Of a stretch of DNA of 64,000 bases, positions 1 through 64,000 are shown piece after piece; within the stretch, counting starts at the first letter, position 1, and each line of letters starts with the position of its first letter. Source of the stretch: Natrialba magadii ATCC 43099 (lineage in GTDB: Archaea > Halobacteriota > Halobacteria > Halobacteriales > Natrialbaceae); the NCBI RefSeq assembly GCF_000025625.1, contig NC_013922.1, positions 1,736,001 to 1,800,000 on the forward strand, written 5' to 3'. Made by a program: the position numbers and the translations under genes. A model generated the notes under the pieces. That model worked only from the letters and a program-made list of their open reading frames with translations. It was not told the origin of the DNA and made no database searches.

Positions 1-354
1 GCCGAAGACATCCAGGATCAAGACTCCAACGCGACACGGTTCTTCGCCGTCGCGCCCGCCGAGGACCGCTCGAAAGGCGGCGGCAAGACAACGCTGGTCG
101 TCTACCCGAACGCGAACTATCCTGGCCTGCTACTCGAACTCCTCGAACCGTTCGCCGACCGGGATATCAACCTGACCCGCGTCGAGTCCCGGCCGAGCGG
201 CCGGCGACTCGGAGACTACGTCTTCCACGTCGATATCGAGGCGGGGCTCTACGAGGCGCGGACCAACGAGGCGATTGCCGAACTCGAGGAACTCGCCGAG
301 AAGGGGTGGGTCCGCCGACTCGGCTCGTACGATCTCGAGCACGTCGTCGAGTGA
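1..354 (+). CDS. pheA: Prephenate dehydratase, C-terminal part (5' end outside window)
   Basis: The frame is open from base 1 to a TGA at 352-354, giving 117 residues. They match the end of an archaeal prephenate dehydratase, which converts prephenate to phenylpyruvate in phenylalanine synthesis. The start of the fragment (SNATRFFAV) is the end of the catalytic domain. The rest is an ACT domain with the ESRP motif (NLTRVESRPSGRR) that binds phenylalanine for feedback inhibition in this family. The 3' end is followed by the 86-bp palindromic element at 411-496. The N-terminal catalytic part is not visible, so the call rests on the ACT domain and its ESRP motif. Confidence 0.85.
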   Translation, partial: AEDIQDQDSNATRFFAVAPAEDRSKGGGKTTLVVYPNANYPGLLLELLEPFADRDINLTRVESRPSGRRLGDYVFHVDIEAGLYEARTNEAIAELEELAEKGWVRRLGSYDLEHVVE

Positions 355-410
355 CCGCGTCGGTCGAAAGGTCCTCAGCCCACACTGTTAGCAGGAGGCC
401 TGTTCGGTCG

Positions 411-496
411 CTATAGTAACAACTGCAACTAGTTACACACTGATCGCACAGCAGTCGTGCGATCAGGTGTGCAGTGACTTGCAGTGGCTACTATAG
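411..496 (-). repeat. 86-bp palindromic element, copy 1
   Basis: The ends are CTATAG...CTATAG and the whole element is an imperfect palindrome with a perfect 8-bp central stem (GATCGCAC/GTGCGATC). Read on the minus strand it matches the copy at 45223-45308 at 85 of 86 positions, and the copy at 13214-13298 closely. It lies between the 3' end of pheA and the 5' end of bcp. No open frame of its own and no clear target-site duplication are visible. It looks like a REP-like or MITE-like element. Confidence 0.9.
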
Positions 497-629
497 TTCT
501 TTCCACGACACAACCGATTCGACGGGTCGTTCCAACCGGAGCAACTGTCAGTGACTCCTACCGTATCGCACAGCACCAGCAGTCAGGCGCACCGAAACGC
601 GTTTCCGCACGATCCCAGTACGACCGGAC

Positions 630-1085
630 ATGCCACTCGAGACAGGCGACGACGCACCCGACGTGACCGCACCGAATCAGGACGGCGAGACAGTCTCGCC
701 TGCGTTCGACGACCCGACGGTCCTCTACTTCTACCCGCGGGACGACACCCCCGGTTGTACGACCGAGGCCACCCAGTTCCAGCGCGAGCGAGACACCTAC
801 CGCGAGGCCGGCGTCGACGTCTACGGCGTCTCGACCGACGACGTCGACTCCCACCAGTCGTTCGCCGAGGCGGAAGGACTCGAGTTCGACCTGCTCGCGG
901 ATCCCGACGGCGCGGTCGCGGCTGCCTTCGAGGTCGACGTTGAGGATGGTGCGGTTGCGCGAACGACGTTTCTGCTCGCCGACGGCGAGGTGCAGGCGGT
1001 GTACGAAAGCGTCGATCCGGATGGGCACGCGCGCGATGTGTTGCTTGATGCGATGGACGAGGGGCTCGTGACGCTGCCAGAGTGA
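630..1085 (+). CDS. bcp: Peroxiredoxin, BCP/PrxQ family, 1-Cys type
   Basis: A 151-residue thiol peroxidase of the thioredoxin fold that reduces hydrogen and organic peroxides in the cytoplasm. The peroxidatic site is TPGCTTEA with Cys43. Bacterial BCP often has a resolving Cys five residues later; here that position is Thr48 and no other cysteine occurs, so the enzyme must be recycled by an external thiol partner. The length is normal for the family. The gene stands alone between the palindromic element and hsp20. The ATG at 630 begins right at the conserved N-terminus (MPLETGDDAPDVTAPNQDG), which supports this start. Confidence 0.92.
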   Translation: MPLETGDDAPDVTAPNQDGETVSPAFDDPTVLYFYPRDDTPGCTTEATQFQRERDTYREAGVDVYGVSTDDVDSHQSFAEAEGLEFDLLADPDGAVAAAFEVDVEDGAVARTTFLLADGEVQAVYESVDPDGHARDVLLDAMDEGLVTLPE

Positions 1086-1150
1086 GTGGCGTAAGGGCTA
1101 TCGCACCCGAAGATGGGAACGACGGTTCTGTTGTTCGTATGCGGGCAGAA

Positions 1151-1156
1151 TTTATG
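1151..1156 (+). promoter_or_regulatory. TATA-like box of the hsp20 gene
   Basis: TTTATG lies 27 bp (centre) upstream of the ATG at 1181, the spacing expected for a leaderless haloarchaeal transcript. It favours 1181 over in-frame ATGs further upstream as the real start. Confidence 0.55.
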
Positions 1157-1180
1157 CCTGTCGAACACCTACGCACAGGT

Positions 1181-1603
1181 ATGCGCCGAAACCCGTTCGA
1201 CGAAATCGAGGAGATGCTCGACCGCGTCAGCAAGCAGGTCGAGGAGGGGATGGCCGGCGGCGGCCTGCAGGTACCCGGCTCCGTCCCGGTAGATGTCGCC
1301 GATCGCCACGACGAGTACGTGGTGACGGCCGATCTGCCGGGCTACGACGTCGAGGATATCGACCTCACGCTCACGGACGGGACGCTCCGTCTCGAGGCGA
1401 CCCGCACGGACGAGGAGGAAGAACACGTCGAGGGGCGGTACCTCCGACGCGAGCGGACGCGAAAGTCGGCAAACCGCCAGATTCGACTCCCGGATCCGGT
1501 CGACGAGGACGCGGTCGATGCCGGCTACGAGAACGGCGTGTTGACCGTTCGACTGCCGAAAGAGTCGACTGACGAGGAGTCGAAGCAGATCGATATCGAG
1601 TAG
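1181..1603 (+). CDS. Hsp20/alpha-crystallin small heat shock protein
   Basis: A 140-residue ATP-independent chaperone that holds unfolding proteins. The N-terminal helix region (MRRNPFDEIEEMLDRVSKQ) is followed by an alpha-crystallin domain from about residue 30 (VPVDVADRHDEYVVTADLPG) with the ENGVLTVRLPK strand near the end. The C-terminal IDIE carries the short I-x-I motif used for oligomer assembly in this family. The frame is open further upstream (to 1082), but the family N-terminus and the TATA-like box at 1151 fit the ATG at 1181. Haloarchaea usually hold several paralogues; this one is not next to other chaperone genes. Confidence 0.9.
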   Translation: MRRNPFDEIEEMLDRVSKQVEEGMAGGGLQVPGSVPVDVADRHDEYVVTADLPGYDVEDIDLTLTDGTLRLEATRTDEEEEHVEGRYLRRERTRKSANRQIRLPDPVDEDAVDAGYENGVLTVRLPKESTDEESKQIDIE

Positions 1604-1877
1604 CCGAATAGTCGAGTGGTGAGTAGTCGAGAAGTCGAATAGTCGAGAGAGCCCCACAGCAGACACGACACCGCGAACACTGCTTTTCGATTCGACGAGT
1701 CACGCTGACCGAGTCAGCAGCGCCGGCCTCGTCGCCGAGTGACCGGATGTTCGCTCGGTCGTGCGAACTGACCTGGATTCAAACACAGGAAGCAAGGAAA
1801 CGGACGAAGACGGCGTCGAGCGCCGGCAAGTGATGGAAAGTTATACAGCCTCGACGCTCTCAGAGCTATATAAGCAA

Positions 1878-4547
1878 ATGAGCGACGCGGGATACGACCA
1901 CGCAGCAGTCGAGCAACGCTGGCAGGCCGCGTGGGACGACGCGGACGCGTATCGGACATCGGACGACGTCGACGATCCGACGTACGTCCTCGGGATGTAT
2001 CCGTACCCGTCCGGGAAACTCCACATGGGCCACGTCCGAAACTACACCATCACGGACGCCTACGCCCGATACCGTCAAATGTGCGGCGACGACGTCCTCC
2101 ATCCGATGGGCTGGGACGCGTTCGGCCTCCCGGCAGAAAACGCGGCCAAAGACCGCGACACCAACCCACGCGACTGGACGTTCGACTGCATCGACACGAT
2201 GCGTGACCAGATGCGCGCGATGGGCTTTGGCTACGACTGGGACCGAGAAATCGCGACCTGCACGCCCGAGTACTACCAGTGGAACCAGTGGCTCTTCTCC
2301 CGGTTCCACCAGGAAGACCTCGTCGAGCGCCGCGACGCCGAAGTCAACTGGTGTCCCGAGTGTGAAACCGTCCTCGCCGACGAACAGGTCGAGGGCGAGG
2401 CCGAACTCTGCTGGCGCTGTGACACCCCCGTCGAGCAGCGCGAACTCGAGCAGTGGTTCCTGAAGATTACCGAGTACGCGGACGAACTGCTGGAGGACAT
2501 CGACGACCTGGAAGGCTGGCCGAACTCGGTCCGCCAGATGCAGCGCAACTGGATCGGCCGCCAGTACGGTGCCGAGGTGGAGTTCGAAATCGGCGGTCAC
2601 GGCTCTGTTACGGCCTTCACGACCCGCCTCGACACCATCCACGGCGCGACCTTCTTCGCGCTTGCGCCGGACCACCCGATCAGCAAGCAGGCCGCCGAGG
2701 AAGACGAAGATGTCCGACACTTCATCGAGCACGAGGCTGACCCCGAGGGCGACGAGCCAAACGGCGTCGCAACCCACCTGACGGCGACGAACCCCGTGAC
2801 GGGCGAGGAGATTCCCGTCTACGTCGCGGACTTCGTCCTCTCGGACGTCGGAACGGGCGCACTGATGGCCGTTCCCGGCCACGACGAGCGCGACCACGCC
2901 TTCGCCGAGAAGATGGGCGAGGAAATCGTCCCCGTCATCGCGCCCGAACCTGAGGAGGGCGAGGAACCGGAGGTTCCGGACATCAGCGAGGAAGCGTTCA
3001 CCGAGGACGGTGTGCTGGTCAACTCGGGCGAGTACGACGGACTCGGCAGCGAGACGGCTCGCGAGCGCCTGACTGAGGACATCGAGAGCGCCGAGCACAC
3101 CACACAGTACCAGCTTCGCGACTGGGGCATCTCCCGCCAGCGCTACTGGGGAACGCCGATTCCGGTCGTTCACTGCCACGATAGCTGTGGCTCAGTCGTC
3201 GTGCCTGAGGAAGAACTCCCCGTCGAGTTGCCTGAGTTCATCAACACTACCGGCAACCCGCTAGATGCCGCCGAGGAGTGGAAGCAAACCACCTGTCCGG
3301 AGTGTGGTGGCGACGCGACCCGCGAGACGGACACGATGGACACCTTCGTCGACTCCTCGTGGTACTTCCTGCGGTACGTCTCGCCCGACCTGGAGGAGGC
3401 ACCGTTCGACCTGGCGCGTGCGAACGACTGGATGCCGGTCGACCAGTACGTCGGCGGCATCGAACACGCCGTGATGCACCTGCTGTACTCGCGATTCTTC
3501 ACCAAGGTGCTCGCGGACCACGAGGGCCTGGAACACCGCGAGCCGTTCACCAACCTGCTCGCCCAGGGAATGGTCCAGCTGGACGGCGAGAAGATGTCCA
3601 AGTCGAAGGGGAACACGGTCTCGCCCCAGCGCATCGTCGAGGAGTACGGCGCGGACACCGCGCGCCTGTTCATGATGCAGGCCGCCCAGCCCGAGCGCGA
3701 CTTCGACTGGAGCGAGGAGGGCGTGCGCTCGACGAACGCCTTCCTGACGCGACTGAAGGAGATGGTCGAAGACTTCGCCACGGAGCAGCCTGCCGGCGAG
3801 GACGACGCCACCGCGCGCTACGTCGCGAACGAAATCGACGCAACGATCGCTATCGCAGGCGGCGAGTACGACGACCTGACGTTCAACCGCGCGCTGCGCG
3901 AGACCCAGGACCTCGTGCAGACGCTGCGCCAGTATGCGGCGTACACCGAACCCCACGCAGAAACCTACGAGCGCGGCCTCTCGGCGGTCGTGCGCCTGCT
4001 CGCACCCGTCGCACCACACCTGGCAGAAGAGCTGTACGCCGAACTCGACACCGGCGAGGACGGCGACGAAACCGAGTTCGTCGTCGACGCGCCGTGGCCG
4101 ACCGCGACGGTCGACCGCGAGTACGTCACGAAACGCCGCCAACTCGTCGAAAACACCCGCGAGGACGTCCGCGACATCATCGACGTCGCCGGCATCGAGG
4201 ACCCGCAGGCGATCGACGTCGTCGTCGCACCCGACTGGAAGTACGACGCACTCGAGATCGCCATCGAGAGCGACGCACCGAACCTGATCGGCGAACTGAT
4301 GCAGGAATCCCACATCCGTGAACAGGGCGACGCCGCGGCCAACTACGGCCAGGACCTGCAGGCCGAACGCGAGGCCCTGTCGATGACGCTCGGTCCCGAC
4401 GAAGAACACGAGGCACTCGAGTCCGCTGCGTGGCTGCTCGAGCGTGAGTTCGAAGCGCCCGTCTCGGTCGTCCACGCAGACGAGGTCGACGAGAGCGTGC
4501 TGAAGAACGCCGAACCGGGACGGCCGGCGATCGAGATCGAGGACTGA
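1878..4547 (+). CDS. leuS: Leucyl-tRNA synthetase, bacterial type
   Basis: An 889-residue class I synthetase that charges tRNA-Leu. HMGH (HIGH) is at residues 49-52 within YPYPSGKLHMGHVRNYTITD, and KMSKS is at 572-576. A zinc site C159/C162-C178/C181 and the CP1 editing domain (TTRLDTIHGATF) follow. The YPYPSG...HVRNYTITD signature is that of bacterial LeuRS, not the usual archaeal one; bacterial-type LeuRS with archaeal tRNA-binding ends have been described from Natrialba. The frame is open from 1761, but homology begins at YDHAAVEQRWQ. A TTATAC box at 1841-1846 fits a start at ATG 1878. A TATATAA at 1867-1873 is too close to serve that start. Confidence 0.93.
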   Translation: MSDAGYDHAAVEQRWQAAWDDADAYRTSDDVDDPTYVLGMYPYPSGKLHMGHVRNYTITDAYARYRQMCGDDVLHPMGWDAFGLPAENAAKDRDTNPRDWTFDCIDTMRDQMRAMGFGYDWDREIATCTPEYYQWNQWLFSRFHQEDLVERRDAEVNWCPECETVLADEQVEGEAELCWRCDTPVEQRELEQWFLKITEYADELLEDIDDLEGWPNSVRQMQRNWIGRQYGAEVEFEIGGHGSVTAFTTRLDTIHGATFFALAPDHPISKQAAEEDEDVRHFIEHEADPEGDEPNGVATHLTATNPVTGEEIPVYVADFVLSDVGTGALMAVPGHDERDHAFAEKMGEEIVPVIAPEPEEGEEPEVPDISEEAFTEDGVLVNSGEYDGLGSETARERLTEDIESAEHTTQYQLRDWGISRQRYWGTPIPVVHCHDSCGSVVVPEEELPVELPEFINTTGNPLDAAEEWKQTTCPECGGDATRETDTMDTFVDSSWYFLRYVSPDLEEAPFDLARANDWMPVDQYVGGIEHAVMHLLYSRFFTKVLADHEGLEHREPFTNLLAQGMVQLDGEKMSKSKGNTVSPQRIVEEYGADTARLFMMQAAQPERDFDWSEEGVRSTNAFLTRLKEMVEDFATEQPAGEDDATARYVANEIDATIAIAGGEYDDLTFNRALRETQDLVQTLRQYAAYTEPHAETYERGLSAVVRLLAPVAPHLAEELYAELDTGEDGDETEFVVDAPWPTATVDREYVTKRRQLVENTREDVRDIIDVAGIEDPQAIDVVVAPDWKYDALEIAIESDAPNLIGELMQESHIREQGDAAANYGQDLQAEREALSMTLGPDEEHEALESAAWLLEREFEAPVSVVHADEVDESVLKNAEPGRPAIEIED

Positions 4548-4837
4548 CTCCGAGCCGCGACGCTACCCGAAGCAATCAATTTTCACGTCCGTTTCTTCCG
4601 CTGGTGGCTCGCGTTCCGCTTTCGGTTCGTCTTGGCGCTGAGTTCGTCTGTCGAGGAGTAATCACTACCAGCACAGGCCGATTGTCCGGCCCCCAGTGAC
4701 GAGCTTGGCGCGCCACTCGATGATGAACTCGGCGCACTACTCGAACTCGAGTACAGCCGCGTCCTCGGAGGGGAGTTCGGCGGCTGTAGTCGTACCACTG
4801 GGTTCTGGACGGTGAGAGATGGAATCACCGGCTGGAA

Positions 4838-6067
4838 TCAACCGATCACAGAGAGCCAGGCCGCGAGTATCGCGACAGCGGCGACTGGATGGGCGAGGAT
4901 TATCGCAAGCGTCCGTCTCGCGGGCAGTGTCACCGCTCGTCGCCGCGTGGCGATGAACCGACCGACGAGGTACGCGACGGAGCCAAGTGGCATGGCGACG
5001 AGCACGACAATGGCTGGGCCGAGCGCGAGCAAGATCGTGTCCGGACCGCCCCTGACGATGTCGCCGGCGACGAGGTAGCCCCAGATACCGACGAACGGAA
5101 CGCTCGCGACGCCCCAGCTCGCGAACAAACCGTCGTTGCTCGCGGCGACAGCGACGGCCGCGAACAGCCAGGCTGGAATCGCCCACTGAACGACGATCCA
5201 CGAGGCGAGCGTCAGCCACCTGCCAGTGCCGATGGCGGCGAGATCGAGGACGAGGAAGGTTGCGAGCGACCCGGCCAGAATCACGGTCGCGTATCGTTTC
5301 GTCAGGTCCGGTTGGCGGCCGACGAGCAGTTTCGCCGTTCCGGCCCGGTTGGCGCGGTCGTGATTGCGGGTACGGGGACAGTCGGCACGGGCGTGGTCAT
5401 GGTCGCGAATACAGTCGGCACGGTTGTTGCCACGGCCCCCCTCCCAGTCGCGGTCCTGTCCAAACACACCACGTCGATCGGCCACGAGAACGACGAGTAA
5501 ACCGAGCAGGAACGTCGCGACGGCGACGGTTACGGCGGGTGAGACGGCGGTTGTAGTTGTAGTGGTGGTAGTGGTCGCTGTGTCGACCGTCCCGGCGTCG
5601 TCGCCAGCGAGCATCCCGATCCGCGCCGGTTCGCGGACGAGCACGCCAACGACCAGCGCGACGAGACTCACGAGCGCGATCGGTGCAAACAGCCGGTCGA
5701 CAGCGGCTGCGAGCCGCTCGACGAATCCCGGTTCACCAGCCGCAATGACAACCGCCTGCTTCGACGGCTCGTAGACCGTGACCTCCCGGCCGTTCTCGCC
5801 GTACCGGGTTTCGACCGGCTCCAGCAGGTCCGCCGACTCGAGTTTATCCACGTGATAGCCGACGTTCTGCAGACTCGTCTCGAGTTCCGCGGCCAGTTCA
5901 GAGCGGGTTCGCCCCTCCGCGTAGCAGGCGGCCAGCACAGCACGAGAGGTTTCGGAGCCGAGGGCGTCGAACAGCTGGTCTGCGTCCTCGCCCTCGAGTC
6001 CGACGACGGCTGGCTCGTCGGCGTCCTCGCGAAATCGGCGCACGAGCCGGCCGGCAAGTCGATCCAT
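4838..6067 (-). CDS. Membrane protein with N-terminal winged-helix DNA-binding domain
   Basis: 409 residues. Residues about 28-105 form an ArsR-like winged helix (LFDALGSETSRAVLAACY...YHVDKLESADLL). After it come a hydrophobic segment near 130-150, a Thr run (about residues 164-173), a second segment, a polar stretch about 200-245 rich in His, Asp, Arg and Cys, and four or so further membrane segments to the C-terminus. It is probably a membrane-tethered transcription regulator of a type common in haloarchaea; the target is unknown. The polar stretch is coded by imperfectly repeated DNA (about 5345-5425) and may be a recent expansion. Its promoter must lie in 6068-6317. The 290 bp between leuS and this gene holds no feature I can support. 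Confidence 0.75.
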   Translation of the reverse strand: MDRLAGRLVRRFREDADEPAVVGLEGEDADQLFDALGSETSRAVLAACYAEGRTRSELAAELETSLQNVGYHVDKLESADLLEPVETRYGENGREVTVYEPSKQAVVIAAGEPGFVERLAAAVDRLFAPIALVSLVALVVGVLVREPARIGMLAGDDAGTVDTATTTTTTTTTAVSPAVTVAVATFLLGLLVVLVADRRGVFGQDRDWEGGRGNNRADCIRDHDHARADCPRTRNHDRANRAGTAKLLVGRQPDLTKRYATVILAGSLATFLVLDLAAIGTGRWLTLASWIVVQWAIPAWLFAAVAVAASNDGLFASWGVASVPFVGIWGYLVAGDIVRGGPDTILLALGPAIVVLVAMPLGSVAYLVGRFIATRRRAVTLPARRTLAIILAHPVAAVAILAAWLSVIG

Positions 6068-6317
6068 ATCTGAACCGTCGTACTCGATGACAAAAGTGTA
6101 TCCGGGTGGTCAAATGGTGGTTTGAGTCGGTGGGAGGGACCAGTGATGGGGTCGATAGCGGAGAGGGAGAAAGAGAGAAACCAGTCGACCAATCGATGAC
6201 GGCGCTCAGCAGCGAGGGCTCACTCTCGTTCCTAGTCGATACGGACCGTGAAAAAACGATTGCGGAGAGTGAGGAAATCGTGGCCCATTCGAGGACCACT
6301 ACGGCTGACCGTCCGCG

Positions 6318-8537
6318 TTAGTCGGCAGCGACTTCGAGATTAGCCTTCTCTTGTGCACCGATCGCCTCGACGACGAGTTCGGCGATGTCGACGATTTCGA
6401 TGTCGTCCTCGTAGCCACCGGTCTTGCGGCCGTCTTCGTACATCGTCATGCACATCGGACAGGCGACGACGAATTTTTCAACTCCAGCGCCGGCGTCGGT
6501 GTCCTCTAAGGCTTCGCGGAGTCGCTCCTCGCTCGGCTTTGGCTCCTCTTCGAAGTCCATCCAGAGACCACCACCACCGCCACCACAACAGAACGAGTTG
6601 TCGCGGTTGCGCGGCATCTCGTCGAGTTCACAGCCCGTTGCACGGATGAGGTCACGTGGAGCCTCGTACTCGTCGTTGTACCGGCCCAGATGACATGGGT
6701 CGTGGTAGGTGACGGTGTAGTCGAGTTCGGTCCCGCTCAGGTCGAGTGCACCGCCCTGCACGAGTTCCTCCACGGCCTGCGTCCAGTGGAGCACGTCAAT
6801 CTCGCCGTCTGCGTTCCACTCGTCGGTGTAGTCAAACGGCATCATCGGATCGTCTGCGAACTCCTCGAAGTCGAGCTCTGGATACTCGTTCTTGAACGTG
6901 TTGTAGGAGTGTGGGTCTGTACAGACGATTTTGTCGAACTCGCAGTCCTCCCAGGTTTCGACGTGATGTCCGGCGAGTTCGACGTAGAGGAACTCTTCGC
7001 CGACGCGACGGATGTCGTTGCCGTCGTACTTCTCGTCCTCGAAGAGGATCCCGAAGCTGACGTCGGCTTCCTGCAGGATGGTTGCGAGCGAGCGGGCAAC
7101 CTGCTTGTTGCGCTCATCGTAGCTCGGGTAGTCGCCGACGTACCAGAGGTAGTCGACTTCCTCCTCGCGGGCGTCGGCCACGTCGAACTCGAGTTCGTCG
7201 GCCCAGTCGGCGCGGTTGCGGGCCGAGTCGCCGAAGGTGTTGCCGTCCTGCATGACGTTCTGGAAGACGTCCTGCATGCTCGGGGCGATGTCGCCCTGGT
7301 CGGTCATCTGGCGGTTGAGCCGCGTAAAGGACTGGAGGTGCTCGATCTCGACCGGACAGGCGTCCATACAGGCCATACAGGCCATGCAGGACTCCATCGT
7401 CTCGGTGTTGATGACGCTCGTGCCGCCGTCGGCGATAATCGGCTTCTCGTCGCCGCCGTCGTCGAGTTCCTCGCGGTACTTCTTCAGGTCGAGGATGACG
7501 TTTCGCGGGTCGAGCGGGCGGTCGGAAGCCTTCGCCGGACAGACCGACGAACAGCGACCACACTTGGTACAGGCGTCCTGGTCGAGAATCTCCTTCCAGG
7601 TGAAGTCGTCGATGGACTCGGCGTTCGTCGCGTCCAGATCCGACGGAACGTTCGGAAGACGCGCACCGGCCTTCTCGTCGGCCGTGACGACGTTCGCGAA
7701 CGAGGAGATCATGTGGAACGGCTTGGCGTACGGAATCCAGGCGACGAAGAAGAGCGCGAGCAGTGAGTGCGACCACCAGAACAGCCAGTGGATCGTCTCG
7801 GCGTTGTAGCCGAGATCGCTTGCCGCGCTGTAGTCGACGCCGTTGACCGTCGCCTCGAGTGCAGCACCGGTCGTCGGCACGTCGATTGCCTGGAAGACCA
7901 TTGCAATGCCGTAGCCAACGAAGCTCACGACCTCGTGGTCGGGCATACCGGTCGCGTAGATTCGTGCACCTTCAAGCAGGAAGCCACCGACGCCGAGGCC
8001 GAACAGCGTCCAGATGAAGATGTCGTCCTCGTTCGAGGTGTGACGGCCCCAGAGACGGTGGTTGCGGACCCAGTACCGACGGTACATCGCCATCCCGATA
8101 CCAACGACGAACAGCAGTCCCATCGCGTCAACGATGAACTGGTAGGCGAGGTAGAAATCACCCTCCCAGAAGACGATGCCGAAGATGAGTTCGGTCGTGT
8201 ACTGCTCGAAGCCGATGATGAGCGTCGCGATGAGCAACGTCAGGAAGCCCCAGAGGATAAACGAGTGCATCAGCCCGCCGTAGAGATCCCGGTTGAACTG
8301 TTTCTCGTTCGAGAGAACGATCTTCGCAGAACTCACGATACGACTCGGCAGGTCGTCGAGACGGGCGAACGGATCGTCATCGCCCTGCGCGTACCGGTTA
8401 AATCGCAGGTACACGCCATACGCGAGGACAGTGAGAGTCAACACTACGAGGAGATAGAACAGAACGTACCCAACGTCACTGATCCCCAGGTAGGTCTCCC
8501 TCCCTGCGTTCGCCTGTGCTATGACGTTCATGTTCAA
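6318..8537 (-). CDS. Membrane-bound Fe-S oxidoreductase (NarI-like + ferredoxin + HdrD/GlpC-like)
   Basis: 739 residues. The N-terminus (about 20-310) has NarI-like membrane helices with His residues suited to haem b. Then come two [4Fe-4S] motifs (CTKCGRCSSVCP and CMACMACMDACP) and two CCG-type domains as in HdrD/GlpC. Such proteins usually pass electrons between a soluble dehydrogenase or ETF and the quinone pool. The second CCG domain is intact (HDPCHLGRYN, SFCCGGG, CPMCMTMYEDG). The first has Asp469, Tyr504, Asp541 and Ser544 where cluster cysteines normally stand. The start could be ATG 8537 or the ATG two codons later. It stands alone, so the partner dehydrogenase is not shown. Confidence 0.85.
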   Translation of the reverse strand: MNMNVIAQANAGRETYLGISDVGYVLFYLLVVLTLTVLAYGVYLRFNRYAQGDDDPFARLDDLPSRIVSSAKIVLSNEKQFNRDLYGGLMHSFILWGFLTLLIATLIIGFEQYTTELIFGIVFWEGDFYLAYQFIVDAMGLLFVVGIGMAMYRRYWVRNHRLWGRHTSNEDDIFIWTLFGLGVGGFLLEGARIYATGMPDHEVVSFVGYGIAMVFQAIDVPTTGAALEATVNGVDYSAASDLGYNAETIHWLFWWSHSLLALFFVAWIPYAKPFHMISSFANVVTADEKAGARLPNVPSDLDATNAESIDDFTWKEILDQDACTKCGRCSSVCPAKASDRPLDPRNVILDLKKYREELDDGGDEKPIIADGGTSVINTETMESCMACMACMDACPVEIEHLQSFTRLNRQMTDQGDIAPSMQDVFQNVMQDGNTFGDSARNRADWADELEFDVADAREEEVDYLWYVGDYPSYDERNKQVARSLATILQEADVSFGILFEDEKYDGNDIRRVGEEFLYVELAGHHVETWEDCEFDKIVCTDPHSYNTFKNEYPELDFEEFADDPMMPFDYTDEWNADGEIDVLHWTQAVEELVQGGALDLSGTELDYTVTYHDPCHLGRYNDEYEAPRDLIRATGCELDEMPRNRDNSFCCGGGGGGLWMDFEEEPKPSEERLREALEDTDAGAGVEKFVVACPMCMTMYEDGRKTGGYEDDIEIVDIAELVVEAIGAQEKANLEVAAD

Positions 8538-8680
8538 TCAGGGGGTGGGGCGTAACTTAATTCTTGCCACACTGTGCGAGAGACGACCGCTGCGCCCTCT
8601 TGCGGAAATTATTCCTGCGTTTTCAAGTTTATAATTGTTGTCCATGCATCAGCTTCACCCAACGCTATCTGGCAACAGTC

Positions 8681-8687
8681 TTAAATA
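8681..8687 (+). promoter_or_regulatory. TATA-like box of the CMI4-like gene
   Basis: TTAAATA is centred 28 bp upstream of the ATG at 8712, indicating a leaderless transcript. Confidence 0.55.
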
Positions 8688-8711
8688 GCCTCCCATCGGG
8701 AGTGTCCACCC

Positions 8712-9302
8712 ATGAACGAAAAAACCGAAGAACTCCGCGATATATTCACCGACGTGACCGACGGCGAAGAGACAATTACCGAATCCCAGGAAGACACCCG
8801 TGGGTCACTCGAGAAGGACGAGCAGACTGACGAGGAGCGACTCGAGAGCGTCGTCGCGCAGATGCGCGAGCGCTACGAGTTCGAGACGTCGCTCTCGGAC
8901 GACGACCTGATCGCGGTCGCGAAGGCGTTCTACGACGACCAGAGCGACGAAGACATCGCCGACGACCATGGGATGGATCCCGAGACCGTCTTCGAGGCCC
9001 GCATGGCCCTCCACCTCGTCGGCGAGGACGACGCCGACGAGGTGGACCTTGTCGCGATTCGCAACCGCGACGAGGACGACGAGACGCTCGCCGCAGAGTA
9101 CGACGTGAGCGCCGCAGAGATCCGTCGCTTCCGCCGTATTGCGGCCGCACAGGACGAATCTCGCGCCGCAAACGACCGCTACCGCGACGAGTTCGACAGC
9201 ATCCTTGCCGACGCCGACCTCTCGGCGCAGATGGCGACCGACGTGCGCGAGGACGGACTCGAGGATGCGACTGAAGGGATGGAGACGAACGTCGACTTCT
9301 AA
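8712..9302 (+). CDS. Conserved haloarchaeal protein, CMI4-like (conditioned-medium-induced)
   Basis: A 196-residue, very acidic soluble protein. The N-terminal 40 residues are polar and probably disordered (DGEETITESQEDTRGSLEKD). Two similar helical repeats follow (about 50-100 and 105-150), each resembling a small helix-turn-helix: SDEDIADDHGMDPETVFEAR and ETLAAEYDVSAAEIRRFR. This pattern fits the haloarchaeal family annotated as conditioned medium-induced protein 4; I recognise it from memory only. A role in gene regulation is inferred from the HTH-like repeats. It is a single gene with its own TATA-like box. Confidence 0.7.
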   Translation: MNEKTEELRDIFTDVTDGEETITESQEDTRGSLEKDEQTDEERLESVVAQMRERYEFETSLSDDDLIAVAKAFYDDQSDEDIADDHGMDPETVFEARMALHLVGEDDADEVDLVAIRNRDEDDETLAAEYDVSAAEIRRFRRIAAAQDESRAANDRYRDEFDSILADADLSAQMATDVREDGLEDATEGMETNVDF

Positions 9303-9364
9303 CTCGAGGACGCGACTGCCGACTGCGCCGTTCCGATTGGCTGCCCCCGCAGACTGCGCGGACT

Positions 9365-9370
9365 TTTATA
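9365..9370 (+). promoter_or_regulatory. TATA-like box of the Cas4-like gene
   Basis: TTTATA lies about 26 bp upstream of the GTG at 9393. This spacing supports the GTG as the start of a leaderless transcript. Confidence 0.5.
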
Positions 9371-9392
9371 GGAAGACTCGGCCAGACGAGCC

Positions 9393-10076
9393 GTGAGCCA
9401 CCCCCACGTCACGTTCAGCGACCTCCGAACCGCCGCCTACTGTCCCCGAAAGTGCTACTACCAGCGGACACGCGACTGCGACCCCGATCTGCCACCCGAC
9501 ATCGAAGCAATTCGTTCCCTGGCGACACGGTACGAGCAGCTGCTCGAGTCGTCCGTGGCTGTACTCGAGTCCGAACCGATTGCACGACCGCCGGCCAACT
9601 ACCAGCGGACGCTGGCCGAAACGCGCGAGCGTCTCGAGGAAAGCGGCGACTGGGAGCGACTCTGTAACCCGAGCCAGCGAGACGTACTCGTTACAGGGAA
9701 AGATTGTCGCGGACGGGTGCACAAGGCGCTCGCGAACCCGCTGGAACCGGTACTCATATCGAGCGGCGCACCCCCGGAGCAGGGCGTCTGGGAGCCACAG
9801 ACGGTTCACGCCGTCGCGGCCGCGAAGGCACTCGCCTGGGAACACGAGCAGCCGATCGAACGGGCCTGGCTCGAGTACCCAGCCTATGGCGTTATCCGCG
9901 CTGTTCAGTTGACGACCCGCCGGAAAGCGCGCTACCGACGCGCGCTGCGGACGGTTCGTGAACTGGACGGCCCGCCAGCACGAACGACGAACCGGTCGAA
10001 GTGTGAGTCCTGCGAATTCGCCGAGGAGTGTGGCGTGCGGACGCGGACGCTGCGGTCACTCCTTGGCTTTGGCTGA
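9393..10076 (+). CDS. Cas4/Dna2-like PD-(D/E)XK fold protein, catalytic residues apparently lost
   Basis: A 227-residue protein with a GTG start. The N-terminal TFSDLRTAAYCPRKCYYQR (Cys17) and the C-terminal Cys204-x2-Cys207-x5-Cys213 match the four-cysteine Fe-S frame of Cas4-type nucleases. In the middle, GRVHKAL puts His110 where Cas4 has the metal-binding Asp (G-[RI]-[VI]-D). PVLISSG puts Leu121 and Ser123 where the E-x-K pair stands, with the following APPEQG and VHAVAAAKAL resembling the Cas4 helix. It is therefore probably not an active nuclease. There is no CRISPR array or other cas gene in the window. The role is unknown; DNA binding through the Fe-S domain is a guess. Confidence 0.75.
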   Translation: MSHPHVTFSDLRTAAYCPRKCYYQRTRDCDPDLPPDIEAIRSLATRYEQLLESSVAVLESEPIARPPANYQRTLAETRERLEESGDWERLCNPSQRDVLVTGKDCRGRVHKALANPLEPVLISSGAPPEQGVWEPQTVHAVAAAKALAWEHEQPIERAWLEYPAYGVIRAVQLTTRRKARYRRALRTVRELDGPPARTTNRSKCESCEFAEECGVRTRTLRSLLGFG

Positions 10077-10105
10077 GGAGAGAAACGGGTCCGTCCCGCG
10101 GGGAG

Positions 10106-10696
10106 TCAGTGCGTCGCGAACCAGGTCTCGATTTCGTCGGCCAGCGCGCCGCGGCGGTGGATCGTCTCGCTCGACGGATCGACGACAGTGCTCTCCGTGC
10201 CGGGCGTTTCGCCGCCGTCGAGCACCGCAGCGACCGATTCTCGAAGGCCGTCGTCGAGTTCTTCGAGTCGCCGAACGCTTCCGGCCCCGCTCACGTTCGC
10301 GCTCGTCGCCGTGATCGGCGTCCCAGCGCGTTCACAGAGCGCCAGTGCGGTCGGCTGGTCTGGAACACGAATCCCGACACGGTCCTCGCCCGCGGTCAGC
10401 ACATCTGGGACGTTCTCGAGTCGTTGACAGAGCACCGTTACGGGACCGGGGAGAAACGTGGCCATGAACCGCCGCTCGCGCTCGGTCGTGCGGACGTAGT
10501 CGAACGCTGCCGGGACCGAGGGCACAGCGAGCGAGATCGGCTTGGAGCGGTCACGGCCTTTCACCTCGAAGACGCGCTCGACGGCGTCGGGGTCGAGTGC
10601 GTCCGCCCCGAGTCCGTAGACGGTTTCGGTGGGATAGACGACGAGGTCGCCGTCGCAGATGGCGTCCGCGGCGCGGTCGAGAGGGGGAGGAGACAT
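10106..10696 (-). CDS. L-threonylcarbamoyladenylate synthase (Sua5/YciO/YrdC family)
   Basis: A 196-residue enzyme that makes threonylcarbamoyl-AMP from threonine, bicarbonate and ATP, the first step of t6A tRNA modification. The family motifs are all visible: YPTETVYGLG, KGRDRSKP, LPGPVTVL, GIRVPD and TSANVSG. It has the short YrdC form without the extra Sua5 domain. The frame extends 19 codons upstream, but the ATG at 10696 starts closest to the conserved N-terminus. It is convergent with the Cas4-like gene and 72 bp downstream of the redoxin pair on the same strand. Confidence 0.9.
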   Translation of the reverse strand: MSPPPLDRAADAICDGDLVVYPTETVYGLGADALDPDAVERVFEVKGRDRSKPISLAVPSVPAAFDYVRTTERERRFMATFLPGPVTVLCQRLENVPDVLTAGEDRVGIRVPDQPTALALCERAGTPITATSANVSGAGSVRRLEELDDGLRESVAAVLDGGETPGTESTVVDPSSETIHRRGALADEIETWFATH

Positions 10697-10768
10697 TTGA
10701 CGAGAACTGGGGCCGGTATCGCAAAAAGGGTACCGCGTTCCAGCGAGTGACAAGCGCGTTCCGCCGGG

Positions 10769-11284
10769 TCAGAACCCGAACTCCGCTTCGAGTTCGTCGT
10801 ACTCCGGGAACTCGGGCCAGTCGGTAGCGACCCACGAGGCGGTGATCGTCATCTCGTCGTCGATGGCGAAGAAGGCGACTCGCGGCTCGCTCACACCTGC
10901 CATTCCGTCGAGGTCGTGCGAGATTCCGTAGGCGTCTGCCACGTCGTTTGCCGGGTCGGCAAAGAGGTCGAACGGGGCGTCGGTCTCGGTAATAAACTCC
11001 GAGACGGCGTACGGTGTCGAGGCCGTCACGCCGACGACACGGTCAGCGCGGTCGGCCCAGTCGCGGTCGCGCAGTTCCTCCCAGACGTAGGTGCCGACAA
11101 ACGAGCCGATCATCGGCGTGAAGACGACGATCGTCTGGCCACCGCCATCCTCACCGACGAGTTCGGAGAGCGTGCGGTCTTCCCAGAACTCGTCCGTAAC
11201 GAGCGGCCGGGTGAAATCCGGTGCCGACTCACCGGTATCGGGGTGGTCTGCAGGACCGAGATCGACGACATCGAATTCGGGCAT
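10769..11284 (-). CDS. Peroxiredoxin-like (AhpC/TSA fold) protein without cysteine
   Basis: 171 residues with the layout of AhpC/TSA peroxiredoxins: GESAPDFTRPLV near the N-terminus, a TIVVFTPMIGSFVGTYVWEEL stretch at the active-site position, VVGVTASTPYAVSEF, FDLFADPANDVADAYG and EPRVAFFAID. The segment that normally carries P-x3-(T/S)-x2-C has no Cys, and no cysteine occurs anywhere in the protein. It cannot act as an ordinary peroxidase. Its start overlaps the stop of the glutaredoxin-like gene upstream by one base (TGATG), so the two are coexpressed. A binding, chaperone or regulatory role is possible but not shown. Confidence 0.8.
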   Translation of the reverse strand: MPEFDVVDLGPADHPDTGESAPDFTRPLVTDEFWEDRTLSELVGEDGGGQTIVVFTPMIGSFVGTYVWEELRDRDWADRADRVVGVTASTPYAVSEFITETDAPFDLFADPANDVADAYGISHDLDGMAGVSEPRVAFFAIDDEMTITASWVATDWPEFPEYDELEAEFGF

Positions 11285-11628
11285 CAGTCGTCACCTCCGG
11301 CAGCTGCGCCGGTCTCTGTTTCGGACGAAGACGAGTCACCGGAGCCGTACGTCGATTCCAGATAGTCCACGATGTTCGCACTCTCGGCCATCGTCACACC
11401 GGTCTGCTCGTCGACGATCACTGGGACCGTTCGGACGCCAGCGACTCGCTTGACCACGTCCCGTTTCGAGTGCAGCGGCTCGACGAATCGCGACTGGTAC
11501 TCGAGTTCGTACGCCTCGAGCAGGCGAGCGACGCGCTCGCAGTAGGGACAGGCCTGCAGGCGGTAGAAGGTGATCGGTGCCTCGTGGCCGGTGGTCGTAT
11601 CACCGACATCGCTGGTGGTGTCGCTCAT
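11284..11628 (-). CDS. Glutaredoxin-like / GST N-terminal domain protein
   Basis: A 114-residue thioredoxin-fold protein with a CPYC redox motif (Cys27, Cys30), the cis-proline segment RTVPVIVD and the ESANIVDYLE helix typical of glutaredoxins and GST N-terminal domains. The first 16 residues and the last 17 are polar tails (GSGDSSSSETETG). It is expected to act as a thiol-disulfide carrier; haloarchaea use gamma-glutamylcysteine rather than glutathione. I chose the ATG at 11628; the frame extends 16 codons further up without homology. It is the first gene of a two-gene unit with the cysteine-less peroxiredoxin-like protein and may interact with it. Confidence 0.85.
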   Translation of the reverse strand: MSDTTSDVGDTTTGHEAPITFYRLQACPYCERVARLLEAYELEYQSRFVEPLHSKRDVVKRVAGVRTVPVIVDEQTGVTMAESANIVDYLESTYGSGDSSSSETETGAAAGGDD

Positions 11629-11730
11629 GTGCAGCCGTTCGGGAAACAGCCGGGTAAACGTGTCGTCAGCGGGCAAATGGGGGTTGAAATGGTAAACGGT
11701 TAACCGATCGGGTGAGAAGGCTGTACATCA

Positions 11731-13164
11731 ATGGCGCTGGTTTCGCTCGCTGAGGTCTGGGTCGCGCTGTACGAGGTCCCAGTCGTGGGGCTCGAACTCG
11801 AGCAGACGACGGTCACCATTCTCGGCGTGCTCACAGTTGCGGTTCTCATCGGACTCTCCGGTTTCTTCTCCTCCTCGGAGATTGCGATGTTCAACCTGCC
11901 GAAACACCGGCTCGAGGGAATGGTTGAGGACGGTCTCGAGGGGGCAGAGTTGACGAAGAAACTGAAAGACGACCCACACAGGCTGCTCGTGACGATCCTC
12001 GTCGGGAACAACATCGTCAATATCGCGATGTCCTCGATCGCGACCGCCCTGCTGGGGCTGTACTTTGGCGGACTCGCAGCAGTGCTGTTTGCGACGTTCG
12101 GTATCACGGCAATCGTCCTCCTGTTCGGCGAAAGCGTCCCCAAGTCCTACGCAGTCGAGAACACCGAATCCTGGGCACGGCGGATCGCGAAGCCGCTGAA
12201 GGCCACCGAATACGTCCTCTACCCGCTTATCGTCCTCTTCGATTACCTCACCCGACAGGTGAACAGACTCACGGGCTCGACCGGCGCAATCGAGTCGCCG
12301 TACGTCACCCGCGACGAGATTCAGGAGATGATCGAGTCCGGCGAACGGGAGGGTGTTCTCGAGGAAGAAGAACACGAGATGCTCCAGCGCATCTTCCGTT
12401 TCAACAACACCATCGTCAAGGAGGTGATGACACCGCGACTCGATATGACGGCAGTGCCAAAGGATGCAAGCATCGACGAGGCCATCGAAACCTGTATCCA
12501 GAGCGGCCACGCCCGCGTTCCAGTCTACGAGGGGAGTCTCGACAACGTCCAGGGAATCGTCCACATCCGCGACCTCGTCCGCGATCTCAACTACGGCGAG
12601 ACCGAAGCCGAGGATCTCGAACTTGCGGACCTCATCCAGCCGACGCTGCACGTTCCCGAGTCGAAGAACGTCGACGAACTCCTGACCGAGATGCGCGAAA
12701 ACCGGATGCATATGGCCATCGTCATCGACGAATTCGGCACCACAGAGGGGCTGGTGACGATGGAGGACATGGTCGAGGAGATTATCGGTGAAATCCTGGA
12801 AGGCGGCGAGGATCTCCCGATCGAAGAGCTCGACGAACGCACCGTGATGGTCCGCGGCGAGGTCAACATCGAGGACGTCAACGAGGCACTCGAGATCGAC
12901 CTCCCCGAAGGAGAGGAGTTCGAAACGATCGCCGGTTTCATCTTCAACCGCGCGGGCCGCCTTGTCGAAGAGGGCGAAGAGATCACGTACGACGGCGTCC
13001 GGATCACCGTTGAAAGCGTCGAGAACACGCGAATTATGAAAGCGCGGTTGCGCAAACTCACGGAGCACGACGAGGACGACGGTGAACAGTCGACGGTTAC
13101 CTGTGACGGAAGTGGAAGCAGAAACGGGAACCGGAACCGGAACGGGGATGTGGGAAGCAACTAG
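11731..13164 (+). CDS. CNNM/CorC (hemolysin-like) transporter with CBS pair
   Basis: A 477-residue membrane protein. Residues about 1-190 form the CNNM (DUF21) domain with four hydrophobic segments and the SGFFSSSEIAMF and GESVPKSYA motifs. A CBS pair follows (VMTPRLDMTAVP...HARVPVYEG; HMAIVIDEFGTTEGLVTMED), then a CorC/HlyC domain from about residue 360. Relatives are linked to Mg2+ efflux or cation homeostasis. The last 20 residues are a Gly/Asn/Arg/Ser tail (GSRNGNRNRNG) coded by repeated DNA. GGTTAACC at about 11697 lies ~30 bp upstream of the ATG and may be its TATA region. The palindromic element copy 2 lies just downstream. Confidence 0.9.
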   Translation: MALVSLAEVWVALYEVPVVGLELEQTTVTILGVLTVAVLIGLSGFFSSSEIAMFNLPKHRLEGMVEDGLEGAELTKKLKDDPHRLLVTILVGNNIVNIAMSSIATALLGLYFGGLAAVLFATFGITAIVLLFGESVPKSYAVENTESWARRIAKPLKATEYVLYPLIVLFDYLTRQVNRLTGSTGAIESPYVTRDEIQEMIESGEREGVLEEEEHEMLQRIFRFNNTIVKEVMTPRLDMTAVPKDASIDEAIETCIQSGHARVPVYEGSLDNVQGIVHIRDLVRDLNYGETEAEDLELADLIQPTLHVPESKNVDELLTEMRENRMHMAIVIDEFGTTEGLVTMEDMVEEIIGEILEGGEDLPIEELDERTVMVRGEVNIEDVNEALEIDLPEGEEFETIAGFIFNRAGRLVEEGEEITYDGVRITVESVENTRIMKARLRKLTEHDEDDGEQSTVTCDGSGSRNGNRNRNGDVGSN

Positions 13165-13213
13165 CGGCCACACTGTTTGAGCGGAGTTTGTCCGTTAGAC
13201 TCGTTGAGTGTAG

Positions 13214-13298
13214 CTATAGTAGCCACTGCAAGTCACTGCACACCTGATCGCCAGCCTGCTCGGCGATCAGTGTGTAACTAGTTGCAGTTGTTACTATA
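13214..13298 (+). repeat. 86-bp palindromic element, copy 2
   Basis: It begins CTATAGTAGCC and ends GTTACTATA, and is the same family as 411-496 and 45223-45308. The differences from the other copies cluster in the central hairpin, GATCGCC...GGCGATC, where an A-T pair of the other copies has become a C-G pair. It sits between two convergent genes. About 50 bp upstream is CCACACTGTT followed by a GGAG-containing stretch that also occurs upstream of copy 1, perhaps a second shared element. Confidence 0.88.
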
Positions 13299-13419
13299 CA
13301 AGTGGCAGGTGCAAACACAAGCTGGCAGGGGAGCAAACACAAGCCGACACGGACGCAACGGAACGACGTCGATCCCAGATTGTGCACCACTCCTCGAGAA
13401 GGAGAAACGAATTCGAACG

Positions 13420-14298
13420 CTACGCCGTCGGCTCCGTCCGTGATGAGGCGATAAGTCCCTCGATTTCTGTCGCAACCACTGGCGGAACCGCGAGTCGTCG
13501 CGGTCCTGCCACGTACGTCCCGTCAGGCTTGGCGTACTCGAAGGTCAGGACGACCGTGTCACCGATCTGTCGAGTCGACACCGACTCGATCAGGTGGAGA
13601 TCGATCGCCTGCTCGGGGTCGTAGAGGTAGATCGCCTGTTCTTCCCGATCGAGCGCGCCAATGGATCGCAGGAAGGATGCGAGAACGAGTGCGACCAGCG
13701 CGAGCGGGATAAACAGCGCTGCGAGCCCAGTGAACGGGCCGGCACCGGTAGCGAGCAGTTCGTTCTGCGAGACGTACCGACCGACGAGCATCAGCGAGCC
13801 GATCACGCCGGCCATGATCAGGGTGCCGATGGCGGCATCGATCGCACGCTCGAGGCTGCGACCGGACGGGATCGGGACGGGCAGCGAGTCGGCGAGGGCG
13901 CGCACTCGCTGTTCGGTGTTCCCGGCGAGTATGAGGACGAGTGTGGTGACGACGATCGCGGCGGTGAGTGCAACGATGACCGATTGACCACCGGTCTGTC
14001 CCGCGAGGTCGTACACCCGCCAGAAGACGATGATCGAGATGGTAGCGAAGAACGTGCCGACGCCGAGTGACCACAGGAGCCAGATAGTCCGCGAGGTCGA
14101 GGCGTCGCGCCGCCACTGAATGGGGCCGTCTCCAGAGCGGTCGGGATCGATGTCGTCGACCCCATCGAGGTCATCAGGGACCGGTGTCGCACTCGTACTC
14201 GTGTCCGGCCCCACGTTCGCTTGCGGAGTTGAGTCCGAACCGGTGGTGGTGCCCGGTGTCGCAGTCGAGTTCGATTGCGCGTTCGCGTCCTCCTCCAT
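13420..14298 (-). CDS. Hypothetical membrane protein
   Basis: 292 residues. The first 65 are Ser/Thr/Asp-rich and probably disordered. About four hydrophobic segments follow (near 73-95, 105-125, 155-178 and 185-212), then a soluble C-terminal domain of about 75 residues (EEQAIYLYDPEQAIDLHLIE...VVLTFEYAKPDG) that could be a PH-like beta domain. No family is recognised with confidence. It is convergent with the CNNM gene and lies downstream of a PiT gene on the same strand with a 112-bp gap, so it is probably transcribed alone. Confidence 0.7.
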   Translation of the reverse strand: MEEDANAQSNSTATPGTTTGSDSTPQANVGPDTSTSATPVPDDLDGVDDIDPDRSGDGPIQWRRDASTSRTIWLLWSLGVGTFFATISIIVFWRVYDLAGQTGGQSVIVALTAAIVVTTLVLILAGNTEQRVRALADSLPVPIPSGRSLERAIDAAIGTLIMAGVIGSLMLVGRYVSQNELLATGAGPFTGLAALFIPLALVALVLASFLRSIGALDREEQAIYLYDPEQAIDLHLIESVSTRQIGDTVVLTFEYAKPDGTYVAGPRRLAVPPVVATEIEGLIASSRTEPTA

Positions 14299-14410
14299 AG
14301 CTGAACTCGCCGCCGGTCGTGTAAAGACTGTTCGATGTCTACCCGGCTGTCGGTCCTGTCGTTACAGTGGTAGCGAGGCGAAAGACCTCGCTGTAGCCGC
14401 GTGGAGAACG

Positions 14411-15604
14411 TCAGAGGAGGAGAACGTCGAGGATGGTGTACCCACCGTAGGCGATGAGAACCGAACCAGCGAGTGAGATGATCCACGCGAGGACGGTATA
14501 GCCCATCTTGCGTGCGCTCACGCCTCCACCGGCCTCAGCGGCGGCGTACCCGCTCCCGATGATCGCACTGACGATGATTTCGTTGAACGAGACCGGAATG
14601 CCAAACAGGACTGCTGCCTGAGCGATCATGAACGACGGGATGAGCGCAGCGATCGACCGCCGCGGCCCGAGCGAGGAGTAGTCCTGTGCGATCGCTTTGA
14701 TCATCCGCGGCGCGCCCGTCCAGGAGCCAAGCAGGAGGCCGAACCCGCCACCGAGGAGCAAGGCGATCAGCGGCAGGCCGACGTCGTCTGAGAGCGGAAT
14801 CAGCGGGCCGATCGCCAGCCCGACCTGGCTGCCACCCGCGGAAAAGGCCACGAGTGCACCCAGCACGAGCAGGAAATGTCGTTCACCGCGTTCGACATCG
14901 CCACGGAGGTCGAAGCCGACCGCACCGCCCCACAACACGGCGATGATCGCCGTCACGACGACGACGCCCGCGAGGTCGGGACCAGGAACCCAGCCGCTCG
15001 AAGCCTGCGCGATCGACGCACCGCCTGCCTCAGCGGGGCCGAGAATCGCGAACTCGATGTTCGCAACGAGTACGCCGACGAAGGCGGCCAGACCAACGAT
15101 CAGGTACGTCTCCGAGATCGGCTCGCTGCGAAGCAACCGCGCGATGGTGTAGGCGAGACCGCCGCCGACGAACGGCGTGAGGATCCACAGCGTCGCAATC
15201 TCGATGTACTTCGGCCAGGCAGGGGTCCCTCCCATCGCGAGCCCAACGCCGACGACGGCCCCGGTGACGGTGAAGGCCGTCGCAATAGGGTAGCCCGCGA
15301 AGACGCCGATCGCGACCAGCGCGGCTGCAATGATCAGTGCAATCGTCGCCGCACTCGGCGAGAGGACGACGCCACCGATAAGCTCCGTCCCGACTGCTTC
15401 GGAGACGTTCGCACCCTGTAATACCGCGCCGCTAAATCCGAGGATACCGACGAAGAAGCCGGCTCGCATCACCGAAATCGCGTTCGCACCGACTGCGGGC
15501 GCAAACGGCGTCGATCCACTCGAGCCAGCACCGATCGCCCAGGCCATAAAGAGACTCGCAAGGGCGGCGATCAGGAACGTGGCGATCGTCGCGATTTCGA
15601 CCAT
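14411..15604 (-). CDS. Inorganic phosphate transporter, PiT family
   Basis: A 397-residue membrane protein with the repeated PiT layout. The first half carries AIGAGSSGSTPFAPAVGANAIS and the second repeat is LVAFSAGGSQVGLAIGPLIPL. PiT proteins are low-affinity phosphate carriers driven by H+ or Na+. There is a long central loop near 210-245 (FDLRGDVERGERHF). The typical GANDVANA motif is replaced by GSSGSTPFAPAVGANA, as in many haloarchaeal members, so other anions such as sulfate remain possible. It is the most diverged of three PiT genes here (see 31283 and 34045). It is a single gene. Confidence 0.85.
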   Translation of the reverse strand: MVEIATIATFLIAALASLFMAWAIGAGSSGSTPFAPAVGANAISVMRAGFFVGILGFSGAVLQGANVSEAVGTELIGGVVLSPSAATIALIIAAALVAIGVFAGYPIATAFTVTGAVVGVGLAMGGTPAWPKYIEIATLWILTPFVGGGLAYTIARLLRSEPISETYLIVGLAAFVGVLVANIEFAILGPAEAGGASIAQASSGWVPGPDLAGVVVVTAIIAVLWGGAVGFDLRGDVERGERHFLLVLGALVAFSAGGSQVGLAIGPLIPLSDDVGLPLIALLLGGGFGLLLGSWTGAPRMIKAIAQDYSSLGPRRSIAALIPSFMIAQAAVLFGIPVSFNEIIVSAIIGSGYAAAEAGGGVSARKMGYTVLAWIISLAGSVLIAYGGYTILDVLLL

Positions 15605-15822
15605 CTATTCGGGCTTTCCAGTGGGTACTACAAGTGTGTGCCGGCCTGCGGTTGCTGGAGAACGTTGGCCCTGGTGGGTTGAGTAGTGAACTCATTTGGG
15701 TCGAGGCGTGGGATCGGTTCGGCACGGATCGAACGAGAACGGAGGGAGATAGGCAAGGAACAGGGAGACCAGCAAGGTGCGAACGGAGACAACCACGCCC
15801 TCGTCGCACGAGCGCGGACCGT

Positions 15823-16674
15823 TCAGTCGAGATCCGCGCGCTGGAACCACCAGTAGCCCACCAAAACCGGAACGGTCGCCCACGCGAGCAGCACGCCGAG
15901 ACCGAACAAATTCGGCGCGTGCGGAGCCGTCGTCGTCCCGCCGACGAAGGCGATATCGAGCAGATCGGGAACGTAGTATCGCGCCCCGTCGAACGCGTGC
16001 AACGGATTCAGCCGGTTTGCGTACAGAAACCACGCCGGCTCCTCGAGTGTAGCAAACCGACCTGCGAGGGGGTCCACGCCCGTATCGGTCTGCCCGGTCA
16101 CGACGAGCGAAACGAGCGAGATGACGAGGGTGTCCCAGAGGACCACACACAGCGCATAGAGCCCGATCAAAATTCCGACCACTCGCGTCTCGCTGGCGAA
16201 GGTACTCGAGACGCCGACCGTCACGCCGAGCCACGCGAACGTGTAGAGGACGAGCACGGCGAGGCCGCCGACAATTTCTGTCGGCCCGTCCGTCCCGAAC
16301 TGCGCGACGACGAACGCCGAGAGCAGAAGTGCGACGGCGAGAACGACGGCGAGGAGCGTCGCGGCGCGGCCGACGTATTTTCCAGTCACGATATCCCGGC
16401 GACGCCCCGGTTGGCCGAGGAGAAGACGGATTCGACCTGAATCTCGCTCACCGACGACCGCTCGATAGCCGAGGATGATCACGAGCAGCGGGACGAACTC
16501 CGCGAACGTGTCGAACGTCGACAGGAAGGGGTACGTCGTTCCCGCGAGCAGGTCGCCGTAGAGCCACAGCCGTGTGATGACGAACAGGCCGAGAACGGCG
16601 GCCACGACCCAGAGCACCCGCGATCGGATCGCGTCGGTGACCTCCGCACGGGCGATTTGCAGCGTCGCACTCAC
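15823..16674 (-). CDS. ABC-2 type transporter permease
   Basis: A 283-residue membrane protein with six predicted segments and the family pattern ARAEVTDAIRSRVLWVV, GERDSGRIRLLLGQPGRRRDIV. It is related to NosY-type permeases. Its start overlaps the stop of the ATPase gene by 4 nt (ATGA at 16671-16674), so it is translated with it. It resembles the permease at 17741-18628 along its whole length (both have VRSN/IRSR near the start, RIRLLLGQP or RVRLLLGQP, and LVGxWWFQRxDL at the end), so the pair is likely a heterodimer or alternative partners. The substrate is unknown. Confidence 0.87.
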   Translation of the reverse strand: MSATLQIARAEVTDAIRSRVLWVVAAVLGLFVITRLWLYGDLLAGTTYPFLSTFDTFAEFVPLLVIILGYRAVVGERDSGRIRLLLGQPGRRRDIVTGKYVGRAATLLAVVLAVALLLSAFVVAQFGTDGPTEIVGGLAVLVLYTFAWLGVTVGVSSTFASETRVVGILIGLYALCVVLWDTLVISLVSLVVTGQTDTGVDPLAGRFATLEEPAWFLYANRLNPLHAFDGARYYVPDLLDIAFVGGTTTAPHAPNLFGLGVLLAWATVPVLVGYWWFQRADLD

Positions 16675-17678
16675 GCACTCTCACCGCTCGGTGTCTCGAT
16701 TGGCTCGATATCCTCAGTCGAGTCAGTCGAGTCAATCGAGTCAGTCGAGTCAATCGAGTCAGTCGAGTCAGTCGTGAGTGCAGCGAACAGGTCCTCGAGT
16801 GAGGCCTGCTCGACATCGATGTCGACGACGGATGCGCCAGTGTCCTCGACGCGACTGATGGCCGCCGACTTCACGCCGGGATCGGCGCACTCGATACGAA
16901 GCGTGGTGCCGGTTCGCTCGACGTCCGTCACGTCGGAGAGTTCCAACAGACCGGGGTCGGGGTCGGGGCCGGGGCCGGGGTCGGCGTCGAGCGTGAGCAC
17001 GAGCACCGATCGCGAGTCCAGAGAGTCCCGCAAGTTCTCGACCGTACTGACCGCGAGCAACTCGCCGTCGTCGAGGACGCATACGCGATCGCAGATCGCC
17101 TCTACCTGCTCGAGTGCGTGACTCGAAAAGAAAATCGCCGCGCCGCGGTCGGCTTCCTCGCGAAGCAGAGCTCGAATCTCGTGCATCCCGTTCGGGTCGA
17201 TTCCGGACGACGGTTCGTCGAGGATCAGCACGTCGGGCTCGCCGACGAGTGCCATCCCGAGTGCGAGTCGTTGGGACATTCCCTTCGAGTAGTCGCCGGC
17301 GCGCTGATCCGCGGCCTCGGCGAGTCCGACCCGCTCAAGGATTTCGTCCGGGTCGTCCGCGGCATCGTTCATCTCGATGGCAAACGCGACGTGTTCGCGC
17401 CCGGTCAGTCGGTCGTAGAGGCTGTACTCGTCGGGGAGGATTCCGATTCGCTCGCGAACTGCACGCGGGTTCTCCTGGGGGTCGTCGTCGAGAATCGACG
17501 CGTGTCCCGCCGTCGGCCGGATGAAGTCGAGCAGCACGTCGATCGTCGTCGACTTACCGGCCCCGTTCGGCCCGAGAAAGCCGACTATTTCGCCGCGTTC
17601 GACGGTCAGGTTCACGTCAGAGATTGCCTCAAGGTCACCGTATCGTTTCGTGAGATCGTCCGTCTCTATCGCAGTCAT
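16671..17678 (-). CDS. ABC transporter ATP-binding protein
   Basis: 335 residues. Walker A is GPNGAGKST, the signature YSKGMSQRL, Walker B VLILDEPSSG and the H-loop SSHALEQ. After the ATPase domain (about 1-215) comes a DUF4162-like tail (LEDLFAAL) interrupted by PGPGPDPDPG. The protein ends in a Thr-Asp-Ser-Ile repeat coded by six 9-bp DNA units (16721-16774). It powers the two ABC-2 permeases on either side. A strong Shine-Dalgarno (AAGGAGAT, 17691-17698) stands upstream, unusual in a window where most starts look leaderless, and suggests translation from the internal part of a permease-ATPase-permease transcript. Confidence 0.93.
   Translation of the reverse strand: MTAIETDDLTKRYGDLEAISDVNLTVERGEIVGFLGPNGAGKSTTIDVLLDFIRPTAGHASILDDDPQENPRAVRERIGILPDEYSLYDRLTGREHVAFAIEMNDAADDPDEILERVGLAEAADQRAGDYSKGMSQRLALGMALVGEPDVLILDEPSSGIDPNGMHEIRALLREEADRGAAIFFSSHALEQVEAICDRVCVLDDGELLAVSTVENLRDSLDSRSVLVLTLDADPGPGPDPDPGLLELSDVTDVERTGTTLRIECADPGVKSAAISRVEDTGASVVDIDVEQASLEDLFAALTTDSTDSIDSTDSIDSTDSTEDIEPIETPSGESA
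16721..16774. repeat. 9-bp tandem repeat inside the ABC ATPase gene
   Basis: Six units of AGTCAGTCG or AGTCAATCG, mostly alternating, with a partial unit before them. On the minus strand they code the TDSTDSIDSTDSIDS tail. The length is a multiple of three, so copy-number changes keep the frame. Confidence 0.9.
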
Positions 17679-17690
17679 TTATTCTCAACT

Positions 17691-17698
17691 ATCTCCTT
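17691..17698 (-). promoter_or_regulatory. Shine-Dalgarno site of the ABC ATPase gene
   Basis: AAGGAGAT on the minus strand lies 12 nt upstream of the ATG at 17678. An AT-rich stretch (TTTAATTCAATATG) just upstream might be a further promoter. Confidence 0.6.
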
Positions 17699-17740
17699 TA
17701 CATATTGAATTAAAGTCGTTTGGGTCACGAACGGTTTGAC

Positions 17741-18628
17741 TCATTCGAGGTCCACACGCTGGAACCACCAGGAACCGACGAGCAGCGGCAGCGCCAGCCA
17801 TGCGAGCAACACGCCGACACCGAACAGATTCGGGCCGTGTGGCACAGCGACTGAGCTGCCGGAGACAACCGCCTGAAGCACCTCGTAGCTGTAAAACACG
17901 GTTCCCGTGAACGCCTCCGCAGGTCCAAGTCGAAACGCGTACAGGAACCACGTCGCTCCCTCGGCATACGTCACGACGGCTGGATCGGCAAACTCGATGA
18001 GCCCGCCGAGTTCTCCCGAGCCAGTTACCGCGAGTGCCAACACTCTGGCCACAAACGGCTCCCATAGCGCGAGCAAGAGCGTGTAGGCGATGAGCATGAC
18101 ACCGATCACCTGCCGTCCCGACGCGGCCATCGCGGAGACGCCGACGGTCGCACCGAGCCACGCGAGACCGTAGAGCGCCACCGATCCGACGCCGGCGACG
18201 AACTCGAGTACACCCACGCTGCCAGTCTGGGTGACGACGAGGACGAGTACGACCAGGATTGCGGCCGAGAGGACGGCGAGAAAGGCGATTACTCGGGCCA
18301 GAAACGCTTGGATGACGAGGGAACGTCGTGTGGTCGGTTGCCCGAGGAGAAGTCGAACGCGTCCCGACTCGCGCAGTCGGACGACGGCGTCGTAGCCGAT
18401 GACGATGGCGAACAGCGGGAGCCAGTGAGTGAACTGGAGGAGGACGAGGAGGAACGACTGTGAACTGGCGTCGATCATCGTCGGGTCTGCGGCCCAGTTC
18501 GCGAGAACGAGGACGACGAGGAGTCCGGTGAGTATCCAGAGCAGATTCGAGCGCACGAGGTCGGTGAGATCGGCCCGAACGAGTGGTACTGCAGGACACT
18601 TTTGACGGCAGTAGTGAATCAGACCCAT
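17741..18628 (-). CDS. ABC-2 type transporter permease
   Basis: A 295-residue membrane protein paralogous to the permease at 15823-16674: VPLVRADLTDLVRSNLLWIL, LRESGRVRLLLGQPTTRRSL and the end LLVGSWWFQRVDLE. About six hydrophobic segments. It lies 62 bp upstream of the ATPase gene on the same strand, giving the order permease-ATPase-permease. The frame is open to 18907, but that extension is Arg/Ser-rich and without homology; the ATG at 18628 is preceded by an AT-rich box (about 18660-18668). It probably forms one exporter with the other two genes. Confidence 0.85.
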   Translation of the reverse strand: MGLIHYCRQKCPAVPLVRADLTDLVRSNLLWILTGLLVVLVLANWAADPTMIDASSQSFLLVLLQFTHWLPLFAIVIGYDAVVRLRESGRVRLLLGQPTTRRSLVIQAFLARVIAFLAVLSAAILVVLVLVVTQTGSVGVLEFVAGVGSVALYGLAWLGATVGVSAMAASGRQVIGVMLIAYTLLLALWEPFVARVLALAVTGSGELGGLIEFADPAVVTYAEGATWFLYAFRLGPAEAFTGTVFYSYEVLQAVVSGSSVAVPHGPNLFGVGVLLAWLALPLLVGSWWFQRVDLE

Positions 18629-18776
18629 TCGGTCTTTTTGAATTATTTCGGTGTGGGGTAAAATAATATGTGTGTTCGCATGACCATGGACTCGATCACA
18701 GATCGCACCACCCCGTAGGTGTCGCAAAAACAGGCCGACAGTGAGGAGGGGCGTACCGATAAACCGAACTAACCGC

Positions 18777-19499
18777 TCAGTTCGTCGTCGACTTCGATCC
18801 GTCCTCCGCCTCCGGTGGCGGCTCTGCCCCCTCGATCGCCTCTGCAGCGTCCGTATCCTTCTCGACTTCGACGTGCCAGCGGTCGATCTCGTCGTCGAGT
18901 TCGGCAAGCCGATCCGAGACGCGGTCCTTGAGATCGTCGTCGTTCACGTTGACCTCGAAAACGAACCGCTCACTATTGTTGCTGTTTCGCGCCGCCTGCT
19001 GGACGTTCGCGCTGATGAGTTCGTTGTCGAAGTAGTACGGCGCGAGCTGGGTCATCACGTTCTGATACACCGTGTCCTCAACCCGACGCAGGGCCTTCCG
19101 TCCCGCCGAATCGGCCGCGCGAGCGACGTAATCGATCGACTCCTTCCAGTTGTCCATCGCCGCCTCAGCATCGTCGTCCTCGAGTTGCTCGTAGGACGCG
19201 GTGATCTTCTCGCCGGCAGTTTTGATGTCCTCGTCGGGTTCTTTCCCTGCTTTCTCGCCTTTGCCCTCTTCGACGCTGGCCTGCTCTGCGGTCTTCTCGC
19301 TGACGTCAGCTTCGAGGGTCTCGTGGGCTTTGGGGCGCCACTCGTCCCACTCGTCGAACGCCCGCGCGAACCGTGCGCCGTAGTCGTGGTCGGGATCGTG
19401 GACACCCTCGTCGCGCAAGGCGTACGTGATGCGCTCGCCGTGTTCGACGACGTCGGCCCACTCGCCGCGAACTTTGAATCCCGAGATGCTCTCTTCCAT
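18777..19499 (-). CDS. Conserved haloarchaeal hypothetical protein
   Basis: A 240-residue, soluble, acidic protein starting MEESISGFKVRGEWADVVEHG. The N-terminal 65 residues look globular; the region 70-100 is Lys/Glu-rich; residues 105-215 are mainly helical with a VFEVNVNDDDLKDRV strand-like part. The tail is Pro/Glu-rich. I cannot name its function. The start was set at the ATG at 19499 because upstream residues of the open frame look non-coding. It is divergent from upp, sharing about 180 bp of intergenic DNA with it. Confidence 0.72.
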   Translation of the reverse strand: MEESISGFKVRGEWADVVEHGERITYALRDEGVHDPDHDYGARFARAFDEWDEWRPKAHETLEADVSEKTAEQASVEEGKGEKAGKEPDEDIKTAGEKITASYEQLEDDDAEAAMDNWKESIDYVARAADSAGRKALRRVEDTVYQNVMTQLAPYYFDNELISANVQQAARNSNNSERFVFEVNVNDDDLKDRVSDRLAELDDEIDRWHVEVEKDTDAAEAIEGAEPPPEAEDGSKSTTN

Positions 19500-19677
19500 T
19501 CGAGTGAGCGGGTAGTAAGACACGGACTGGTATAAACTTCTTCGCTGCGTCATCTATCGCAGCAGTCAGCTTTCGCTGTCGGGCTGACAGGCAGTGACAG
19601 CCCACGAGACCCACACAGTCCGGTACTCGTCGCGGCTGATCGACAGTGTGAACTATCCCGCGGGTGGCCATACGAAT

Positions 19678-20355
19678 ATGCCAATCGAAGACCGCGACGA
19701 TGCGTATCTCGTCACGCACGCACTCGCAAAGCACACGCTCTCACAGCTTCGAGACGTTCAGACCGAGCAGGTCAGTTTCCGCAAGGGGCTCGTCAAACTC
19801 GGCCGGATCTGTGGCTACGAGATCATCGACGGCCGCATGGAAACCGAGTACGTTGAAATCGATACGCCACTCGAGCCGACCATGGGCGAACAGGTGCGCG
19901 GACTCGACGACGTGGTCATCATCAACGTGCTTCGTGCGGCGACGCCGTTCGTCGAGGGGCTACTGAAGGCGTTCCCGCGCGCACGGCAGGGCGTCATCAG
20001 CGCGAGCCGCGACGAAGAGGCCGGCCGCGAGGACGACGGCTCGTTCCCGATCACGGTCGACTACGTCAAGCTGCCCGAGATCACCGAGGACGACACGGTC
20101 ATCATCGCGGACCCAATGCTCGCGACTGGAAGTACGATGTGTACCGTTCTCGACCACGTCATCGAGAACTCTCCGGAGCCGGAGAACCTGATCGTGCTCT
20201 CGGCCGTCTCGGCACCCGAGGGACTCCTCCGCGTGGACGACGAGTTCCCCGAAGCCGACCTGCTGACGGTTTCGATCGACGACTACCTCGACGACGATGG
20301 CTTCATCGTTCCCGGCCTGGGCGACGCCGGCGACCGGGCGTTCCGAACGACCTGA
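19678..20355 (+). CDS. upp: Uracil phosphoribosyltransferase
   Basis: A 225-residue pyrimidine salvage enzyme making UMP from uracil and PRPP. The PRPP loop is [13 protein letters not shown], and the uracil-binding end [11 protein letters not shown] matches the family. The frame opens at 19594, but the conserved N-terminus ([26 protein letters not shown]) begins at the ATG at 19678. It is a single gene. The PRPP synthase gene is found elsewhere in this window (40313). Confidence 0.95.
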
Positions 20356-20460
20356 ATCCCTGACTGGAGTTCGCCCTCCACCAATCGGAAGCCGTCCCCG
20401 CACAGCTGGCAGTCGTTGTACTCGAGTCCATGCGAGACGTGGCGGTGCAGTCACTCGTTC

Positions 20461-20655
20461 TCACGGGCAGGTATCGATCCCTAACAGCGCGTTCAACGGA
20501 CATCGCTGGATAATCGCCGTCGCGAGCAGATCGCTTCCTGCGATGAACGCGAGCGTCCCGACCGTTTGCTCTCGGTTGCTGTACCCGAAGCAGAGCAGTC
20601 CAGTTGCGACGACGACTCGAAGGGCACGATCGGAGCCGCCAACGTTTGGGTTCAT
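20461..20655 (-). CDS. DUF2892 (YgaP-like) small membrane protein
   Basis: 64 residues starting MNPNVGGSDRALRVVVA, with two hydrophobic segments and the family ending RCPLNALLGIDTC. Homologues are small inner-membrane proteins, in bacteria sometimes fused to rhodanese domains; the function is unknown. The frame continues upstream to 20748 but the DUF2892 signature begins at the ATG at 20655. It faces upp tail to tail. Confidence 0.82.
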   Translation of the reverse strand: MNPNVGGSDRALRVVVATGLLCFGYSNREQTVGTLAFIAGSDLLATAIIQRCPLNALLGIDTCP

Positions 20656-20777
20656 GCCCCAGCCTACACGCACTGTGATCCTATGTCTGGCCCCTGTAAT
20701 CGCGCGGTGTAGTCGCAGTGAGATTGCGGTATAGTCGTGGTGTGCCAACGGATCGCGCTGCAGTTGCGTCGACCCCG

Positions 20778-23066
20778 TCAGTCGTCTGTGCTCGTCGCCT
20801 CGTTCCCGTTCGCGTTCGCGTTTACGTTCGCGTTCGCGTTTGTGTTTGCGTTCTCACTCGCGCTCTCGCCCTCCCCATCATCTGACTCGTCCAGTCCTCC
20901 TGACAGCCCCGCGTTCGGGTCGCGCTCGAGTGCCGGTGGGACCTCACGGGAGTCGGCGTAGCCGTCGAACCAGCGGACGATGCGCTCGAGTCGGTCGACG
21001 ATGTGGCCCGGCTCACCCGAACGCGAGAGTTCGTGGCCCTCGCGCGGATACCGGACGAGACGGGTGTCGACGCCGTGTTTCTTCAGACCGAGGTAGAACA
21101 GTTCGGCGGTGTTCGCAGGCGTCCGGTAGTCCCGATCAGAGTGGAGCACGAGCGTTGGCGTCTCGACGTTCGGGATGTGTGCAACGGGCGACTGCTCCCA
21201 GAGGAATTCGGGCTCCTCCCAGGGTGTCGTGTCGAAGTCGCCCTCGATGAGCTTGAACGCGTCCGTCGAGCCGTAGAAACTGGTGAGATCGTAGACGCCG
21301 CGCTGGGAGACTGCGGCCGTGAAGCGGTCCGTCTGGGTGACCGCCCACGAGGTCATGAATCCGCCGAAGCTCCCGCCGGTGACGAACAGTTCGTCCTCGT
21401 CGACGAAATCGCGTTCACAGACTTCGTCGACGCCCGCGAGTACGTCCGCAAGCGTCACATCGCCCCAGTTGCGTTCGATCGCCATGGCGTGGTCCTCGCC
21501 GTAGCCCGTCGAGCCGCGGGGATTAGACCAGAAGACGACGTAGCCCTGTGCCGCGAGCGTCTGGAACTCGTGCCACATCGTCCCCGCGGTGGTCCACTGG
21601 GAGTGGGGACCGCCGTGGATTTCGACGACGAGCGGGTAGGTTTCGTCCGGGCCGCTCGCGGCGTCGGCGTCGAATTCAGGTGGGGTTAGCAGCCAGCCCT
21701 GGATCTGGTTGCGTTCGCCGTCGTCGCTGTTGCCGTCGCCGTCGCTGTTGCCGTTGCCGTCGGCATCTTCAATCCCGGCGTCACCCCTCTCGAACCAGAT
21801 CTCCTCCGGCTGGCGCACCGCTCGATCCGCGAGGAGGTCGCCGTTGACGCGCGTCAGTCGGTGCGTCTCGTTTCCGCCGCGGGTCGTCACGAAGATGTCG
21901 CCAGGGTGGTCCCACTCGCTCTGGACGAGCGCGACGGCGTTGTCGCCGACCGAGAAGCCCGACACAGTCACGTCATCGCCGTAAACGCGGGTCGGCTCCT
22001 CGAGTGCTTCCTCATCGCTGTCGATCGTCGTCGGCACGTTGACCGACCAGAGCACGTTCGCCCCCTCATCCGGCGTCGTGAAGTACAGCAGCTCCTCGTC
22101 CGGCGCCCAGGTGAAGTTGCCGTCGATCGTCCGATCCAGCGACGCCGTCGGCGTCGTCTCCGCGCCAGTCTCGCGGTCGTGCACGCGAACGTCAGTCTGG
22201 CGTAGCGAGGCCTGTTCTTCAGGCGTGAATGCGTACGCGATCCGCCCATCTGTCGTCGCCTCGAGTTCGGTGACCCAGCCGGTCGTCTGCGTGAAGGCCG
22301 TTGCCTCATCCGTTTCGAGGTCGTGTTCGTACAGGTCGTACCGGCTCGAGTCGTCTGCCTCGACCGCATCCTCGGCGGTTTTGACCGCGTAGTAGACCGT
22401 CTCGTCGTCACCCCAGGTCGCTCCGATATGGTCTTCGTCGCCGTCAGTGAGGCGTTCGATCGCGTCCGTATCCTCGGAATCAGTATCAGTCGGATCGGAT
22501 GGATCGGACTCGAGTGCAGCCTCGATATCGAGGACGTAGACGTGACTCCGCCGGCCGTCCATGTACTCCGTACCGGCGCGGTAGATCATGCGGTCGATAA
22601 CGCGCGGGTCGGGCGTCTCGGGTTCGTACTCAGGGTCGACGGCGAGGTCGCGCCCCTCCTCGCGGTCGTCGGCGGTGACCTGCTGGGTGAACAGGAGACG
22701 GCTGCCGTCGGGACTCCACTCGAGTCCGGTGACGCCGCCGACGACGGACGTGAGCTGGCGGGCTTCACCGCCGGTCGTCGTGGGGAGTATCCAGAGTTGC
22801 TGGCGGTCGTCGTCCTCGCCGCGGGTGCTGGCGAACGCGAGGCGGTCGCCGTCGGGGCTCCAGCGGGGCTGGCTGTCGACACCCTCGCTAATCGTGAGTT
22901 GCGTTGGCTCGTCACCGCCGACGGGGACGACGTGGATGGTTGCCTCGGAGGATTCCTCGTCTTCGGGGAGTTGTTCGACGTATGCGACGCGCTCGCCGCC
23001 AGGCGAGAGCTGTGGATCCGAAACCTGCCGCAGGTCGTAGAAGTCGGTCGCCTCGATCGTGTTCAT
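20778..23066 (-). CDS. S9 family serine peptidase (acylaminoacyl-peptidase / dipeptidyl peptidase type)
   Basis: 762 residues. An N-terminal seven-bladed propeller of WD40-like PD repeats (LSPGGERVAYV, WSPDGDRLAFAS, WSPDGSRLLFT) covers about 1-470. The alpha/beta-hydrolase domain has the triad Ser566 (GGSFGGFM), Asp644 (HSDRDYRTP) and His678 (EGHELS). It probably trims peptides in the cytoplasm; no signal peptide is visible. Two low-complexity parts are coded by hexanucleotide repeats: a Gly/Asn/Asp loop (about 21716-21765) and an Ala-Asn tail (20807-20853). A TATA-like TTTTTTACA at about 23089-23096 fits a leaderless start at 23066. Confidence 0.92.
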   Translation of the reverse strand: MNTIEATDFYDLRQVSDPQLSPGGERVAYVEQLPEDEESSEATIHVVPVGGDEPTQLTISEGVDSQPRWSPDGDRLAFASTRGEDDDRQQLWILPTTTGGEARQLTSVVGGVTGLEWSPDGSRLLFTQQVTADDREEGRDLAVDPEYEPETPDPRVIDRMIYRAGTEYMDGRRSHVYVLDIEAALESDPSDPTDTDSEDTDAIERLTDGDEDHIGATWGDDETVYYAVKTAEDAVEADDSSRYDLYEHDLETDEATAFTQTTGWVTELEATTDGRIAYAFTPEEQASLRQTDVRVHDRETGAETTPTASLDRTIDGNFTWAPDEELLYFTTPDEGANVLWSVNVPTTIDSDEEALEEPTRVYGDDVTVSGFSVGDNAVALVQSEWDHPGDIFVTTRGGNETHRLTRVNGDLLADRAVRQPEEIWFERGDAGIEDADGNGNSDGDGNSDDGERNQIQGWLLTPPEFDADAASGPDETYPLVVEIHGGPHSQWTTAGTMWHEFQTLAAQGYVVFWSNPRGSTGYGEDHAMAIERNWGDVTLADVLAGVDEVCERDFVDEDELFVTGGSFGGFMTSWAVTQTDRFTAAVSQRGVYDLTSFYGSTDAFKLIEGDFDTTPWEEPEFLWEQSPVAHIPNVETPTLVLHSDRDYRTPANTAELFYLGLKKHGVDTRLVRYPREGHELSRSGEPGHIVDRLERIVRWFDGYADSREVPPALERDPNAGLSGGLDESDDGEGESASENANTNANANVNANANGNEATSTDD

Positions 23067-23179
23067 GCAGTTCGGTACCGAGGTGTGTGTAAAAAAGGTT
23101 GGTCCACCGGAGAACGCGACCGGGACAGTGAGTTGCAGTACGGCTATGTGTCAGCAGTTCGTACGTATGTGGCACGTAC

Positions 23180-24067
23180 ATGTCCGGCCGCTCGTCCACC
23201 GACGCCACTGATGGCTCCGCCATCGCGCAGTCGTCCCCCCTCCCTCCGGCAACGGATTCGGTTGCCGTCGCAAGCTTCTTCAGTATCCTCGGTGCAGCCG
23301 TCGCGCTGACCACAACGGTCGCGGGAGACGGTACTCTCGCCGTCGTCCTCGGCTCGACGCTGCTCGGACTCGGCGCTGGCGCACTGCTCGGTGTCGGTCT
23401 CGTCCGCTTCAGTCCCGATCTTCTGGCCCGCCTCGGGAGCAGGCGAAGCCGGCATCTCGTGATCGCGCTGCCAGCCGTCCCCTTCGCCGTCGTCGGCTTC
23501 GCGGCCATTTTCGGCCCAGTTGGAACCGAACTCGGGTTCGTCTCGGTTGGCTCGATGAGTGCACTCGTCATCCTTGGCTACGCGCTCCGTGCGATCGCAT
23601 CGACCCGCTACGCAGAAACGGTAACGGCAGACAGCCCGCTCCAGACGTGTCGGTGGGAGCCGCCACGATCACCCAGAATGGACGCCGTGTTGCTCGTCAT
23701 CTGGCTGGGTCTCGCCGTCGTCTACGCAGTCGCCGGCGACTGGCTCTCGACGCTCGTCTGGGGCACACTCGGTGTTCTGTGGCTCACCACCGGCCTGATC
23801 GAGGGACGGTTCCAGATCGACGGGCTGGGGACGACACCCGAGATCCGAATCCACGAAACCGGCTTCGTCAAACAACGCCCGCTAACCAGCACGTTCGTCT
23901 CCTGGGAAACCGTCGACCACGTCCGTCTGCGAGACGACGAACTCGTCTTCGACCGCGGCCTGTTCGATACGCGACTCGACCGCGACGCACTCGAGTCACC
24001 CGACAAAATCCTCGCTGCAATCGAGTCACAGCTCTCGGATCAGACGGCAACGCTTCCGCCCTCATGA
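23180..24067 (+). CDS. Hypothetical membrane protein with C-terminal PH-like domain
   Basis: 295 residues. A Ser-rich start is followed by about six hydrophobic segments (roughly 27-48, 52-73, 90-112, 118-136, 168-188 and 190-205). The C-terminal 85 residues (RFQIDGLGTTPEIRIHETGF...SWETVDHVRLRDDELVF) have the alternating strands and W-x-x-V pattern of bacterial PH domains. Its fold is similar in layout to the protein at 13420. The function is unknown. It is divergent from the S9 peptidase gene. Confidence 0.72.
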   Translation: MSGRSSTDATDGSAIAQSSPLPPATDSVAVASFFSILGAAVALTTTVAGDGTLAVVLGSTLLGLGAGALLGVGLVRFSPDLLARLGSRRSRHLVIALPAVPFAVVGFAAIFGPVGTELGFVSVGSMSALVILGYALRAIASTRYAETVTADSPLQTCRWEPPRSPRMDAVLLVIWLGLAVVYAVAGDWLSTLVWGTLGVLWLTTGLIEGRFQIDGLGTTPEIRIHETGFVKQRPLTSTFVSWETVDHVRLRDDELVFDRGLFDTRLDRDALESPDKILAAIESQLSDQTATLPPS

Positions 24068-24104
24068 AAGTCCCAGTAGTGGTGGGTAGGTGATAGAAGG
24101 AGGA

Positions 24105-24605
24105 TCATCCGGCGGAGAGGCTTTCCAGCCGAGATAGTGGCCCTTCCGGGAACAACTGAAAGAACACAGCTTGTATCAAGACGAGAGCGCCGAGTACCCC
24201 GCCAAACAACGGCGGCCAGATCGCTGGGGAAACACCGCCCGTTGGCGCGAGATAGTGGACATACAGGCTTGCAACGACCCACCACAAGGTGTACATAGCA
24301 AGAATTCCGAGCATGACCGAAGCGAGGATCCGAGTCACTGCTGTGTCACCGGGCTGGATCCGATCACCGGAATCGAGAACTGCCGAACCGAGTCGGATTC
24401 CGTGTGCCAGCACACTGACCAGAACGGTAAGAGCGAGAAGCCCAGGAACGAGAATCGATAGTGGGATCCAAAGCAGTTCGGGGACGGTGTCAAGGAGAAT
24501 CGGGGATTCGGTGACTATTCCAGCTGCAAGGAGGAATGCGAGGATTGCGAGGACGGACTCAGCTACTCGTCCCCCGATCGCACTGTTGCGGTAGCGGGCA
24601 CACAT
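24105..24605 (-). CDS. Hypothetical four-helix membrane protein
   Basis: 166 residues with four clear hydrophobic segments (about 16-35, 43-66, 93-115, 128-150) and short polar loops. No family is recognised. It is convergent with the gene before it, with 37 bp between stops. A TTTAAG box at 24632-24637 sits about 29 bp upstream of the ATG at 24605, which supports both the start and a leaderless transcript. Its codon use looks less GC-biased than its neighbours. Confidence 0.7.
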   Translation of the reverse strand: MCARYRNSAIGGRVAESVLAILAFLLAAGIVTESPILLDTVPELLWIPLSILVPGLLALTVLVSVLAHGIRLGSAVLDSGDRIQPGDTAVTRILASVMLGILAMYTLWWVVASLYVHYLAPTGGVSPAIWPPLFGGVLGALVLIQAVFFQLFPEGPLSRLESLSAG

Positions 24606-24889
24606 GACATGTGAGTGATTTTTGCTATCTGTTTAAGAGATTTACTGTAGCCGAGATCGCCGTCTGTATCAAGCGAGTCGGGTCGGTATCTGTTTGGTGC
24701 GTATCCGTACTGCACACACCCAATGCATGCAGCACGACACTCCGAACACCACCGTACCCTGATTGAACGCTCACCCCCAATAAGCACACGTAGTTGCCGA
24801 CTGCTACGGTTCAGCTTCACAGTCAGTTTTGGATGAAGAAATCGTGCTACTACCCACCGGAAAGAGAGCGAACAGGGGAGGAAGAGAAC

Positions 24890-25504
24890 TCAGGCCGACT
24901 CGAGTACCGCCCGCCCGCTGGTCGCGCTCCGAATCCGATCCCGGAGCGCCTCGGCGTCGGCAACGGGCACCCGAACGCCGAACGAGACGTCAGCCTCGTA
25001 GGCGGCGTCGAACTCGTAGCCCTCGCTCTCGAGAATGCCGCGAACGGTGCCGGAGTCGTCGTACTCGACAGTGATCGAGACGCGCTCGTGCGGACGCTCC
25101 TCGATGACACCCGCCGCATCGACGGCATCCTTCACCGCGCGGGAGTAGGCCCGGACGAGCCCGCCCACCCCGAGATTCGTCCCGCCGTAGTACCGCGTGA
25201 CCACCACGACGCAGTTCTCGATCTCGCGCTGGGTGAGCACGTTGAGTGCCGGCTTCCCCGCTGAACTGGCTGGCTCACCGTCGTCACTCGAGTACTCCCG
25301 CAAGAGATCGCCGTCGCTGTCGGCGCGAACGCGGTAGGCGGGGACGTTGTGGGTTGCGTCGGCGTACTCCTCGCGAATGGCCTCGATGAACGCCTCTGCG
25401 TCGTCGACGGCGTCGACGGGCCGGGCGTGGCCGATGAACTCGGAGCCCTGGACGACGAACTCGGCGGTTGCGGCCTCGGCGATGGTGTTGTAGGTCCGAC
25501 TCAC
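24890..25504 (-). CDS. IMPACT/YigZ (UPF0029) family protein
   Basis: A 204-residue protein with the family signature CVVVVTRYYGGTNLGVGGLVRAYSRA and an N-terminal FIGHARPVDAVDDAEAF...DATHNVPAYR. The C-terminal DUF1949-like domain begins near residue 140. Relatives act in translation-linked stress control (IMPACT) or have unknown function in bacteria (YigZ). Full family length, ATG at 25504. It lies just downstream of the ACT-domain regulator gene on the same strand, but the 28-bp gap runs 25505-25532, so both may form one transcript. Confidence 0.9.
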   Translation of the reverse strand: MSRTYNTIAEAATAEFVVQGSEFIGHARPVDAVDDAEAFIEAIREEYADATHNVPAYRVRADSDGDLLREYSSDDGEPASSAGKPALNVLTQREIENCVVVVTRYYGGTNLGVGGLVRAYSRAVKDAVDAAGVIEERPHERVSITVEYDDSGTVRGILESEGYEFDAAYEADVSFGVRVPVADAEALRDRIRSATSGRAVLESA

Positions 25505-25532
25505 GGCTTGTGGGTGTCCTGCGTGTTCGTGC

Positions 25533-26036
25533 TCACTGCAGTTCGATCTTCCGGACGAACTCGAGGTCTCGGAGTTCGGTGATCGCCGTTCCCGAGATGT
25601 CCTGGTCGGTGATCAGGTACAGTCGCGGCTCGTCGGTGAACTCGGGGTCCTCGCTGATCGTCTGGCGGATCGAGATGTCGTTATCGGCGAGCGTGCCGGT
25701 GACCTGGGCGACGATGCCCTTCTGGTCGGCGTTGTCGACGGCAATCGAGAGCACCGTCAGGTCGAGGACGGGTGCGAGGTCCATCAGGCTCGGCACCTGC
25801 GAGATGTTCTGGAAGATCCGCCGCAGTTCGGGATCGTCGAGGATCGCGTTCGTTGTGGAGTCCACGACGCGACGATCGACGTCGATCTCGCGGGCGATGC
25901 CGGTGTTCGGGATCTCGATGCCGCCCGAGACGACGCGGCCGTCGTCGTTAACTGAAAAGCCGCGCTCCAGGAGGAGCCGGATAACCGCCTGCTGGCTCGG
26001 GGATCCCTCGAACTTCTCCATGATCTCGTCGAACAT
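25533..26036 (-). CDS. ACT-domain regulator of amino acid metabolism (COG2150-like)
   Basis: 167 residues. The first 70 form a winged-helix-like part (SPSQQAVIRLLLERGFSVNDDG). The C-terminal ACT domain (about 90-167) has LTVLSIAVDNADQKGIVAQVTGTLADNDIS, a typical amino-acid-binding loop. This matches the archaeal family of predicted amino acid metabolism regulators; target genes are not known. The frame extends far upstream through repeat DNA, but the protein clearly starts at MFDEIMEKFEG (26036). The AGGGT repeats lie 115 bp upstream, between this gene and the divergent gene at 26279. Confidence 0.85.
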   Translation of the reverse strand: MFDEIMEKFEGSPSQQAVIRLLLERGFSVNDDGRVVSGGIEIPNTGIAREIDVDRRVVDSTTNAILDDPELRRIFQNISQVPSLMDLAPVLDLTVLSIAVDNADQKGIVAQVTGTLADNDISIRQTISEDPEFTDEPRLYLITDQDISGTAITELRDLEFVRKIELQ

Positions 26037-26150
26037 TCGTTGGTGGGTATACGAGTGCCCAGGTATAATGGTCGGTGATCGACATCCGGTCGGCTTGCCG
26101 AGTCGGTGAGGGTGTGGGTAGGTGTGGATGAGTGTGGGTGGGGGTGGGGT

Positions 26151-26180
26151 AGGGTAGGGTAGGGTAGGGTAGGGTAGGGT
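26151..26180. repeat. AGGGT tandem repeat (telomere-like), G-rich tract
   Basis: Six perfect AGGGT units, flanked by GGGGT units on the left (26141-26150) and AGGGGTG on the right. The plus strand carries at least eight G-runs of three or more within 50 bp, enough to form G-quadruplexes. It lies between the divergent start codons at 26036 and 26279. Confidence 0.95.
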
Positions 26181-26278
26181 AGGGGTGTGGATGTGGTCCG
26201 CCGAATCTGGCCGATCGACTGAGTTCCCACAACGCGTCTGACGGACGTTTATTACCGGCCCGCCCGCTATCGCATCCC

Positions 26279-27091
26279 ATGCGCGCACTGCAGCACTGTG
26301 ACTTCTGTGACAGCGAGGCCGCTGGCACCTTCGAGGTCCTCCCGCCCGAACTCGAGCCGACCGACGCCGAGCAACGACGGGTGGTGCTCTGTCCGGCCTG
26401 CAAGGACCGGCTCGGAACGCTCCTCGAACCCCTGCTGGCTCGCCTTCGTGGCGAACCGGTCGTGGAGTCCGACGGGGCCGACGATCCAAGCGAAGCTGGT
26501 GCTGTCGAGCGGCGTGAGCAGGACACCGTGGACAGGGCCGGTCGTGAGGACGAGAACGCACCCGAAAGCAAGGATAGAGACGAAGCAACGTCCGCACCTC
26601 GCGGAAACGAGATCACGTTCGGCGCATCGGACGCGGTTGAGGACGCAGTCGAGAGCGAGGCTGCGCCTGCGAGTGAGACTGGCGGAAACGCAGGAACGGG
26701 GCCAATGACAGAGACAGCGTCAACGGCAGAGACGGAAACGGAGCCAACGGTAGAGACAACGTCAACGACAGAGACGGAAACGGAGCCAGCAACGGACGCA
26801 AAACCGGACACAGCGGCGACAACTGGCGAAACCGGGACAACCAGTACAGAGAGTACCGGCGAGACACAGACACAGACGCAAACGCAAACACAGACACCCA
26901 GCACACCACAAGCCTACCCCAAGGTCATCCGCCTCCTGCGAAACCGTGAGTTGCCGATGGACCGCAGCGCCGTCGAATCGCTCGCTGCCGGCGCGTACGA
27001 CCTCGAAGCCGAGCAGGCCGAGGCCATCGTCGATCACGCACTCGAGCAGGAGGAGTTCACCGAACGGGGCGGACAGCTTCACCGCGCCTGA
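26279..27091 (+). CDS. Zinc-finger protein with long acidic linker and C-terminal helical domain
   Basis: 270 residues. The N-terminus has two Cys pairs, CDFC (Cys7/Cys10) and CPAC (about 39/42), forming a zinc ribbon. Residues about 60-205 are a Glu/Thr/Asp/Gln low-complexity linker with repeats such as TETETEP and QTQTQTQTQT. The last 65 residues are helical (YPKVIRLLRNRELPMDRSAVESLA). The halves look conserved and the linker variable. Function unknown; a nucleic-acid or protein adaptor role is a guess. A TTTATTA box at 26248-26254 is 28 bp upstream, giving a leaderless start at 26279. Confidence 0.75.
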   Translation: MRALQHCDFCDSEAAGTFEVLPPELEPTDAEQRRVVLCPACKDRLGTLLEPLLARLRGEPVVESDGADDPSEAGAVERREQDTVDRAGREDENAPESKDRDEATSAPRGNEITFGASDAVEDAVESEAAPASETGGNAGTGPMTETASTAETETEPTVETTSTTETETEPATDAKPDTAATTGETGTTSTESTGETQTQTQTQTQTPSTPQAYPKVIRLLRNRELPMDRSAVESLAAGAYDLEAEQAEAIVDHALEQEEFTERGGQLHRA

Positions 27092-27102
27092 GACACTGCC
27101 GG

Positions 27103-27702
27103 CTACTCGGTCAACGTCCCCTTCGTACTCGGCGCATCCTCTCTTCGTTCATCCACTCGCGTCGCATCGTCGAGCGACCGCGCCAGCGCCTTGAACAACG
27201 CCTCAGCCTCGTGGTGCGCGTTCTCGCCAGTCACGCCCGCGTGCAGCGTCAGTCCCGCGTTCATCGCCAGCGACTCCGCGAAATGACGCGCCATATCGCT
27301 CGTGAACTCGCCGATCTGGTCCTGGGAAAACGCCCCATCGAAGTAAAAGCGCGGCCGCCCGCTCACGTCGACCACCACGTCCGCAACCGCCTCGTCCAGC
27401 GGCACCCGCCGATCTGCGTACCGGACGATCCCCGCGCGGTCGTCGAGCGCCTCGTCGAACGCCGATCCGAGCACAATTGCCACGTCCTCGACCGTGTGGT
27501 GATCGTCGATCTCCAGATCACCGTCGCACTCGAGTTCGAGGTCGAACAGGCCGTGGCGAGCGAAGGCGGTCAGCATGTGATCGAAGAAGCCGATGCCGGT
27601 ATCGACGGTGGCGGAACCGTCGCCGTCGACGGTTAGTGTGCATTCGATTTCCGTCTCGCCGGTGTCGCGCGTAACGGTGGCGCGACGCTCGCTCGTGGTC
27701 AT
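27103..27702 (-). CDS. hisB: Imidazoleglycerol-phosphate dehydratase
   Basis: A 199-residue enzyme for the sixth step of histidine synthesis, Mn2+ dependent. Family motifs: [30 protein letters not shown], and the symmetric second half [38 protein letters not shown]. Full monofunctional length; bacterial enterobacterial forms are fused to HisN, this one is not. The last residues ([13 protein letters not shown]) are a short polar tail. It is not next to other his genes, although hisA lies 2.5 kb away on the same strand. Confidence 0.96.
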
Positions 27703-28185
27703 GTGGAAGCGATTGCGCCCTCGCTACAAGGGGGTTGCGCTCACGGCGAGCGTGGCGGTTGGGGCAAGCGCGGCGGTTGGGACGAGCGCAGCGAGCGATA
27801 AGTGCCAGGCGCGAGTGATGAGCGACGACAGGAAACCAGATTCAATCGGATGCGAACGACTGTGTGCCGGACGAATAGCGGTGAGGAAACGAGACTAATC
27901 TCTGAAGACGATTGTCGACGCAGTCGACACGCCCGAGCGTAGTCGGGTGCTACGAGCACGGTTCATGGAGAACGAATGTCCTACTCACGCGAGTGTTTGA
28001 AATCGAACCCGATACCGGTTAGACCTCCTTAAATCGAGTTATAAAACGTCTCGTCGCGTTTAGAAGAGTCTAAAATGGTAGTTTTGGTGTCACTACGGGT
28101 GTGAAACGGACCGAAATAGTCCCAACCGTCGGGCGCTTATATGATACATGCAGTGAATGTCGCTGATACGAAGAGGTGACCCGCG
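27703..28185. other. 483-bp intergenic region
   Basis: I see no gene here. The left part has an imperfect repeat GGCGGTTGGG in GC-rich DNA near hisB. The right part is AT-richer and carries the promoter of the next gene: TTATATGA at 28138-28145 and a Shine-Dalgarno GAGGTGA at 28173-28179 before the ATG at 28186. A GTTTGAAATCGAACCC stretch near 27990 recalls a tRNA T-arm, but no cloverleaf surrounds it. Confidence 0.5.
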
Positions 28186-28470
28186 ATGTCTAACTCAACG
28201 CCCAGCCCCTCCCCACTTTCGAACGAGTCCGTGCCGCCGTCAGGAACGGACGGCGACCAGCAGGCAGAATCGACGACGAGCAGCGCCCGAAACGTCCTCA
28301 AGGGATCAACGCAATTCCTGAGTTTCTGGGCGGCCGTCGGGTTACCGTTCATTTACCTCCCCCTGCTAGCACAGGGGCTCGGAGACCCGCGAGCAACGCT
28401 CATCTTCCTCGGACTGCTCGGTATCAACATCCTCACGCTGTACATCGGCCACGATTACAAGCGCGGGTGA
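28186..28470 (+). CDS. Small two-helix membrane protein
   Basis: 94 residues: a Ser/Pro/Thr-rich N-terminal 40, then two hydrophobic segments (about 45-63 and 70-87) ending IGHDYKRG. No family recognised. It has a promoter TATA-like box and, unusually for this window, a good Shine-Dalgarno (GAGGTGA) 7 nt before the ATG, which fixes the start. It is upstream of trkH with 154 bp between, in the same direction; a link to potassium uptake is possible but only by position. Confidence 0.72.
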   Translation: MSNSTPSPSPLSNESVPPSGTDGDQQAESTTSSARNVLKGSTQFLSFWAAVGLPFIYLPLLAQGLGDPRATLIFLGLLGINILTLYIGHDYKRG

Positions 28471-28624
28471 GCCTGAACCGACGCGTTTCCCCAATTCCCG
28501 CCCCCATATAGCCCCCACCGTACATACTTTCGAGAGTACGTATCGAGGCGACACCCCGCTGTCGTCGTCTTCGATACCTTCCGAACTGATTATTTCCCCC
28601 CGTATCCCAGGTGTGGCTACCTGA

Positions 28625-30154
28625 ATGAGGATTCGTGTCGACTGGCGCTCGAGTTGTAGCCTCACCGGAACGGTGCTGCGGTGGCTCTCAATCCCGCTCG
28701 CAGCGCCGGCGTTGCTCGCAGTACTCGACGGAAACGACCCGGTTCCGTTCCTGGTCGCTATCGCCGTTGCGATTGCGAGTGGGCTGGCACTCGAGCAGTT
28801 GAGTGCTGACCGCGAGCTCGGCCAGCGCGAGTCGTTCCTGATGGTTGCGCTCACGTGGCTCGGCGTCGCAAGCGTCGGTGCAATCCCGTTTCTCTTCGCA
28901 GGGGCCGGCTCGGCCGGCGAATCCGCCTTTACCGGGCTCATCAACACACCGATCAACGCCTTCTTCGAGAGCATGAGCGGGCTGACGACAACGGGCGCAA
29001 CCGTCATGGAGGAGTGGGATTTCAACAACCAGCCGCGCTCGATCTTGCTGTGGCGACAGCTCATCCAGTGGCTCGGCGGGCTCGGGATCCTGATCGTCGC
29101 GATCGGTCTGCTCTCACACCTGATGGTCGGTGGTGCACAGCTGATGGAAACCGAGAGTCAGACGCGAAACGTCCGCAAGCTTCGACCACACATCTCTGAA
29201 ACGGCACGGCTCATCTGGGGGCTGTACGTTGGGCTCACGCTCCTCGCCGTCGCCGTCTTCTACGGACTGCACCTCCTGGGATTCGCGGACGGGATGGACC
29301 TATTCAACGCAGTTTCGCACGCGCTGACGAGTGTGGCGACCGCCGGCTTCTCGCCGGAAGGAGACAGCATCGCCGCGTTCTCGCCGATTGTCCAGTGGTC
29401 GATCATCCCGTTCATGATCCTCGGCTCGACCAACTTCGTCCTTCTCTACTACATCACGCAAGGGGAGTTCGAGCGCCCGCTGCAGTCCGAAGAGCTCCGA
29501 TTCTATCTCGGCGTACTCGCTCTGTTCAGCGCGCTCGTCGTCGGGATTCTCGCGTTCGATGCAGACCTCGACCTGGGTATCGAGCCGACGATCCGCCACG
29601 GCGTGTTCAACGTCGTCTCGCTGGTGACGACGACCGGCTACGCGAGCATGGACTTCAACCAGTGGAGTCCTGGTGCGAAGCATATGCTGTTTCTCTCTAT
29701 GTTCATCGGCGGGATGGCCGGGAGTACGACCTGTTCGATCAAGTCGCTGCGCTGGCTGGTCGTCCTGAAGGCGTTCAAGCGAAATCTCTTCACGGCGATC
29801 CACCCCGAGGCAGTCCGCCCGCTCCGGGTCAGTGGCAGTGTCGTCGACGAGGAGACCGTCAACGACATCTTCGGCTACGTCCTGCTCGCCATCGTCATCT
29901 TCTTCGGCCTGACGGTCCTGCTCGTCGTCGACGCCGCACGCGCCGGCACCGACGTCAGCGAATTCGGCGCACTCGGTGCTGCAGCCTCAATCTTCATGAA
30001 CATCGGCCCCGCGTTCGAACTCGCCGGTCCGATGGAGAACTACAACGACTTTTCGGCCTTTTCGCGGTCCGTCATGGTCATCATGATGTGGATCGGCCGA
30101 ATCGAAATCGTTCCCGTCCTCGTCCTGCTGTTGCCGGCGTACTGGCGATCCTGA
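28625..30154 (+). CDS. trkH: TrkH-type potassium uptake membrane subunit
   Basis: A 509-residue membrane protein of the TrkH/KtrB superfamily, the channel part of Trk potassium uptake, central to the salt-in strategy of haloarchaea. Selectivity-filter-like segments are visible: SGLTTTGATV, TSVATAGFSP, SLVTTTGYAS and a last one around MNIGPAFELAGP. RQLIQWLGGLGI is a family signature. No trkA gene is next to it. A TTATTTCC sequence about 33 bp upstream of the ATG may be the TATA box. It converges with hisA, with 8 bp between stop codons. Confidence 0.94.
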   Translation: MRIRVDWRSSCSLTGTVLRWLSIPLAAPALLAVLDGNDPVPFLVAIAVAIASGLALEQLSADRELGQRESFLMVALTWLGVASVGAIPFLFAGAGSAGESAFTGLINTPINAFFESMSGLTTTGATVMEEWDFNNQPRSILLWRQLIQWLGGLGILIVAIGLLSHLMVGGAQLMETESQTRNVRKLRPHISETARLIWGLYVGLTLLAVAVFYGLHLLGFADGMDLFNAVSHALTSVATAGFSPEGDSIAAFSPIVQWSIIPFMILGSTNFVLLYYITQGEFERPLQSEELRFYLGVLALFSALVVGILAFDADLDLGIEPTIRHGVFNVVSLVTTTGYASMDFNQWSPGAKHMLFLSMFIGGMAGSTTCSIKSLRWLVVLKAFKRNLFTAIHPEAVRPLRVSGSVVDEETVNDIFGYVLLAIVIFFGLTVLLVVDAARAGTDVSEFGALGAAASIFMNIGPAFELAGPMENYNDFSAFSRSVMVIMMWIGRIEIVPVLVLLLPAYWRS

Positions 30155-30162
30155 TCGGTCGG

Positions 30163-30972
30163 TTACTCGTCGTGGCTATCGTCACCATCGTCACCATCGT
30201 CGCCAACCACAGCCTTCGCCTCCTCTAGCGTGAAATTCCCTTCGTACAGCGCACTTCCAACCACGGCCGCCGCCGCACCCGCCTCCTCGAGTGCCCGGAT
30301 ATCTTCGAGCGTCGCCACACCCCCGCTCGCGATCACCGGGACATCCGTGGCGTCGACCAGTTCGCGGACCGGTTCCGTGGCCACGCCCTCGAGTTGCCCC
30401 TCCACGTCGACGTTGGTGAACAGGATTGCGGTAGCCCCGAGTTCCTCGTAGCGTTCGGCCGCTTCGACCGGCGAGACGCCCGCACCCTCGGTCCAGCCCT
30501 CGACGACGACCTCGCCGTCTTTCGCATCGAGACTGACGATGACGCTGTCGGGATGCGTCTCACTGATTTCCGCAACGATATCGGGGTCCTCGACCGCCGC
30601 AGTGCCGAGGATAACCCGGTCGACGCCGCGGTCGAGTACGTCCCGTGCGTCCGCGGCCGTTCGAATCCCGCCACCGAGTTGCGTCGGGACATCGACGGAC
30701 TCGAGTACGCTCTCGATCGCGGCGGTGTTCTCGCGCTCGCCGTCGAACGCGCCGTCTAAGTCGACGAGGTGGAGCGAGTCGGCGCCGGCCTCGAGCCAGC
30801 GTGTGGCGGCGTCGACGGGGTCGCCGTAGGTTTTCTCGGTGCCGCGCTCGCCCTGGACGAGCTGGACGACCTCGCCGTTCTGGATGTCGACGGCGGGGAT
30901 GACGTCGAAGCTGGTCGGGTCAGTGGGGTCACTCGAGTCTGTGTGAGAAGACGAGTCGTCTGCGTCAGTCAT
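30163..30972 (-). CDS. hisA: Phosphoribosylformimino-5-aminoimidazole carboxamide ribotide isomerase
   Basis: A 269-residue TIM-barrel isomerase for the fourth step of histidine synthesis. Motifs: DVIPAVDIQNGEVVQLVQGE, LHLVDLDGAFDG, QLGGGIRT, and VIASGGVATLEDI with GSALYEG near the end. The first 20 residues (Asp/Ser/Thr) and the DDGDDGDD tail are acidic extensions; the tail is coded by repeated CACCATCGT DNA. The frame is open to 31647, but the family N-terminus fits the ATG at 30972. Its upstream region contains a 28-bp tandem repeat (31011-31080). Confidence 0.95.
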   Translation of the reverse strand: MTDADDSSSHTDSSDPTDPTSFDVIPAVDIQNGEVVQLVQGERGTEKTYGDPVDAATRWLEAGADSLHLVDLDGAFDGERENTAAIESVLESVDVPTQLGGGIRTAADARDVLDRGVDRVILGTAAVEDPDIVAEISETHPDSVIVSLDAKDGEVVVEGWTEGAGVSPVEAAERYEELGATAILFTNVDVEGQLEGVATEPVRELVDATDVPVIASGGVATLEDIRALEEAGAAAAVVGSALYEGNFTLEEAKAVVGDDGDDGDDSHDE

Positions 30973-31010
30973 ACGTGTGTGAGCGGGGTGCATCCGAGTA
31001 AAGGCGACGG

Positions 31011-31080
31011 TTTGCTGTTCTTCGATGCGCCGGATCGATTTGCTGTTCTTCGATGCGCCGGATGAGTTTGCTGTTCTTCG
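31011..31080. repeat. 28-bp tandem repeat, 2.5 copies, upstream of hisA
   Basis: Units begin TTTGCTGTTCTTCGATGCGC at 31011, 31039 and 31067 (the last is partial). It lies 39 bp upstream of the hisA start, in or next to its promoter region. Confidence 0.9.
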
Positions 31081-31250
31081 GTTAGTTGGATCGGTTTGCT
31101 TTCGCGTCGGCGCGCCGCTACAGCTGATTCTGTCGATCGTCACCGTCGTCGGTATCGCGTTTCTCAGAGGTATCTGAGCCGTACGACAGCAAGAATTTGA
31201 CAGGGAGAGACGTTGCAAACACGACAGACGGGACAGAACGGGTCCAGTAC

Positions 31251-31258
31251 TTATTTTA
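31251..31258 (+). promoter_or_regulatory. TATA-like box of the PiT gene at 31283
   Basis: TTATTTTA is centred about 28 bp upstream of the ATG at 31283 and decides between it and the in-frame ATG at 31274. Confidence 0.55.
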
Positions 31259-31282
31259 TCCGGATAGTCGTATTTGTTGTCG

Positions 31283-32464
31283 ATGGTAGAAACGCTTCTC
31301 GTAGTCGGGATTATCGCGTCTGTCTTCGTTGGTTTCAATATCGGGGGATCGTCGACGGGGATCACGTGGGGGCCGTCGGTCGGCGCTGGCATCGTCACGA
31401 AGACGGCCGCGGCAGCGATCATGACCGTGTTCGTGTTCCTCGGCGGGATGACGGTTGGACAGAACGTCATGGGAACACTCAGCGAGGATATCATTACGAT
31501 CGATCTCACGCTCTCGGCTGGCGTCGCCGTCCTCTTCTTTATCGGCCTCGGCATCCTCGTCGCCAACATTTTCGGCGTTCCCGTCCCTACGTCGATGACG
31601 ACCGTCGGTGCAATCGCCGGACTCGGGCTGGCGACCGGGACTCTCAACTACGCGGTGATCGCCGAAATCATCTCCTGGTGGGTCGTGACACCGATCATCG
31701 GCTTCTGGATCGGCGGCATTATCGGGCGGTATCTCTACCCGTGGGTCAACCAGCGCGTCGACATCAAAAGCACCGACGGCCCGCTCCTCAGCCTCGACCG
31801 TCAGGGTGCAGTCCCGAAACCGGCGCTCGGACCGAATACGACCGCCCAGGAACTCGCAACGACGGTCGTCGTCCTCATTATTGGCTGTTACATGGCGTTC
31901 AGTGCCGGCGCGAGCAACGTCCCGAACGCCGCGGCGCCGTTGGTTGGTGAGGCTGGCTTGGAAGTGACACAAGCAGTCATCATCGCAACCGCCGCAATCG
32001 GACTCGGTGGCTTTACGATCGCCAGACGAACGATGGACTCTGTCGGCGGTGAACTGAGCGACATTCCGCTCCTCGCCGCACTATTCGTGATGGTAACTGC
32101 TTCGACGATCACGACCGCGCTCTCCTATATCGGCATTCCAATCAGCCTCGTGATGGCCACCGTCATGACCATCGTTGGCATCGGCTGGGGGCGAGCAACC
32201 CGCCCAATCACGTTCCGAGAGGCCGTCACCCGCGACACCGACGCACAAGACCGCGATATCGAACTGGGTGCGATCGTCGCCGAAGAACAGGAAAGTGAAC
32301 AGGCCCCAGCAATCGGTGAAGAAGAACCCGAAGAAGTGCTCAACGCAGCCGATCTGTTCAATCCACGGGCAGTCATCAAGTACATCTCGATGTGGATCAT
32401 CGGTCCGTCGATGTCGACGCTGCTGGCCTACGGATTCTTCATACTCCTTCCAGGGGTTGCGTGA
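31283..32464 (+). CDS. Inorganic phosphate transporter, PiT family
   Basis: A 393-residue membrane carrier. Both PiT repeats are visible: FVGFNIGGSSTGITWGPSVG near the N-terminus and MAFSAGASNVPNAAAPLVGE in the middle, the latter close to the classic GANDVANA motif. A hydrophilic loop (about 150-180) and an acidic loop (about 315-345) separate membrane parts. It imports phosphate with a cation. It is followed 38 bp later by a UspA gene, a common pairing in haloarchaea suggesting joint regulation. A close but broken paralogue lies at 34045-35267. Confidence 0.92.
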   Translation: MVETLLVVGIIASVFVGFNIGGSSTGITWGPSVGAGIVTKTAAAAIMTVFVFLGGMTVGQNVMGTLSEDIITIDLTLSAGVAVLFFIGLGILVANIFGVPVPTSMTTVGAIAGLGLATGTLNYAVIAEIISWWVVTPIIGFWIGGIIGRYLYPWVNQRVDIKSTDGPLLSLDRQGAVPKPALGPNTTAQELATTVVVLIIGCYMAFSAGASNVPNAAAPLVGEAGLEVTQAVIIATAAIGLGGFTIARRTMDSVGGELSDIPLLAALFVMVTASTITTALSYIGIPISLVMATVMTIVGIGWGRATRPITFREAVTRDTDAQDRDIELGAIVAEEQESEQAPAIGEEEPEEVLNAADLFNPRAVIKYISMWIIGPSMSTLLAYGFFILLPGVA

Positions 32465-32502
32465 TGCGAGGTTCTTAGCACCTAGGACTCGTACCCCAGC
32501 AC

Positions 32503-32931
32503 ATGCTCTCGAAAATTCTCGTGCCGATGGACAGGTCCGAACACGCCGGTCGTGCACTCGAGTACGCGCTCGAAAACGTTCCTGAGGCCGACGTCACTGT
32601 CCTGCACGTCGTCGGCGTTCCGTCGATGATGATGGGCGATGCGGTGGCACTAACGCTTGAGGACGACATCAGCGACGCGGCTGCGAAGCGCGCCGAACCG
32701 GTGTTCGAGTTGGCACACGAAATCGCCGATGAACGGGACCGGGAGATCAAGACGATTGTCGGTATCGGTCATCCGGCACGGAATATCGTCGACCGTGCCG
32801 AGGAGTACGACACGATCGTTCTCGGAAGTCACGGCGAAGACTGGGACCGTGCGACACGTCGATTCCTCGTCGGGAACGTCGCCGAAACAGTGTCGAAACG
32901 CTCACCGGTGCCGGTAACGATCGTCCACTAG
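32503..32931 (+). CDS. Universal stress protein (UspA family)
   Basis: A 142-residue alpha/beta protein with the family start MLSKILVPMDRSEHAGRALEYA and the nucleotide-binding end IVLGSHGEDWDRATRRFLVGNVAE. Compared with the usual G-x2-G-x9-G pattern, three extra residues stand between the last glycines, so ATP binding is uncertain. Because it follows the PiT gene closely in the same direction, a role in sensing phosphate or energy state of the transporter is plausible. It is directly followed by the 21-bp tandem repeat. Confidence 0.92.
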   Translation: MLSKILVPMDRSEHAGRALEYALENVPEADVTVLHVVGVPSMMMGDAVALTLEDDISDAAAKRAEPVFELAHEIADERDREIKTIVGIGHPARNIVDRAEEYDTIVLGSHGEDWDRATRRFLVGNVAETVSKRSPVPVTIVH

Positions 32932-32933
32932 GC

Positions 32934-33038
32934 GCTCACAGTAGTCTACGATTCGCTCACAGTAGTCTACGATTCGCTCACAGTAGTCTACGATTCGCTC
33001 ACAGTAGTCTACGATTCGCTCACGGAAGTCTACGATTC
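32934..33038. repeat. 21-bp tandem repeat, five units
   Basis: Unit GCTCACAGTAGTCTACGATTC, four perfect copies from 32934 and a fifth with two changes (33018-33038). It starts two bases after the uspA stop codon and its last unit runs into the 3' end of the convergent gene. There are no spacers, so it is not a CRISPR. Confidence 0.95.
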
Positions 33039-33776
33039 GGATTCCTCATCGGCTGCGTCGTCCGCAACTGACTCTTCGATGAGTTCTTCGATTTCGTCCT
33101 CGCGTAGACGCCGGTCGACGCGTTCCTCGACGGCGTCGACTTTCGCCTGGACTTCTCCAACCTGTTCTTCGACCGTTTGCTCGACGGTTTCGCCGACTGT
33201 TTCCTCGACGGTTTCGCCGACTGTTTCCTCGACGGTTTCGCCAACCGTTTGCTCGACCGTCTCCTCAACTGTCGCTTGTACCTCTTCAACCTGTTCTTCG
33301 ACCGTCTCACCCACCGTTTCTTCGACTGTTTCGCCGACGGTCTCCTCGACCGTTTCCTCAACCGTCTCGCCCACTGTCTCTTCGACAGTCTCTCCCACCG
33401 TTTCCTCGACTGTTTCCTCGACCTGTGCCTGCACACCCTCGACCTGGCGTTCGACTGTCTCGTCGACCGTCTGCTCGAGGGTTTCGTCGACCGTTTGTTC
33501 AAGGGTTTCTTCGACCGTCTCCTCAACCTGCGTCTGGACGACTTCGACTTCTTTCTCGACGGTTTCGCCGACCGTCTCTTCGACTGCCTGGGTCATCCAG
33601 TCCGGATCGAACCGCGCCATCTTCCAGACGACGTGCACGACGTAAGATGCGAAGACGCCGACACCGAACGCGATTCCGACGTTCGTCTCGACTGTCGCGA
33701 TCAGAACGATCGAGAGCGCGATCAACGCACCGTAGGCGAGATCAACGGCTGCGTCGACACGAACCGGGTTTAGCAT
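33030..33776 (-). CDS. Membrane-anchored repeat coiled-coil protein
   Basis: 248 residues. Residues about 10-45 carry two hydrophobic segments. From about 60 to 215 the protein is built of a four-residue pattern, V-E-E-T / V-G-E-T / V-E-Q-T, broken at intervals by EEQVEEVQATV-like pieces. It ends in a charged helix and an acidic tail. The repeats must form a very long, negatively charged helix or coiled coil projecting from the membrane. No family is recognised; the DNA repeats could mimic many unrelated coiled coils in searches. The ATG at 33776 is preferred because upstream residues look non-coding. It sits between uspA and the broken PiT gene. Confidence 0.72.
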   Translation of the reverse strand: MLNPVRVDAAVDLAYGALIALSIVLIATVETNVGIAFGVGVFASYVVHVVWKMARFDPDWMTQAVEETVGETVEKEVEVVQTQVEETVEETLEQTVDETLEQTVDETVERQVEGVQAQVEETVEETVGETVEETVGETVEETVEETVGETVEETVGETVEEQVEEVQATVEETVEQTVGETVEETVGETVEETVGETVEQTVEEQVGEVQAKVDAVEERVDRRLREDEIEELIEESVADDAADEESES

Positions 33777-34044
33777 CGGCGAGTAGCACCTGTATCGCTC
33801 GACCGGGCAGTGCCAGATTCTGAATGAGAGGCGACGTATCGACGCTGACCATCCACCGGAACACACCGCTGCCCCCGGCGTTCGACGGAAATCCGACTAG
33901 CACACATGTTACCAGAATATTCGGTAGGCGACGTTGAAATTCTTTGCTCTAGAATCCAGAGGGTGGCGACCTGGTTGTATTCACGATTGTCTGCCCTCGA
34001 TGTAATGGGTCTATTTTTAGGATTAGCTCGCTTGAGTACACACT

Positions 34045-35267
34045 GTGACGGAAGTACTGCTTCTCGTGGGTATTCTCGTTGCAATCTTCGTCGGCTACAA
34101 CATCGGCGGAGCAACGACGGGGCCAGCGTTCGGTCCGGCGGTTGGGGCGAACGTAATCACGAAAACGATGGCCGCGGCACTCATGTCGATTTTCTTCTTC
34201 ATCGGTGCGGCGACGATCGGCCCGCAGGTCGTCGATACGCTCGGTAACGAGCTCGTTCACGATACGGCAGTGTTTACGATGCGCTCGAACGTCGCCGTCC
34301 TCTTCTTCATCGGCGGCGCGCTATTCGTCGGAAACTACGCTGGTGTCCCAGCCTCGACCTCGATGACGGCCGTCGGTGCGATCGCCGCACTCGGACTCGC
34401 GACGGGTGAACTCGCCTAGGACACGCTCGGCCAGATCGTTATCTGGTGGGTCGTCGCACCAATCATCGGCTTCTGGGTCGCAGGTGTTGTCGGCCGATAC
34501 TTCTATCCGCAGATCAACGAGTGGATCGCGATCGAGGCCAGCCGTGACGGCCGAGAGATGATCACCGTCGACCGGTCAGGCACCGTTCCACGGCTCCAGT
34601 TCGGCGACGGTGCGGACCGCCGGGAGATTACAGGTGCGTTCGTCGTCGTCGGTATCGGCTGTCTGATGGGCTTTTCCTCGGGAACGAGCAACATCGCGAA
34701 CGCGATTGCCCCGATCTACGGCGCAGTTGCTGGCACGGGTACTGAACTCACACTCGGCTCACTGTCGGTCCCGTTCGGAATGCCTGCGCTGATCGTCATC
34801 GGCTCAATCGCCGTCGCAATCGGCTGTTTCACTATCGCACGTCGAACGCTCGATACGCTCGGTAACGACATCACGAACCTGCCGCTGACGGCGGCAATCG
34901 TCGTCGCCGTGGTTAGCTCGACCATCGTCGTTGCTCTTTCCTGGATCGGTATCCCTGCGAGTTTCGTCGTCATCGCGACGATGAGCATCATCGGACTCGG
35001 CTGGGGGCGTGCAACACGGACGACAACGCTCTCTGATGCCAGAGCCGGCGAGGAGACCCACGTCTCCGTCGGTGCACTCACCGCCGACGAAGAGGGTGAA
35101 ACGCCGCCCGAGATCGGGAAGAAGAGCCCGAAGACATCCCAACGGCTGCTGATCTGTTCAACCCATCAACGACGGCCAGGGTGATCCTCATGCAAAATGT
35201 CGTTCCCGTTATCTCCACGGTCGGAGCCTTCCTTACGTTCCGGTTCCTGCCGGTATTCGGCTTCTGA
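34045..35267 (+). pseudogene. PiT phosphate transporter, broken by amber codon and frameshift
   Basis: The GTG at 34045 opens a PiT protein closely similar to that at 31283 (FVGYNIGGATTGPAFGPAVG). An in-frame TAG at 34417-34419 stops it after GELA; the paralogue has Tyr at this place, so TAC has probably become TAG. The same frame then continues (DTLGQIVIWWVVAPIIGFW) through MGFSSGTSNIANAIAPIYG to about 35115, where one base is missing in ATCGG-GAAGAAGAG. In the next frame the match resumes (EEEPEDIPTAADLFNPS) to TGA at 35265-35267. Restored length would be about 407 residues. The alternative is sequencing error, but two separate lesions argue for real decay. Confidence 0.85.
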
Positions 35268-35451
35268 CTCCACAGGGAGGCTGTCTTTGCCACCATCGCG
35301 AAAGGGGCGCTTGCGCTCGTCACAGATCATTCGTACCGCCTGTGAATCAGCCGGAAAGACGAATACTCTGGATGGATAGCCAGCTATTTGTGAAAAACCA
35401 TTTAGAATGGAACAGCAAGCTATACCAGTGCGGGACTCGAAGCGCCGGTTG

Positions 35452-35841
35452 ATGCCCACGGTAGAATACCTCAACTACGAAGTGCTGGACGACCAGGGTT
35501 GGGAAATGGACGACGACGACCTCTTCGAGAAAGCTGCAGACGCCGACTTCGGCGAAGAGGACTACGGCTCCCTCGAGGTCAACGAGGGCGAATACATCCT
35601 CGAAGCCGCCGAGGCACAGGGCTACGACTGGCCCTTCTCGTGCCGCGCCGGTGCCTGTGCAAACTGCGCAGCCATCGTCACGGAAGGCGAAATCCAGATG
35701 GACATGCAGCAGATCCTCTCGGACGAAGAGGTCGAGGACAAGAACGTCCGCCTGACCTGCATTGGCTCCGCCGAGACTGACGAGGTCAAGATGGTCTACA
35801 ACGCAAAGCACCTCGACTACCTGCAGAACCGCGTCATTTAA
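35452..35841 (+). CDS. fer: [2Fe-2S] ferredoxin, halophilic plant type
   Basis: A 129-residue electron carrier nearly identical in pattern to the Halobacterium ferredoxin, which accepts electrons from 2-oxoacid:ferredoxin oxidoreductases. Cluster ligands are Cys64, Cys69, Cys72 ([11 protein letters not shown]) and Cys103 (LTCIG). The acidic N-terminal insertion of about 30 residues ([18 protein letters not shown]) is the known halophilic feature. The frame opens at 35407, but the conserved start is [16 protein letters not shown] at 35452. T-rich stretches after the stop (CCGTTTTCC...CCGTTTTCG) may end transcription. Confidence 0.97.
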
Positions 35842-36240
35842 GCGGTCTCACCGTTTTCCGCTTTCCGTTTTCGCGTGTGTCCGTGACACGTTGAGCCTGT
35901 CGTTCGTCGTCCACGAGGTCATCGGGATTCCTCGCGTTCGTGACGCCTCGGTCTCGATTCCCGCACCCTCGACACTCTACAAGCCGTTTGCCCGCTTGAA
36001 GAGAGCCGTCTGGCGGGCTCTGCTAAACGTTCCACCCCCAGACTTGCCGCTGAACGGTGTCTCCGGCATTGTCTCGAGTGTCTCCGGCATTGGTGTCGCC
36101 GGGCTTGAGCGGACGCACGTCTCAACTCTATCAAAATCTACCAACTCCTATCAAGTCGTATTGAATACGAGATTGGACGATAGCCTCTCAGTTGAGACAG
36201 GCGGGGAACAGCTTAACTCAAACACGAATGTTCTTGCTGT
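35842..36240. other. 399-bp intergenic region
   Basis: It begins with T-rich runs that could be the fer terminator. It contains a short direct repeat GTGTCTCCGGCATTG (twice, about 36057-36092). Near the right end GCTTAACTC at about 36210 could be the TATA region of the cupin gene. The plus-strand open frame across it looks like a shadow, with no homology. No RNA gene is evident. Confidence 0.45.
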
Positions 36241-36609
36241 ATGGGCTATCATCACGTTAACACAAACGACATCGAACCGTTCGATTCCCCCGGTCGTGAA
36301 TTCCGATCAATTGGCCGTGCAATCGGACTCGAAACGCTTGGAATTAGCCATGTCGTTGCAGAGCCGGGTGAACAGATCCCGCTGCAGTATCATTATCACG
36401 AAGAACAAGAAGAAGCGTTCTACGTCATAAGCGGTGTGCTACATGTTGAGACACCTGATGACGAGTACGTTGTCGAGGAGGACGAGGTGTTTATTGCCGA
36501 ACCAACGAGTCCACATCGCGCGTACAATCCCAACCAGTCCGCCTCTTCAGTCGAAGTATTGGCGTTCGGCGCGCCGTCAGTCGACGATATCCATCCATAC
36601 GAACCGTAA
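36241..36609 (+). CDS. Cupin-domain protein
   Basis: A 122-residue single cupin barrel. Motif 1 is PLQYHYHEEQEEAFYVISG with two His and a Glu as metal ligands; motif 2 is near FIAEPTSPHRAYNP, with the final His. Small cupins of this type may be isomerases, dioxygenases or ligand-binding proteins; the substrate cannot be read from sequence. Base composition is lower in GC than neighbours, as is the 320 bp behind it, which might indicate transfer. It is a single gene. Confidence 0.88.
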   Translation: MGYHHVNTNDIEPFDSPGREFRSIGRAIGLETLGISHVVAEPGEQIPLQYHYHEEQEEAFYVISGVLHVETPDDEYVVEEDEVFIAEPTSPHRAYNPNQSASSVEVLAFGAPSVDDIHPYEP

Positions 36610-36662
36610 CGGCACCGACAATGCGTCTTCTCTACTCGGCACAGTGCAAATAACGACCAGCA

Positions 36663-36800
36663 GTGAGGAGAGTCGTCTTTCAATCCGTGGTGTATTCGCA
36701 CACTGCGTTCAGCAAGGCAGCTGAAATCTGTCACCGCTTGAGGGAGCAACAAGACCCATATCAGGTGTTTTGGGAGGTGGTACACCCCTGCACTGGCTGA
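36663..36800 (+). CDS. Possible 45-residue ORF
   Basis: A GTG-started frame of 45 residues (MRRVVFQSVVYSHTAFSKAA...EVVHPCTG) in the 324-bp gap between the cupin and the sugar-phosphate mutase gene. Its composition (His, Gln, Phe, aromatic) is unlike the acidic shadow frames around, which made me note it. There is no clear TATA box or ribosome site, and no family is known to me. It could be chance or the remnant of a longer gene. Otherwise the gap holds nothing I can support. Confidence 0.2.
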   Translation: MRRVVFQSVVYSHTAFSKAAEICHRLREQQDPYQVFWEVVHPCTG

Positions 36801-36933
36801 ACGGAAAAGCCTGCACAGAGACAGGTGAAAGACGGAACAGCTAGTCCAGACACAAACAATCTATCATCCAAAGGGAAACATTCAGTCCACACAGCGGCCA
36901 GCATCCGCTTCCCCCCAGAAGACAGCAACGCGG

Positions 36934-38298
36934 TCAGGAGTCTGCCTTCGCCTCGGCGAGCGTCTCGTACATCTCCTCGACCAGTTCGGTCGCCCGGTCC
37001 GCGTCACGCGCTTCCGCATAGACCCGAACGAGCGGTTCAGTGCCGGACGGGCGAGCCAACACCCAGGCATCACCGTAATCGAGACGATAGCCGTCGCGCG
37101 TATTCAACTCCGCATCCGCCGCGTGGGCGTGATTCGCCGCCGCATCGAGCATCGCGTCGCGTTCGGCCGTCGACTCATACTTGATATTGCGCCGAATGTT
37201 CGCATACCCGTCGTACGGTGCGACGATTTCGCTCACCGGCTGTTCGGCGACCAACTCGAGGAACCGGGCTGCTGTGTAGGCCCCGTCGCGCGAGAGTCGG
37301 TAATCAGGGAAGAAGATGCCGCCGTTGCCCTCGCCCGCGATCGGGACGTGTTCACCGTTGGCCTCGAGTTCCTCGATCCGTGTGATGATGTTCGTCGACC
37401 CGATCGGCGTGAGTTCGAGGTCGGCACCGACGTTGGTCACGACGTCGACGAGCCGCTGGGAGACGTTGACCGCAGACACCGTCGTCTCGCCGGACTCGAG
37501 TTGGGCCGCAGCGAGGGCGGCCAGCGCTGCGTCGCCGGAGACGAACTCGCCGTTCTCGTCGAAGAAGATAGCGCGGTCGGCGTCGCCGTCGTGGGCGATG
37601 CCGATATCGGCGTCGGTCGTCCGGACGAGGCGGCCCAGATCGCCGAGGTTGTCGGGAACTGGTTCGGGGTCCCGGCCGGGGAACTTGCCGTCAGGCTGGC
37701 TGTTGACCGTGCGGACGCGACAGCCGAGTTCGCGGAAGAACTCGGGGCTGGTGAGCGTCCCTGCGCCGTGGCCGGGGTCGAGTGCGACCGTCAGGTCGGC
37801 ATCGGAGATCGCCTCGCGGTTCGAGGCGGCGAGCAACTCGTCGATGTATGCGTCGCGAGCGCCGTCGATGTCACGGACTCGGCCAGTCTCGTCCCACGGG
37901 GAGACGGCGAACTCGCCCGCGAGCAGCGTCTCCTCGACGGCTTCGAGGTCAGTAACGGCGAGTTCGACGCCGTCGCTGCCGACGAGTTTGATGCCGTTGT
38001 ACTGGGGCGGATTGTGCGAGGCGGTGATGACGATGACGGGGACGCCCTCGCGTTCGGCGTACCCCTGCGCGCCCGGCGTCGGAACGATTCCCAATCGGTC
38101 GACGTCGGTGCCCGTACTCGTCAGTCCGCTCGCTGCCGCATCGGCCAGCATCCGTCCCGTGTAGCGGGTGTCGCGAGCAATTGCGACCCGGTCCACCTGC
38201 CAGGCCGTGCCCGCCGCTTTGGCAACCCGCAGGACGAACGCCGGCGTCAGCTCCTCGTTGGCGACGCCACGTGTCCCGCTCGATCCGAAGACTTCCAT
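36934..38298 (-). CDS. Phosphoglucosamine mutase / phosphomannomutase family
   Basis: A 454-residue alpha-D-phosphohexomutase. The phosphoserine loop is TASHNPP (Ser94), the Mg2+ loop DGDADRAIF, the sugar-binding loop GEGNGG, and the phosphate-binding end RPSGTEPLVRVYAEA. The start MEVFGSSGTRGVAN is typical of archaeal GlmM-like enzymes, which make glucosamine-1-phosphate for UDP-GlcNAc, but phosphomannose or phosphoglucose activity is also possible. Full length; stands alone. The next gene on the plus strand is divergent. Confidence 0.9.
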   Translation of the reverse strand: MEVFGSSGTRGVANEELTPAFVLRVAKAAGTAWQVDRVAIARDTRYTGRMLADAAASGLTSTGTDVDRLGIVPTPGAQGYAEREGVPVIVITASHNPPQYNGIKLVGSDGVELAVTDLEAVEETLLAGEFAVSPWDETGRVRDIDGARDAYIDELLAASNREAISDADLTVALDPGHGAGTLTSPEFFRELGCRVRTVNSQPDGKFPGRDPEPVPDNLGDLGRLVRTTDADIGIAHDGDADRAIFFDENGEFVSGDAALAALAAAQLESGETTVSAVNVSQRLVDVVTNVGADLELTPIGSTNIITRIEELEANGEHVPIAGEGNGGIFFPDYRLSRDGAYTAARFLELVAEQPVSEIVAPYDGYANIRRNIKYESTAERDAMLDAAANHAHAADAELNTRDGYRLDYGDAWVLARPSGTEPLVRVYAEARDADRATELVEEMYETLAEAKADS

Positions 38299-38445
38299 CG
38301 GTCGCTAGTCTGACGGGACTACTCAAAGGGATTCCGGAGCAGACATCCGGTGGGTGGAGGAACTACGATGGGCGCGACAGCACGGAAGGGAGCACCGACG
38401 CCGCGCCAGCGGAACGCTTTCGGCCCAGCCACCCAACCCAGCAGT

Positions 38446-39513
38446 ATGGACTCTATCGAGGAAAAGCGCGTCTTCGGCGACCGCGCTGGCGCGGTCCAGG
38501 CCTACGTCGCAAGTTCGATCGGCGTCGTCCGCGTCCACATCGCCGGCGAGACCGTCGGCGAGTTCAGCCTCTGTGCACGCTGTGACGCACGAGATATCGC
38601 AACGACCCAGTCCGGCCGCGTCGTCGTCGCAACTGACGAAGACGTTCGTATAGAAGCGCACCTCGACCGTACAGATACCGACGACCGGAACGCAGCCAGC
38701 GAGTTCTCCCTCACAGACACCGGTTTTGGACCCGCAACCGCAGTCGGCGTCACCGAAACGACACTCCTCGCTGCGAGACCCGATGGCAGCATCGCCGTTC
38801 GGGAATACGAACCCAGCGACGACCCACGGGAGACCCAACGAGACAGCGACTGGGAAGAACTCGAGTTCGAACGCGGCGGCCCCGAAGCGCTCGACAGTCA
38901 CCCAACCACGATCCGTGCAATCGACGGCGACCTACTCGCGACCGACGCCGGCGTCTACCGGCTTCGCGAGACGGCTGGAGCGTGGGTACTCGAGCACGCC
39001 GGCCTGACGGACGTTGTCGACGTATCGGCGGGGGCGGTGCCGCTCGCGGCGACAGCGGACGGGCTCTACAGACTCGGAAACGGCTGGATGAAGGTTCTCG
39101 AGGGGACCGTCGAGACGGTGACAGCAGATCCACAGGCTGAACCGGGGCGGCTGTCGCGTGCACACGCTGTGAGGACAACTGGGGCAGCCACGGCAGCGAA
39201 TACGGCAGAAACGGCTGCAGAGACCGCGAGCGCCGAGACGACAGAAGCGGACCTGTACGCGTTCGAAGACGAGACCTGGGAGCAGGTACCGGTCGAACCG
39301 GTCGACGAGAGCATCGTCGACGTCGGCTATGGCCCGCGAGCGACGGCAGAAAAGGAAGCAGCGACAACCCTCGAATCGGTCTACGCCGTCACCGAAAGCG
39401 GCACCGTCCTCGTCTCGACGACCGAGTCGGGTGCGTCCACCACACCGGATGCGTGGCGACAGCGGTCGGTCGGCGTCACCGGTGTGACGGGGCTCGTTGT
39501 CCGCCCTGAATGA
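38446..39513 (+). CDS. HVO_0234-like beta-propeller protein
   Basis: 355 residues built of repeated beta-strand units (VVRVHIAGETVGEFSL, GVTETTLLAARPDGS, DGLYRLGNGWMKVLEG, VYAVTESGTVLVST) as in propellers. It matches a family conserved in haloarchaea and named after HVO_0234; this is from memory. It is probably cytoplasmic, since there is no signal sequence. An Ala/Thr/Glu-rich insertion (TAANTAETAAETASAET) sits near residue 250. The frame is open from 38350, but MDSIEEKRVFGDRAG at 38446 is the likely start. Function unknown. Confidence 0.75.
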   Translation: MDSIEEKRVFGDRAGAVQAYVASSIGVVRVHIAGETVGEFSLCARCDARDIATTQSGRVVVATDEDVRIEAHLDRTDTDDRNAASEFSLTDTGFGPATAVGVTETTLLAARPDGSIAVREYEPSDDPRETQRDSDWEELEFERGGPEALDSHPTTIRAIDGDLLATDAGVYRLRETAGAWVLEHAGLTDVVDVSAGAVPLAATADGLYRLGNGWMKVLEGTVETVTADPQAEPGRLSRAHAVRTTGAATAANTAETAAETASAETTEADLYAFEDETWEQVPVEPVDESIVDVGYGPRATAEKEAATTLESVYAVTESGTVLVSTTESGASTTPDAWRQRSVGVTGVTGLVVRPE

Positions 39514-39610
39514 AACTGTTCATCCTGAAGACAGGACAACAACGGCAGCCGAAAATCAACCGGCAGATCTAGCGGAAGCTTGACTATCCGTGACTGTCTC
39601 GGTCCGGACC

Positions 39611-40165
39611 ATGAGCGACCTTCCGCGCCGCCGGCTACTGGCACTCGGCGGTACTGCACTGACAGGAGCGATCGCCGGCTGTTCCAGCAGCGCGAACGAA
39701 GACGACCCGAACGGAAACGACGATTCCGAGACGGACGGAACCGGAGACGAGGACGACACCGAACCAGGTGATGGTGACGAAAACGGAGACGAGACCGGCA
39801 CAGACGACGCCGACAGCACCGCCCTCGGCGATATCGCCGTCGAGAACCTGAGCGGAAACGATCACACAGTCAACATCATACTCGAGTTCGATGGCGAAAT
39901 CGAGCACTGGTCGACCCACGAGTTGAGTGCCGGCGACGGCGCGACCCTCGACCGAGACTGGGACGACGACGCGGGCGAGTTCCGCGTTATTTTGCGGCTC
40001 GACGACGGCGACCCGGTACAGGATACCGCAACGTCCTGGAACGAGCCAGATTGTCTCAATCTGTTGGTGACGATCAATCGCAACGGTGAGCTGACGACGC
40101 ACGCCGATACGAACAGCGGACCGTGTGGCGACGGCGACGCTGATTTCGACGAGGGCGACGAGTAA
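39611..40165 (+). CDS. Predicted Tat-exported lipoprotein
   Basis: 184 residues. The N-terminus LPRRRLLALGGTALTGAIAGC has a twin-arginine motif, a hydrophobic stretch and a lipobox ending at Cys24, so the protein should be folded, exported through Tat and lipid-anchored outside the membrane. Residues 25-75 are an acidic Asp/Glu/Gly/Asn linker. The last 105 residues form a small beta domain (VENLSGNDHTVNIILEFDGE...LDRDWDDDAGEFRVIL) with two cysteines (about 158 and 178) that may pair. The family and ligand are unknown. The ATG at 39611 is chosen because it places the RR near the N-terminus. Confidence 0.8.
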   Translation: MSDLPRRRLLALGGTALTGAIAGCSSSANEDDPNGNDDSETDGTGDEDDTEPGDGDENGDETGTDDADSTALGDIAVENLSGNDHTVNIILEFDGEIEHWSTHELSAGDGATLDRDWDDDAGEFRVILRLDDGDPVQDTATSWNEPDCLNLLVTINRNGELTTHADTNSGPCGDGDADFDEGDE

Positions 40166-40312
40166 CTGGCCAGCGACTCACAGAGACCCAGAACTCGCGA
40201 GGGAGTAACGTCGAGGGACAGTCCCACGGGTTCCCGACAGGTCGGTACGGACCGAGGACTCGCAACGGACAGGAACGAAAACTGGTTTACGCCCCATCCT
40301 GTGGTGTCGAGT

Positions 40313-41188
40313 ATGATCATCAGCGGAGCCGCCTCCCAGGCGCTCGCCGCCGCGCTCGCACGCGAACTCGAGGAACCGCTCGCCACAGCCGAATACGACC
40401 GTTTCCCGGATGGGGAACTGCTCGCTACCGTCCCTGATCTGGCCGACAGCGACGGCATCGGCGACACCGACCGCGCGATTATCGTCGCTTCCACCGTCTC
40501 GAGTGACGCCCACCTCGAACTGCTCCAGCTACAAGACGCCGCCCGCGAAGCCGGCGTCTCGGAGGTCGTCACCGTCCTCCCCTACATGGGCTACGCTCGC
40601 CAGGACAAGGCGTTCGAGGCCGGCCACCCGATTTCGGCTCGCGCTGTCGCACGGGCCATCTCGAGTACCACCGACCGCGTCCTCACCGTCACCCCACACG
40701 AGGACGCAGTCTGTGAGTTCTTCGAGCCGACGGCGACGGCCATCGACGCGGCGGACCGCCTCGCGGAGCCGCTACCCGACGACCTCACGAATCCAGTCTT
40801 CCTCTCGCCCGACGCGGGTGCGACCGACCTCGCCAAGACGGTTCGAGACGCCTACGGCGACGGTTCGGGCGAGACGGACTACTTCGAGAAGGTGCGCCAC
40901 TCCGGCACGGAGGTCGAGATCACGCCGAGTGACGTGGACGTCACAGGCCGCGACGTCGTCGTCGCGGACGACATCATCGCAACGGGGTCGACGATGAGCG
41001 AAGCCGTCGCCGTCCTGCAAGAGCGCGGCGTTGGTCGTGTCTTCGTCACGTGCGTCCACCCGCTGCTCGCGAGCAACGCGGTCACCAAACTCTCGCAGGC
41101 CGGCGTCGAAGCGATCTACGGGACGGACACGATCGAACGCCAGCAGAGTGCGGTCTCGGTCGCGCCGTCGATCGCCGCCCACCTTTGA
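40313..41188 (+). CDS. prs: Ribose-phosphate pyrophosphokinase
   Basis: A 291-residue enzyme making PRPP from ribose-5-phosphate and ATP, feeding purine, pyrimidine, histidine and tryptophan synthesis. Family motifs: RFPDGELLATV, PYMGYARQDKAFEAGHPISA, and the PRPP-binding loop VVVADDIIATGSTMSEA. It is the shorter archaeal class. Start at the ATG at 40313 (MIISGAASQ), four codons inside the open frame, to fit the family. It is convergent with ileS, with the degenerate ileS tail between. Confidence 0.95.
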   Translation: MIISGAASQALAAALARELEEPLATAEYDRFPDGELLATVPDLADSDGIGDTDRAIIVASTVSSDAHLELLQLQDAAREAGVSEVVTVLPYMGYARQDKAFEAGHPISARAVARAISSTTDRVLTVTPHEDAVCEFFEPTATAIDAADRLAEPLPDDLTNPVFLSPDAGATDLAKTVRDAYGDGSGETDYFEKVRHSGTEVEITPSDVDVTGRDVVVADDIIATGSTMSEAVAVLQERGVGRVFVTCVHPLLASNAVTKLSQAGVEAIYGTDTIERQQSAVSVAPSIAAHL

Positions 41189-41334
41189 GGGCTGGTGGTG
41201 TCGGTACTCGGGTACTCGAGTACACGATCTGATTCTTGCCGATCGAGCCGCCCAGCGTGGCGGCTGTTCGGTGACTGAAACGGGAGCAAACCGCAGCGAT
41301 CGTTTGGAGGCGAAATCCGAGAGAATAGTAGCAG

Positions 41335-41400
41335 TCAGTCCGACGCTTCCGGCGCTGCCAACGGCTCGATCGCGATCTCGGCATCCACCTTTTTCCGCTC
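41335..41400 (-). pseudogene. Degenerate duplicate of the ileS 3' end
   Basis: On the minus strand these bases code PERKKVDAEIAIEPLAAPEASD and a stop, closely like the true IleRS end (MEIAIESLAAPEASE). At DNA level 41342-41379 equals 41535-41572 with one mismatch in 38. It lies about 150 bp beyond the ileS stop and has no start of its own. It seems to be the remnant of an older or alternative ileS end left after a duplication or recombination event. Confidence 0.8.
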
Positions 41401-41445
41401 GGGTCGCTCTCTACGTTCGCAACCACTCGCGCAAAGACCTGTCTG

Positions 41446-41464
41446 GCGAGAGCAAAGCTCTCGC
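41446..41464. terminator. Perfect hairpin between ileS and its duplicate end
   Basis: GCGAGAGC-AAA-GCTCTCGC, an 8-bp stem with a 3-nt loop, 64 bp beyond the ileS stop on the minus strand. A second hairpin, CTTGCT...AGCAAG (41469-41491), is next to it. They could end or protect the ileS transcript, although no T-run follows. Confidence 0.45.
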
Positions 41465-41527
41465 TGACCTTGCTTCGCTTCGCTCAGCAAGAGGCCAAAA
41501 ATACCGCTTCGCGCAGCGAACCGATGC

Positions 41528-44500
41528 TTATTCAGACGCTTCCGGCGCTGCCAACGACTCGATCGCGATCTCCATCGCCACGCCTTCAACCTCCCACTCC
41601 TTGCGGTGACCATCGTCGACAACGTCGCCGCCGAACTCATCCGCACGAACCTCCTCGCGGATCAGATCCGCACGCTCGTCGACCAGCGAGGCAACGCGGT
41701 CGTCTTCGATTTCGAGCTCCAGCGCAATTCGCTCCTCGACATCTAAGTCGAGGTCCTTGCGCATCTCCTGTACCCGGCGGATAACCTCGCGGGCGTACCC
41801 CTCGCTCTCGATATCGTCAGTGAGCGAGGCGTCGACGTACGCAACCCCGCGGTCGTCGCCGTTCAGCCCAAAGGCCGTGCCGGCGACACCCTCCGGCGTC
41901 TGGGTGACGAACGAGACCATCTCCTCGGTGATCTCCTCGCCGGACTCGAGTACATCCTCCACAGCCGCTGCGATCGACTCGAGTGTCGGCTCGTCGATCC
42001 GGGCCTCGTTGAGCGCGTTCATGACCTGGCCGGCGCGGTCGCCGAACGTCGGTCCGAGTTCGCTCATGTCTGCTTCGGCACTGTAGTTCAGTTCGCCCCA
42101 GCGGTCGTCCGGCGAGACGAGTTCGATCTCGCGGGCGTTGAGGCGATCCTCGAGCAGTGGGGTGTGGCGCTCGACAGCATCGACGACGCGCTGGTCGTCG
42201 GCTGCGACGACGACGCGTGGGACGGGCCAGCGCAGTTTGCGGCCGGCCTGCTGACGAGCGTTCGCGCCGGCTTCTTCGATGGCGCGAAGGAATGCGACGT
42301 CCTCCTCGAGTTGCTCGTCGACGAACGTCTCGTCGACGGTGGGCCAGTCGCACATATGGACGGTGTCGTGTTCGGCGTCGCCGGTGAGCGTGCCGTAGAT
42401 TTCCTCACTGATGAACGGCGCGTAGGGAGCGAGCAGCGCGACGGTTTCGCGGAGCACACGGTAGATGGTCGCGTAGGCGGCTTCCTTGGAGGCGCTGTCC
42501 TCTTCTTCCCACATACGCTCGCGGACGGCCTGGACGTAGAACCGTGAGACGTCCTCGACGACGAAGTCGATGAGCGCGTTGAGGGCCTTGTCCTGGCGGC
42601 GCTCGTCGAAGTGGGCGGTCATCTCGTCCTTGGTGGACTGCAGGCGGGCGAGCACCCACTCGTCGATGAGTTCGAGATCCGCTTGCACGTCTTCGACGGT
42701 CGTCGCCTGCGGATCAAACTCATCGAGCCGCATGTACGGCAGCGGGAACCGGAAGACGTTCCACAGCGTCCGGAGGTGGTTCTCCATCGTCTGCATGCCC
42801 TCCCAGGAGAAGCGCATGTCGTCGCCCTGCGGGTTGTTCGACAGCAAGAACGCACGCATCACGTCCCGGCCGTGGCGGTCGATGGCCTCGTGGGGGTCGA
42901 CCAGAATGTCCTTGGACTTGGACATTGCGCGGCCGTCGGGCATGAGCGCGTGGCCGTGCATGAGGACCTCTTCATAGGGAATGTCGCCGAGTGCGGCGGT
43001 GCCCATGCCGAGCTGGGACCAGAACCAGCCGCGGGTCTGGTCGTGGGCTTCGAGGATGAAGTCTGCGGGCCAGAGGTCGTCGAACTGGCTGTCGTCCGAG
43101 GGGTAGTTCAGGGTTCCCCAGGAGGCGACCGAAGAGTCGAGCCAGACGTCGAACACGTCGGGCACGCGAGTGTAGGTGGTGCCGTCCTCGGTGATCGTGA
43201 GGTCGTCGACGGTGTCCTTGTGCAGGTCGACCGTATCGACGTCGATATCCTGATCGACGCGGTCGACGAGTTCCTCGCGCTCGCCGATGACGATCATGTC
43301 TTCATCATCATCACGGTCCTCTGGCGTCCAGACGGGCAGCGGAATACCCCAGTAGCGCTGTCGGGAGACGTTCCAGTCGGGTGCCTCCTCGACGAAGTCG
43401 CGGAAGCGGTTGTCTCGCGCCCAGTCTGGGTGCCACTGGCTGTCCTCGATGTTCTCGAGGAGCTCGTCTTTCACGTCCGTGATCGTGATGAACCACTGGT
43501 CGGTAACGATCTGGATGATGCCCGTATCACACCGCCAGCAGTGACCGTAGCTGTGGGAAACCGTCTCGGAGGCGAGCAGCGCGCCGTTGTCCTCGAGATC
43601 GGCCGTGATCTCTGGGTCTGCGTCCTTGACGAACTCGCCTTCGTACTTGCCGGCCTCCTCGGTGTAGACGCCGTCGCCATCGACGGGACAGAAGATCGGG
43701 AAGCCAAGCTCCGTTCCGCGCTCGAAGTCCTCCTCACCGTGACCCGGTGCGGAGTGGACGAGACCGGTGCCGTCGCCGCCCGTGTCCACGTAGTCGGCAG
43801 CGTAGACCTCGTGGGTTCCCTCTGCGTCGACGGTGTCTGGCACTTCCTCGGCGAGTGGGTGCTCGTACGCCCAGCCGATCATCTCTTCGCCGGCGACCTC
43901 CTCGACGACCTCGTAGTCGTCGTAGCGGCCCGTCTTCAGCACGTCCTCGTGTTTGGCCTCGGCGACGTACAGCAGTTCCTCCTCGCCGTCCTTCTCGGCG
44001 CGGACGCCGACGTAGTCGCCCTCCTCGTCGACTGCGACGAAGGTGTTCGCCGGGATAGTCCACGGCGTCGTCGTCCAGATGACGATCGAGCCCTCGCGGT
44101 CGGCGAGGTCGAACTTCACGTAGATCGAGGGGTCCTCGACGTCCTCGTACTCGACCTCGTTGTTCGCGATTGCCGTCTCACAGCGCGGACACTGTGAAAT
44201 CGAGCGGTGGCCTTTCTCGACTAAGCCGCGCTCTGCAGCCTTCGAGAAGCCCCACCAGGCTGCCTCCATGTACTCGGGGCTAACCGTCCGATACGGGTTC
44301 TCCCAGTCCATCCAGACGCCGAAGTCCTGGAAGTCAGACTGGAGGCCCTCGAGTTGCTCGTCTGCGTACTCCTTGCAGGCCTCGATGAAGTTCTCCTCGC
44401 CGTACTCCTCGATGTCCTTCTTGTTCTCGAAGCCGAGTTGGCCCTCGACGCGGGTTTCGATCGGGAGCCCGTGCATGTCGTAGCCCGGCCGGTCGGTGAC

Positions 44501-44740
44501 GTCGTAGCCCTGCATCCGGTGGAAGCGGATGTAGACGTCCTTGAGGGACTTGTTCCAGGTGGTCCCCATGTGTGCCGAGCCCGACGTGTACGGCGGGCCG
44601 TCGACGAAGAAGAACGATTCACCGTCCGATCGGTGCTCGACAGTTTGCTCGTAGGCATCGACGTCGTCCCAGTAGTCGAACACCCGTTGCTCGACGGCAT
44701 CGGGGTCGTACTGGTCGTCGACCTCGCTAAACCTGCTCAT
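41528..44740 (-). CDS. ileS: Isoleucyl-tRNA synthetase
   Basis: A 1070-residue class I synthetase that charges tRNA-Ile. The HIGH motif is HMGT (57-60) after GPPYTSGSA, and the KMSKS motif is MSKSK (606-610) after ALMPDGRA. The CP1 editing domain lies between (TTTPWTIPANTF). The C-terminal anticodon-binding part ends EIAIESLAAPEASE with a TAA stop. Length and start fit archaeal/eukaryotic-type IleRS. A broken copy of its last codons lies just downstream. Confidence 0.96.
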   Translation of the reverse strand: MSRFSEVDDQYDPDAVEQRVFDYWDDVDAYEQTVEHRSDGESFFFVDGPPYTSGSAHMGTTWNKSLKDVYIRFHRMQGYDVTDRPGYDMHGLPIETRVEGQLGFENKKDIEEYGEENFIEACKEYADEQLEGLQSDFQDFGVWMDWENPYRTVSPEYMEAAWWGFSKAAERGLVEKGHRSISQCPRCETAIANNEVEYEDVEDPSIYVKFDLADREGSIVIWTTTPWTIPANTFVAVDEEGDYVGVRAEKDGEEELLYVAEAKHEDVLKTGRYDDYEVVEEVAGEEMIGWAYEHPLAEEVPDTVDAEGTHEVYAADYVDTGGDGTGLVHSAPGHGEEDFERGTELGFPIFCPVDGDGVYTEEAGKYEGEFVKDADPEITADLEDNGALLASETVSHSYGHCWRCDTGIIQIVTDQWFITITDVKDELLENIEDSQWHPDWARDNRFRDFVEEAPDWNVSRQRYWGIPLPVWTPEDRDDDEDMIVIGEREELVDRVDQDIDVDTVDLHKDTVDDLTITEDGTTYTRVPDVFDVWLDSSVASWGTLNYPSDDSQFDDLWPADFILEAHDQTRGWFWSQLGMGTAALGDIPYEEVLMHGHALMPDGRAMSKSKDILVDPHEAIDRHGRDVMRAFLLSNNPQGDDMRFSWEGMQTMENHLRTLWNVFRFPLPYMRLDEFDPQATTVEDVQADLELIDEWVLARLQSTKDEMTAHFDERRQDKALNALIDFVVEDVSRFYVQAVRERMWEEEDSASKEAAYATIYRVLRETVALLAPYAPFISEEIYGTLTGDAEHDTVHMCDWPTVDETFVDEQLEEDVAFLRAIEEAGANARQQAGRKLRWPVPRVVVAADDQRVVDAVERHTPLLEDRLNAREIELVSPDDRWGELNYSAEADMSELGPTFGDRAGQVMNALNEARIDEPTLESIAAAVEDVLESGEEITEEMVSFVTQTPEGVAGTAFGLNGDDRGVAYVDASLTDDIESEGYAREVIRRVQEMRKDLDLDVEERIALELEIEDDRVASLVDERADLIREEVRADEFGGDVVDDGHRKEWEVEGVAMEIAIESLAAPEASE

Positions 44741-44962
44741 ACCTCACGTAATTGCCTGGGATGGTAAAGAGGAATCGATATTGCAGGTCAGCCGATGGAT
44801 GGCAGGGCGGTCAGCAGATAGCCAGAATCGGTCACGGTGCAGAACAGTGCAGACACAGGCCGGTGACGGCGCGGAACGATGACGCCATTGTGAGCGTGAC
44901 CGCGAGAACAACGCCGGCGGTTCGACACGCCTATCGGTTAGAGATCAAACAGGTACGCAGGG

Positions 44963-45256
44963 ATGCTTACGGCTCGCGATGCGATCGGATTGCTGTTCGA
45001 CCGAGAAGTAGCGAAACTCGCCGCCGTCGTAGCAATCGGCTGGTGGATGATCTGGACAGGAGTCGGATCAACGAACTGGATCGAGTTTTCGGGTGTCGTG
45101 CGCGGACTCGACGACTTGCTCACCGTACTTGCCGTCCTCGTCGGCGTGATACTCGCGTTCGTCGGGACGCTCGCACTGGTGGTCAAACTCGTTTACGACG
45201 CAGTTGTCCTCGCTAACGCGAACTATAGTAGCCACTGCAAGTCAATGCACACCTGA
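44963..45256 (+). CDS. Hypothetical two-helix membrane protein, C-terminus supplied by the palindromic element
   Basis: 97 residues: MLTARDAIGLLFDREVAKLA, then hydrophobic segments at about 20-34 and 52-78 (LLTVLAVLVGVILAFVGTLALVV). The last 11 residues (NYSSHCKSMHT) and the TGA stop are coded by the palindromic element that starts at 45223. The original C-terminus was therefore probably longer or different and was replaced when the element arrived. No family recognised. The gene is real by its clean membrane pattern, but function and activity are unknown. Confidence 0.62.
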   Translation: MLTARDAIGLLFDREVAKLAAVVAIGWWMIWTGVGSTNWIEFSGVVRGLDDLLTVLAVLVGVILAFVGTLALVVKLVYDAVVLANANYSSHCKSMHT

Positions 45257-45308
45257 TCGCACGACTGCTGTGCGATCAGTGTGTAACTAGTTGCAGTTGT
45301 TACTATAG
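45223..45308 (+). repeat. 86-bp palindromic element, copy 3
   Basis: CTATAGTAGCCACTGCAAG...CTAGTTGCAGTTGTTACTATAG. It differs from copy 1 (read in reverse) at one base only. It overlaps the 3' end of the gene at 44963 and ends 18 bp before the stop of the convergent gene at 45327. Confidence 0.92.
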
Positions 45309-45326
45309 CGCAATCGATACCGTGCG

Positions 45327-45554
45327 TTACTGTCCTCGGACTCCACGGAGAACCTTCTGATAGCCGAGTCCGTAAACGCCCGCGTAGAGCATGATCCCGC
45401 CGATCGCGGCGAGCCACAGTGCAACCATCGTCTCCCCCGAACCGAAGTGCTGAAGACTCGCGTACTCGGCGGTGACACCAGCAACCGTGAGCGCGCCGGC
45501 AGCAACGGTATAGAACAGCATCGACAGCGACTCCGCAAGCAGTTCTGAAGCCAT
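45327..45554 (-). CDS. Small two-helix membrane protein
   Basis: 75 residues with hydrophobic segments at about 12-30 and 43-65, joined by SLQHFGSGETMVA; it ends VLRGVRGQ. This looks like one of the small membrane proteins widely conserved in haloarchaea, but I cannot name a family. ATG at 45554. It converges with the gene at 44963 and the palindromic element lies between them. Confidence 0.68.
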   Translation of the reverse strand: MASELLAESLSMLFYTVAAGALTVAGVTAEYASLQHFGSGETMVALWLAAIGGIMLYAGVYGLGYQKVLRGVRGQ

Positions 45555-45679
45555 TGCACTGGGTAGACAGCCAAGAGAGGTAAACTTGTTCCCCCGAGAA
45601 CAACAGATCGCGGCCGAAATTAGTTAGACTGCTGATCCGGCCCGCCTATAGCCATCGAGACCCGACCTCGAGACAGATC

Positions 45680-46411
45680 GTGCCCGCTTCCGACCCTCCC
45701 TTCCCCGACTCCCGGAACGTCATCGAACCGGACTGCCAGCGCTGTCCAGCACTCGTCGAACACCGTACCTGCATCTCGTGGGGCACCGGGCCACTCGACG
45801 CCGACGTGCTCGTCGCCGGCGAAGCACCCGGCTCCGGTAATCCCGACGCTGACAACTGGCAGGGCGGCAACTGGACCGGGAAGGCTTACACCTCCCGCCA
45901 CTCCGGTCGTCGCATCCGACGCATGGTCGAGCGCATCGGCTACGGTGACGACGCCTATTACACCAACGCCGTGAAGTGCTTCCCCGCGAACGAGGAGTCA
46001 CGCTCCTCGACAGAGAGCGGTGAACCCGCGAGCACGGAGACCCCGCGCACCGAGGACCTTCCAGACAACCGCGAGCCCACGCCAACAGAGCGAGCGAACT
46101 GTCGGACCCACCTCGTCACCGAAGTCGAGACACTCGAGCCAGCCGTGTTGCTCGCGACGGGGAAGCACGCGACGAAATCGGTGCTGGCAGCCGAGGAGCG
46201 AGAGCTGGGCGGCTTCATCGAGACGGTGCTCGAGCCGGTTCGCTGTGAGCAACTCGAGACGTGGCTCGTGCCGATCCTGCATCCGTCCTATCAGGACGTG
46301 TGGATCGGCCGGTTAGGGTACGAGCCGGAGGAGTACCTCACAGCGATTCGGGAGACAGTAGACGAGTGCGTTGAGCGTGGGCGTCCGTCTCGAGCGGGAG
46401 TCGACAAATGA
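45680..46411 (+). CDS. Uracil-DNA glycosylase, family 4/5-like (Fe-S type)
   Basis: 243 residues with GTG start. Four cysteines (Cys19, Cys22, Cys100, Cys141) are placed as [4Fe-4S] ligands of thermophile-type UDGs. Motif A is LVAGEAPGSGNPDADNWQG and motif B LHPSYQ. The residue after GEAPG is Ser-Gly-Asn rather than the common (A/T)-x-E, and the stretch around it is closer to family 5 enzymes, so substrate range may differ. An acidic insertion (about 105-132) separates the third and fourth cysteines. It removes uracil from deaminated DNA. Single gene. Confidence 0.85.
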   Translation: MPASDPPFPDSRNVIEPDCQRCPALVEHRTCISWGTGPLDADVLVAGEAPGSGNPDADNWQGGNWTGKAYTSRHSGRRIRRMVERIGYGDDAYYTNAVKCFPANEESRSSTESGEPASTETPRTEDLPDNREPTPTERANCRTHLVTEVETLEPAVLLATGKHATKSVLAAEERELGGFIETVLEPVRCEQLETWLVPILHPSYQDVWIGRLGYEPEEYLTAIRETVDECVERGRPSRAGVDK

Positions 46412-46435
46412 AGTGAGCAGCGAAACAGCGGGCCA

Positions 46436-46575
<140 letters not shown>

Positions 46576-46617
46576 AGTCGAGGATAGCACACAGTCGACT
46601 GTCAACTATCGTATCCG

Positions 46618-46782
46618 TCAGATTGAACCTGTGACCATGTAGTAGACGAACGTGAAGAACGCGAACCAGAGCAGGGTTCTGAGGAAAATCTTGCTATAGA
46701 TGTCCTTGACCGGTGCCATTGCATGGAACTGCCGCTCGGCGCGAAACAGTCGTTGCAGTGGCGTCTCGTTTCGATCGCTCAT
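46618..46782 (-). CDS. Small single-helix membrane protein
   Basis: 54 residues, MSDRNETPLQRLFRAERQFH then a hydrophobic segment (about 35-51, LLWFAFFTFVYYMVTGSI) at the very C-terminus. It should be anchored by its tail with the charged N-terminal part in the cytoplasm. The frame is open upstream to 47037 but without plausible residues; the ATG at 46782 gives a clean small protein. No family recognised; divergent from the HIT gene. Confidence 0.65.
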   Translation of the reverse strand: MSDRNETPLQRLFRAERQFHAMAPVKDIYSKIFLRTLLWFAFFTFVYYMVTGSI

Positions 46783-46915
46783 TGGAGTACGTGAGTGGTA
46801 GGCACGGTCCATAGTTACCTGTTCCGGAGAGAGCGCCGCAGCACGGTACTCGAGACGCGCCGGCTCGTCCCGACCAGCGGTAACCTTCTTACCGCGAGCC
46901 GACACACAGTGGCGT

Positions 46916-47335
46916 ATGAGCACGATCTTTACCCAGATCGTCGAGGGAGAGATTCCCGCCCGAATCGTGTACGAAGACGAGACCACGGTCGCCTTCCTCG
47001 ATGCCAATCCGCTGGCACCGGGACACACGCTCGTCATTCCGAAAGACGAGTACGAGCGGCTGAACGACGTTCCGGCCGACGTCGCGACGGATCTCTACGA
47101 CACAATCCATCGGCTGGTCCCCGTCGTCGAGGACGTCGTCGACGCCGACGCGACGACTGTCGCGTTCAACAACGGCGAGGAAGCCGGTCAGGAGGTTCCA
47201 CACGTCCACTGTCACATCGTCCCGCGCTTCGAGGGTGACGGTGGCGGCCCCATCCACGCTATCGCGGGCGAAGTACCCGATCTCGACGACGACGAACTCG
47301 ACGCGATTGCGGCGGATATCGAGTCCGAGGCCTGA
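46916..47335 (+). CDS. HIT family hydrolase
   Basis: A 139-residue histidine-triad protein. The triad is HVHCHIVPR and the N-terminal part is IFTQIVEGEIPARIVYEDE...LAPGHTLVIPK, typical of the HINT/Hit branch, which cleaves adenosine-5'-phosphoramidates and related AMP derivatives. A CTTCTTACC sequence about 28 bp before the ATG may be the promoter. Single gene; probably housekeeping. Confidence 0.93.
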   Translation: MSTIFTQIVEGEIPARIVYEDETTVAFLDANPLAPGHTLVIPKDEYERLNDVPADVATDLYDTIHRLVPVVEDVVDADATTVAFNNGEEAGQEVPHVHCHIVPRFEGDGGGPIHAIAGEVPDLDDDELDAIAADIESEA

Positions 47336-47474
47336 CTCACCGACAGAGCTCCCGCCCAGCGAACTGCAACTACCGACGCCGAACTGTCCCTCCAACCACC
47401 GACTCACACTCGACCACCGAGTCGCATCCACCGCCCGTGACTCTTTTCTCACTCCGGCGTAACTCTCGGCACAG

Positions 47475-47798
47475 ATGAGCACCCTCGACCGGCTTCAGAC
47501 TCGCATCAGCGAGTTGCCGATCTCAGTTCCGGCGGTACTCGAGTTAGCCAGCGTCTGCATCTGCATCGGGTTGTTCGTGGGGACGTTCGTGGCGCTTGCG
47601 AGTGGGATTCCGGGGGCAGAGAGTGGTGCAGCTGGGACAGCTGGAGCGGGTGGAGCAGCTGACGCGGCGGACGCGGGCGATACAATCGGCGGGAGTGGCG
47701 GAGCAGAGCTGCTGTGGCTCGGAATCATCGCCGTTGGCGCTGCGTTCGTCGTTTTCTGGACAGCGCTGGTGCCGCTGGTTGAGCGGGTGTACTACTAA
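47475..47798 (+). CDS. Small two-helix membrane protein
   Basis: 107 residues: a short charged start, a hydrophobic segment (about 19-43), an Ala/Gly/Asp-rich loop (about 44-75, AGTAGAGGAADAADAG) coded by repetitive DNA, and a second hydrophobic segment (about 76-100). It ends LVERVYY. No family recognised. Confidence 0.65.
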   Translation: MSTLDRLQTRISELPISVPAVLELASVCICIGLFVGTFVALASGIPGAESGAAGTAGAGGAADAADAGDTIGGSGGAELLWLGIIAVGAAFVVFWTALVPLVERVYY

Positions 47799-47951
47799 CT
47801 CCTGACCGGTTGGTTTTGGTGAATCGCCATGTGGTACCGAGTTGAGCCGGCACAATGGGAGATATGGAGCGGAAAACGGCGATAGTTCACGTCCAAAATT
47901 TCCCGCTTCATCGGGACGGTCGTGTCGTTGGCTCGACCATCCTGCAGACGG

Positions 47952-48773
47952 TTACTCTTGAGCACCTCTCTCGCCCCACTTCGAGCGAAGCGCCGGTGGA
48001 ACCAGCCACGCAGCGAATCCGTCGGGATCGGCCGCTCGTTCGGCTCGGTGTTGGGCCCACTCGAGGACAGTCAAGAGGAGGAAGAACCCGCCGATGAGCG
48101 TCGCCAGCCCGATTCGGTCCGCAGCCGACTGCGACGCCACCGCCAACGTGAACAGACCGACGATGACGAACGTCAGGAACAATGCCCACACCCCGGGAAC
48201 GAGCACCAGGAGCAGGCGAACCGGATACTCAAGGACCGTTACGGGAGACAGGTCCGTATATCGACGTGGACGGAAGTAGTTCCGGTAGACGTAGATGAGA
48301 TGGGAGCCGACGATCATCAGCGCGGTGCCGAACACGGCTGGCTCTCGAAACGCCGAGAGCCACGCCGGGAAGGTGTCGTGTGCCTCGTGTCCGCCGACGA
48401 GTGTGTCACCGATTGCGACGAAGAGAACGCCGGCGACCAGCAACGACGGCACGATCACGCGTAGACTACGCAGATAGACCGGCGGTAATGGTCCGGGGAG
48501 TGGAACCGTTGGCAGACTACTCAGATAGCCATCGTCGGACCCAACGACGATAGGGGTGACGTCCTGATCCTCGGTCTTCATCTCCTGCTGGGCGAACAGC
48601 GCACAGCCACAGTAGACGACGACCAGCGTTAGTATCTCGAACAGGTACAGTACGAAGACGAGCGTATGCAACAGGTCGAACCAGACGATTCCCACGATCG
48701 GCAACGCGTTTCCGACGAGTATTGGAGCGAACTCCCGAAGATCATCCTCGGTCGCTCGTCGCCGGTCAATCAT
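47952..48773 (-). CDS. DUF6498-like membrane protein
   Basis: 273 residues with about six hydrophobic segments: around 17-32, 36-60 (VFVLYLFEILTLVVVYCG), 107-126, 145-165, 188-212 and 220-240. A polar loop lies at 64-100. The layout resembles haloarchaeal proteins annotated DUF6498; the assignment is tentative. The last 30 residues are polar. ATG at 48773. No functional clue from neighbours. The 240 bp upstream hold nothing I can name. Confidence 0.68.
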   Translation of the reverse strand: MIDRRRATEDDLREFAPILVGNALPIVGIVWFDLLHTLVFVLYLFEILTLVVVYCGCALFAQQEMKTEDQDVTPIVVGSDDGYLSSLPTVPLPGPLPPVYLRSLRVIVPSLLVAGVLFVAIGDTLVGGHEAHDTFPAWLSAFREPAVFGTALMIVGSHLIYVYRNYFRPRRYTDLSPVTVLEYPVRLLLVLVPGVWALFLTFVIVGLFTLAVASQSAADRIGLATLIGGFFLLLTVLEWAQHRAERAADPDGFAAWLVPPALRSKWGERGAQE

Positions 48774-49013
48774 CGCTCAGTCGAGCGGAGGGACGACCTT
48801 CATATCAATCTTCCGAACGATAGTCGAAACACGATCCACCGAGCGACTGGATGTTTACGTAACAAGATGAGAGAAAAAGGCGTGAGACCGCTAATCAAGC
48901 AGTGTGCGTGCCGTCCCGTCGATCCGCGCGTTAGGCGCGTAACCGATATCACTCGAACGTGCGATGGGCTGGGCAAATCCAACGAGGTATAGCGATTCAC
49001 CACAGTCGGGCGA

Positions 49014-50072
49014 TTAGAAGAGGCCGAGCACGCCGAACAGCAGATCACCGTAGAGCACCGCGAGCAGCATGCCGAGGAAGATCGGCACCAGAAACGGCGT
49101 CCCGGGTGAGATCCAGACCGTCTCCTTCGTGGTGATCGTCTCGAGTCCGGCGCGCAGTTGGTCAGGCGTCGTACCGTAGGCCGTCCCCTCGATATCCTCG
49201 AGGAAGGACTCGGCTCCCCAGGGGTCGTCCGTAGTCGCCCCGGACGGCACGTCTTCGTTCGGTTCAGGTGGGGAACGCTCAGTAGCGTCGCCGTCCCCCG
49301 TCTCAGGTGCCGCCGCACTGACACCGCCGTCCGTCTCGACCGCCACAGCACCGTCAGTCGGCGGATTCGGCTCCGCGGGAAGCGTCGCAGGGTCGCGATA
49401 GTGTTCGGGGTCCGTACGAAGCTTCTCGAGTGTGCACCCTCGCCAGCGGAGGTACATCCGCAGGGCGTCGAGGTCGAGCCCGCGGCTGGTGGTGCCGTTT
49501 GGTTCTTCCATCAACCAGCCGGGCGTCTCGGGGAGCCGCTCCCAGGCAATTGGCCAGCCGAGGAACATCTCTCGCCGAATCCGACCCGATGCGGCGTTTC
49601 GGATCGCCAGCAGGAGCGGAATCGCGAGCGCGACGATGACGGCGTTCGTCAGAATCGTGAACGAGAACGTCCCGATCGGTGTCTCGACGAGCGGGAACGA
49701 CCACGAGCCGATCGTATACGACGGCAGCGTCGGGAACAGCAGGGCGAGCACGAGCAATGCCTTCGCGTCGGCACCGCCGAAGCCGCCGAACCACCAGAAG
49801 AGATACGCGATCGGGACGACGAGCCCCAGGCTCACCGTCGCCGGCACGACGAACTCGTAGATGAACTGGTGGGACCAGCCGACAGCACCTGCGTGCCAGG
49901 CGAGCCAGCCGTCCCAGACGAGCAAGATCGCGCCGAGAACGGTGAGCGGAATCCAGACGGTACTCGAGACACGCCTCGTTTTGATGTCGCGAACGGCGGT
50001 CCAGGCGAAGACGGGGAGGGCGAGGAGCCGAAGGAGATCGGGCCCCGTCGCCGAGATGAACGCGAGTGACAC
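49014..50072 (-). CDS. Prepilin peptidase, archaeal A24 (PibD-like)
   Basis: A 352-residue membrane aspartic protease that cleaves class III signal peptides of archaellins and pilins. The two catalytic Asp are Asp29 (VRDIKTRR) and Asp102 (GGADAKALL), the latter in the G-x-Hy-D form of archaeal enzymes. About seven hydrophobic segments; a large cytoplasmic domain of roughly 140 residues (about 175-310) precedes the last helix, with an acidic linker. GTG start at 50072. No pilin gene lies nearby. Confidence 0.88.
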   Translation of the reverse strand: MSLAFISATGPDLLRLLALPVFAWTAVRDIKTRRVSSTVWIPLTVLGAILLVWDGWLAWHAGAVGWSHQFIYEFVVPATVSLGLVVPIAYLFWWFGGFGGADAKALLVLALLFPTLPSYTIGSWSFPLVETPIGTFSFTILTNAVIVALAIPLLLAIRNAASGRIRREMFLGWPIAWERLPETPGWLMEEPNGTTSRGLDLDALRMYLRWRGCTLEKLRTDPEHYRDPATLPAEPNPPTDGAVAVETDGGVSAAAPETGDGDATERSPPEPNEDVPSGATTDDPWGAESFLEDIEGTAYGTTPDQLRAGLETITTKETVWISPGTPFLVPIFLGMLLAVLYGDLLFGVLGLF

Positions 50073-50264
50073 GGTCGATGGTGGGTGTGGACGGCGCGGT
50101 ACCGTTATGGTTTCGGCCTCCGGGAGCTACGCTCGGTGGTCGCCGCGGACACGACTGGGTGAGTCGCAAGTGTAGGCGGCTGCCAGCGTGTTGCGTCAGC
50201 GATCGTGGCAAAACGGACACAGTGCAGAAGGACTTTCCCTCCAGCCTCCGCACTAGTGGCGTAG

Positions 50265-51014
50265 ATGACGTACGTCCGTATTGCCGTCCTGAACGCGGCT
50301 CACGAGGACGCGAACACGACGCGAAACTTCCGGCGCGAACTCGACGCCTCCCTGGCCGAGTTCGACGTTACGGAAGGCGAGCTTCCGACGCACTTCGAGT
50401 TCGACGCACTCGTCGTCACGGGCTCGCGATCGTCTGTGTACTGGGATGAGGAGTGGATCGATGCCACGAAGGAGTGGGTGAGCGAGGCGCTCAGTCGAAA
50501 CCTGCCCGCGCTTGGTATCTGTTGGGGGCACCAGCTACTGGCCGACGTGCTCGGCGGTACCGTCGAGGATATGGGGTCCTACGAGGTGGGCTACAGCGAA
50601 ATCGAACACCACGGCAACTCACGGCTGTTCGAGGGCATCTCCCAGTCGTTCACGGCCTTCACCAGCCACGCCGACGAAGTCTCGGCACTCCCGCCCGGTG
50701 CGACGCCGCTCGCCGAGAACCACTACTCGAACCACGGCTTCCGCAAGGACCGCGTCTTCGGCGTCCAGTTCCACCCCGAGTACGACCAGAAAACCGCTCG
50801 CGAACTCGTCCGTCGCAAGGAGTTAGACGACGAGCGACGCGACGCCGTCCTCGCGGAGATCACCGACGAGAACTACGAAGCCGCCTGCGAGGCGAAACTC
50901 GTCTTCGAGAACTTCGTCGAGTACGTCCGCGAGCTGACCGCTGAAGAATCGCAGACACCGAGTGCAACGAACGACGACGGAGACAGCTCAGAACCGGTCG
51001 GACACTCCGACTAA
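50265..51014 (+). CDS. Class I glutamine amidotransferase (GMP-synthase-like domain)
   Basis: 249 residues. The triad is visible: Cys86 in GICWGHQLLADVL, His170 and Glu172 in QFHPEYD. This is a stand-alone GATase1 domain of the type close to GMP synthase subunit A, but longer and with a C-terminal acidic tail. It could hydrolyse glutamine for an unknown partner or a gamma-glutamyl substrate. The ATG at 50265 begins the conserved MTYVRIAVLNAAHED. Single gene. Confidence 0.88.
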   Translation: MTYVRIAVLNAAHEDANTTRNFRRELDASLAEFDVTEGELPTHFEFDALVVTGSRSSVYWDEEWIDATKEWVSEALSRNLPALGICWGHQLLADVLGGTVEDMGSYEVGYSEIEHHGNSRLFEGISQSFTAFTSHADEVSALPPGATPLAENHYSNHGFRKDRVFGVQFHPEYDQKTARELVRRKELDDERRDAVLAEITDENYEAACEAKLVFENFVEYVRELTAEESQTPSATNDDGDSSEPVGHSD

Positions 51015-51084
51015 CTCCAGACCGCACGGCAGACCACACGGAGCAGTCCGCCACGGCCGAGAGAGGCGACGACGGCGTGAGCGA

Positions 51085-51708
51085 CTACCGACGAAGCTGC
51101 CGCCACCAATTTTCGACCCAGCGACGAACGCGAGTCACTCGAGTACGTCCACGCCTGATTCCAGTCCCCAGCTGTTTGAGCACTGATCCGCTGCCTGCTG
51201 TGCGCTGTTTCGTGGTCCCAACCCCACACCCATCCTCATCTCTGTCCTCCGCTGCCTCCTGCTGCGCCTCGAGCAGCCGCTCGTACTGCGTGATGAGTTC
51301 CTGTTGCTGGTCGGTGCGCGACTCGAGTTCGGTCTGCAGTGCAGCGATCTGTGCGCGGAGGCGAGTGCGTTCGATCCGGGCGGGCGTTAGTCGTGTCGCG
51401 CTTGTTCCGGCGAATCTCGCAGTGATCGGTGACGAAGCCTGGGCGGAAGGGTGTGGGTGGGGGTGGAGGTTGGGGTTGGGGTGTGGGTGGGTGTCTGTGC
51501 AGGCGGTGCGAGTCGCTCTCGTGGCGTCGGTTCCAGTGTCGGTGTCCGTGTGGGTTGGAGTCTCAGTAGCAGAATCGGTATTGGTAGCCGCCTCAGCGAC
51601 GGCGGTGGTCTCCGAATTACACGTAAAACTAACGACCACTGATCGATCACGGGCACGAGAGCCGGCGTGGGGGTCGGACTGGGAGTCGGAACTGTGCTCG
51701 ACGGACAT
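51085..51708 (-). CDS. Low-complexity protein with coiled coil and basic tail
   Basis: 207 residues. The first 110 are low complexity: Thr/Asp/Ala repeats (TETPTHTDTDTGTD) and a His/Pro stretch (THPHPNPNLHPHPHP), coded by GT- and GGGT-rich DNA. Residues about 120-165 form a coiled coil (RTRLRAQIAALQTELESRTD). The last 35 are basic (RRGRTRVTRVRRWVENWWRQ). It might bind nucleic acid or membranes through the tail; this is inference. The ATG at 51708 fits; upstream codons look non-coding. Confidence 0.55.
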   Translation of the reverse strand: MSVEHSSDSQSDPHAGSRARDRSVVVSFTCNSETTAVAEAATNTDSATETPTHTDTDTGTDATRATRTACTDTHPHPNPNLHPHPHPSAQASSPITARFAGTSATRLTPARIERTRLRAQIAALQTELESRTDQQQELITQYERLLEAQQEAAEDRDEDGCGVGTTKQRTAGSGSVLKQLGTGIRRGRTRVTRVRRWVENWWRQLRR

Positions 51709-51879
51709 GGGCGACACACACCTACACCGGACACCCACAAAAGCGTCAGTCAGTCGGGCGTCAGACGGGTTTAACGGCCTTCGATTTCGAGCGCCGTTGA
51801 TCGAGCAGGCAGTGTTCGAGTCGGCGCGACTCGCGTGGACCGCCGTAACCGACTGTTCCGGGAACCCCGAAACCCCCAC

Positions 51880-53148
51880 TCAGAGGTGGTCGAGAACGCC
51901 CGCAGTCTCGGCCGGCACCGGCTCTGGCTCGCGACCCGCAGCGGCCGCCGCGTCGGGGTCCTTGAGCAGGTGGCCCGTCGTCAGGCAAGCGACGCGTTCG
52001 TCTTCGGTGACGATCCCCTCCTCGCGAAGCTTTCGGAGGCCCGCGACGGAGGCTGCAGAGGCCGGCTCGACGCCGATCCCCTCGCCTGCGAGGTCGCGCT
52101 GGGCGTCGGTAATTTCCTCGTCGGTAACCGAAATCGCGGTGCCACCAGTTTCGCGGATCCCCGGCAACGCCTTCGGCGCGTTGACCGGGTTCCCGATTCG
52201 GATCGCCGTCGCGCGCGTCTCTACGTCGTCCCAGCGGCGAACTTCGTCCGCGCCGTTCTCGATCGCTTCGACCATCGGAGCCGCGCCCTCGGCTTGCACG
52301 CCGACCAGTTTCGGAACCTCGTCCTCCTCGAGTGCCCCCGCCTGCACGAGTTCGCGGAAGGCCTTGTACAGCGCCGACGTGTTGCCGGCGTTGCCGACCG
52401 GGAGCACGATCCGGTCCGGAACCGTGTCGTAGTCCGCGAGGAAGCCCTCCAGAATCTCGAGGCCGATGGTCTTCTGGCCCTCGAGTCGGAACGGGTTCAG
52501 CGAGTTCAGCAGGTAGGCCTCGCCCTGCCCGGCTAACTCCTGGACGATGTCGAGACAGGCGTCGAAGTTGCCGTCGACCTCCAGAATGCGTGCGCCGTGG
52601 AGGCTCGCCTGGGCGACCTTTCCGGCGGCGACCTTTCCCGCGGGGAGGAGCACCAGCGTCTCCATCCCGCCGCGGGAGCCGTAGGCTGCAAGCGCGGCGC
52701 TCGTGTTGCCCGTCGAGGCGCAGGCGAGTCGGTCGACGCCGAGTTCCCTCGCGACGGCGACGCCGACGGTCATGCCGCGGTCCTTGAACGATCCCGTCGG
52801 GTTCATCCCCTCGTGTTTGATCCGCAGCGCCTCGAGTCCTAGATCGGCTTCCAGACTGGGAACGTCGTACAGCGGCGTCGCACCCTCCTGGATCGAGACG
52901 CCCGACGGGAGCGGGAGCGCGTCGGCGTAGCGCCAGACGCCCTGGTCGGGGTCCGCGGCGGCCGCGAAGTCCTCGAAGGTCGGCAGGTCGTCGTAGCGCA
53001 CCTCGAGCAGGCCGTCGCACTCGTCGCAGGTGTAGCGGACGTCCGCGAACGGCGCGAACGTCTCGCCGCACTCGATGCACTCGAGCCAGACACCGTCCTC
53101 GGCGTCGGCGGGCGCTGCCGGCTGGTCGGCAGAGAGACTGAGACTCAT
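51880..53148 (-). CDS. thrC: Threonine synthase
   Basis: A 422-residue PLP enzyme making threonine from O-phosphohomoserine. An N-terminal zinc ribbon (Cys24/Cys27 and Cys41/Cys44) is followed by the PLP fold with Lys122 in PTGSFKDRG, the phosphate loop GNAGNTSA and the SVTDEEI region. The frame opens at 53235 but MSLSLSADQP at 53148 is the likely start. It lies downstream of the arg cluster on the same strand, separated from argF by 396 bp and a tiny ORF, so it is probably a separate transcript. Confidence 0.95.
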   Translation of the reverse strand: MSLSLSADQPAAPADAEDGVWLECIECGETFAPFADVRYTCDECDGLLEVRYDDLPTFEDFAAAADPDQGVWRYADALPLPSGVSIQEGATPLYDVPSLEADLGLEALRIKHEGMNPTGSFKDRGMTVGVAVARELGVDRLACASTGNTSAALAAYGSRGGMETLVLLPAGKVAAGKVAQASLHGARILEVDGNFDACLDIVQELAGQGEAYLLNSLNPFRLEGQKTIGLEILEGFLADYDTVPDRIVLPVGNAGNTSALYKAFRELVQAGALEEDEVPKLVGVQAEGAAPMVEAIENGADEVRRWDDVETRATAIRIGNPVNAPKALPGIRETGGTAISVTDEEITDAQRDLAGEGIGVEPASAASVAGLRKLREEGIVTEDERVACLTTGHLLKDPDAAAAAGREPEPVPAETAGVLDHL

Positions 53149-53325
53149 TATGTTCTGTCCGACGGGAAGGGGGCGATCGGCAAAAAGGACGTGGATACGG
53201 CAGATACCCGCGGAGTAGCGCTGCTCGCGGATCACCGTCTCAAAAAATGGTCGCCCGTGCCACTCGTGTGGTGGTGGCGATCGTGCGCTGCACCGCTGTC
53301 GTGCCCGAATCTGTGAGCAATCCCC

Positions 53326-53403
53326 CTACATCAGGATGAGTCCCATCAGCATCGCGGGACCGATCAGCATGATGAACACTGCGAGTAGCAGTTTGAATGA
53401 CAT
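53326..53403 (-). CDS. Predicted 25-residue membrane micro-protein
   Basis: An ATG-TAG frame coding 25 residues, MSFKLLLAVFIMLIGPAMLM and then five more (GLILM). It is one hydrophobic helix with a Lys at the front. The AT-rich stretch about 35 bp upstream (ATTATGTATT on the minus strand) could be its TATA region. Between argF and thrC, in the same direction. Tiny one-helix proteins are often missed by gene callers. I cannot name a family. The rest of the 396-bp gap shows no other gene. Confidence 0.45.
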   Translation of the reverse strand: MSFKLLLAVFIMLIGPAMLMGLILM

Positions 53404-53544
53404 GCTGGTCAAACGTGATTTTGTTCCAATACATAATGATTTCTGATCGTTCACGGCGATGCCAGCGTCACCGGAACGGAAATACCGTATTATCACGAGA
53501 AAACCAGCAGTTGACTCGAGTTGGGTCGAGATCTGAATCGGGCG

Positions 53545-54516
53545 TTACTCGAGTAGCCAGTGCAACAGCGCCTTCTGGGCGTGCAGGCGATTTTCAGCCT
53601 GGTCGAAGACGATCGACTGGTCGCTCTCGATCGCCTCGTCCGTGATCTCCTCGCCGCGGTGGGCCGGCAGACAGTGCATCACCGACGCGTCGGGGGCGTG
53701 TGCGAGCAGATCCGAACAGACCTGGAAGCCCTCGAAGGCATCCATACGCACGTCGCGCTCGTCCTCCTGGCCCATGCTGATCCAGACGTCGGTGTAGATG
53801 ATGTCGGCGTCCGTGACTGCCTCGACGGGGTCGTGCGTGACCGTCGGATCGCCGCCGAGTTCCCGCGCTCGGTCGATAACTGCGTCGTCCATGCTGTAGC
53901 CCGGTGGCGTTGCGACGGTGACGTCCATGTCGGTCATCGCAGCGCCGATGACGAACGACTGGCCGACGTTGTTGCCGTCACCGACCCAGGCCACTGAGAC
54001 GTTCTCGAAGCCACCCATCTCCTCGCGAATCGTCAGCAGATCCGCGAGCGTCTGGCAGGGGTGGGCGTCGTCGGTGAGCCCGTTGATGATCGGGACCGAC
54101 GAGTGCTCCGCGAGCACCTCGATGTTCTCGTGTCTGAACACGCGCGCCATCACGGCGTCGACGTACCGCGAGAGCGTTCGCGAGGTGTCCTTCAGCGGCT
54201 CGCCGCGGCCGAGCTGGATGTCGTCCTCGCCGAGGAAGACGGCGTGCCCACCGAGTTGCGTCATTCCCGTCTCGAAGGAGACACGCGTGCGCGTACTCGG
54301 CTTCTGGAAGATCATCCCGAGCGTCTGGCCGGAGAGTGCCTCGTGGGCTGTCCCCTCCTGCTGGGCTCGCTTGAACTCCGCCGCTCGAACGAGGACCGTA
54401 AGCAGTTCCTCGTGCGAGAGGTCATCGATTTCGAGGAAGTGTCTCGGCTGCGATGCGTCCGTCTGCGAGTCGGATATCTTGGAATCTGCGTCTGTGTTTG
54501 CGTCTGTGTCTCCCAT
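53545..54516 (-). CDS. argF: Ornithine carbamoyltransferase
   Basis: A 323-residue enzyme making citrulline from ornithine and carbamoyl phosphate. Motifs: KPSTRTRVSFETGM (carbamoyl phosphate), DAHPCQTLAD, and MHCLPAHRGEE (ornithine). An Asp/Thr/Ser-rich acidic N-terminal stretch of about 25 residues precedes the domain. It is the last gene of the arg run; its ATG overlaps the argE stop by one base (TGATG). Confidence 0.96.
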   Translation of the reverse strand: MGDTDANTDADSKISDSQTDASQPRHFLEIDDLSHEELLTVLVRAAEFKRAQQEGTAHEALSGQTLGMIFQKPSTRTRVSFETGMTQLGGHAVFLGEDDIQLGRGEPLKDTSRTLSRYVDAVMARVFRHENIEVLAEHSSVPIINGLTDDAHPCQTLADLLTIREEMGGFENVSVAWVGDGNNVGQSFVIGAAMTDMDVTVATPPGYSMDDAVIDRARELGGDPTVTHDPVEAVTDADIIYTDVWISMGQEDERDVRMDAFEGFQVCSDLLAHAPDASVMHCLPAHRGEEITDEAIESDQSIVFDQAENRLHAQKALLHWLLE

Positions 54517-55667
54517 CAGTCCTCACCTCCAGTAAGCGTCGTCGCGACACGGCTTAGCACCGCGACGGACTGGTCGAATTCGGCAAGCGAAAGGCGTTCG
54601 TCGGGCGCGTGATCCAGGTCGGAGTTACCGGGACCGTAGGTCGCCATCGGACACTCCCACGCGCCGGCGTACAGATTCATGTCGCTGGTCCCGGTCTTGC
54701 GCAGGAGTCGCGGCTCGCCGTCCTCCTTGCGGATCGCCGCACGGAACGCGCGAGCGACTTCGGTGCGCGGGCTCTCCATCACCGGCGGAATCGGCTCGGC
54801 CCACGAGACGGTACCGTACTCGAGTTCGGCCTCTGCAGTCTCGCGGACGGTCTCGATGTCAAGCGCGGGCGGGACCCGAAGCTGGGCGTCGAGGGTGGCC
54901 TCGACGGAGAGGCCGTCGTCGGTGACGCCGCCGTCGATGGCGACGGGTTTGGTGGTGACGCGCTCGAAGACGGGTTGGTACTCATCTTGCTTGAACGCCG
55001 ATTCGACGCGCGTCCACCAGTTCGTCGCGTGCTGAATCGCGTTCGGTTCGGGACGAGAGGTGTGGCCGGACTCGCTGGTCGCAACGTAGGTTCCCGAGAG
55101 GAAGCCGCGGTAGCCAAGCGTGATGCCCGTCGTTCCACTCGGTTCGCCGTTGACGACGGCGTCGGGGGCCTCGCGGTCCGCGACGAGATGGCGTGCGCCG
55201 CGGGAGTTGGTCTCCTCGCCGACGACGCCGACGAACGAGACGCCTGTGTGTACTGCGGCTGCGGCCATGGCGGCCAGCGGTCCCGTCGCGTCGACGCTGC
55301 CGCGGCCCCAGAGCACGTCTTCGCCGGTCTCCTCAGCGACTTCTGCCTCGACATCGGTCTCGTCCGCGGGCTCGACTTCGACTGGAATCTCACCGGGCAC
55401 AGTGTCGATGTGCGAGGTGAGCAATACCGAGTCGTCAGCCGGTGCACGCACGTTGCCAGCAGCATCGAGCCAGACCTCGCGGTCGTAGGTTTCGAAGAAC
55501 TCGACGAGGCACTCTGCGGCCGCACGCTCCTCGCCAGAGGGCGACGGCGTCGAGACGAGGTCGATCAGCAGTTGGCGGGCATCGTCGGTCGAGACGGCCG
55601 TAGCGTCGGTATCGGCGTCTGCATCAGAGTCAGAGTCGATATCTGTATCCGTCATCGTCGAACTCAT
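54516..55667 (-). CDS. argE: [LysW]-ornithine hydrolase (ArgE/LysK family)
   Basis: A 383-residue M20-type metallopeptidase that releases ornithine from the carrier protein ArgW. Metal ligands: TSHIDTVPG, GRGSVDATGP, GEETNSRG and the GTSDMNLY end. An Asp-rich start (TDTDIDSDSDADADTD) is coded by repeated DNA. The frame continues upstream into argD, but the ATG at 55667 forms the usual 4-nt ATGA overlap with the argD stop. Works in the carrier-linked arginine route together with argW, X, C, B and D. Confidence 0.92.
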   Translation of the reverse strand: MSSTMTDTDIDSDSDADADTDATAVSTDDARQLLIDLVSTPSPSGEERAAAECLVEFFETYDREVWLDAAGNVRAPADDSVLLTSHIDTVPGEIPVEVEPADETDVEAEVAEETGEDVLWGRGSVDATGPLAAMAAAAVHTGVSFVGVVGEETNSRGARHLVADREAPDAVVNGEPSGTTGITLGYRGFLSGTYVATSESGHTSRPEPNAIQHATNWWTRVESAFKQDEYQPVFERVTTKPVAIDGGVTDDGLSVEATLDAQLRVPPALDIETVRETAEAELEYGTVSWAEPIPPVMESPRTEVARAFRAAIRKEDGEPRLLRKTGTSDMNLYAGAWECPMATYGPGNSDLDHAPDERLSLAEFDQSVAVLSRVATTLTGGED

Positions 55668-56818
55668 GACTCCGCCTGCGCCTCGGCTTCGGGCGCGAGC
55701 ACGTCCGCGAGCGCCGTCACAACCTGGTCTGCGGCCGCCTCGTCGACCACGAGCGGCGGCAGCAGGCGAACGACCGAACGACCGGCCGGCAGCGCGAGAA
55801 TCTGGTGCTCGAGTGCGAGGTCGCGAAGCACGCCGTTCGCCCCGCGTTTCACCTCGACGCCGAGCAGCAGGCCCTCGCCGCGAACGTCCCGGAGCGGCAC
55901 GTCGAGCGCGGCGAGTTCGTCCTGCAGGTAGCCGCCGATTTCGGCGGCGTTCCCCGGCAGATCCTCCTCGACGACCACGTCGAGCGTGGCGTTCGCTGCA
56001 GCCGAAACGAGGGGGTTGCCAGAGAACGTCGAGCCGTGTGGGCCAGACGCCTCTGCGATCCAATCCGCACAGAGCGTCGCGCCCATCGGAAGCCCGCTCG
56101 CGATTCCCTTCGCGGTCGTCAGGATGTCGGGCGTCACGCCGGAGCCCTCGCAGGCCCAGAACTCGCCCGTACGGCCAATTCCGGTCTGTATTTCGTCGAA
56201 GATCAGTGCAGTATCGGTCGCCTCGGTGGCCTCACGCGCCGTCTCGAGGTAGTCCTGTGGTGCGGGATGGATGCCACCCTCGCCCTGAATCGGTTCGAGA
56301 ATCACCGCCGCGGTGTCGTCGTCGACGGCGGACTCGAGTTCCCCTGCATCACCGTACGTCACAAACTCGACCTGGTCCTCGAGCAACGGCTCGAACGGCT
56401 TCTTGTACTTGGGTTTCCAGGTCGCCGACAGGGTGCCGGCGGTGCGGCCGTGGAAGGCGCGCTTGGCGGCAACGATCTTCGTGCCGTCGGTGGCGCTCCT
56501 GGCGAACTTCAGCGCGGCCTCGTTGGCCTCGGTACCGGAGTTACAGAGCCAGACGTTTTCGATGCCGTCGGGTGCGAGTGCCCCCAGTTTCTCGTGGAGA
56601 TCAGCACGCGCCTGGACGGGATAGGAACCCTGCACGTACAGCAGTTCGCCGGCCTGCTTCTGGACTGCCTCGACCACGTCCGGATGGCAGTGGCCGGTTG
56701 GCGTACAGGCGTAGCTCGCGCCGAAGTCCAGATAGTCGGTGCCGTTCTCGGCGGTGAGCGTCGCGCCCTCGCCGGTTGCGATGCTGATCGGTTTCTCGGA
56801 GAAGACGAATCCGCTCAT
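55664..56818 (-). CDS. argD: Acetylornithine/[LysW]-aminotransferase
   Basis: A 384-residue class III PLP aminotransferase that converts the carrier-bound semialdehyde to amino form. Motifs: GTEANEAALKFARSAT, FHGRTAGTLSATWKPKY, LIFDEIQTGIGRTGEF and the PLP Lys in TTAKGIASGLPMGA. It ends with an Ala/Glu tail (LAPEAEAQAES). ATG overlaps the argB stop by 4 nt, and its stop overlaps argE by 4 nt. Confidence 0.95.
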   Translation of the reverse strand: MSGFVFSEKPISIATGEGATLTAENGTDYLDFGASYACTPTGHCHPDVVEAVQKQAGELLYVQGSYPVQARADLHEKLGALAPDGIENVWLCNSGTEANEAALKFARSATDGTKIVAAKRAFHGRTAGTLSATWKPKYKKPFEPLLEDQVEFVTYGDAGELESAVDDDTAAVILEPIQGEGGIHPAPQDYLETAREATEATDTALIFDEIQTGIGRTGEFWACEGSGVTPDILTTAKGIASGLPMGATLCADWIAEASGPHGSTFSGNPLVSAAANATLDVVVEEDLPGNAAEIGGYLQDELAALDVPLRDVRGEGLLLGVEVKRGANGVLRDLALEHQILALPAGRSVVRLLPPLVVDEAAADQVVTALADVLAPEAEAQAES

Positions 56819-57744
56819 TGTGTTGGCTCCGCTGTCGTGTCCGCATCGGCTGTTTCAGTGTCATCGAGCACACCGGGCTCGAGTGTCGTTCCTTCGCCTG
56901 CGAGCGCGCTCGTGATCGGGTCGTCCGCGTTCGCCGACGCAACCGTGACCGAGGTCGCGCCGCCTTCCAGGGCCTCCTCGGCTGCCATGACCTTCTTCGT
57001 CATGAATCCCTCCGCGGCTGTCTTGACGGTCTCGAACGCTTCGGGCGTCGCGGCTGCGTCGATCTTCGTCGACTCGTCGTCGGGGTCCTCGTAGATGCCC
57101 GAGACGTCCGTCAGGACGACCAGGTCGGCCTCGAGTGCCCCCGCAATTGCGGCGGCCGCGCGGTCGGCGTCGGCGTTGACCGCCGTATAGCCGCCGTCTC
57201 GCGAGCCCTGCTCGCTCGAGTTATCCGCGGAACGTCGTTCCGCGCTCTCTTTTTCGCGTCCGAGCACCGGGACCGAGACAACTGGCGTGTAGCCGCCCGC
57301 GAGGATCGTCTCGAGTAGGTCTGCGTTCACGGACTCGATCGTGCCCGAGTGATCGCCACGTTTGATCTTCTTCTTTCCATCCTCCTTGACGCGGACGGCC
57401 GACTTGCGCTTGCCTTCGAGTAGTTTGCCGTCAGTGCCCGAGAGGCCCACAGCGTTCACGCCCTCGTTGTGCAGGCGCTCGACCAGATCGGTGTTGAGCT
57501 TGCCGGGCATGACCATCTTGAAGACGTCCATGGTGTCTTCGTCCGTAAAGCGACCGACGACACCGCCGGGCGTCTCGACATACGTTGGGTCCTGACCGAG
57601 GTCCTCGAGTGTCTCGTCGACGGCGGTCGAGCCACCGTGGGTGAGGACGACGTCCTCTCCGTCTTCGACGAGGGAGGCGACATCTGCGAGTGCGCCTTCG
57701 GGATCGACGGCGCGTGCGCCACCGATCTTGACGACGGTTGTCAT
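56815..57744 (-). CDS. argB: [LysW]-glutamate/aminoadipate kinase
   Basis: A 309-residue amino acid kinase phosphorylating the carrier-bound glutamate side chain. Motifs: VVKIGGARAVD, VLTHGGSTAVDE, YTAVNADADRAAAAIAGAL, and DVSGIYEDPDD. Between about 166 and 190 it has a polar insertion (KESAERRSADNSSEQGS) and it ends with a Thr/Asp/Ala tail, both absent from typical members. Kinases of this branch (LysZ-like) act on LysW-linked substrate rather than N-acetylglutamate. It overlaps argC by 4 nt. Confidence 0.93.
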   Translation of the reverse strand: MTTVVKIGGARAVDPEGALADVASLVEDGEDVVLTHGGSTAVDETLEDLGQDPTYVETPGGVVGRFTDEDTMDVFKMVMPGKLNTDLVERLHNEGVNAVGLSGTDGKLLEGKRKSAVRVKEDGKKKIKRGDHSGTIESVNADLLETILAGGYTPVVSVPVLGREKESAERRSADNSSEQGSRDGGYTAVNADADRAAAAIAGALEADLVVLTDVSGIYEDPDDESTKIDAAATPEAFETVKTAAEGFMTKKVMAAEEALEGGATSVTVASANADDPITSALAGEGTTLEPGVLDDTETADADTTAEPTQ

Positions 57745-58823
57745 GGTGCCCCCACGGGATGCAGTCCCGTAAACTCGAGTCCGGCCGTCTCCTCGAAGCC
57801 GAGCGCAACGTTCGCGGCGTGGACCGCCTGTCCCGCCGAGCCCTTCATCATGTTGTCGATCGCCGAGAAGACGACGACGCGTTTGTTCGAGGGATCGAGT
57901 TCGAACCCGACCTCGGCGAGGTTCGTGCCGGCGACGGACTTGGGTTCCGGATACCGATACACACCGGAGCCGCCCGCCGCCATGCGGACGAACGGTTCGT
58001 CCTCGTAGCAGCCACGATAGGCCTTCCAGAGGTCGCCCTTCGAGACTGGCGAACTGGGGAAGACGTGACTCGTCGCGCTTGCACCGCGAACCATGTCCAC
58101 GGCGTGGCAGGTAAACGCCACCGAGGTGCCGAGGAACTGCTCGATCTCGGCCTCGTGGCGGTGGCCCGTCGGCGCGTAGGGGCGGACGACGCCCGAGCGC
58201 TCGGGGTGGCTCGAAGCCTCGCCGCCGCCCGCACCGCCTTCGGAGGAGCCGACCTTCACGTCGACGACGACCTGTTCTCCACCGTCGAGGATGTCGTGCT
58301 CGAACAGCGGGTACAGCCCGAGGATAGTCGCGGTGGCGTTACAGCCGCCGCCCGCGATGAGGTCCGCGCCAGCGAGGTTCTCGCGGTTGATCTCGGGCAG
58401 CGCGTACTCTGCCTTCTCCAGGTACTCCGGCGCGTCGTGGCCGTCGTACCACTCGACGTACTGCGCTTCAGTGTCGAGGCGGAAGTCCGCCGAGAGGTCG
58501 ACCACCGTCTCCGCGATGTCGAAGAAGTCGTCCACCTGTCCCATCGAGACGCCGTGTGGCGTCGCGGCGAACAGAACGTCGACGCTCTCCAGATCCTCGG
58601 GTTCGGTAAAGCGCAGGTCCGTCCCGCGAAGTGGCGGGTGGACGGAGCCGACGCTCTTGCCGGCCTTCGAACGGCTGGTGACCTCCGCGATTTCGAAGTT
58701 CGGGTGGCCGGCGAGCAACCGCAGGAGTTCGCCGCCGGTGAAGCCACTGCCGCCGATGACTGTCGCGGTGACGGTCTCTGTGGCCGCGTCTGTGCTCGCA
58801 TCGGCGTCGGTTCCGACAGCCAT
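57741..58823 (-). CDS. argC: [LysW]-glutamyl/aminoadipyl phosphate reductase
   Basis: A 360-residue NADP-dependent reductase. The Rossmann start is VIGGSGFTGGELLRLLAGHP, the catalytic Cys is in AGGGCNATATI, and the substrate part VDVKVGSSEGGAGGG. The N-terminal 15 residues are an acidic/Thr-rich extension. The GCNATA motif is that of the LysY type. Its ATG overlaps the argX stop by one base. Confidence 0.94.
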   Translation of the reverse strand: MAVGTDADASTDAATETVTATVIGGSGFTGGELLRLLAGHPNFEIAEVTSRSKAGKSVGSVHPPLRGTDLRFTEPEDLESVDVLFAATPHGVSMGQVDDFFDIAETVVDLSADFRLDTEAQYVEWYDGHDAPEYLEKAEYALPEINRENLAGADLIAGGGCNATATILGLYPLFEHDILDGGEQVVVDVKVGSSEGGAGGGEASSHPERSGVVRPYAPTGHRHEAEIEQFLGTSVAFTCHAVDMVRGASATSHVFPSSPVSKGDLWKAYRGCYEDEPFVRMAAGGSGVYRYPEPKSVAGTNLAEVGFELDPSNKRVVVFSAIDNMMKGSAGQAVHAANVALGFEETAGLEFTGLHPVGAP

Positions 58824-59713
58824 CAGAACGTCACCTCGAGTTCGGTTCCGCTAGCGTCTGCCTCGCTGGCCTTCTCCTCGAGCCAGTCGACGACAGTACC
58901 GGCGACGTCGGTTTCGACGGCGTCGTTGAGCGCCTTGAACTCGACGGTGTGGTTGACCTCGTGGACGGTATACCCGTTTTCCGTCTCCATCAGATCCACG
59001 CCGAGCAGCCCGCCGCCGACCACATCACTGGATTTCTGTACCAGCTCTTTCGCCTCGTCATCGAGTTCGAAGACATCAGTTTCGGCCCCTTTCGCGGCGT
59101 TCGTGATCCAGTGGTCAGACGAGCGAACCATCGCTGCGACGGGCTCGCCGTCGACCGCGAGCACGCGAATGTCGCGGCCAGGTTTCTCGACGAACTCCTG
59201 GACGTAGAACACCTTGTGCTCGTAGTGGCCGAGCGTCGCCTTGTGTTCGAGAATCGCCTCTGCGGCGTCGGGCGAATCGATCTTGGCCATCAGGCGGCCC
59301 CACGATCCCACGACGGGTTTGAGGACGCAGGGGTAGCCGAACTCCTCGATGGCCTCCATGGCCGTCTCCTTCGTGAAGGCAACCTTGGTTTTGGGCGTGG
59401 GCACGCCAGCCTTCTCGAGTGCGAGACTGTTCTTGACCTTGTCCGCACAGACGTCGGCCGTCTCGTGGCTGTTGACCACGGGAATCCCGTACGCGTCGAA
59501 GAACTGCGTCGCGTACAGGCTGCGGCTCGTGGCGAGACAGCGGTCGACGACGATATCGAGGTCCGCAAACTCGGCTGCGGCCTCGCTAATGTCGAACGTC
59601 TGCGTGCGGACGTCGATCTTGATGACCTCGTGACCGCGCTCGCGAAGCTCGGTCAGGAGGAGCTTTTCGTCCTTGCGGATCCGGGAGTAGAGGATTCCTA
59701 TTTGCAAGGTCAC
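58823..59713 (-). CDS. argX: Glutamate-[LysW] ligase (ArgX/LysX, ATP-grasp)
   Basis: A 296-residue RimK-like ATP-grasp enzyme that joins glutamate to the C-terminal Glu of the carrier protein. Motifs: FGYPCVLKPVVGSWGR, FYVQEFVEKPGRDIRV, LLGVDLMETENGYTVHEVNHTVEF. It starts with GTG at 59713, which overlaps the argW stop by 4 nt. Haloarchaea make lysine by the diaminopimelate route, so glutamate is the likely substrate rather than aminoadipate. Confidence 0.95.
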   Translation of the reverse strand: MTLQIGILYSRIRKDEKLLLTELRERGHEVIKIDVRTQTFDISEAAAEFADLDIVVDRCLATSRSLYATQFFDAYGIPVVNSHETADVCADKVKNSLALEKAGVPTPKTKVAFTKETAMEAIEEFGYPCVLKPVVGSWGRLMAKIDSPDAAEAILEHKATLGHYEHKVFYVQEFVEKPGRDIRVLAVDGEPVAAMVRSSDHWITNAAKGAETDVFELDDEAKELVQKSSDVVGGGLLGVDLMETENGYTVHEVNHTVEFKALNDAVETDVAGTVVDWLEEKASEADASGTELEVTF

Positions 59714-59874
59714 TCACCCCAGTCCTCTTCGAGCTCCGGGGCTCGCTCGAGGACTGGCGGCTCGGTGTCGACGACTTCCAGTTCGGCTCCACAGGTCGTA
59801 CAGTCAACAATCTCTCCAGCTTCCAGATCGTCGTGCAGGGAGACTTCGGCCCCACACTCGACGCATTCTGTCAT
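59710..59874 (-). CDS. argW: Amino-group carrier protein ArgW/LysW
   Basis: 54 residues starting MTECVECGAEVSLHDDLEAG and ending EELEEDWGE-like in EDWGE, the C-terminal motif whose last Glu carries the growing arginine precursor on its side chain. Four cysteines in two CxxC pairs (CVEC, CTTC) bind zinc. The small acidic domain protects the bound substrate from cyclisation and guides it from ArgX to ArgE. The short length explains why it is easily overlooked. It has its own TTTAAG promoter box, so the argW-argF run can be expressed apart from argGH. Confidence 0.95.
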   Translation of the reverse strand: MTECVECGAEVSLHDDLEAGEIVDCTTCGAELEVVDTEPPVLERAPELEEDWGE

Positions 59875-59902
59875 TGTATCTCGACCTGGGAGCCAGACAC
59901 CC

Positions 59903-59908
59903 TTAAAT
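59903..59908 (-). promoter_or_regulatory. TATA-like box of argW
   Basis: TTTAAG (minus strand) lies about 31 bp upstream of the argW ATG, so the argW-X-C-B-D-E-F transcript probably has almost no leader. A further AATATAAAT stretch is near 59932. Confidence 0.55.
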
Positions 59909-60012
59909 CCACCGAATGTAACAGAGAATTTATATTACTATACCCTACGCTAACGGCACCAAAACGCTATTTTCCAATGAATTCCGTTCTGTGTATCACA
60001 GATATTATATGT

Positions 60013-60030
60013 CGTCCCCGGACGGGGACG
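60013..60030 (-). terminator. GC-rich hairpin between argH and argW
   Basis: CGTCCCC-GGAC-GGGGACG forms a 7-bp stem with a 4-nt loop, 69 bp after the argH stop and followed by AT-rich DNA in the direction of transcription. It may end the argGH transcript or control read-through to argW. Confidence 0.45.
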
Positions 60031-60098
60031 GCGGTCGCGGCAGTCGCGACACTCGCAGTGATCGCACCAGCCACGACTCCGACCAGAACACTAGCCAC

Positions 60099-61604
60099 TC
60101 AGACATAGTCGTTCACCTCCTCACGCAGCGCCGCGTGCGCCGCGTCGAGCTCATCCACGAGGTCCGTCTGCACCGCTTCGTCGGACTCGATTGCATCGCG
60201 AGCGTACTCGAGTTGGTCTGCCACCGCGGTAGGTGCCGGCCCGCCCTGGGAGTCGCGGCTTGCGACGCTCTGGGCGGGATCGAGTGCGTCGGCGACAGCG
60301 TCGGGGTCGACGTAGGCCTCGAGCGGTTCGCCGAGGACGTCCTCGGCGGCGGCATCGAGTGCGTCGTAGTCGGCACCCTGTTCCGCCGCGCTCGCGACTA
60401 GTTCGTGCGCCGTCCTGAACGGTAACCCGTTCGCCGCGAGCAGATCCGCAACCCCAGTCGCAGTCGAGAATCCCTCGCCGGCCTCTGCTTCGAGCGCCTC
60501 CTCGTTCCAGTCGGCCGTCGCGACCGCGCCCGCGGCGACTTCGCTGGCCTCGGTCACGGCGTCGACGGCGTCCCAGGCGTGGGTCGTCGCGCGCTGCAGA
60601 TCGCGATTGTACGCGCGGGGGAGTCCCTTGAGCATCGTCGTCAGGCCCTGAACGTTCCCCGCCGCATCGCCCGCGACCGCGCGGACGAGTTCGAGCGTGT
60701 CGGGATTCTTCTTCTGTGGCATGATCGACGAGGTCGAGGAGTAGTCGTCCGCGAGGTCGACGAAGCCGCGGTTCGCGAAGATGATGAGGTCCTCCGCGAG
60801 ACCGGACAGCGTCGTCGCGTGCGTCGACAGTGCCTGGGTCGTCTCGAGCAGGAAGTCTCGACTCGAGGAGGCGTCCATCGAGTTCTGGATAACGCTGTCG
60901 AACCCGAGCAGTTCGGCTGTGTACTCGCGGTCGATATCGAACGTGGTGCCCGCGAACGCCGCGCCGCCGAGTGGCGACTGGTTGATGCGTGCGTAGGCGT
61001 CGAGCAGGCGTTCGGTGTCGCGGCGGATGGCTCCCTCGTAGGAGAGCGCCCAGTGGGCGACCGTCGTCGGCTGGGCGGGCTGAAGGTGTGTGTAGCCCGG
61101 CATCACCGTCTCCGTGTGTGCGCTCGCGACATCGATCAGGGACTCGCGCAGTGCGAGCGTCGTCTCGATGGCGTCCAGCACGTCCTCGCGCAGGCGGTAG
61201 CGAATACAGGTCGCGACCTCGTCGTTGCGCGAGCGTGCAGTGTGCATCTTGCCGCCCTCCTCGCCGACCTGGTCGATGACGGCCGTCTCGATGGCCTCGT
61301 GGACGTCCTCGCCGTCGGGGAGCGAGCCGTGGCCCTCGACCTCAATCGCGTCGAGCGCGGTCAGGATGTCGCCTGCCGTCTCGTCGTCGACGATCTCCTG
61401 CGCCGCGAGCATGAGGACGTGCGCGCGATCGATTTCGAGGTCGGCCTCGAAGATCCGTTCGTCGGCCGCAAGCGAGGAGAGGAAGCTCCGGGCAGGGCCG
61501 CCGCTGAAGCGGTCTCGCCGGACGACGCCCGATGCGTCGCCGTCGCCGTCGCCGTGGCCGCCATCAGTGCCGCCGACACCGCCGTGAGCACTCTCCTCAG
61601 TCAT
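60099..61604 (-). CDS. argH: Argininosuccinate lyase
   Basis: A 501-residue fumarase/aspartase superfamily enzyme releasing arginine and fumarate. Motifs: KMHTARSRNDEVATC, MPGYTHLQPAQPTTVAHW and the signature SSTSSIMPQKKNPDTLEL. The first 25 residues are Gly/Asp/His-rich (GGTDGGHGDGDGD) from short DNA repeats. argG stops three bases before, so the two form one operon. Confidence 0.96.
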   Translation of the reverse strand: MTEESAHGGVGGTDGGHGDGDGDASGVVRRDRFSGGPARSFLSSLAADERIFEADLEIDRAHVLMLAAQEIVDDETAGDILTALDAIEVEGHGSLPDGEDVHEAIETAVIDQVGEEGGKMHTARSRNDEVATCIRYRLREDVLDAIETTLALRESLIDVASAHTETVMPGYTHLQPAQPTTVAHWALSYEGAIRRDTERLLDAYARINQSPLGGAAFAGTTFDIDREYTAELLGFDSVIQNSMDASSSRDFLLETTQALSTHATTLSGLAEDLIIFANRGFVDLADDYSSTSSIMPQKKNPDTLELVRAVAGDAAGNVQGLTTMLKGLPRAYNRDLQRATTHAWDAVDAVTEASEVAAGAVATADWNEEALEAEAGEGFSTATGVADLLAANGLPFRTAHELVASAAEQGADYDALDAAAEDVLGEPLEAYVDPDAVADALDPAQSVASRDSQGGPAPTAVADQLEYARDAIESDEAVQTDLVDELDAAHAALREEVNDYV

Positions 61605-61606
61605 GA

Positions 61607-62836
61607 CTACTCCTCGCCTCCGTCCGTTGCGAGTTCGACCTCCGACTCGTCCTCACTCTCGTCGGTCGTGACCGAGTTCGCGAGACGGCGCTGGAAGCCG
61701 TGGTACTTCGCGACGCCAGTAGCGTCCTCCTGGGCGATCTTGCCGACCGTCTCCGTATCGAAGGAGGCGTGTTCGGCCGAGTACGCGGCGTACTTGCTGT
61801 CGCGACCGACCGGACGGGCCTTGCCGCCCTCGAAGCGGATCGTGACCGTACCGGTGACGCGCTGCTGGGTCTCAGCGATGAAGCCCTCGAGTGCACTCAC
61901 GAGTGGTGCGTCGACGAGGCCCTCGTAGCCCTTCTTCGACCACTTCTGGTCGATCAGCTGTTTGAACTCGCGTTCCTCCTGGGTGAGGACGAGCCCTTCG
62001 AGCGCCTCGTGGGCGTTGAGCAGCGTCGTGGCGGCGGGGTGTTCGTAGTTTTCACGCACTTTGAGGCCGAGCATGCGGTCTTCCATCGAGTCCGTGCGGC
62101 CGACGCCGTAGGAGCCGGCGAGTTCGTTCAGATACTCGATCAGCGCAACGGGCTCGTACTCCTCGCCGTCGATCGCGACGGGGTAGCCCTGCTCGAAGGT
62201 GAGCTCGATCTCTTCGGTCTCGCCGGACGGCTCGTCCGTCCAGTTGTAGATGTCCGTGGACGGAACGTAGCTCGGGTCCTCGAGTTCGGCGCCCTCGACG
62301 GAGCGACTCCAGAGGTTGGTGTCGACGGACCAGTCGCCGCCGCTGCCGCCCTCGACGGGGAGCCCTTTCTCTGCGGCGTACTCCTGTTCCCACTCGCGCG
62401 TGAGACCGAGTTCACGCACGGGCGCGATGACTTCCAGATCGGAGTCGCGCCAGACGGCCTCGAAACGGAGCTGGTCGTTCCCCTTGCCCGTACAGCCGTG
62501 GGCGATACCGGTACAGTCGTTCTCCTCGGCGACCTCGAGGATTGCCTCGGCAATTACTGGGCGTGCAAGCGCCGTGCCGAGCGGGTAACCCTGGTAGGTC
62601 GCGTTCGCGCAAACACTATCGAAACAGAGGTCGGCGAACTCGTCTTTGGCGTCGACGACGTAGTGGTCGAGATTGAGCGCGTCGGCGGTTTCTTCTGCCT
62701 CGTCGAACTCCGAGGCTGGTTGACCGACGTCGACGGTGACGCCGATGACTTCATCGTATCCGTATTCTTCCTCGAGCAGCGGGACACAGACAGTCGTGTC
62801 AAGTCCGCCCGAGAACGCGAGTGCAACGCGTGTCAT
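61607..62836 (-). CDS. argG: Argininosuccinate synthase
   Basis: A 409-residue enzyme joining citrulline and aspartate with ATP. The P-loop-like start is ALAFSGGLDTTVCV, followed by YDEVIGVTVDVGQP and the citrulline/aspartate-binding HGCTGKGNDQLRFE and GRTDSMEDR. First gene of the argGH operon. Its ATG at 62836 is preceded by a TTTAAG box at 62866-62871 and, further up, by a leader ORF with its own TATA box (63082 and 63108). Confidence 0.96.
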   Translation of the reverse strand: MTRVALAFSGGLDTTVCVPLLEEEYGYDEVIGVTVDVGQPASEFDEAEETADALNLDHYVVDAKDEFADLCFDSVCANATYQGYPLGTALARPVIAEAILEVAEENDCTGIAHGCTGKGNDQLRFEAVWRDSDLEVIAPVRELGLTREWEQEYAAEKGLPVEGGSGGDWSVDTNLWSRSVEGAELEDPSYVPSTDIYNWTDEPSGETEEIELTFEQGYPVAIDGEEYEPVALIEYLNELAGSYGVGRTDSMEDRMLGLKVRENYEHPAATTLLNAHEALEGLVLTQEEREFKQLIDQKWSKKGYEGLVDAPLVSALEGFIAETQQRVTGTVTIRFEGGKARPVGRDSKYAAYSAEHASFDTETVGKIAQEDATGVAKYHGFQRRLANSVTTDESEDESEVELATDGGEE

Positions 62837-62865
62837 ATCGTATCCGAATCAAACCGAGGGACGTA

Positions 62866-62871
62866 CTTAAA
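62866..62871 (-). promoter_or_regulatory. TATA-like box of argG
   Basis: TTTAAG (within AATTTAAGTAC on the minus strand) is about 32 bp upstream of the argG ATG. It would give a nearly leaderless argG message, independent of the upstream leader ORF. Confidence 0.55.
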
Positions 62872-62925
62872 TTTCACTATCTAAAGTTTTGAAAATTAGT
62901 GGTAGAGCGGACGCTAACCGGGAAA

Positions 62926-62940
62926 ATAGGAATTTCCTAT
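62926..62940. promoter_or_regulatory. 15-bp palindrome upstream of argG, possible operator
   Basis: ATAGGAATTTCCTAT has 7-bp perfect arms around one central base. It is about 57 bp upstream of the TATA-like box and 90 bp before argG. Such an AT-rich symmetric site could bind an activator or repressor dimer of the arginine genes; no similar site was seen upstream of argW. Confidence 0.4.
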
Positions 62941-62986
62941 CGAGTTTGTAAACAGTCGGGACGGGGGGATAAGGTATAGAATGGGC

Positions 62987-63082
62987 TCAAAGGCCCGGTC
63001 GCGGTCGTCGTGGTCGCGGCGAGACAGTCCCGCCGGTCCCGAAGAAAGCGAACGCAGGTTCGGGTCCGGCAGACTGCGTCAT
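62987..63082 (-). CDS. Arg/Pro-rich leader ORF upstream of argG (31 codons)
   Basis: The minus-strand ATG at 63082 opens 31 codons ending in TGA at 62987-62989. The middle is AFAFFGTGGTVSP; the end RPRRPRPGL holds four Arg within six residues, all CGA codons, alternating with Pro. A TTTAATA box at 63108-63114 is 29 bp upstream, as for a leaderless message. It ends 150 bp before argG. A run of Arg codons just upstream of an arginine gene recalls bacterial leader-peptide attenuation, which would be new in archaea; a small conserved protein is the other option. Confidence 0.5.
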   Translation of the reverse strand: MTQSAGPEPAFAFFGTGGTVSPRPRRPRPGL

Positions 63083-63107
63083 TGCACAATCATACGAATT
63101 TGAGCCC

Positions 63108-63114
63108 TATTAAA
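63108..63114 (-). promoter_or_regulatory. TATA-like box of the leader ORF
   Basis: TTTAATA on the minus strand, centred 29 bp upstream of the ATG at 63082. The half-site GGGCTCAAA follows it directly (63099-63107), and its reverse complement lies at the end of the leader ORF (62983-62991). Confidence 0.5.
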
Positions 63115-63287
63115 CCCTCGTGTTGGGCAAGTGTTGCACAGAGTGGCGACTGCTAGCATCGAACGAGACAGCACGAGTAGCCGACCAGCAAACAGTCACG
63201 CAGCCACACAGTGAACACCGAGACTGTCACACAGCCACTAGCCAGACAGTTAGACAGCCAACAAACAGACAAGTACACAGCTAACAA

Positions 63288-63331
63288 CCAAACGACCTCC
63301 CCCAACCCAAACCCAAACGACCTCCCCCAAC
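63288..63331. repeat. 19-bp direct repeat after the last gene
   Basis: CCAAACGACCTCCCCCAAC occurs at 63288-63306 and 63313-63331. The DNA before it (63180-63290) is rich in ACAGNCA-like repeats. It lies just beyond the 3' end of the minus-strand gene that begins outside the window. The rest of 62837-63335 holds only the argG leader and promoter signals. Confidence 0.8.
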
Positions 63332-63335
63332 AACG

Positions 63336-64000
63336 CTACTCGTCGTCCTCATCATCGGGCAACGCCAGCACGTTCTCCCGGCCAATCCGGAAGACATCGA
63401 TCGCGTCATCCTCACGTAACCCACCGACAACCTGACTCGTCTTGGCCTCGGTCCACTCGAGTTCCGACACCACTTGCTGTTGTTTGATGCGTCCGCCGTG
63501 TTCCTTCAGGAGTCGGAGAACACGTTCCTCGTTGCTCAGCAGTTCCGGTGGCGGACCGTTCGATGCGGGTGAATCCGGTCCTGCGGTGCCAGGGGACCCA
63601 GAGTCAACGTCAGCGTCTGAGTCGGGTGCTGCAGTGTCACTGCTCCCGACTCCCGCAGCCTGTGGGGGTTCCGCCGGTGGTGCCAGTGACTCGTCGCCAG
63701 TGTTGGTCGCCGACTCTGAACCGGCCGCTGGCGCACTCGCCCGTGTTCGGCGTTTGTACCACCAGCCGCCTGCGCCGGCGGCCGCCAGCACACCGAGTGC
63801 AATCCCAACGATGAGCCACGGCATTGCCGGACTTTCCTCGGGTTCGACTGGTTCAGTCGTACTCTCCCCGTTTTCGATCATGACGATCCAGGGCTGGTCG
63901 TCCATGAACTCCGTCTCACCACCGTTCCAGCGGACTGACTCTTCCGGCGGGTCGTCGGAAGCGGGGTCAACGTCACTGATAATGTAGTCCTCCGGCGGGA
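63336..64000 (-). CDS. Membrane protein with C-terminal winged helix (5' part outside window)
   Basis: The frame is open to the window edge (an ATG at 63905 is internal: upstream codons PPEDYIISDVDPASDDPPEE are in frame). About 221 residues are visible. An outward-facing acidic part is followed by one membrane segment (MPWLIVGIALGVLAAAGAGG), a KRRTR stop-transfer, a 60-residue Ser/Pro/Asp linker, and a MarR-like winged helix (NEERVLRLLKEHGGRIKQQQ...EWTEAKTSQVVGGL). This is the layout of COG2512-type membrane-bound regulators of archaea. The signal and targets are unknown. Confidence 0.8.
   Translation of the reverse strand, partial: PPEDYIISDVDPASDDPPEESVRWNGGETEFMDDQPWIVMIENGESTTEPVEPEESPAMPWLIVGIALGVLAAAGAGGWWYKRRTRASAPAAGSESATNTGDESLAPPAEPPQAAGVGSSDTAAPDSDADVDSGSPGTAGPDSPASNGPPPELLSNEERVLRLLKEHGGRIKQQQVVSELEWTEAKTSQVVGGLREDDAIDVFRIGRENVLALPDDEDDE

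Follow-up and report, generated by a model that had tools for sequence, protein, structure and literature searches.

A widespread haloarchaeal family of membrane-anchored, putatively rod-forming proteins with a near-four-residue valine period, often encoded next to PiT-type transporter genes

The DNA analyzed here (hereafter, the window) is a stretch of 64,000 nucleotides from the genome of the archaeon Natrialba magadii ATCC 43099 (contig NC_013922.1, positions 1,736,001 to 1,800,000 of the forward strand), and this study deals with an open reading frame on its minus strand (33030-33776, ATG start). The predicted product of 248 aa consists of a two-helix membrane head and a rod of V-E-E-T-like tetrads, after which come a heptad-like stretch, a module of basic and acidic residues and a short acidic tail. 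As the initial annotation had proposed, the gene lies within a phosphate/stress cluster, whose features are as follows:

31274-32464, plus strand: intact PiT/PHO4 transporter gene (PF01384, 144 bits)
32503-32931, plus strand: universal stress protein (Usp) gene, convergent neighbour of the rod gene (PF00582, 89.8 bits)
32933-33039, no strand assigned: 21-bp tandem array (about 5 copies) in the gap between usp and the rod gene, which converge (Tandem Repeats Finder)
33030-33068, minus strand: variable acidic C-terminal tail and stop codon of the rod gene, with the last bases inside the 21-bp array (from the sequence; the tail is unlike in close relatives)
33069-33155, minus strand: residues 208-236, a C-terminal stretch of heptad-like character plus the conserved basic/acidic module, sharing its first part with the rod end (22 short relatives aligned; loose motif)
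33117-33590, minus strand: residues 63-220, rod of V-E-E-T / V-G-E-T / V-E-Q-T tetrads that includes five 3-residue steps (step count and Fourier analysis; low-confidence AlphaFold helices 58-134 and 142-240)
33591-33776, minus strand: membrane head, residues 1-62 (19 invariant columns in 26 sequences; helices in AlphaFold models)
34045-35264, plus strand: second PiT/PHO4 gene, divergent from the rod gene and broken (profile match and comparison with related loci)

The second PHO4 gene is interrupted by an in-frame TAG and by a frameshift near its 3' end; the copy in N. chahannaoensis (L034) is a single open frame, and the window copy is either a pseudogene or the product of a sequence error. 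The 21-bp repeats are near-identical, contain the palindrome-like GTAGTCTAC and extend into the last codons of the rod gene; six related loci lack the array. Elsewhere in the window, at 46454-46573, about 20 copies of AGACCG make up another array of short period. Long frames are also opened by the rod's repeat array on other strands, and these look like by-products.

Two transmembrane helices are predicted in the head (residues 4-28 and 31-55), which also contains an invariant juxtamembrane motif, WKMxRxDPxWM; the invariant columns of the head include D8, D12, H48 and this WKM-R-DP-WM motif. Since the positive residues R6, K52 and R55 border the two helices, the positive-inside rule suggests that both termini of the protein are cytoplasmic. 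The single-chain AlphaFold model of the window protein contains helices at residues 4-28, 31-55, 58-134 and 142-240 at low confidence (mean pLDDT 61.7), and that of a short relative is likewise helical (mean pLDDT 69.5); these models agree with a helical rod but do not establish one. Together with the predicted transmembrane helices, they are consistent with the membrane-anchored, probably helical rod described in the initial annotation.

After residue 62, almost every fourth position holds valine. V/I/L residues at a spacing of exactly 4 form a run of up to 13 in the 158-residue rod, whereas in 20,000 residue shuffles the longest such run averaged 3.5 and never exceeded 9; the number of i,i+4 V/I/L pairs is 35 versus a shuffle maximum of 21. 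No other of the window's 389 six-frame open frames with 90 aa or more reaches a run of 13, and next comes an opposite-strand frame over the same array, with a run of 10. The complete chain has 36 four-residue steps, five three-residue steps and a single step of eight, and its Fourier spectrum peaks at 3.90 with little power at 3.5 or 4.0. The strict four-residue period originally claimed is thus seen in 13 exact steps in a row, but the rod as a whole departs from it through its shorter and longer steps; the statement that it is not a heptad coil is borne out by a Fourier power of 0.37 at 3.5 versus 6.96 at 3.9. Similarly, the 12-bp and 24-bp DNA repeats reported for the gene were recovered by Tandem Repeats Finder, along with periods of 36 and 153 bp, but they are diverged (67-83% matches) and the regularity sits at the protein level. 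Comparison of the window tetrads gave a pS of 0.73 and a pN of 0.25; because the valine position is fixed by the way in which tetrads were chosen, a second calculation left it out and gave a pS of 0.87 and a pN of 0.32.

Relatives of the protein allow the rod to be viewed as a family trait. Of 114 matches, 24 were dropped as incomplete or identical, and in the remaining 90 distinct complete proteins the period ranges from 3.68 to 4.005 (median 3.96; for L101 and L103 rod length and period refer to the first segment only, since the step chain ends at the first gap). The run of exact-4 spacing has a median of 20, is at least 10 in 67 of the 90 proteins and reaches 51 steps in a Halonotius protein (L105), whereas the highest run among 1371 ORFs of 80 named loci, the family gene excluded, is 10. 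VEET (670), VGET (542) and VEKT (282) are the most frequent among 3149 pooled tetrads, a count that incorporates 19 extra loci with some duplicates, and threonine occupies position 4 in 60% and glycine position 2 in 26% of family tetrads. Two relatives are built largely of exact 15-residue units with steps of 4,3,4,4 (period 3.755). The period range of right-handed coiled coils, 11/3 to 19/5, contains some relatives (e.g., L012 and L028 at 3.755), but neither the window rod (3.90) nor the family median. Overall, the periods of the family form a graded stutter series, from approximately 11/3 through 15/4 and 19/5 towards 4/1.

Protein length varies from 96 to 314 aa, although a contig boundary truncates the shortest row (one row, the second match in L052, is truncated in this way), and two records both named Natrinema hispanicum contain proteins of 202 aa (L047) and 168 aa (L055). 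In agreement with the earlier suggestion of variable length, the rods of relatives differ by 4, 8, 11, 15, 19, 20 or 27 residues (seven pairs, one equal in length), and the indels between close relatives are sums of 4-steps with at most one 3, so that the valine register is kept. Because length varies while register does not, it is unlikely that the rod acts as a precise ruler. Short relatives of 118-133 aa comprise the head, a few rod turns and the module VxxRVDRRPRxDEVEE; as a loose pattern, the C-terminal V-D-R-R-P-R-x-D-E-V-E-E module is found in 57 of the 90 proteins, and it occurs once in the N. magadii genome. In proteins possessing this module, the rod appears to be mostly a variable-length spacer between the membrane and the module. 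In L101, L103 and L131, a VDRRPR-like module is located near the membrane head, ahead of a long rod instead of at its end. The head protein also occurs in a second form, which is shorter, differs at its N terminus and lies upstream of codirectional PHO4 and Usp genes (L050:3073-3540, L098, L100, L114 and L124); L050 has both forms.

The absence of orthologues with conserved ends, which the initial annotation had named as a refutation, was not borne out: besides the C-terminal module, the head is conserved, and the haloarchaeal class sample of 391 genomes from 86 genera contains it in 270 genomes and 69 genera. In the Natrialbaceae, the family of the window, 114 of 125 sampled genomes have a match, and in the phylum sample 59 of 392, all matches listed there belonging to the window's own order (313 unlisted genomes of this sample have no order assignment). 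The N. magadii genome contains one copy of the head. For each of the 78 proteins that have 10 or more tetrads, pN/pS stays under 1 (median 0.51), and, as synonymous divergence is near saturation while the pattern is retained, the tetrads are old and their pattern is kept at the protein level. Pfam and NCBIfam profile searches of the rod protein yielded no match over the cut-off; among eight plasmid records with a relative, six call it a 'hypothetical protein', one leaves it unannotated and one has no feature at that place, and no relative was found in viral contigs. These proteins constitute a real, conserved and unnamed family that is widespread in haloarchaea.

It is the PiT transporter, and not the stress protein, that is conserved as the partner of the rod gene, and the two genes often overlap. 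In a set of 59 loci that covers 31 genera (almost entirely from families other than that of the window, with at most a few genomes per genus, chosen non-randomly and sharing 19 loci with a 99-locus set), PHO4 lies within 1.6 kb of the rod gene in 39 loci, which represent 22 of the 31 genera and several orders, and the arrangements are divergent, same-strand or opposite. Among 27 pairs on the same strand, 9, belonging to 8 genera and 5 families, show stop-start overlap (-1 or -4) of the rod gene with a following PHO4 (L126, L128, L130, L142, L151, L158, L159, L168 and L171; genus and family labels were taken from the class and phylum samples); two of the 29 original loci were omitted, L157 having no transporter start that could be found and L113 being the same gene as L166. 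As the N. magadii genome has only four PHO4 genes, it is very unlikely that the linkage arose by chance. A profile search of the 80 named loci identified PHO4 in 44 and Usp in 36, and a partnership of the rod gene with transporter plus Usp is weakened by the 99-locus set, in which Usp within 2.5 kb is found in 39 loci versus 54 for PHO4. PiT is nevertheless a non-obligate neighbour, because a nearby PHO4 is missing from 20 of the 59 loci, including Halorubrum, and 24 of the 80 named loci, mostly records titled Halorubrum, adjoin Trm1 instead. Neither this link nor the haloarchaea-wide family or its graded period series had been part of the initial annotation, and among the open-licence PMC papers listed for N. 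magadii and Usp, a haloarchaeal PiT/Usp link and PiT accessory proteins, no title or abstract describes the rod family.

Both the linkage and the overlaps fit a PiT accessory class, although in the window itself the PiT genes lie on the opposite strand to the rod gene, the intact one beyond usp. Our preferred reading, held with moderate confidence, is that the encoded protein serves PiT-type transporters of haloarchaea as an accessory, with a cytoplasmic, right-handed helical oligomeric rod. The analysis demonstrates the reading frame, the conserved head, the periodicity, the constraint on the pattern and the genomic linkage with PiT, including the overlaps in relatives; we infer the cytoplasmic side, helix, oligomer, right-handedness, physical contact with PiT and regulation. 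The two-helix head would anchor the protein in the membrane and be the likeliest contact with the transporter, the tail extending into the cytoplasm as an alpha-helical rod. Self-association via the stripe of valine and threonine might then produce a right-handed coil of repeated stutters (11/3, 15/4, 19/5 and further in the direction of 4/1), eased in places by 3-residue steps, and such a rod could either cluster transporters or keep the C-terminal module off the membrane as a docking site or regulator.

One observation against the accessory role is that the divergent PiT gene in the window is broken while the rod gene is intact. This, the 20 loci devoid of a nearby PHO4 and the different but constant neighbourhood in Halorubrum would also be explained by a membrane-bound right-handed helical scaffold that has no specific tie to PiT and organizes the inner membrane surface or other partners, the linkage being an inherited gene order. 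We regard this as distinctly less probable, considering that one inherited order alone would not give divergent, same-strand and opposite orders across families, and that stop-start overlaps recur in 8 genera. Lower still we place an acidic polyelectrolyte tail: a brush, unstructured or single-helix, that forms no oligomer and would serve to fill space or bind cations. The tail of the window protein does have a charge of -62 and no aromatic residue, and pLDDT is low in the AlphaFold models; however, a brush has no need for a valine register with whole-step indels, and a salt-bridged single helix requires lysine or arginine, of which the rod has two each in 158 residues. It is quite improbable that the rod is an amphipathic helix lying on the membrane, as in apolipoproteins or other 11/3-repeat lipid binders: weak matches were obtained to Apolipoprotein A1/A4/E in Pfam (PF01442) and to apolipoprotein E in PDB, but the former scores 12.7 bits, far under its cut-off of 90, and a period-4 stripe turns by 40 degrees per tetrad (at 100 degrees per residue), so that no face stays on a flat membrane beyond a few turns. 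Finally, a non-functional repeat expansion of a short two-helix membrane protein, which the wide length spread and the short relatives might suggest, is the least probable reading of all in view of the near-saturated synonymous divergence with the pattern kept and the presence of the family in most genera sampled.

The preferred reading invites comparison with DUF47/PhoU_div proteins, which include a PiT accessory of Staphylococcus: in passages of one report, the DUF47 gene phoU2/pitR is placed in the pit operon with pitA (PMC7326077). Like those accessory proteins, the rod protein is encoded with a PiT transporter and is predicted to be helical, as DUF47 proteins are; unlike them, it is predicted to be membrane-anchored and rod-shaped, DUF47 proteins forming a PhoU-type bundle. 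PF01865 is absent from the 20 Pfam families listed for the rod protein at E values up to 1. PhoU_div/DUF47 was matched in 77 of 391 class genomes, with no match in the N. magadii genome, and no PHO4 was found within approximately 4 kb on each side of 20 haloarchaeal DUF47-like loci (one of them cut by a contig end), which makes the rod protein the best candidate for a haloarchaeal PiT accessory. By locus, DUF47 is anticorrelated with PHO linkage (6 of 39 linked versus 13 of 20 unlinked, p = 0.00025), but Halorubrum weighs heavily in this count and the relation is not significant by genus (p = 0.077); a swap between DUF47 and the rod gene is therefore not claimed, and the complementary pattern is suggestive only. 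An unnamed gene of most sampled haloarchaeal genera has a strong and checkable tie to phosphate-type transport in a genome in which the usual PiT partner has no match.

With regard to the rod, a PDB sequence search revealed only matches that look compositional and no convincing relative of known structure; the best match, a chain named FD15 at 2.9e-06, has single stretches that are weak. When the short model of low confidence was compared by Foldseek, nothing matched at E <= 0.001. Among the open-licence PMC papers listed for four-residue or tetrad-repeat coiled coils, haloarchaeal coiled coils with tetrapeptide repeats or YadA, no title or abstract describes the family, and passages of the N. 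magadii genome paper mention peptide repeats in general terms only (PMC3403918). The many valine, threonine and glycine residues of the rod, glycine taking a quarter of position 2, are poor helix formers and count against the preferred reading, as does the low confidence of both AlphaFold models. Single alpha-helix (SAH) domains, which are defined by dense i,i+4 E-K/R pairs, resemble the rod in being long charged helices, a candidate form in its case, but the rod lacks the E/K salt-bridge pattern, with 4 K/R in 158 residues.

A closer likeness exists to right-handed stalks with repeats of 11/3, 15/4 or 19/5, such as the A-ATPase peripheral stalk E/G and the YadA stalk, which have a hydrophobic period above 3.63 as does the family. 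Hendecad and quindecad right-handed stalks are described in passages of one paper (PMC6131620), and another, in its passages on periodicity, gives an upper limit of about 3.9 for the coiled-coil period and a local value of 3.8 in YadA as the most extreme known (PMC4786415). Unlike these stalks, the family has a median period exceeding that limit, runs of up to 51 tetrads and a V/T stripe. In a Crick-type estimate, the pitch is 167-169 A at 15/4, 69-73 A at 3.90 and 45-51 A at 4.0, and the radius of curvature drops from 122-152 A to 15-18 A. A continuous period of 4.0 exceeds the limit of about 3.9 and calls for a very tight supercoil, so that a regular coiled coil may not be feasible there; the alternatives are a local distortion of the helix and an assembly other than a standard coiled coil. 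A bolder proposal, which we consider possible but tentative, is that the rods are a natural, true 4/1 alpha-helical assembly, at which the stutter series ends, held past the coiled-coil limit by V/T/G packing in molar KCl, and that the family is the haloarchaeal PiT partner replacing DUF47. Coiled-coil theory predicts which sequence periods helical bundles can hold, and a family that extends in living species from the known 15/4 repeats, exactly shared by two of its members, to an unbroken 4/1 provides a ready-made test of the coiled-coil period limit.

Follow-up and report, generated by a model that had tools for sequence, protein, structure and literature searches.

A palindromic 80-bp repeat in Natrialba magadii and other haloarchaea with the hallmarks of an IS630-type miniature transposable element

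RESULTS

Three copies of a palindromic element in the window

The window, i.e. the whole 64-kb stretch of DNA that was analyzed, holds three copies of a palindromic repeat, the third of which overlaps the end of a small open reading frame. The features are as follows.

44963–45256, + strand: open reading frame for a small conserved membrane-like protein, extending into the element, its TAG stop having been the target
45226–45305, + strand: 80-bp element, copy 3, TAGTAGCCACTGCAAG...TTGCAGTTGTTACTA, defined by sequence comparison and an empty site in three sister species
45223–45308: copy 3 with its duplicated target, C-TA-[element]-TA-G (86 bp); ancestral site GCGAAC-TA-GCGC (loci L205, L210 and L211)
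45224–45225: duplicated TA on the left of copy 3
45306–45307: duplicated TA on the right of copy 3
45264–45268: hairpin loop of copy 3, placed by folding and pair counts; the palindromic arms on its two sides extend to the element's ends and contain an internal loop
411–496, − strand: copy 1 with the flanking target C and G; the 80-bp element is 414–493
13214–13299, + strand: copy 2 with the flanking target bases; the 80-bp element is 13217–13296, with C in place of G as the right-hand base

A sequence-only reading of the window had described an 86-bp unit at 411–496 (−), 13214–13298 (+) and 45223–45308 (+), and all three copies are present. Copies 1 and 3, reported as alike at 85 of 86 positions, are 99% identical across the 86 positions, and the near-full palindrome is borne out by folding, as the window copies fold much better than shuffled sequences (z of −5.4 to −7.5). 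The end pattern, with up to three mismatches, matches seven times in the 64-kb window against 0.01 expected. The sequence of the proposed unit stands while its size does not, the mobile part being 80 bp plus a duplication of TA; likewise, the outermost C and G in the CTATAG ends are part of the CTAG target and lie outside the element. We rejected the CCACACTGTT stretch as a shared feature of copies 1 and 2, its frequency being at chance level (four matches at one mismatch or fewer, where 1.8 are expected, and as many in 14 of 100 shuffles).

In three sister species the small protein encoded next to copy 3 ends in ...LANAN* or ...LANAS*. The N. magadii frame at 44963–45256 gains the ten residues YSSHCKSMHT before a TGA and reads ...LANANYSSHCKSMHT*. 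Copy 3 landed in the TAG stop codon and added ten residues to a small conserved protein, an illustration of how a protein can be lengthened by insertion into a TAG stop.

Insertion occurs at TA and leaves clean empty sites in sister species

All 56 strict copies in the genome have the left end TATAGTAGC, 51 have GTTACTATA on the right, and terminal inverted repeats TAGTARCMACTGCAA are present at both element ends. The base preceding these copies is C in 45, the base following is G in 44, and 34 have both. The empty-site comparison proposed in the earlier reading was carried out by removing the element, searching the joined flanks in three sister species and aligning the matches; it is limited to flanks conserved enough for alignment, and window copies 1 and 2 yielded none. 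For 12 copies a sister species has a clean site with a single TA and no element, in flanks up to 95–97% identical (for example GATCAACTGC[TA]GCCATC), and none of the three species tested has the element at the 45223 site, where they read GCGAAC[TA]GCGC or GCGAGC[TA]GCGC. Two further sites have AA or TG in the relative, and for a few of the 12 a second relative has diverged at the site. Because the sister sites carry one TA and no element, the mobile unit is the 80-bp sequence together with a duplicated TA. Insertion is at TA, usually within CTAG, with duplication of the TA. CTAG itself is strongly avoided in the window (it occurs 23 times, where base composition would predict 218 and a Markov estimate 65), and a preference for this site in genomes that avoid it makes insertions easy to map.

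The element is abundant in the genome and lies between genes

In the genome of N. magadii ATCC 43099 (4,443,643 bases in four contigs), a palindromic pattern picks out 55 strict copies and an asymmetric pattern 56. A covariance model made from 43 element copies gave 123 rows, corresponding to at least 88 distinct places; this is a hand count, the palindrome giving matches on both strands, and may be a lower bound, as scoring covered 150 of the 2351 first-look candidates. By this model the chromosome has 59 places, contig 2 has 16, contig 3 has 13 and contig 4 has none, so that contigs 2 and 3 are enriched (29 of 88, P = 7e-6 versus uniform density). The sequence-only reading had named a set of only three copies, at conserved positions, as the outcome that would point to vertical inheritance; we looked for this and found at least 88 places instead. 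It had also seen no gene inside, and the 80-bp element indeed has no coding capacity. The element is thus short, carries no transposase gene and is present in many copies.

Several variants were observed. Three 124-bp copies (L326, C3:10967–11090; L327, C1:593249–593372; L328, C1:140855–140978) carry in their loop an additional inner hairpin, GCGGTTCGGAGCGAG...GAGAACCGCG, and possibly form a subfamily, and a 50-bp copy (L329, C1:2877628–2877677) is missing the central stem, as a deletion between short repeats would leave it. In copy L081:599–682 the center is inverted relative to the arms when compared with most copies, and L051 is similar. A lone left end, TATAGTAGCCACTGCAAA, lies unpaired at C3:172158 (L279) and is perhaps a truncated copy.

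By a crude codon-usage finder, 55 of the 56 strict copies lie outside strong open reading frames. The neighboring genes are oriented −− in 14 cases, ++ in 7, +− in 6 and −+ in 4, with one or both sides unassignable in the rest. The earlier statement that all copies sit at gene 3′ ends therefore holds for the three window copies but not genome-wide, where the copies are intergenic in all orientations, and the simplest explanation of this clustering is that CTAG is scarce and gene disruption is selected against, rather than a 3′-end function.

Across the 43 copies, 95.8% of arm pair cells are standard. Eight pairs show changes on both sides, in 40 cells versus 12.5 in shuffles, with slid controls far lower, although relatedness among the copies inflates such counts. 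Columns 15 and 70, for instance, form a C-G pair that is A-U in 16 copies. The paired changes may reflect selection, exchange between the arms or a few founder subfamilies. A search of Rfam gave no match to the element.

Resident IS630 elements share the target and the outermost bases

The N. magadii genome has five DDE_3 matches, four full-length and one broken. The four intact transposases sit in elements of ∼1055 bp with ends TATAGTARNCRTTAGAA; the stretch common to the four is about 1065 bp and has ends CTATAGTARNCRTTAGAA. The 80 relatives compared, drawn from many haloarchaeal genera, are mostly 1055 bp long and are flanked by C...G on both sides in 45 of 66. A preference of IS630 for the TA in CTAG is indicated by the title of Tenzen and Ohtsubo (1991) as cited in PMC2170065, and ISY100 duplicates TA (PMC2170065). 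Two of the four intact copies (L116 and L119) split an 80-bp element at an internal CTAG with duplication of the TA, and a Natrarchaeobius IS630 copy (L165) with element-like sequence on both sides is read as the same kind of event. The transposase of L116, L117, L118 and L119 lies in two overlapping frames, orfA and orfB, which suggests programmed frameshifting.

The outermost ∼8–10 bp are common to the element and the resident IS630, namely TATAGTA, then R, and C two bases further, whereas the repeat bases beyond the outer ∼10 bp differ (CMACTGCAA in the element versus NCRTTAGAA in IS630). The sequence-only reading had proposed a search for a transposase with matching ends; the resident IS630 agrees with the element in the outermost bases and the target and differs in the subterminal repeats. 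Tc1/mariner-type transposases bind the subterminal repeat sequence, and because the two differ there, the resident IS630 may not recognize the element. The outermost bases and target held in common strongly indicate mobilization of the IS630 type but not the individual helper, which may be, or may once have been, an element like the resident IS630. Partial searches turned up no autonomous element bounded by the full 17-bp ends of the repeat; across 391 genomes, A or T was allowed as the next base.

Distribution among haloarchaea

With a single query, the element was detected in 128 of the 391 genomes sampled from the class and in 29 of 86 genera; four haloarchaeal families, with no fewer than 29 genera, are represented. 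It is also present in 50 plasmid records, e.g. of Natrinema, Haloarcula, Natronorubrum and Halomicrobium. The resident IS630 clade occurs in 90 of the 391 genomes and together with the element in 48 (odds ratio 3.2); the association is significant over the 391 genomes and falls short of significance when the home family is taken alone (34/44/6/17, P = 0.15). Of 17 genomes with the element, picked because the resident IS630 clade is missing from them, eight have no detectable DDE_3 match, which suggests that copies may outlive their helper. Carriage by viruses was considered and rejected, the 14 single end matches in viral contigs being unpaired at nearly all loci checked, and a phage collection gave no element match. 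Tandem dimers with a 90-bp period appear in draft sister genomes; in the three that were read (L232, L233 and L234) the spacer contains an N, and we regard the dimers as a likely assembly artifact.

DISCUSSION

The repeat is present in many copies with exact ends, duplicates TA, is missing at empty sites in sister species and prefers CTAG, and resident IS630 elements have matching outermost bases and target. On these observations we consider it very probable that it belongs to the MITEs of the IS630/Tc1-mariner type and is moved in trans by an IS630-family transposase with duplication of TA. An IS630-family DDE transposase, supplied in trans, would excise the 80-bp non-coding element with its long inverted arms, and the excised element would be pasted into a TA, preferably inside CTAG, the TA being duplicated upon insertion. 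The identity of the mover, the cut-and-paste mode and a resident-like IS630 as helper are the deduced parts of this scheme. The MITE-like half of the original suggestion, with an enzyme encoded elsewhere, agrees well with at least 88 places, single-TA empty sites, the absence of coding capacity and an IS630 that has the same target and outermost bases. The REP-like half fails, as TA is duplicated and the sole Y1 (IS200-type) transposase gene has no such ends around it.

One alternative contests a single step of this explanation and keeps its mechanism: the helper may be a lost or unsampled IS630-family element with TAGTARCMACTGCAA terminal repeats, leaving the repeat an orphan MITE. Of the IS630 loci examined, none has the subterminal repeats of the element, and element-bearing genomes exist without any DDE_3 transposase; however, no such autonomous element was found in our partial tests, and the outermost bases and target of the resident IS630 do match, so that we place this possibility just short of probable. 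A mechanism of another kind, in which a Y1 transposase (RAYT or IS200-type) moves a REP/REPIN-like repeat through single-stranded hairpins, would suit a short, palindromic, mostly intergenic sequence in many copies with compensatory changes between its arms. It is contradicted by the TA duplication at insertion, and no ends of this kind surround the genome's one Y1 transposase gene; RAYT-dependent REPs and REPINs, with a Y1 helper and no target duplication, do not include this element, and we hold the mechanism to be highly unlikely.

The position of the three window copies downstream of genes, the stable fold and the covarying pairs could also be taken as signs of a vertically inherited functional hairpin, acting at gene 3′ ends as a terminator or RNA stabilizer. 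Sister species lacking the element at the same sites contradict this, copies are intergenic in all orientations, and Rfam has no match, which leaves it the least credible of the readings weighed here. There is, finally, an improbable though somewhat less remote case in which the palindrome is maintained by a role of the hairpin itself, in transposition by an unrecognized enzyme or in the RNA of neighboring genes, and the family spread in genomes lacking any IS630 helper; it would then share TA-in-CTAG with IS630 for a reason other than a common transposase.

In favoring the IS630-type MITE, we note that hairpins between haloarchaeal genes may be insertions and not regulatory RNAs, a caution for their annotation. 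The element could also serve, in archaea, to ask which portions of the terminal repeats are required by a transposase of the IS630 type. Literature searches on haloarchaeal IS630, MITEs or REPs turned up no description of its sequence, although ISfinder may have an entry, and it appears to be an undescribed family within a well-understood class of mobile DNA.

Comparison with known systems

Among haloarchaeal repeats, the MITEs, PATEs and SMRs of Haloquadratum walsbyi are likewise mobile and transposase-free, and a MITE resembles its helper at the terminal bases only (PMC3119063). PATEs are without terminal inverted repeats or target duplication (PMC3119063), and the element has both; SMRs are without target duplication (PMC3119063), and the element duplicates TA. 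By these descriptions, rather than by sequences, it belongs to neither group. Also set apart by description and not by sequence are the Correia/NEMIS and ERIC repeats, which are similarly mobile, with TA ends, target duplication and long stem-loops at ∼100–155 bp (PMC2229807), but are bacterial and longer. The haloarchaeal IS630 (∼1055 bp, orfA/orfB, DDE_3) shares ends of the form TATAGTAR.C, TA duplication and the CTAG target, while it encodes a transposase and differs in the repeat bases inside the first ten. RUP, the repeat unit of pneumococcus, is 107 bp long, has about 108 copies and is paired with IS630-Spn1 (PMC2229807). It differs in sequence and in domain of life, and the haloarchaeal element is shorter at 80 bp, is a near-complete palindrome, prefers CTAG and matches its resident IS630 in the outermost bases alone. 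Nonetheless, both are short non-coding MITEs with a TA target, mostly intergenic, in about a hundred copies, and with ends that resemble those of a co-resident IS630-family element.
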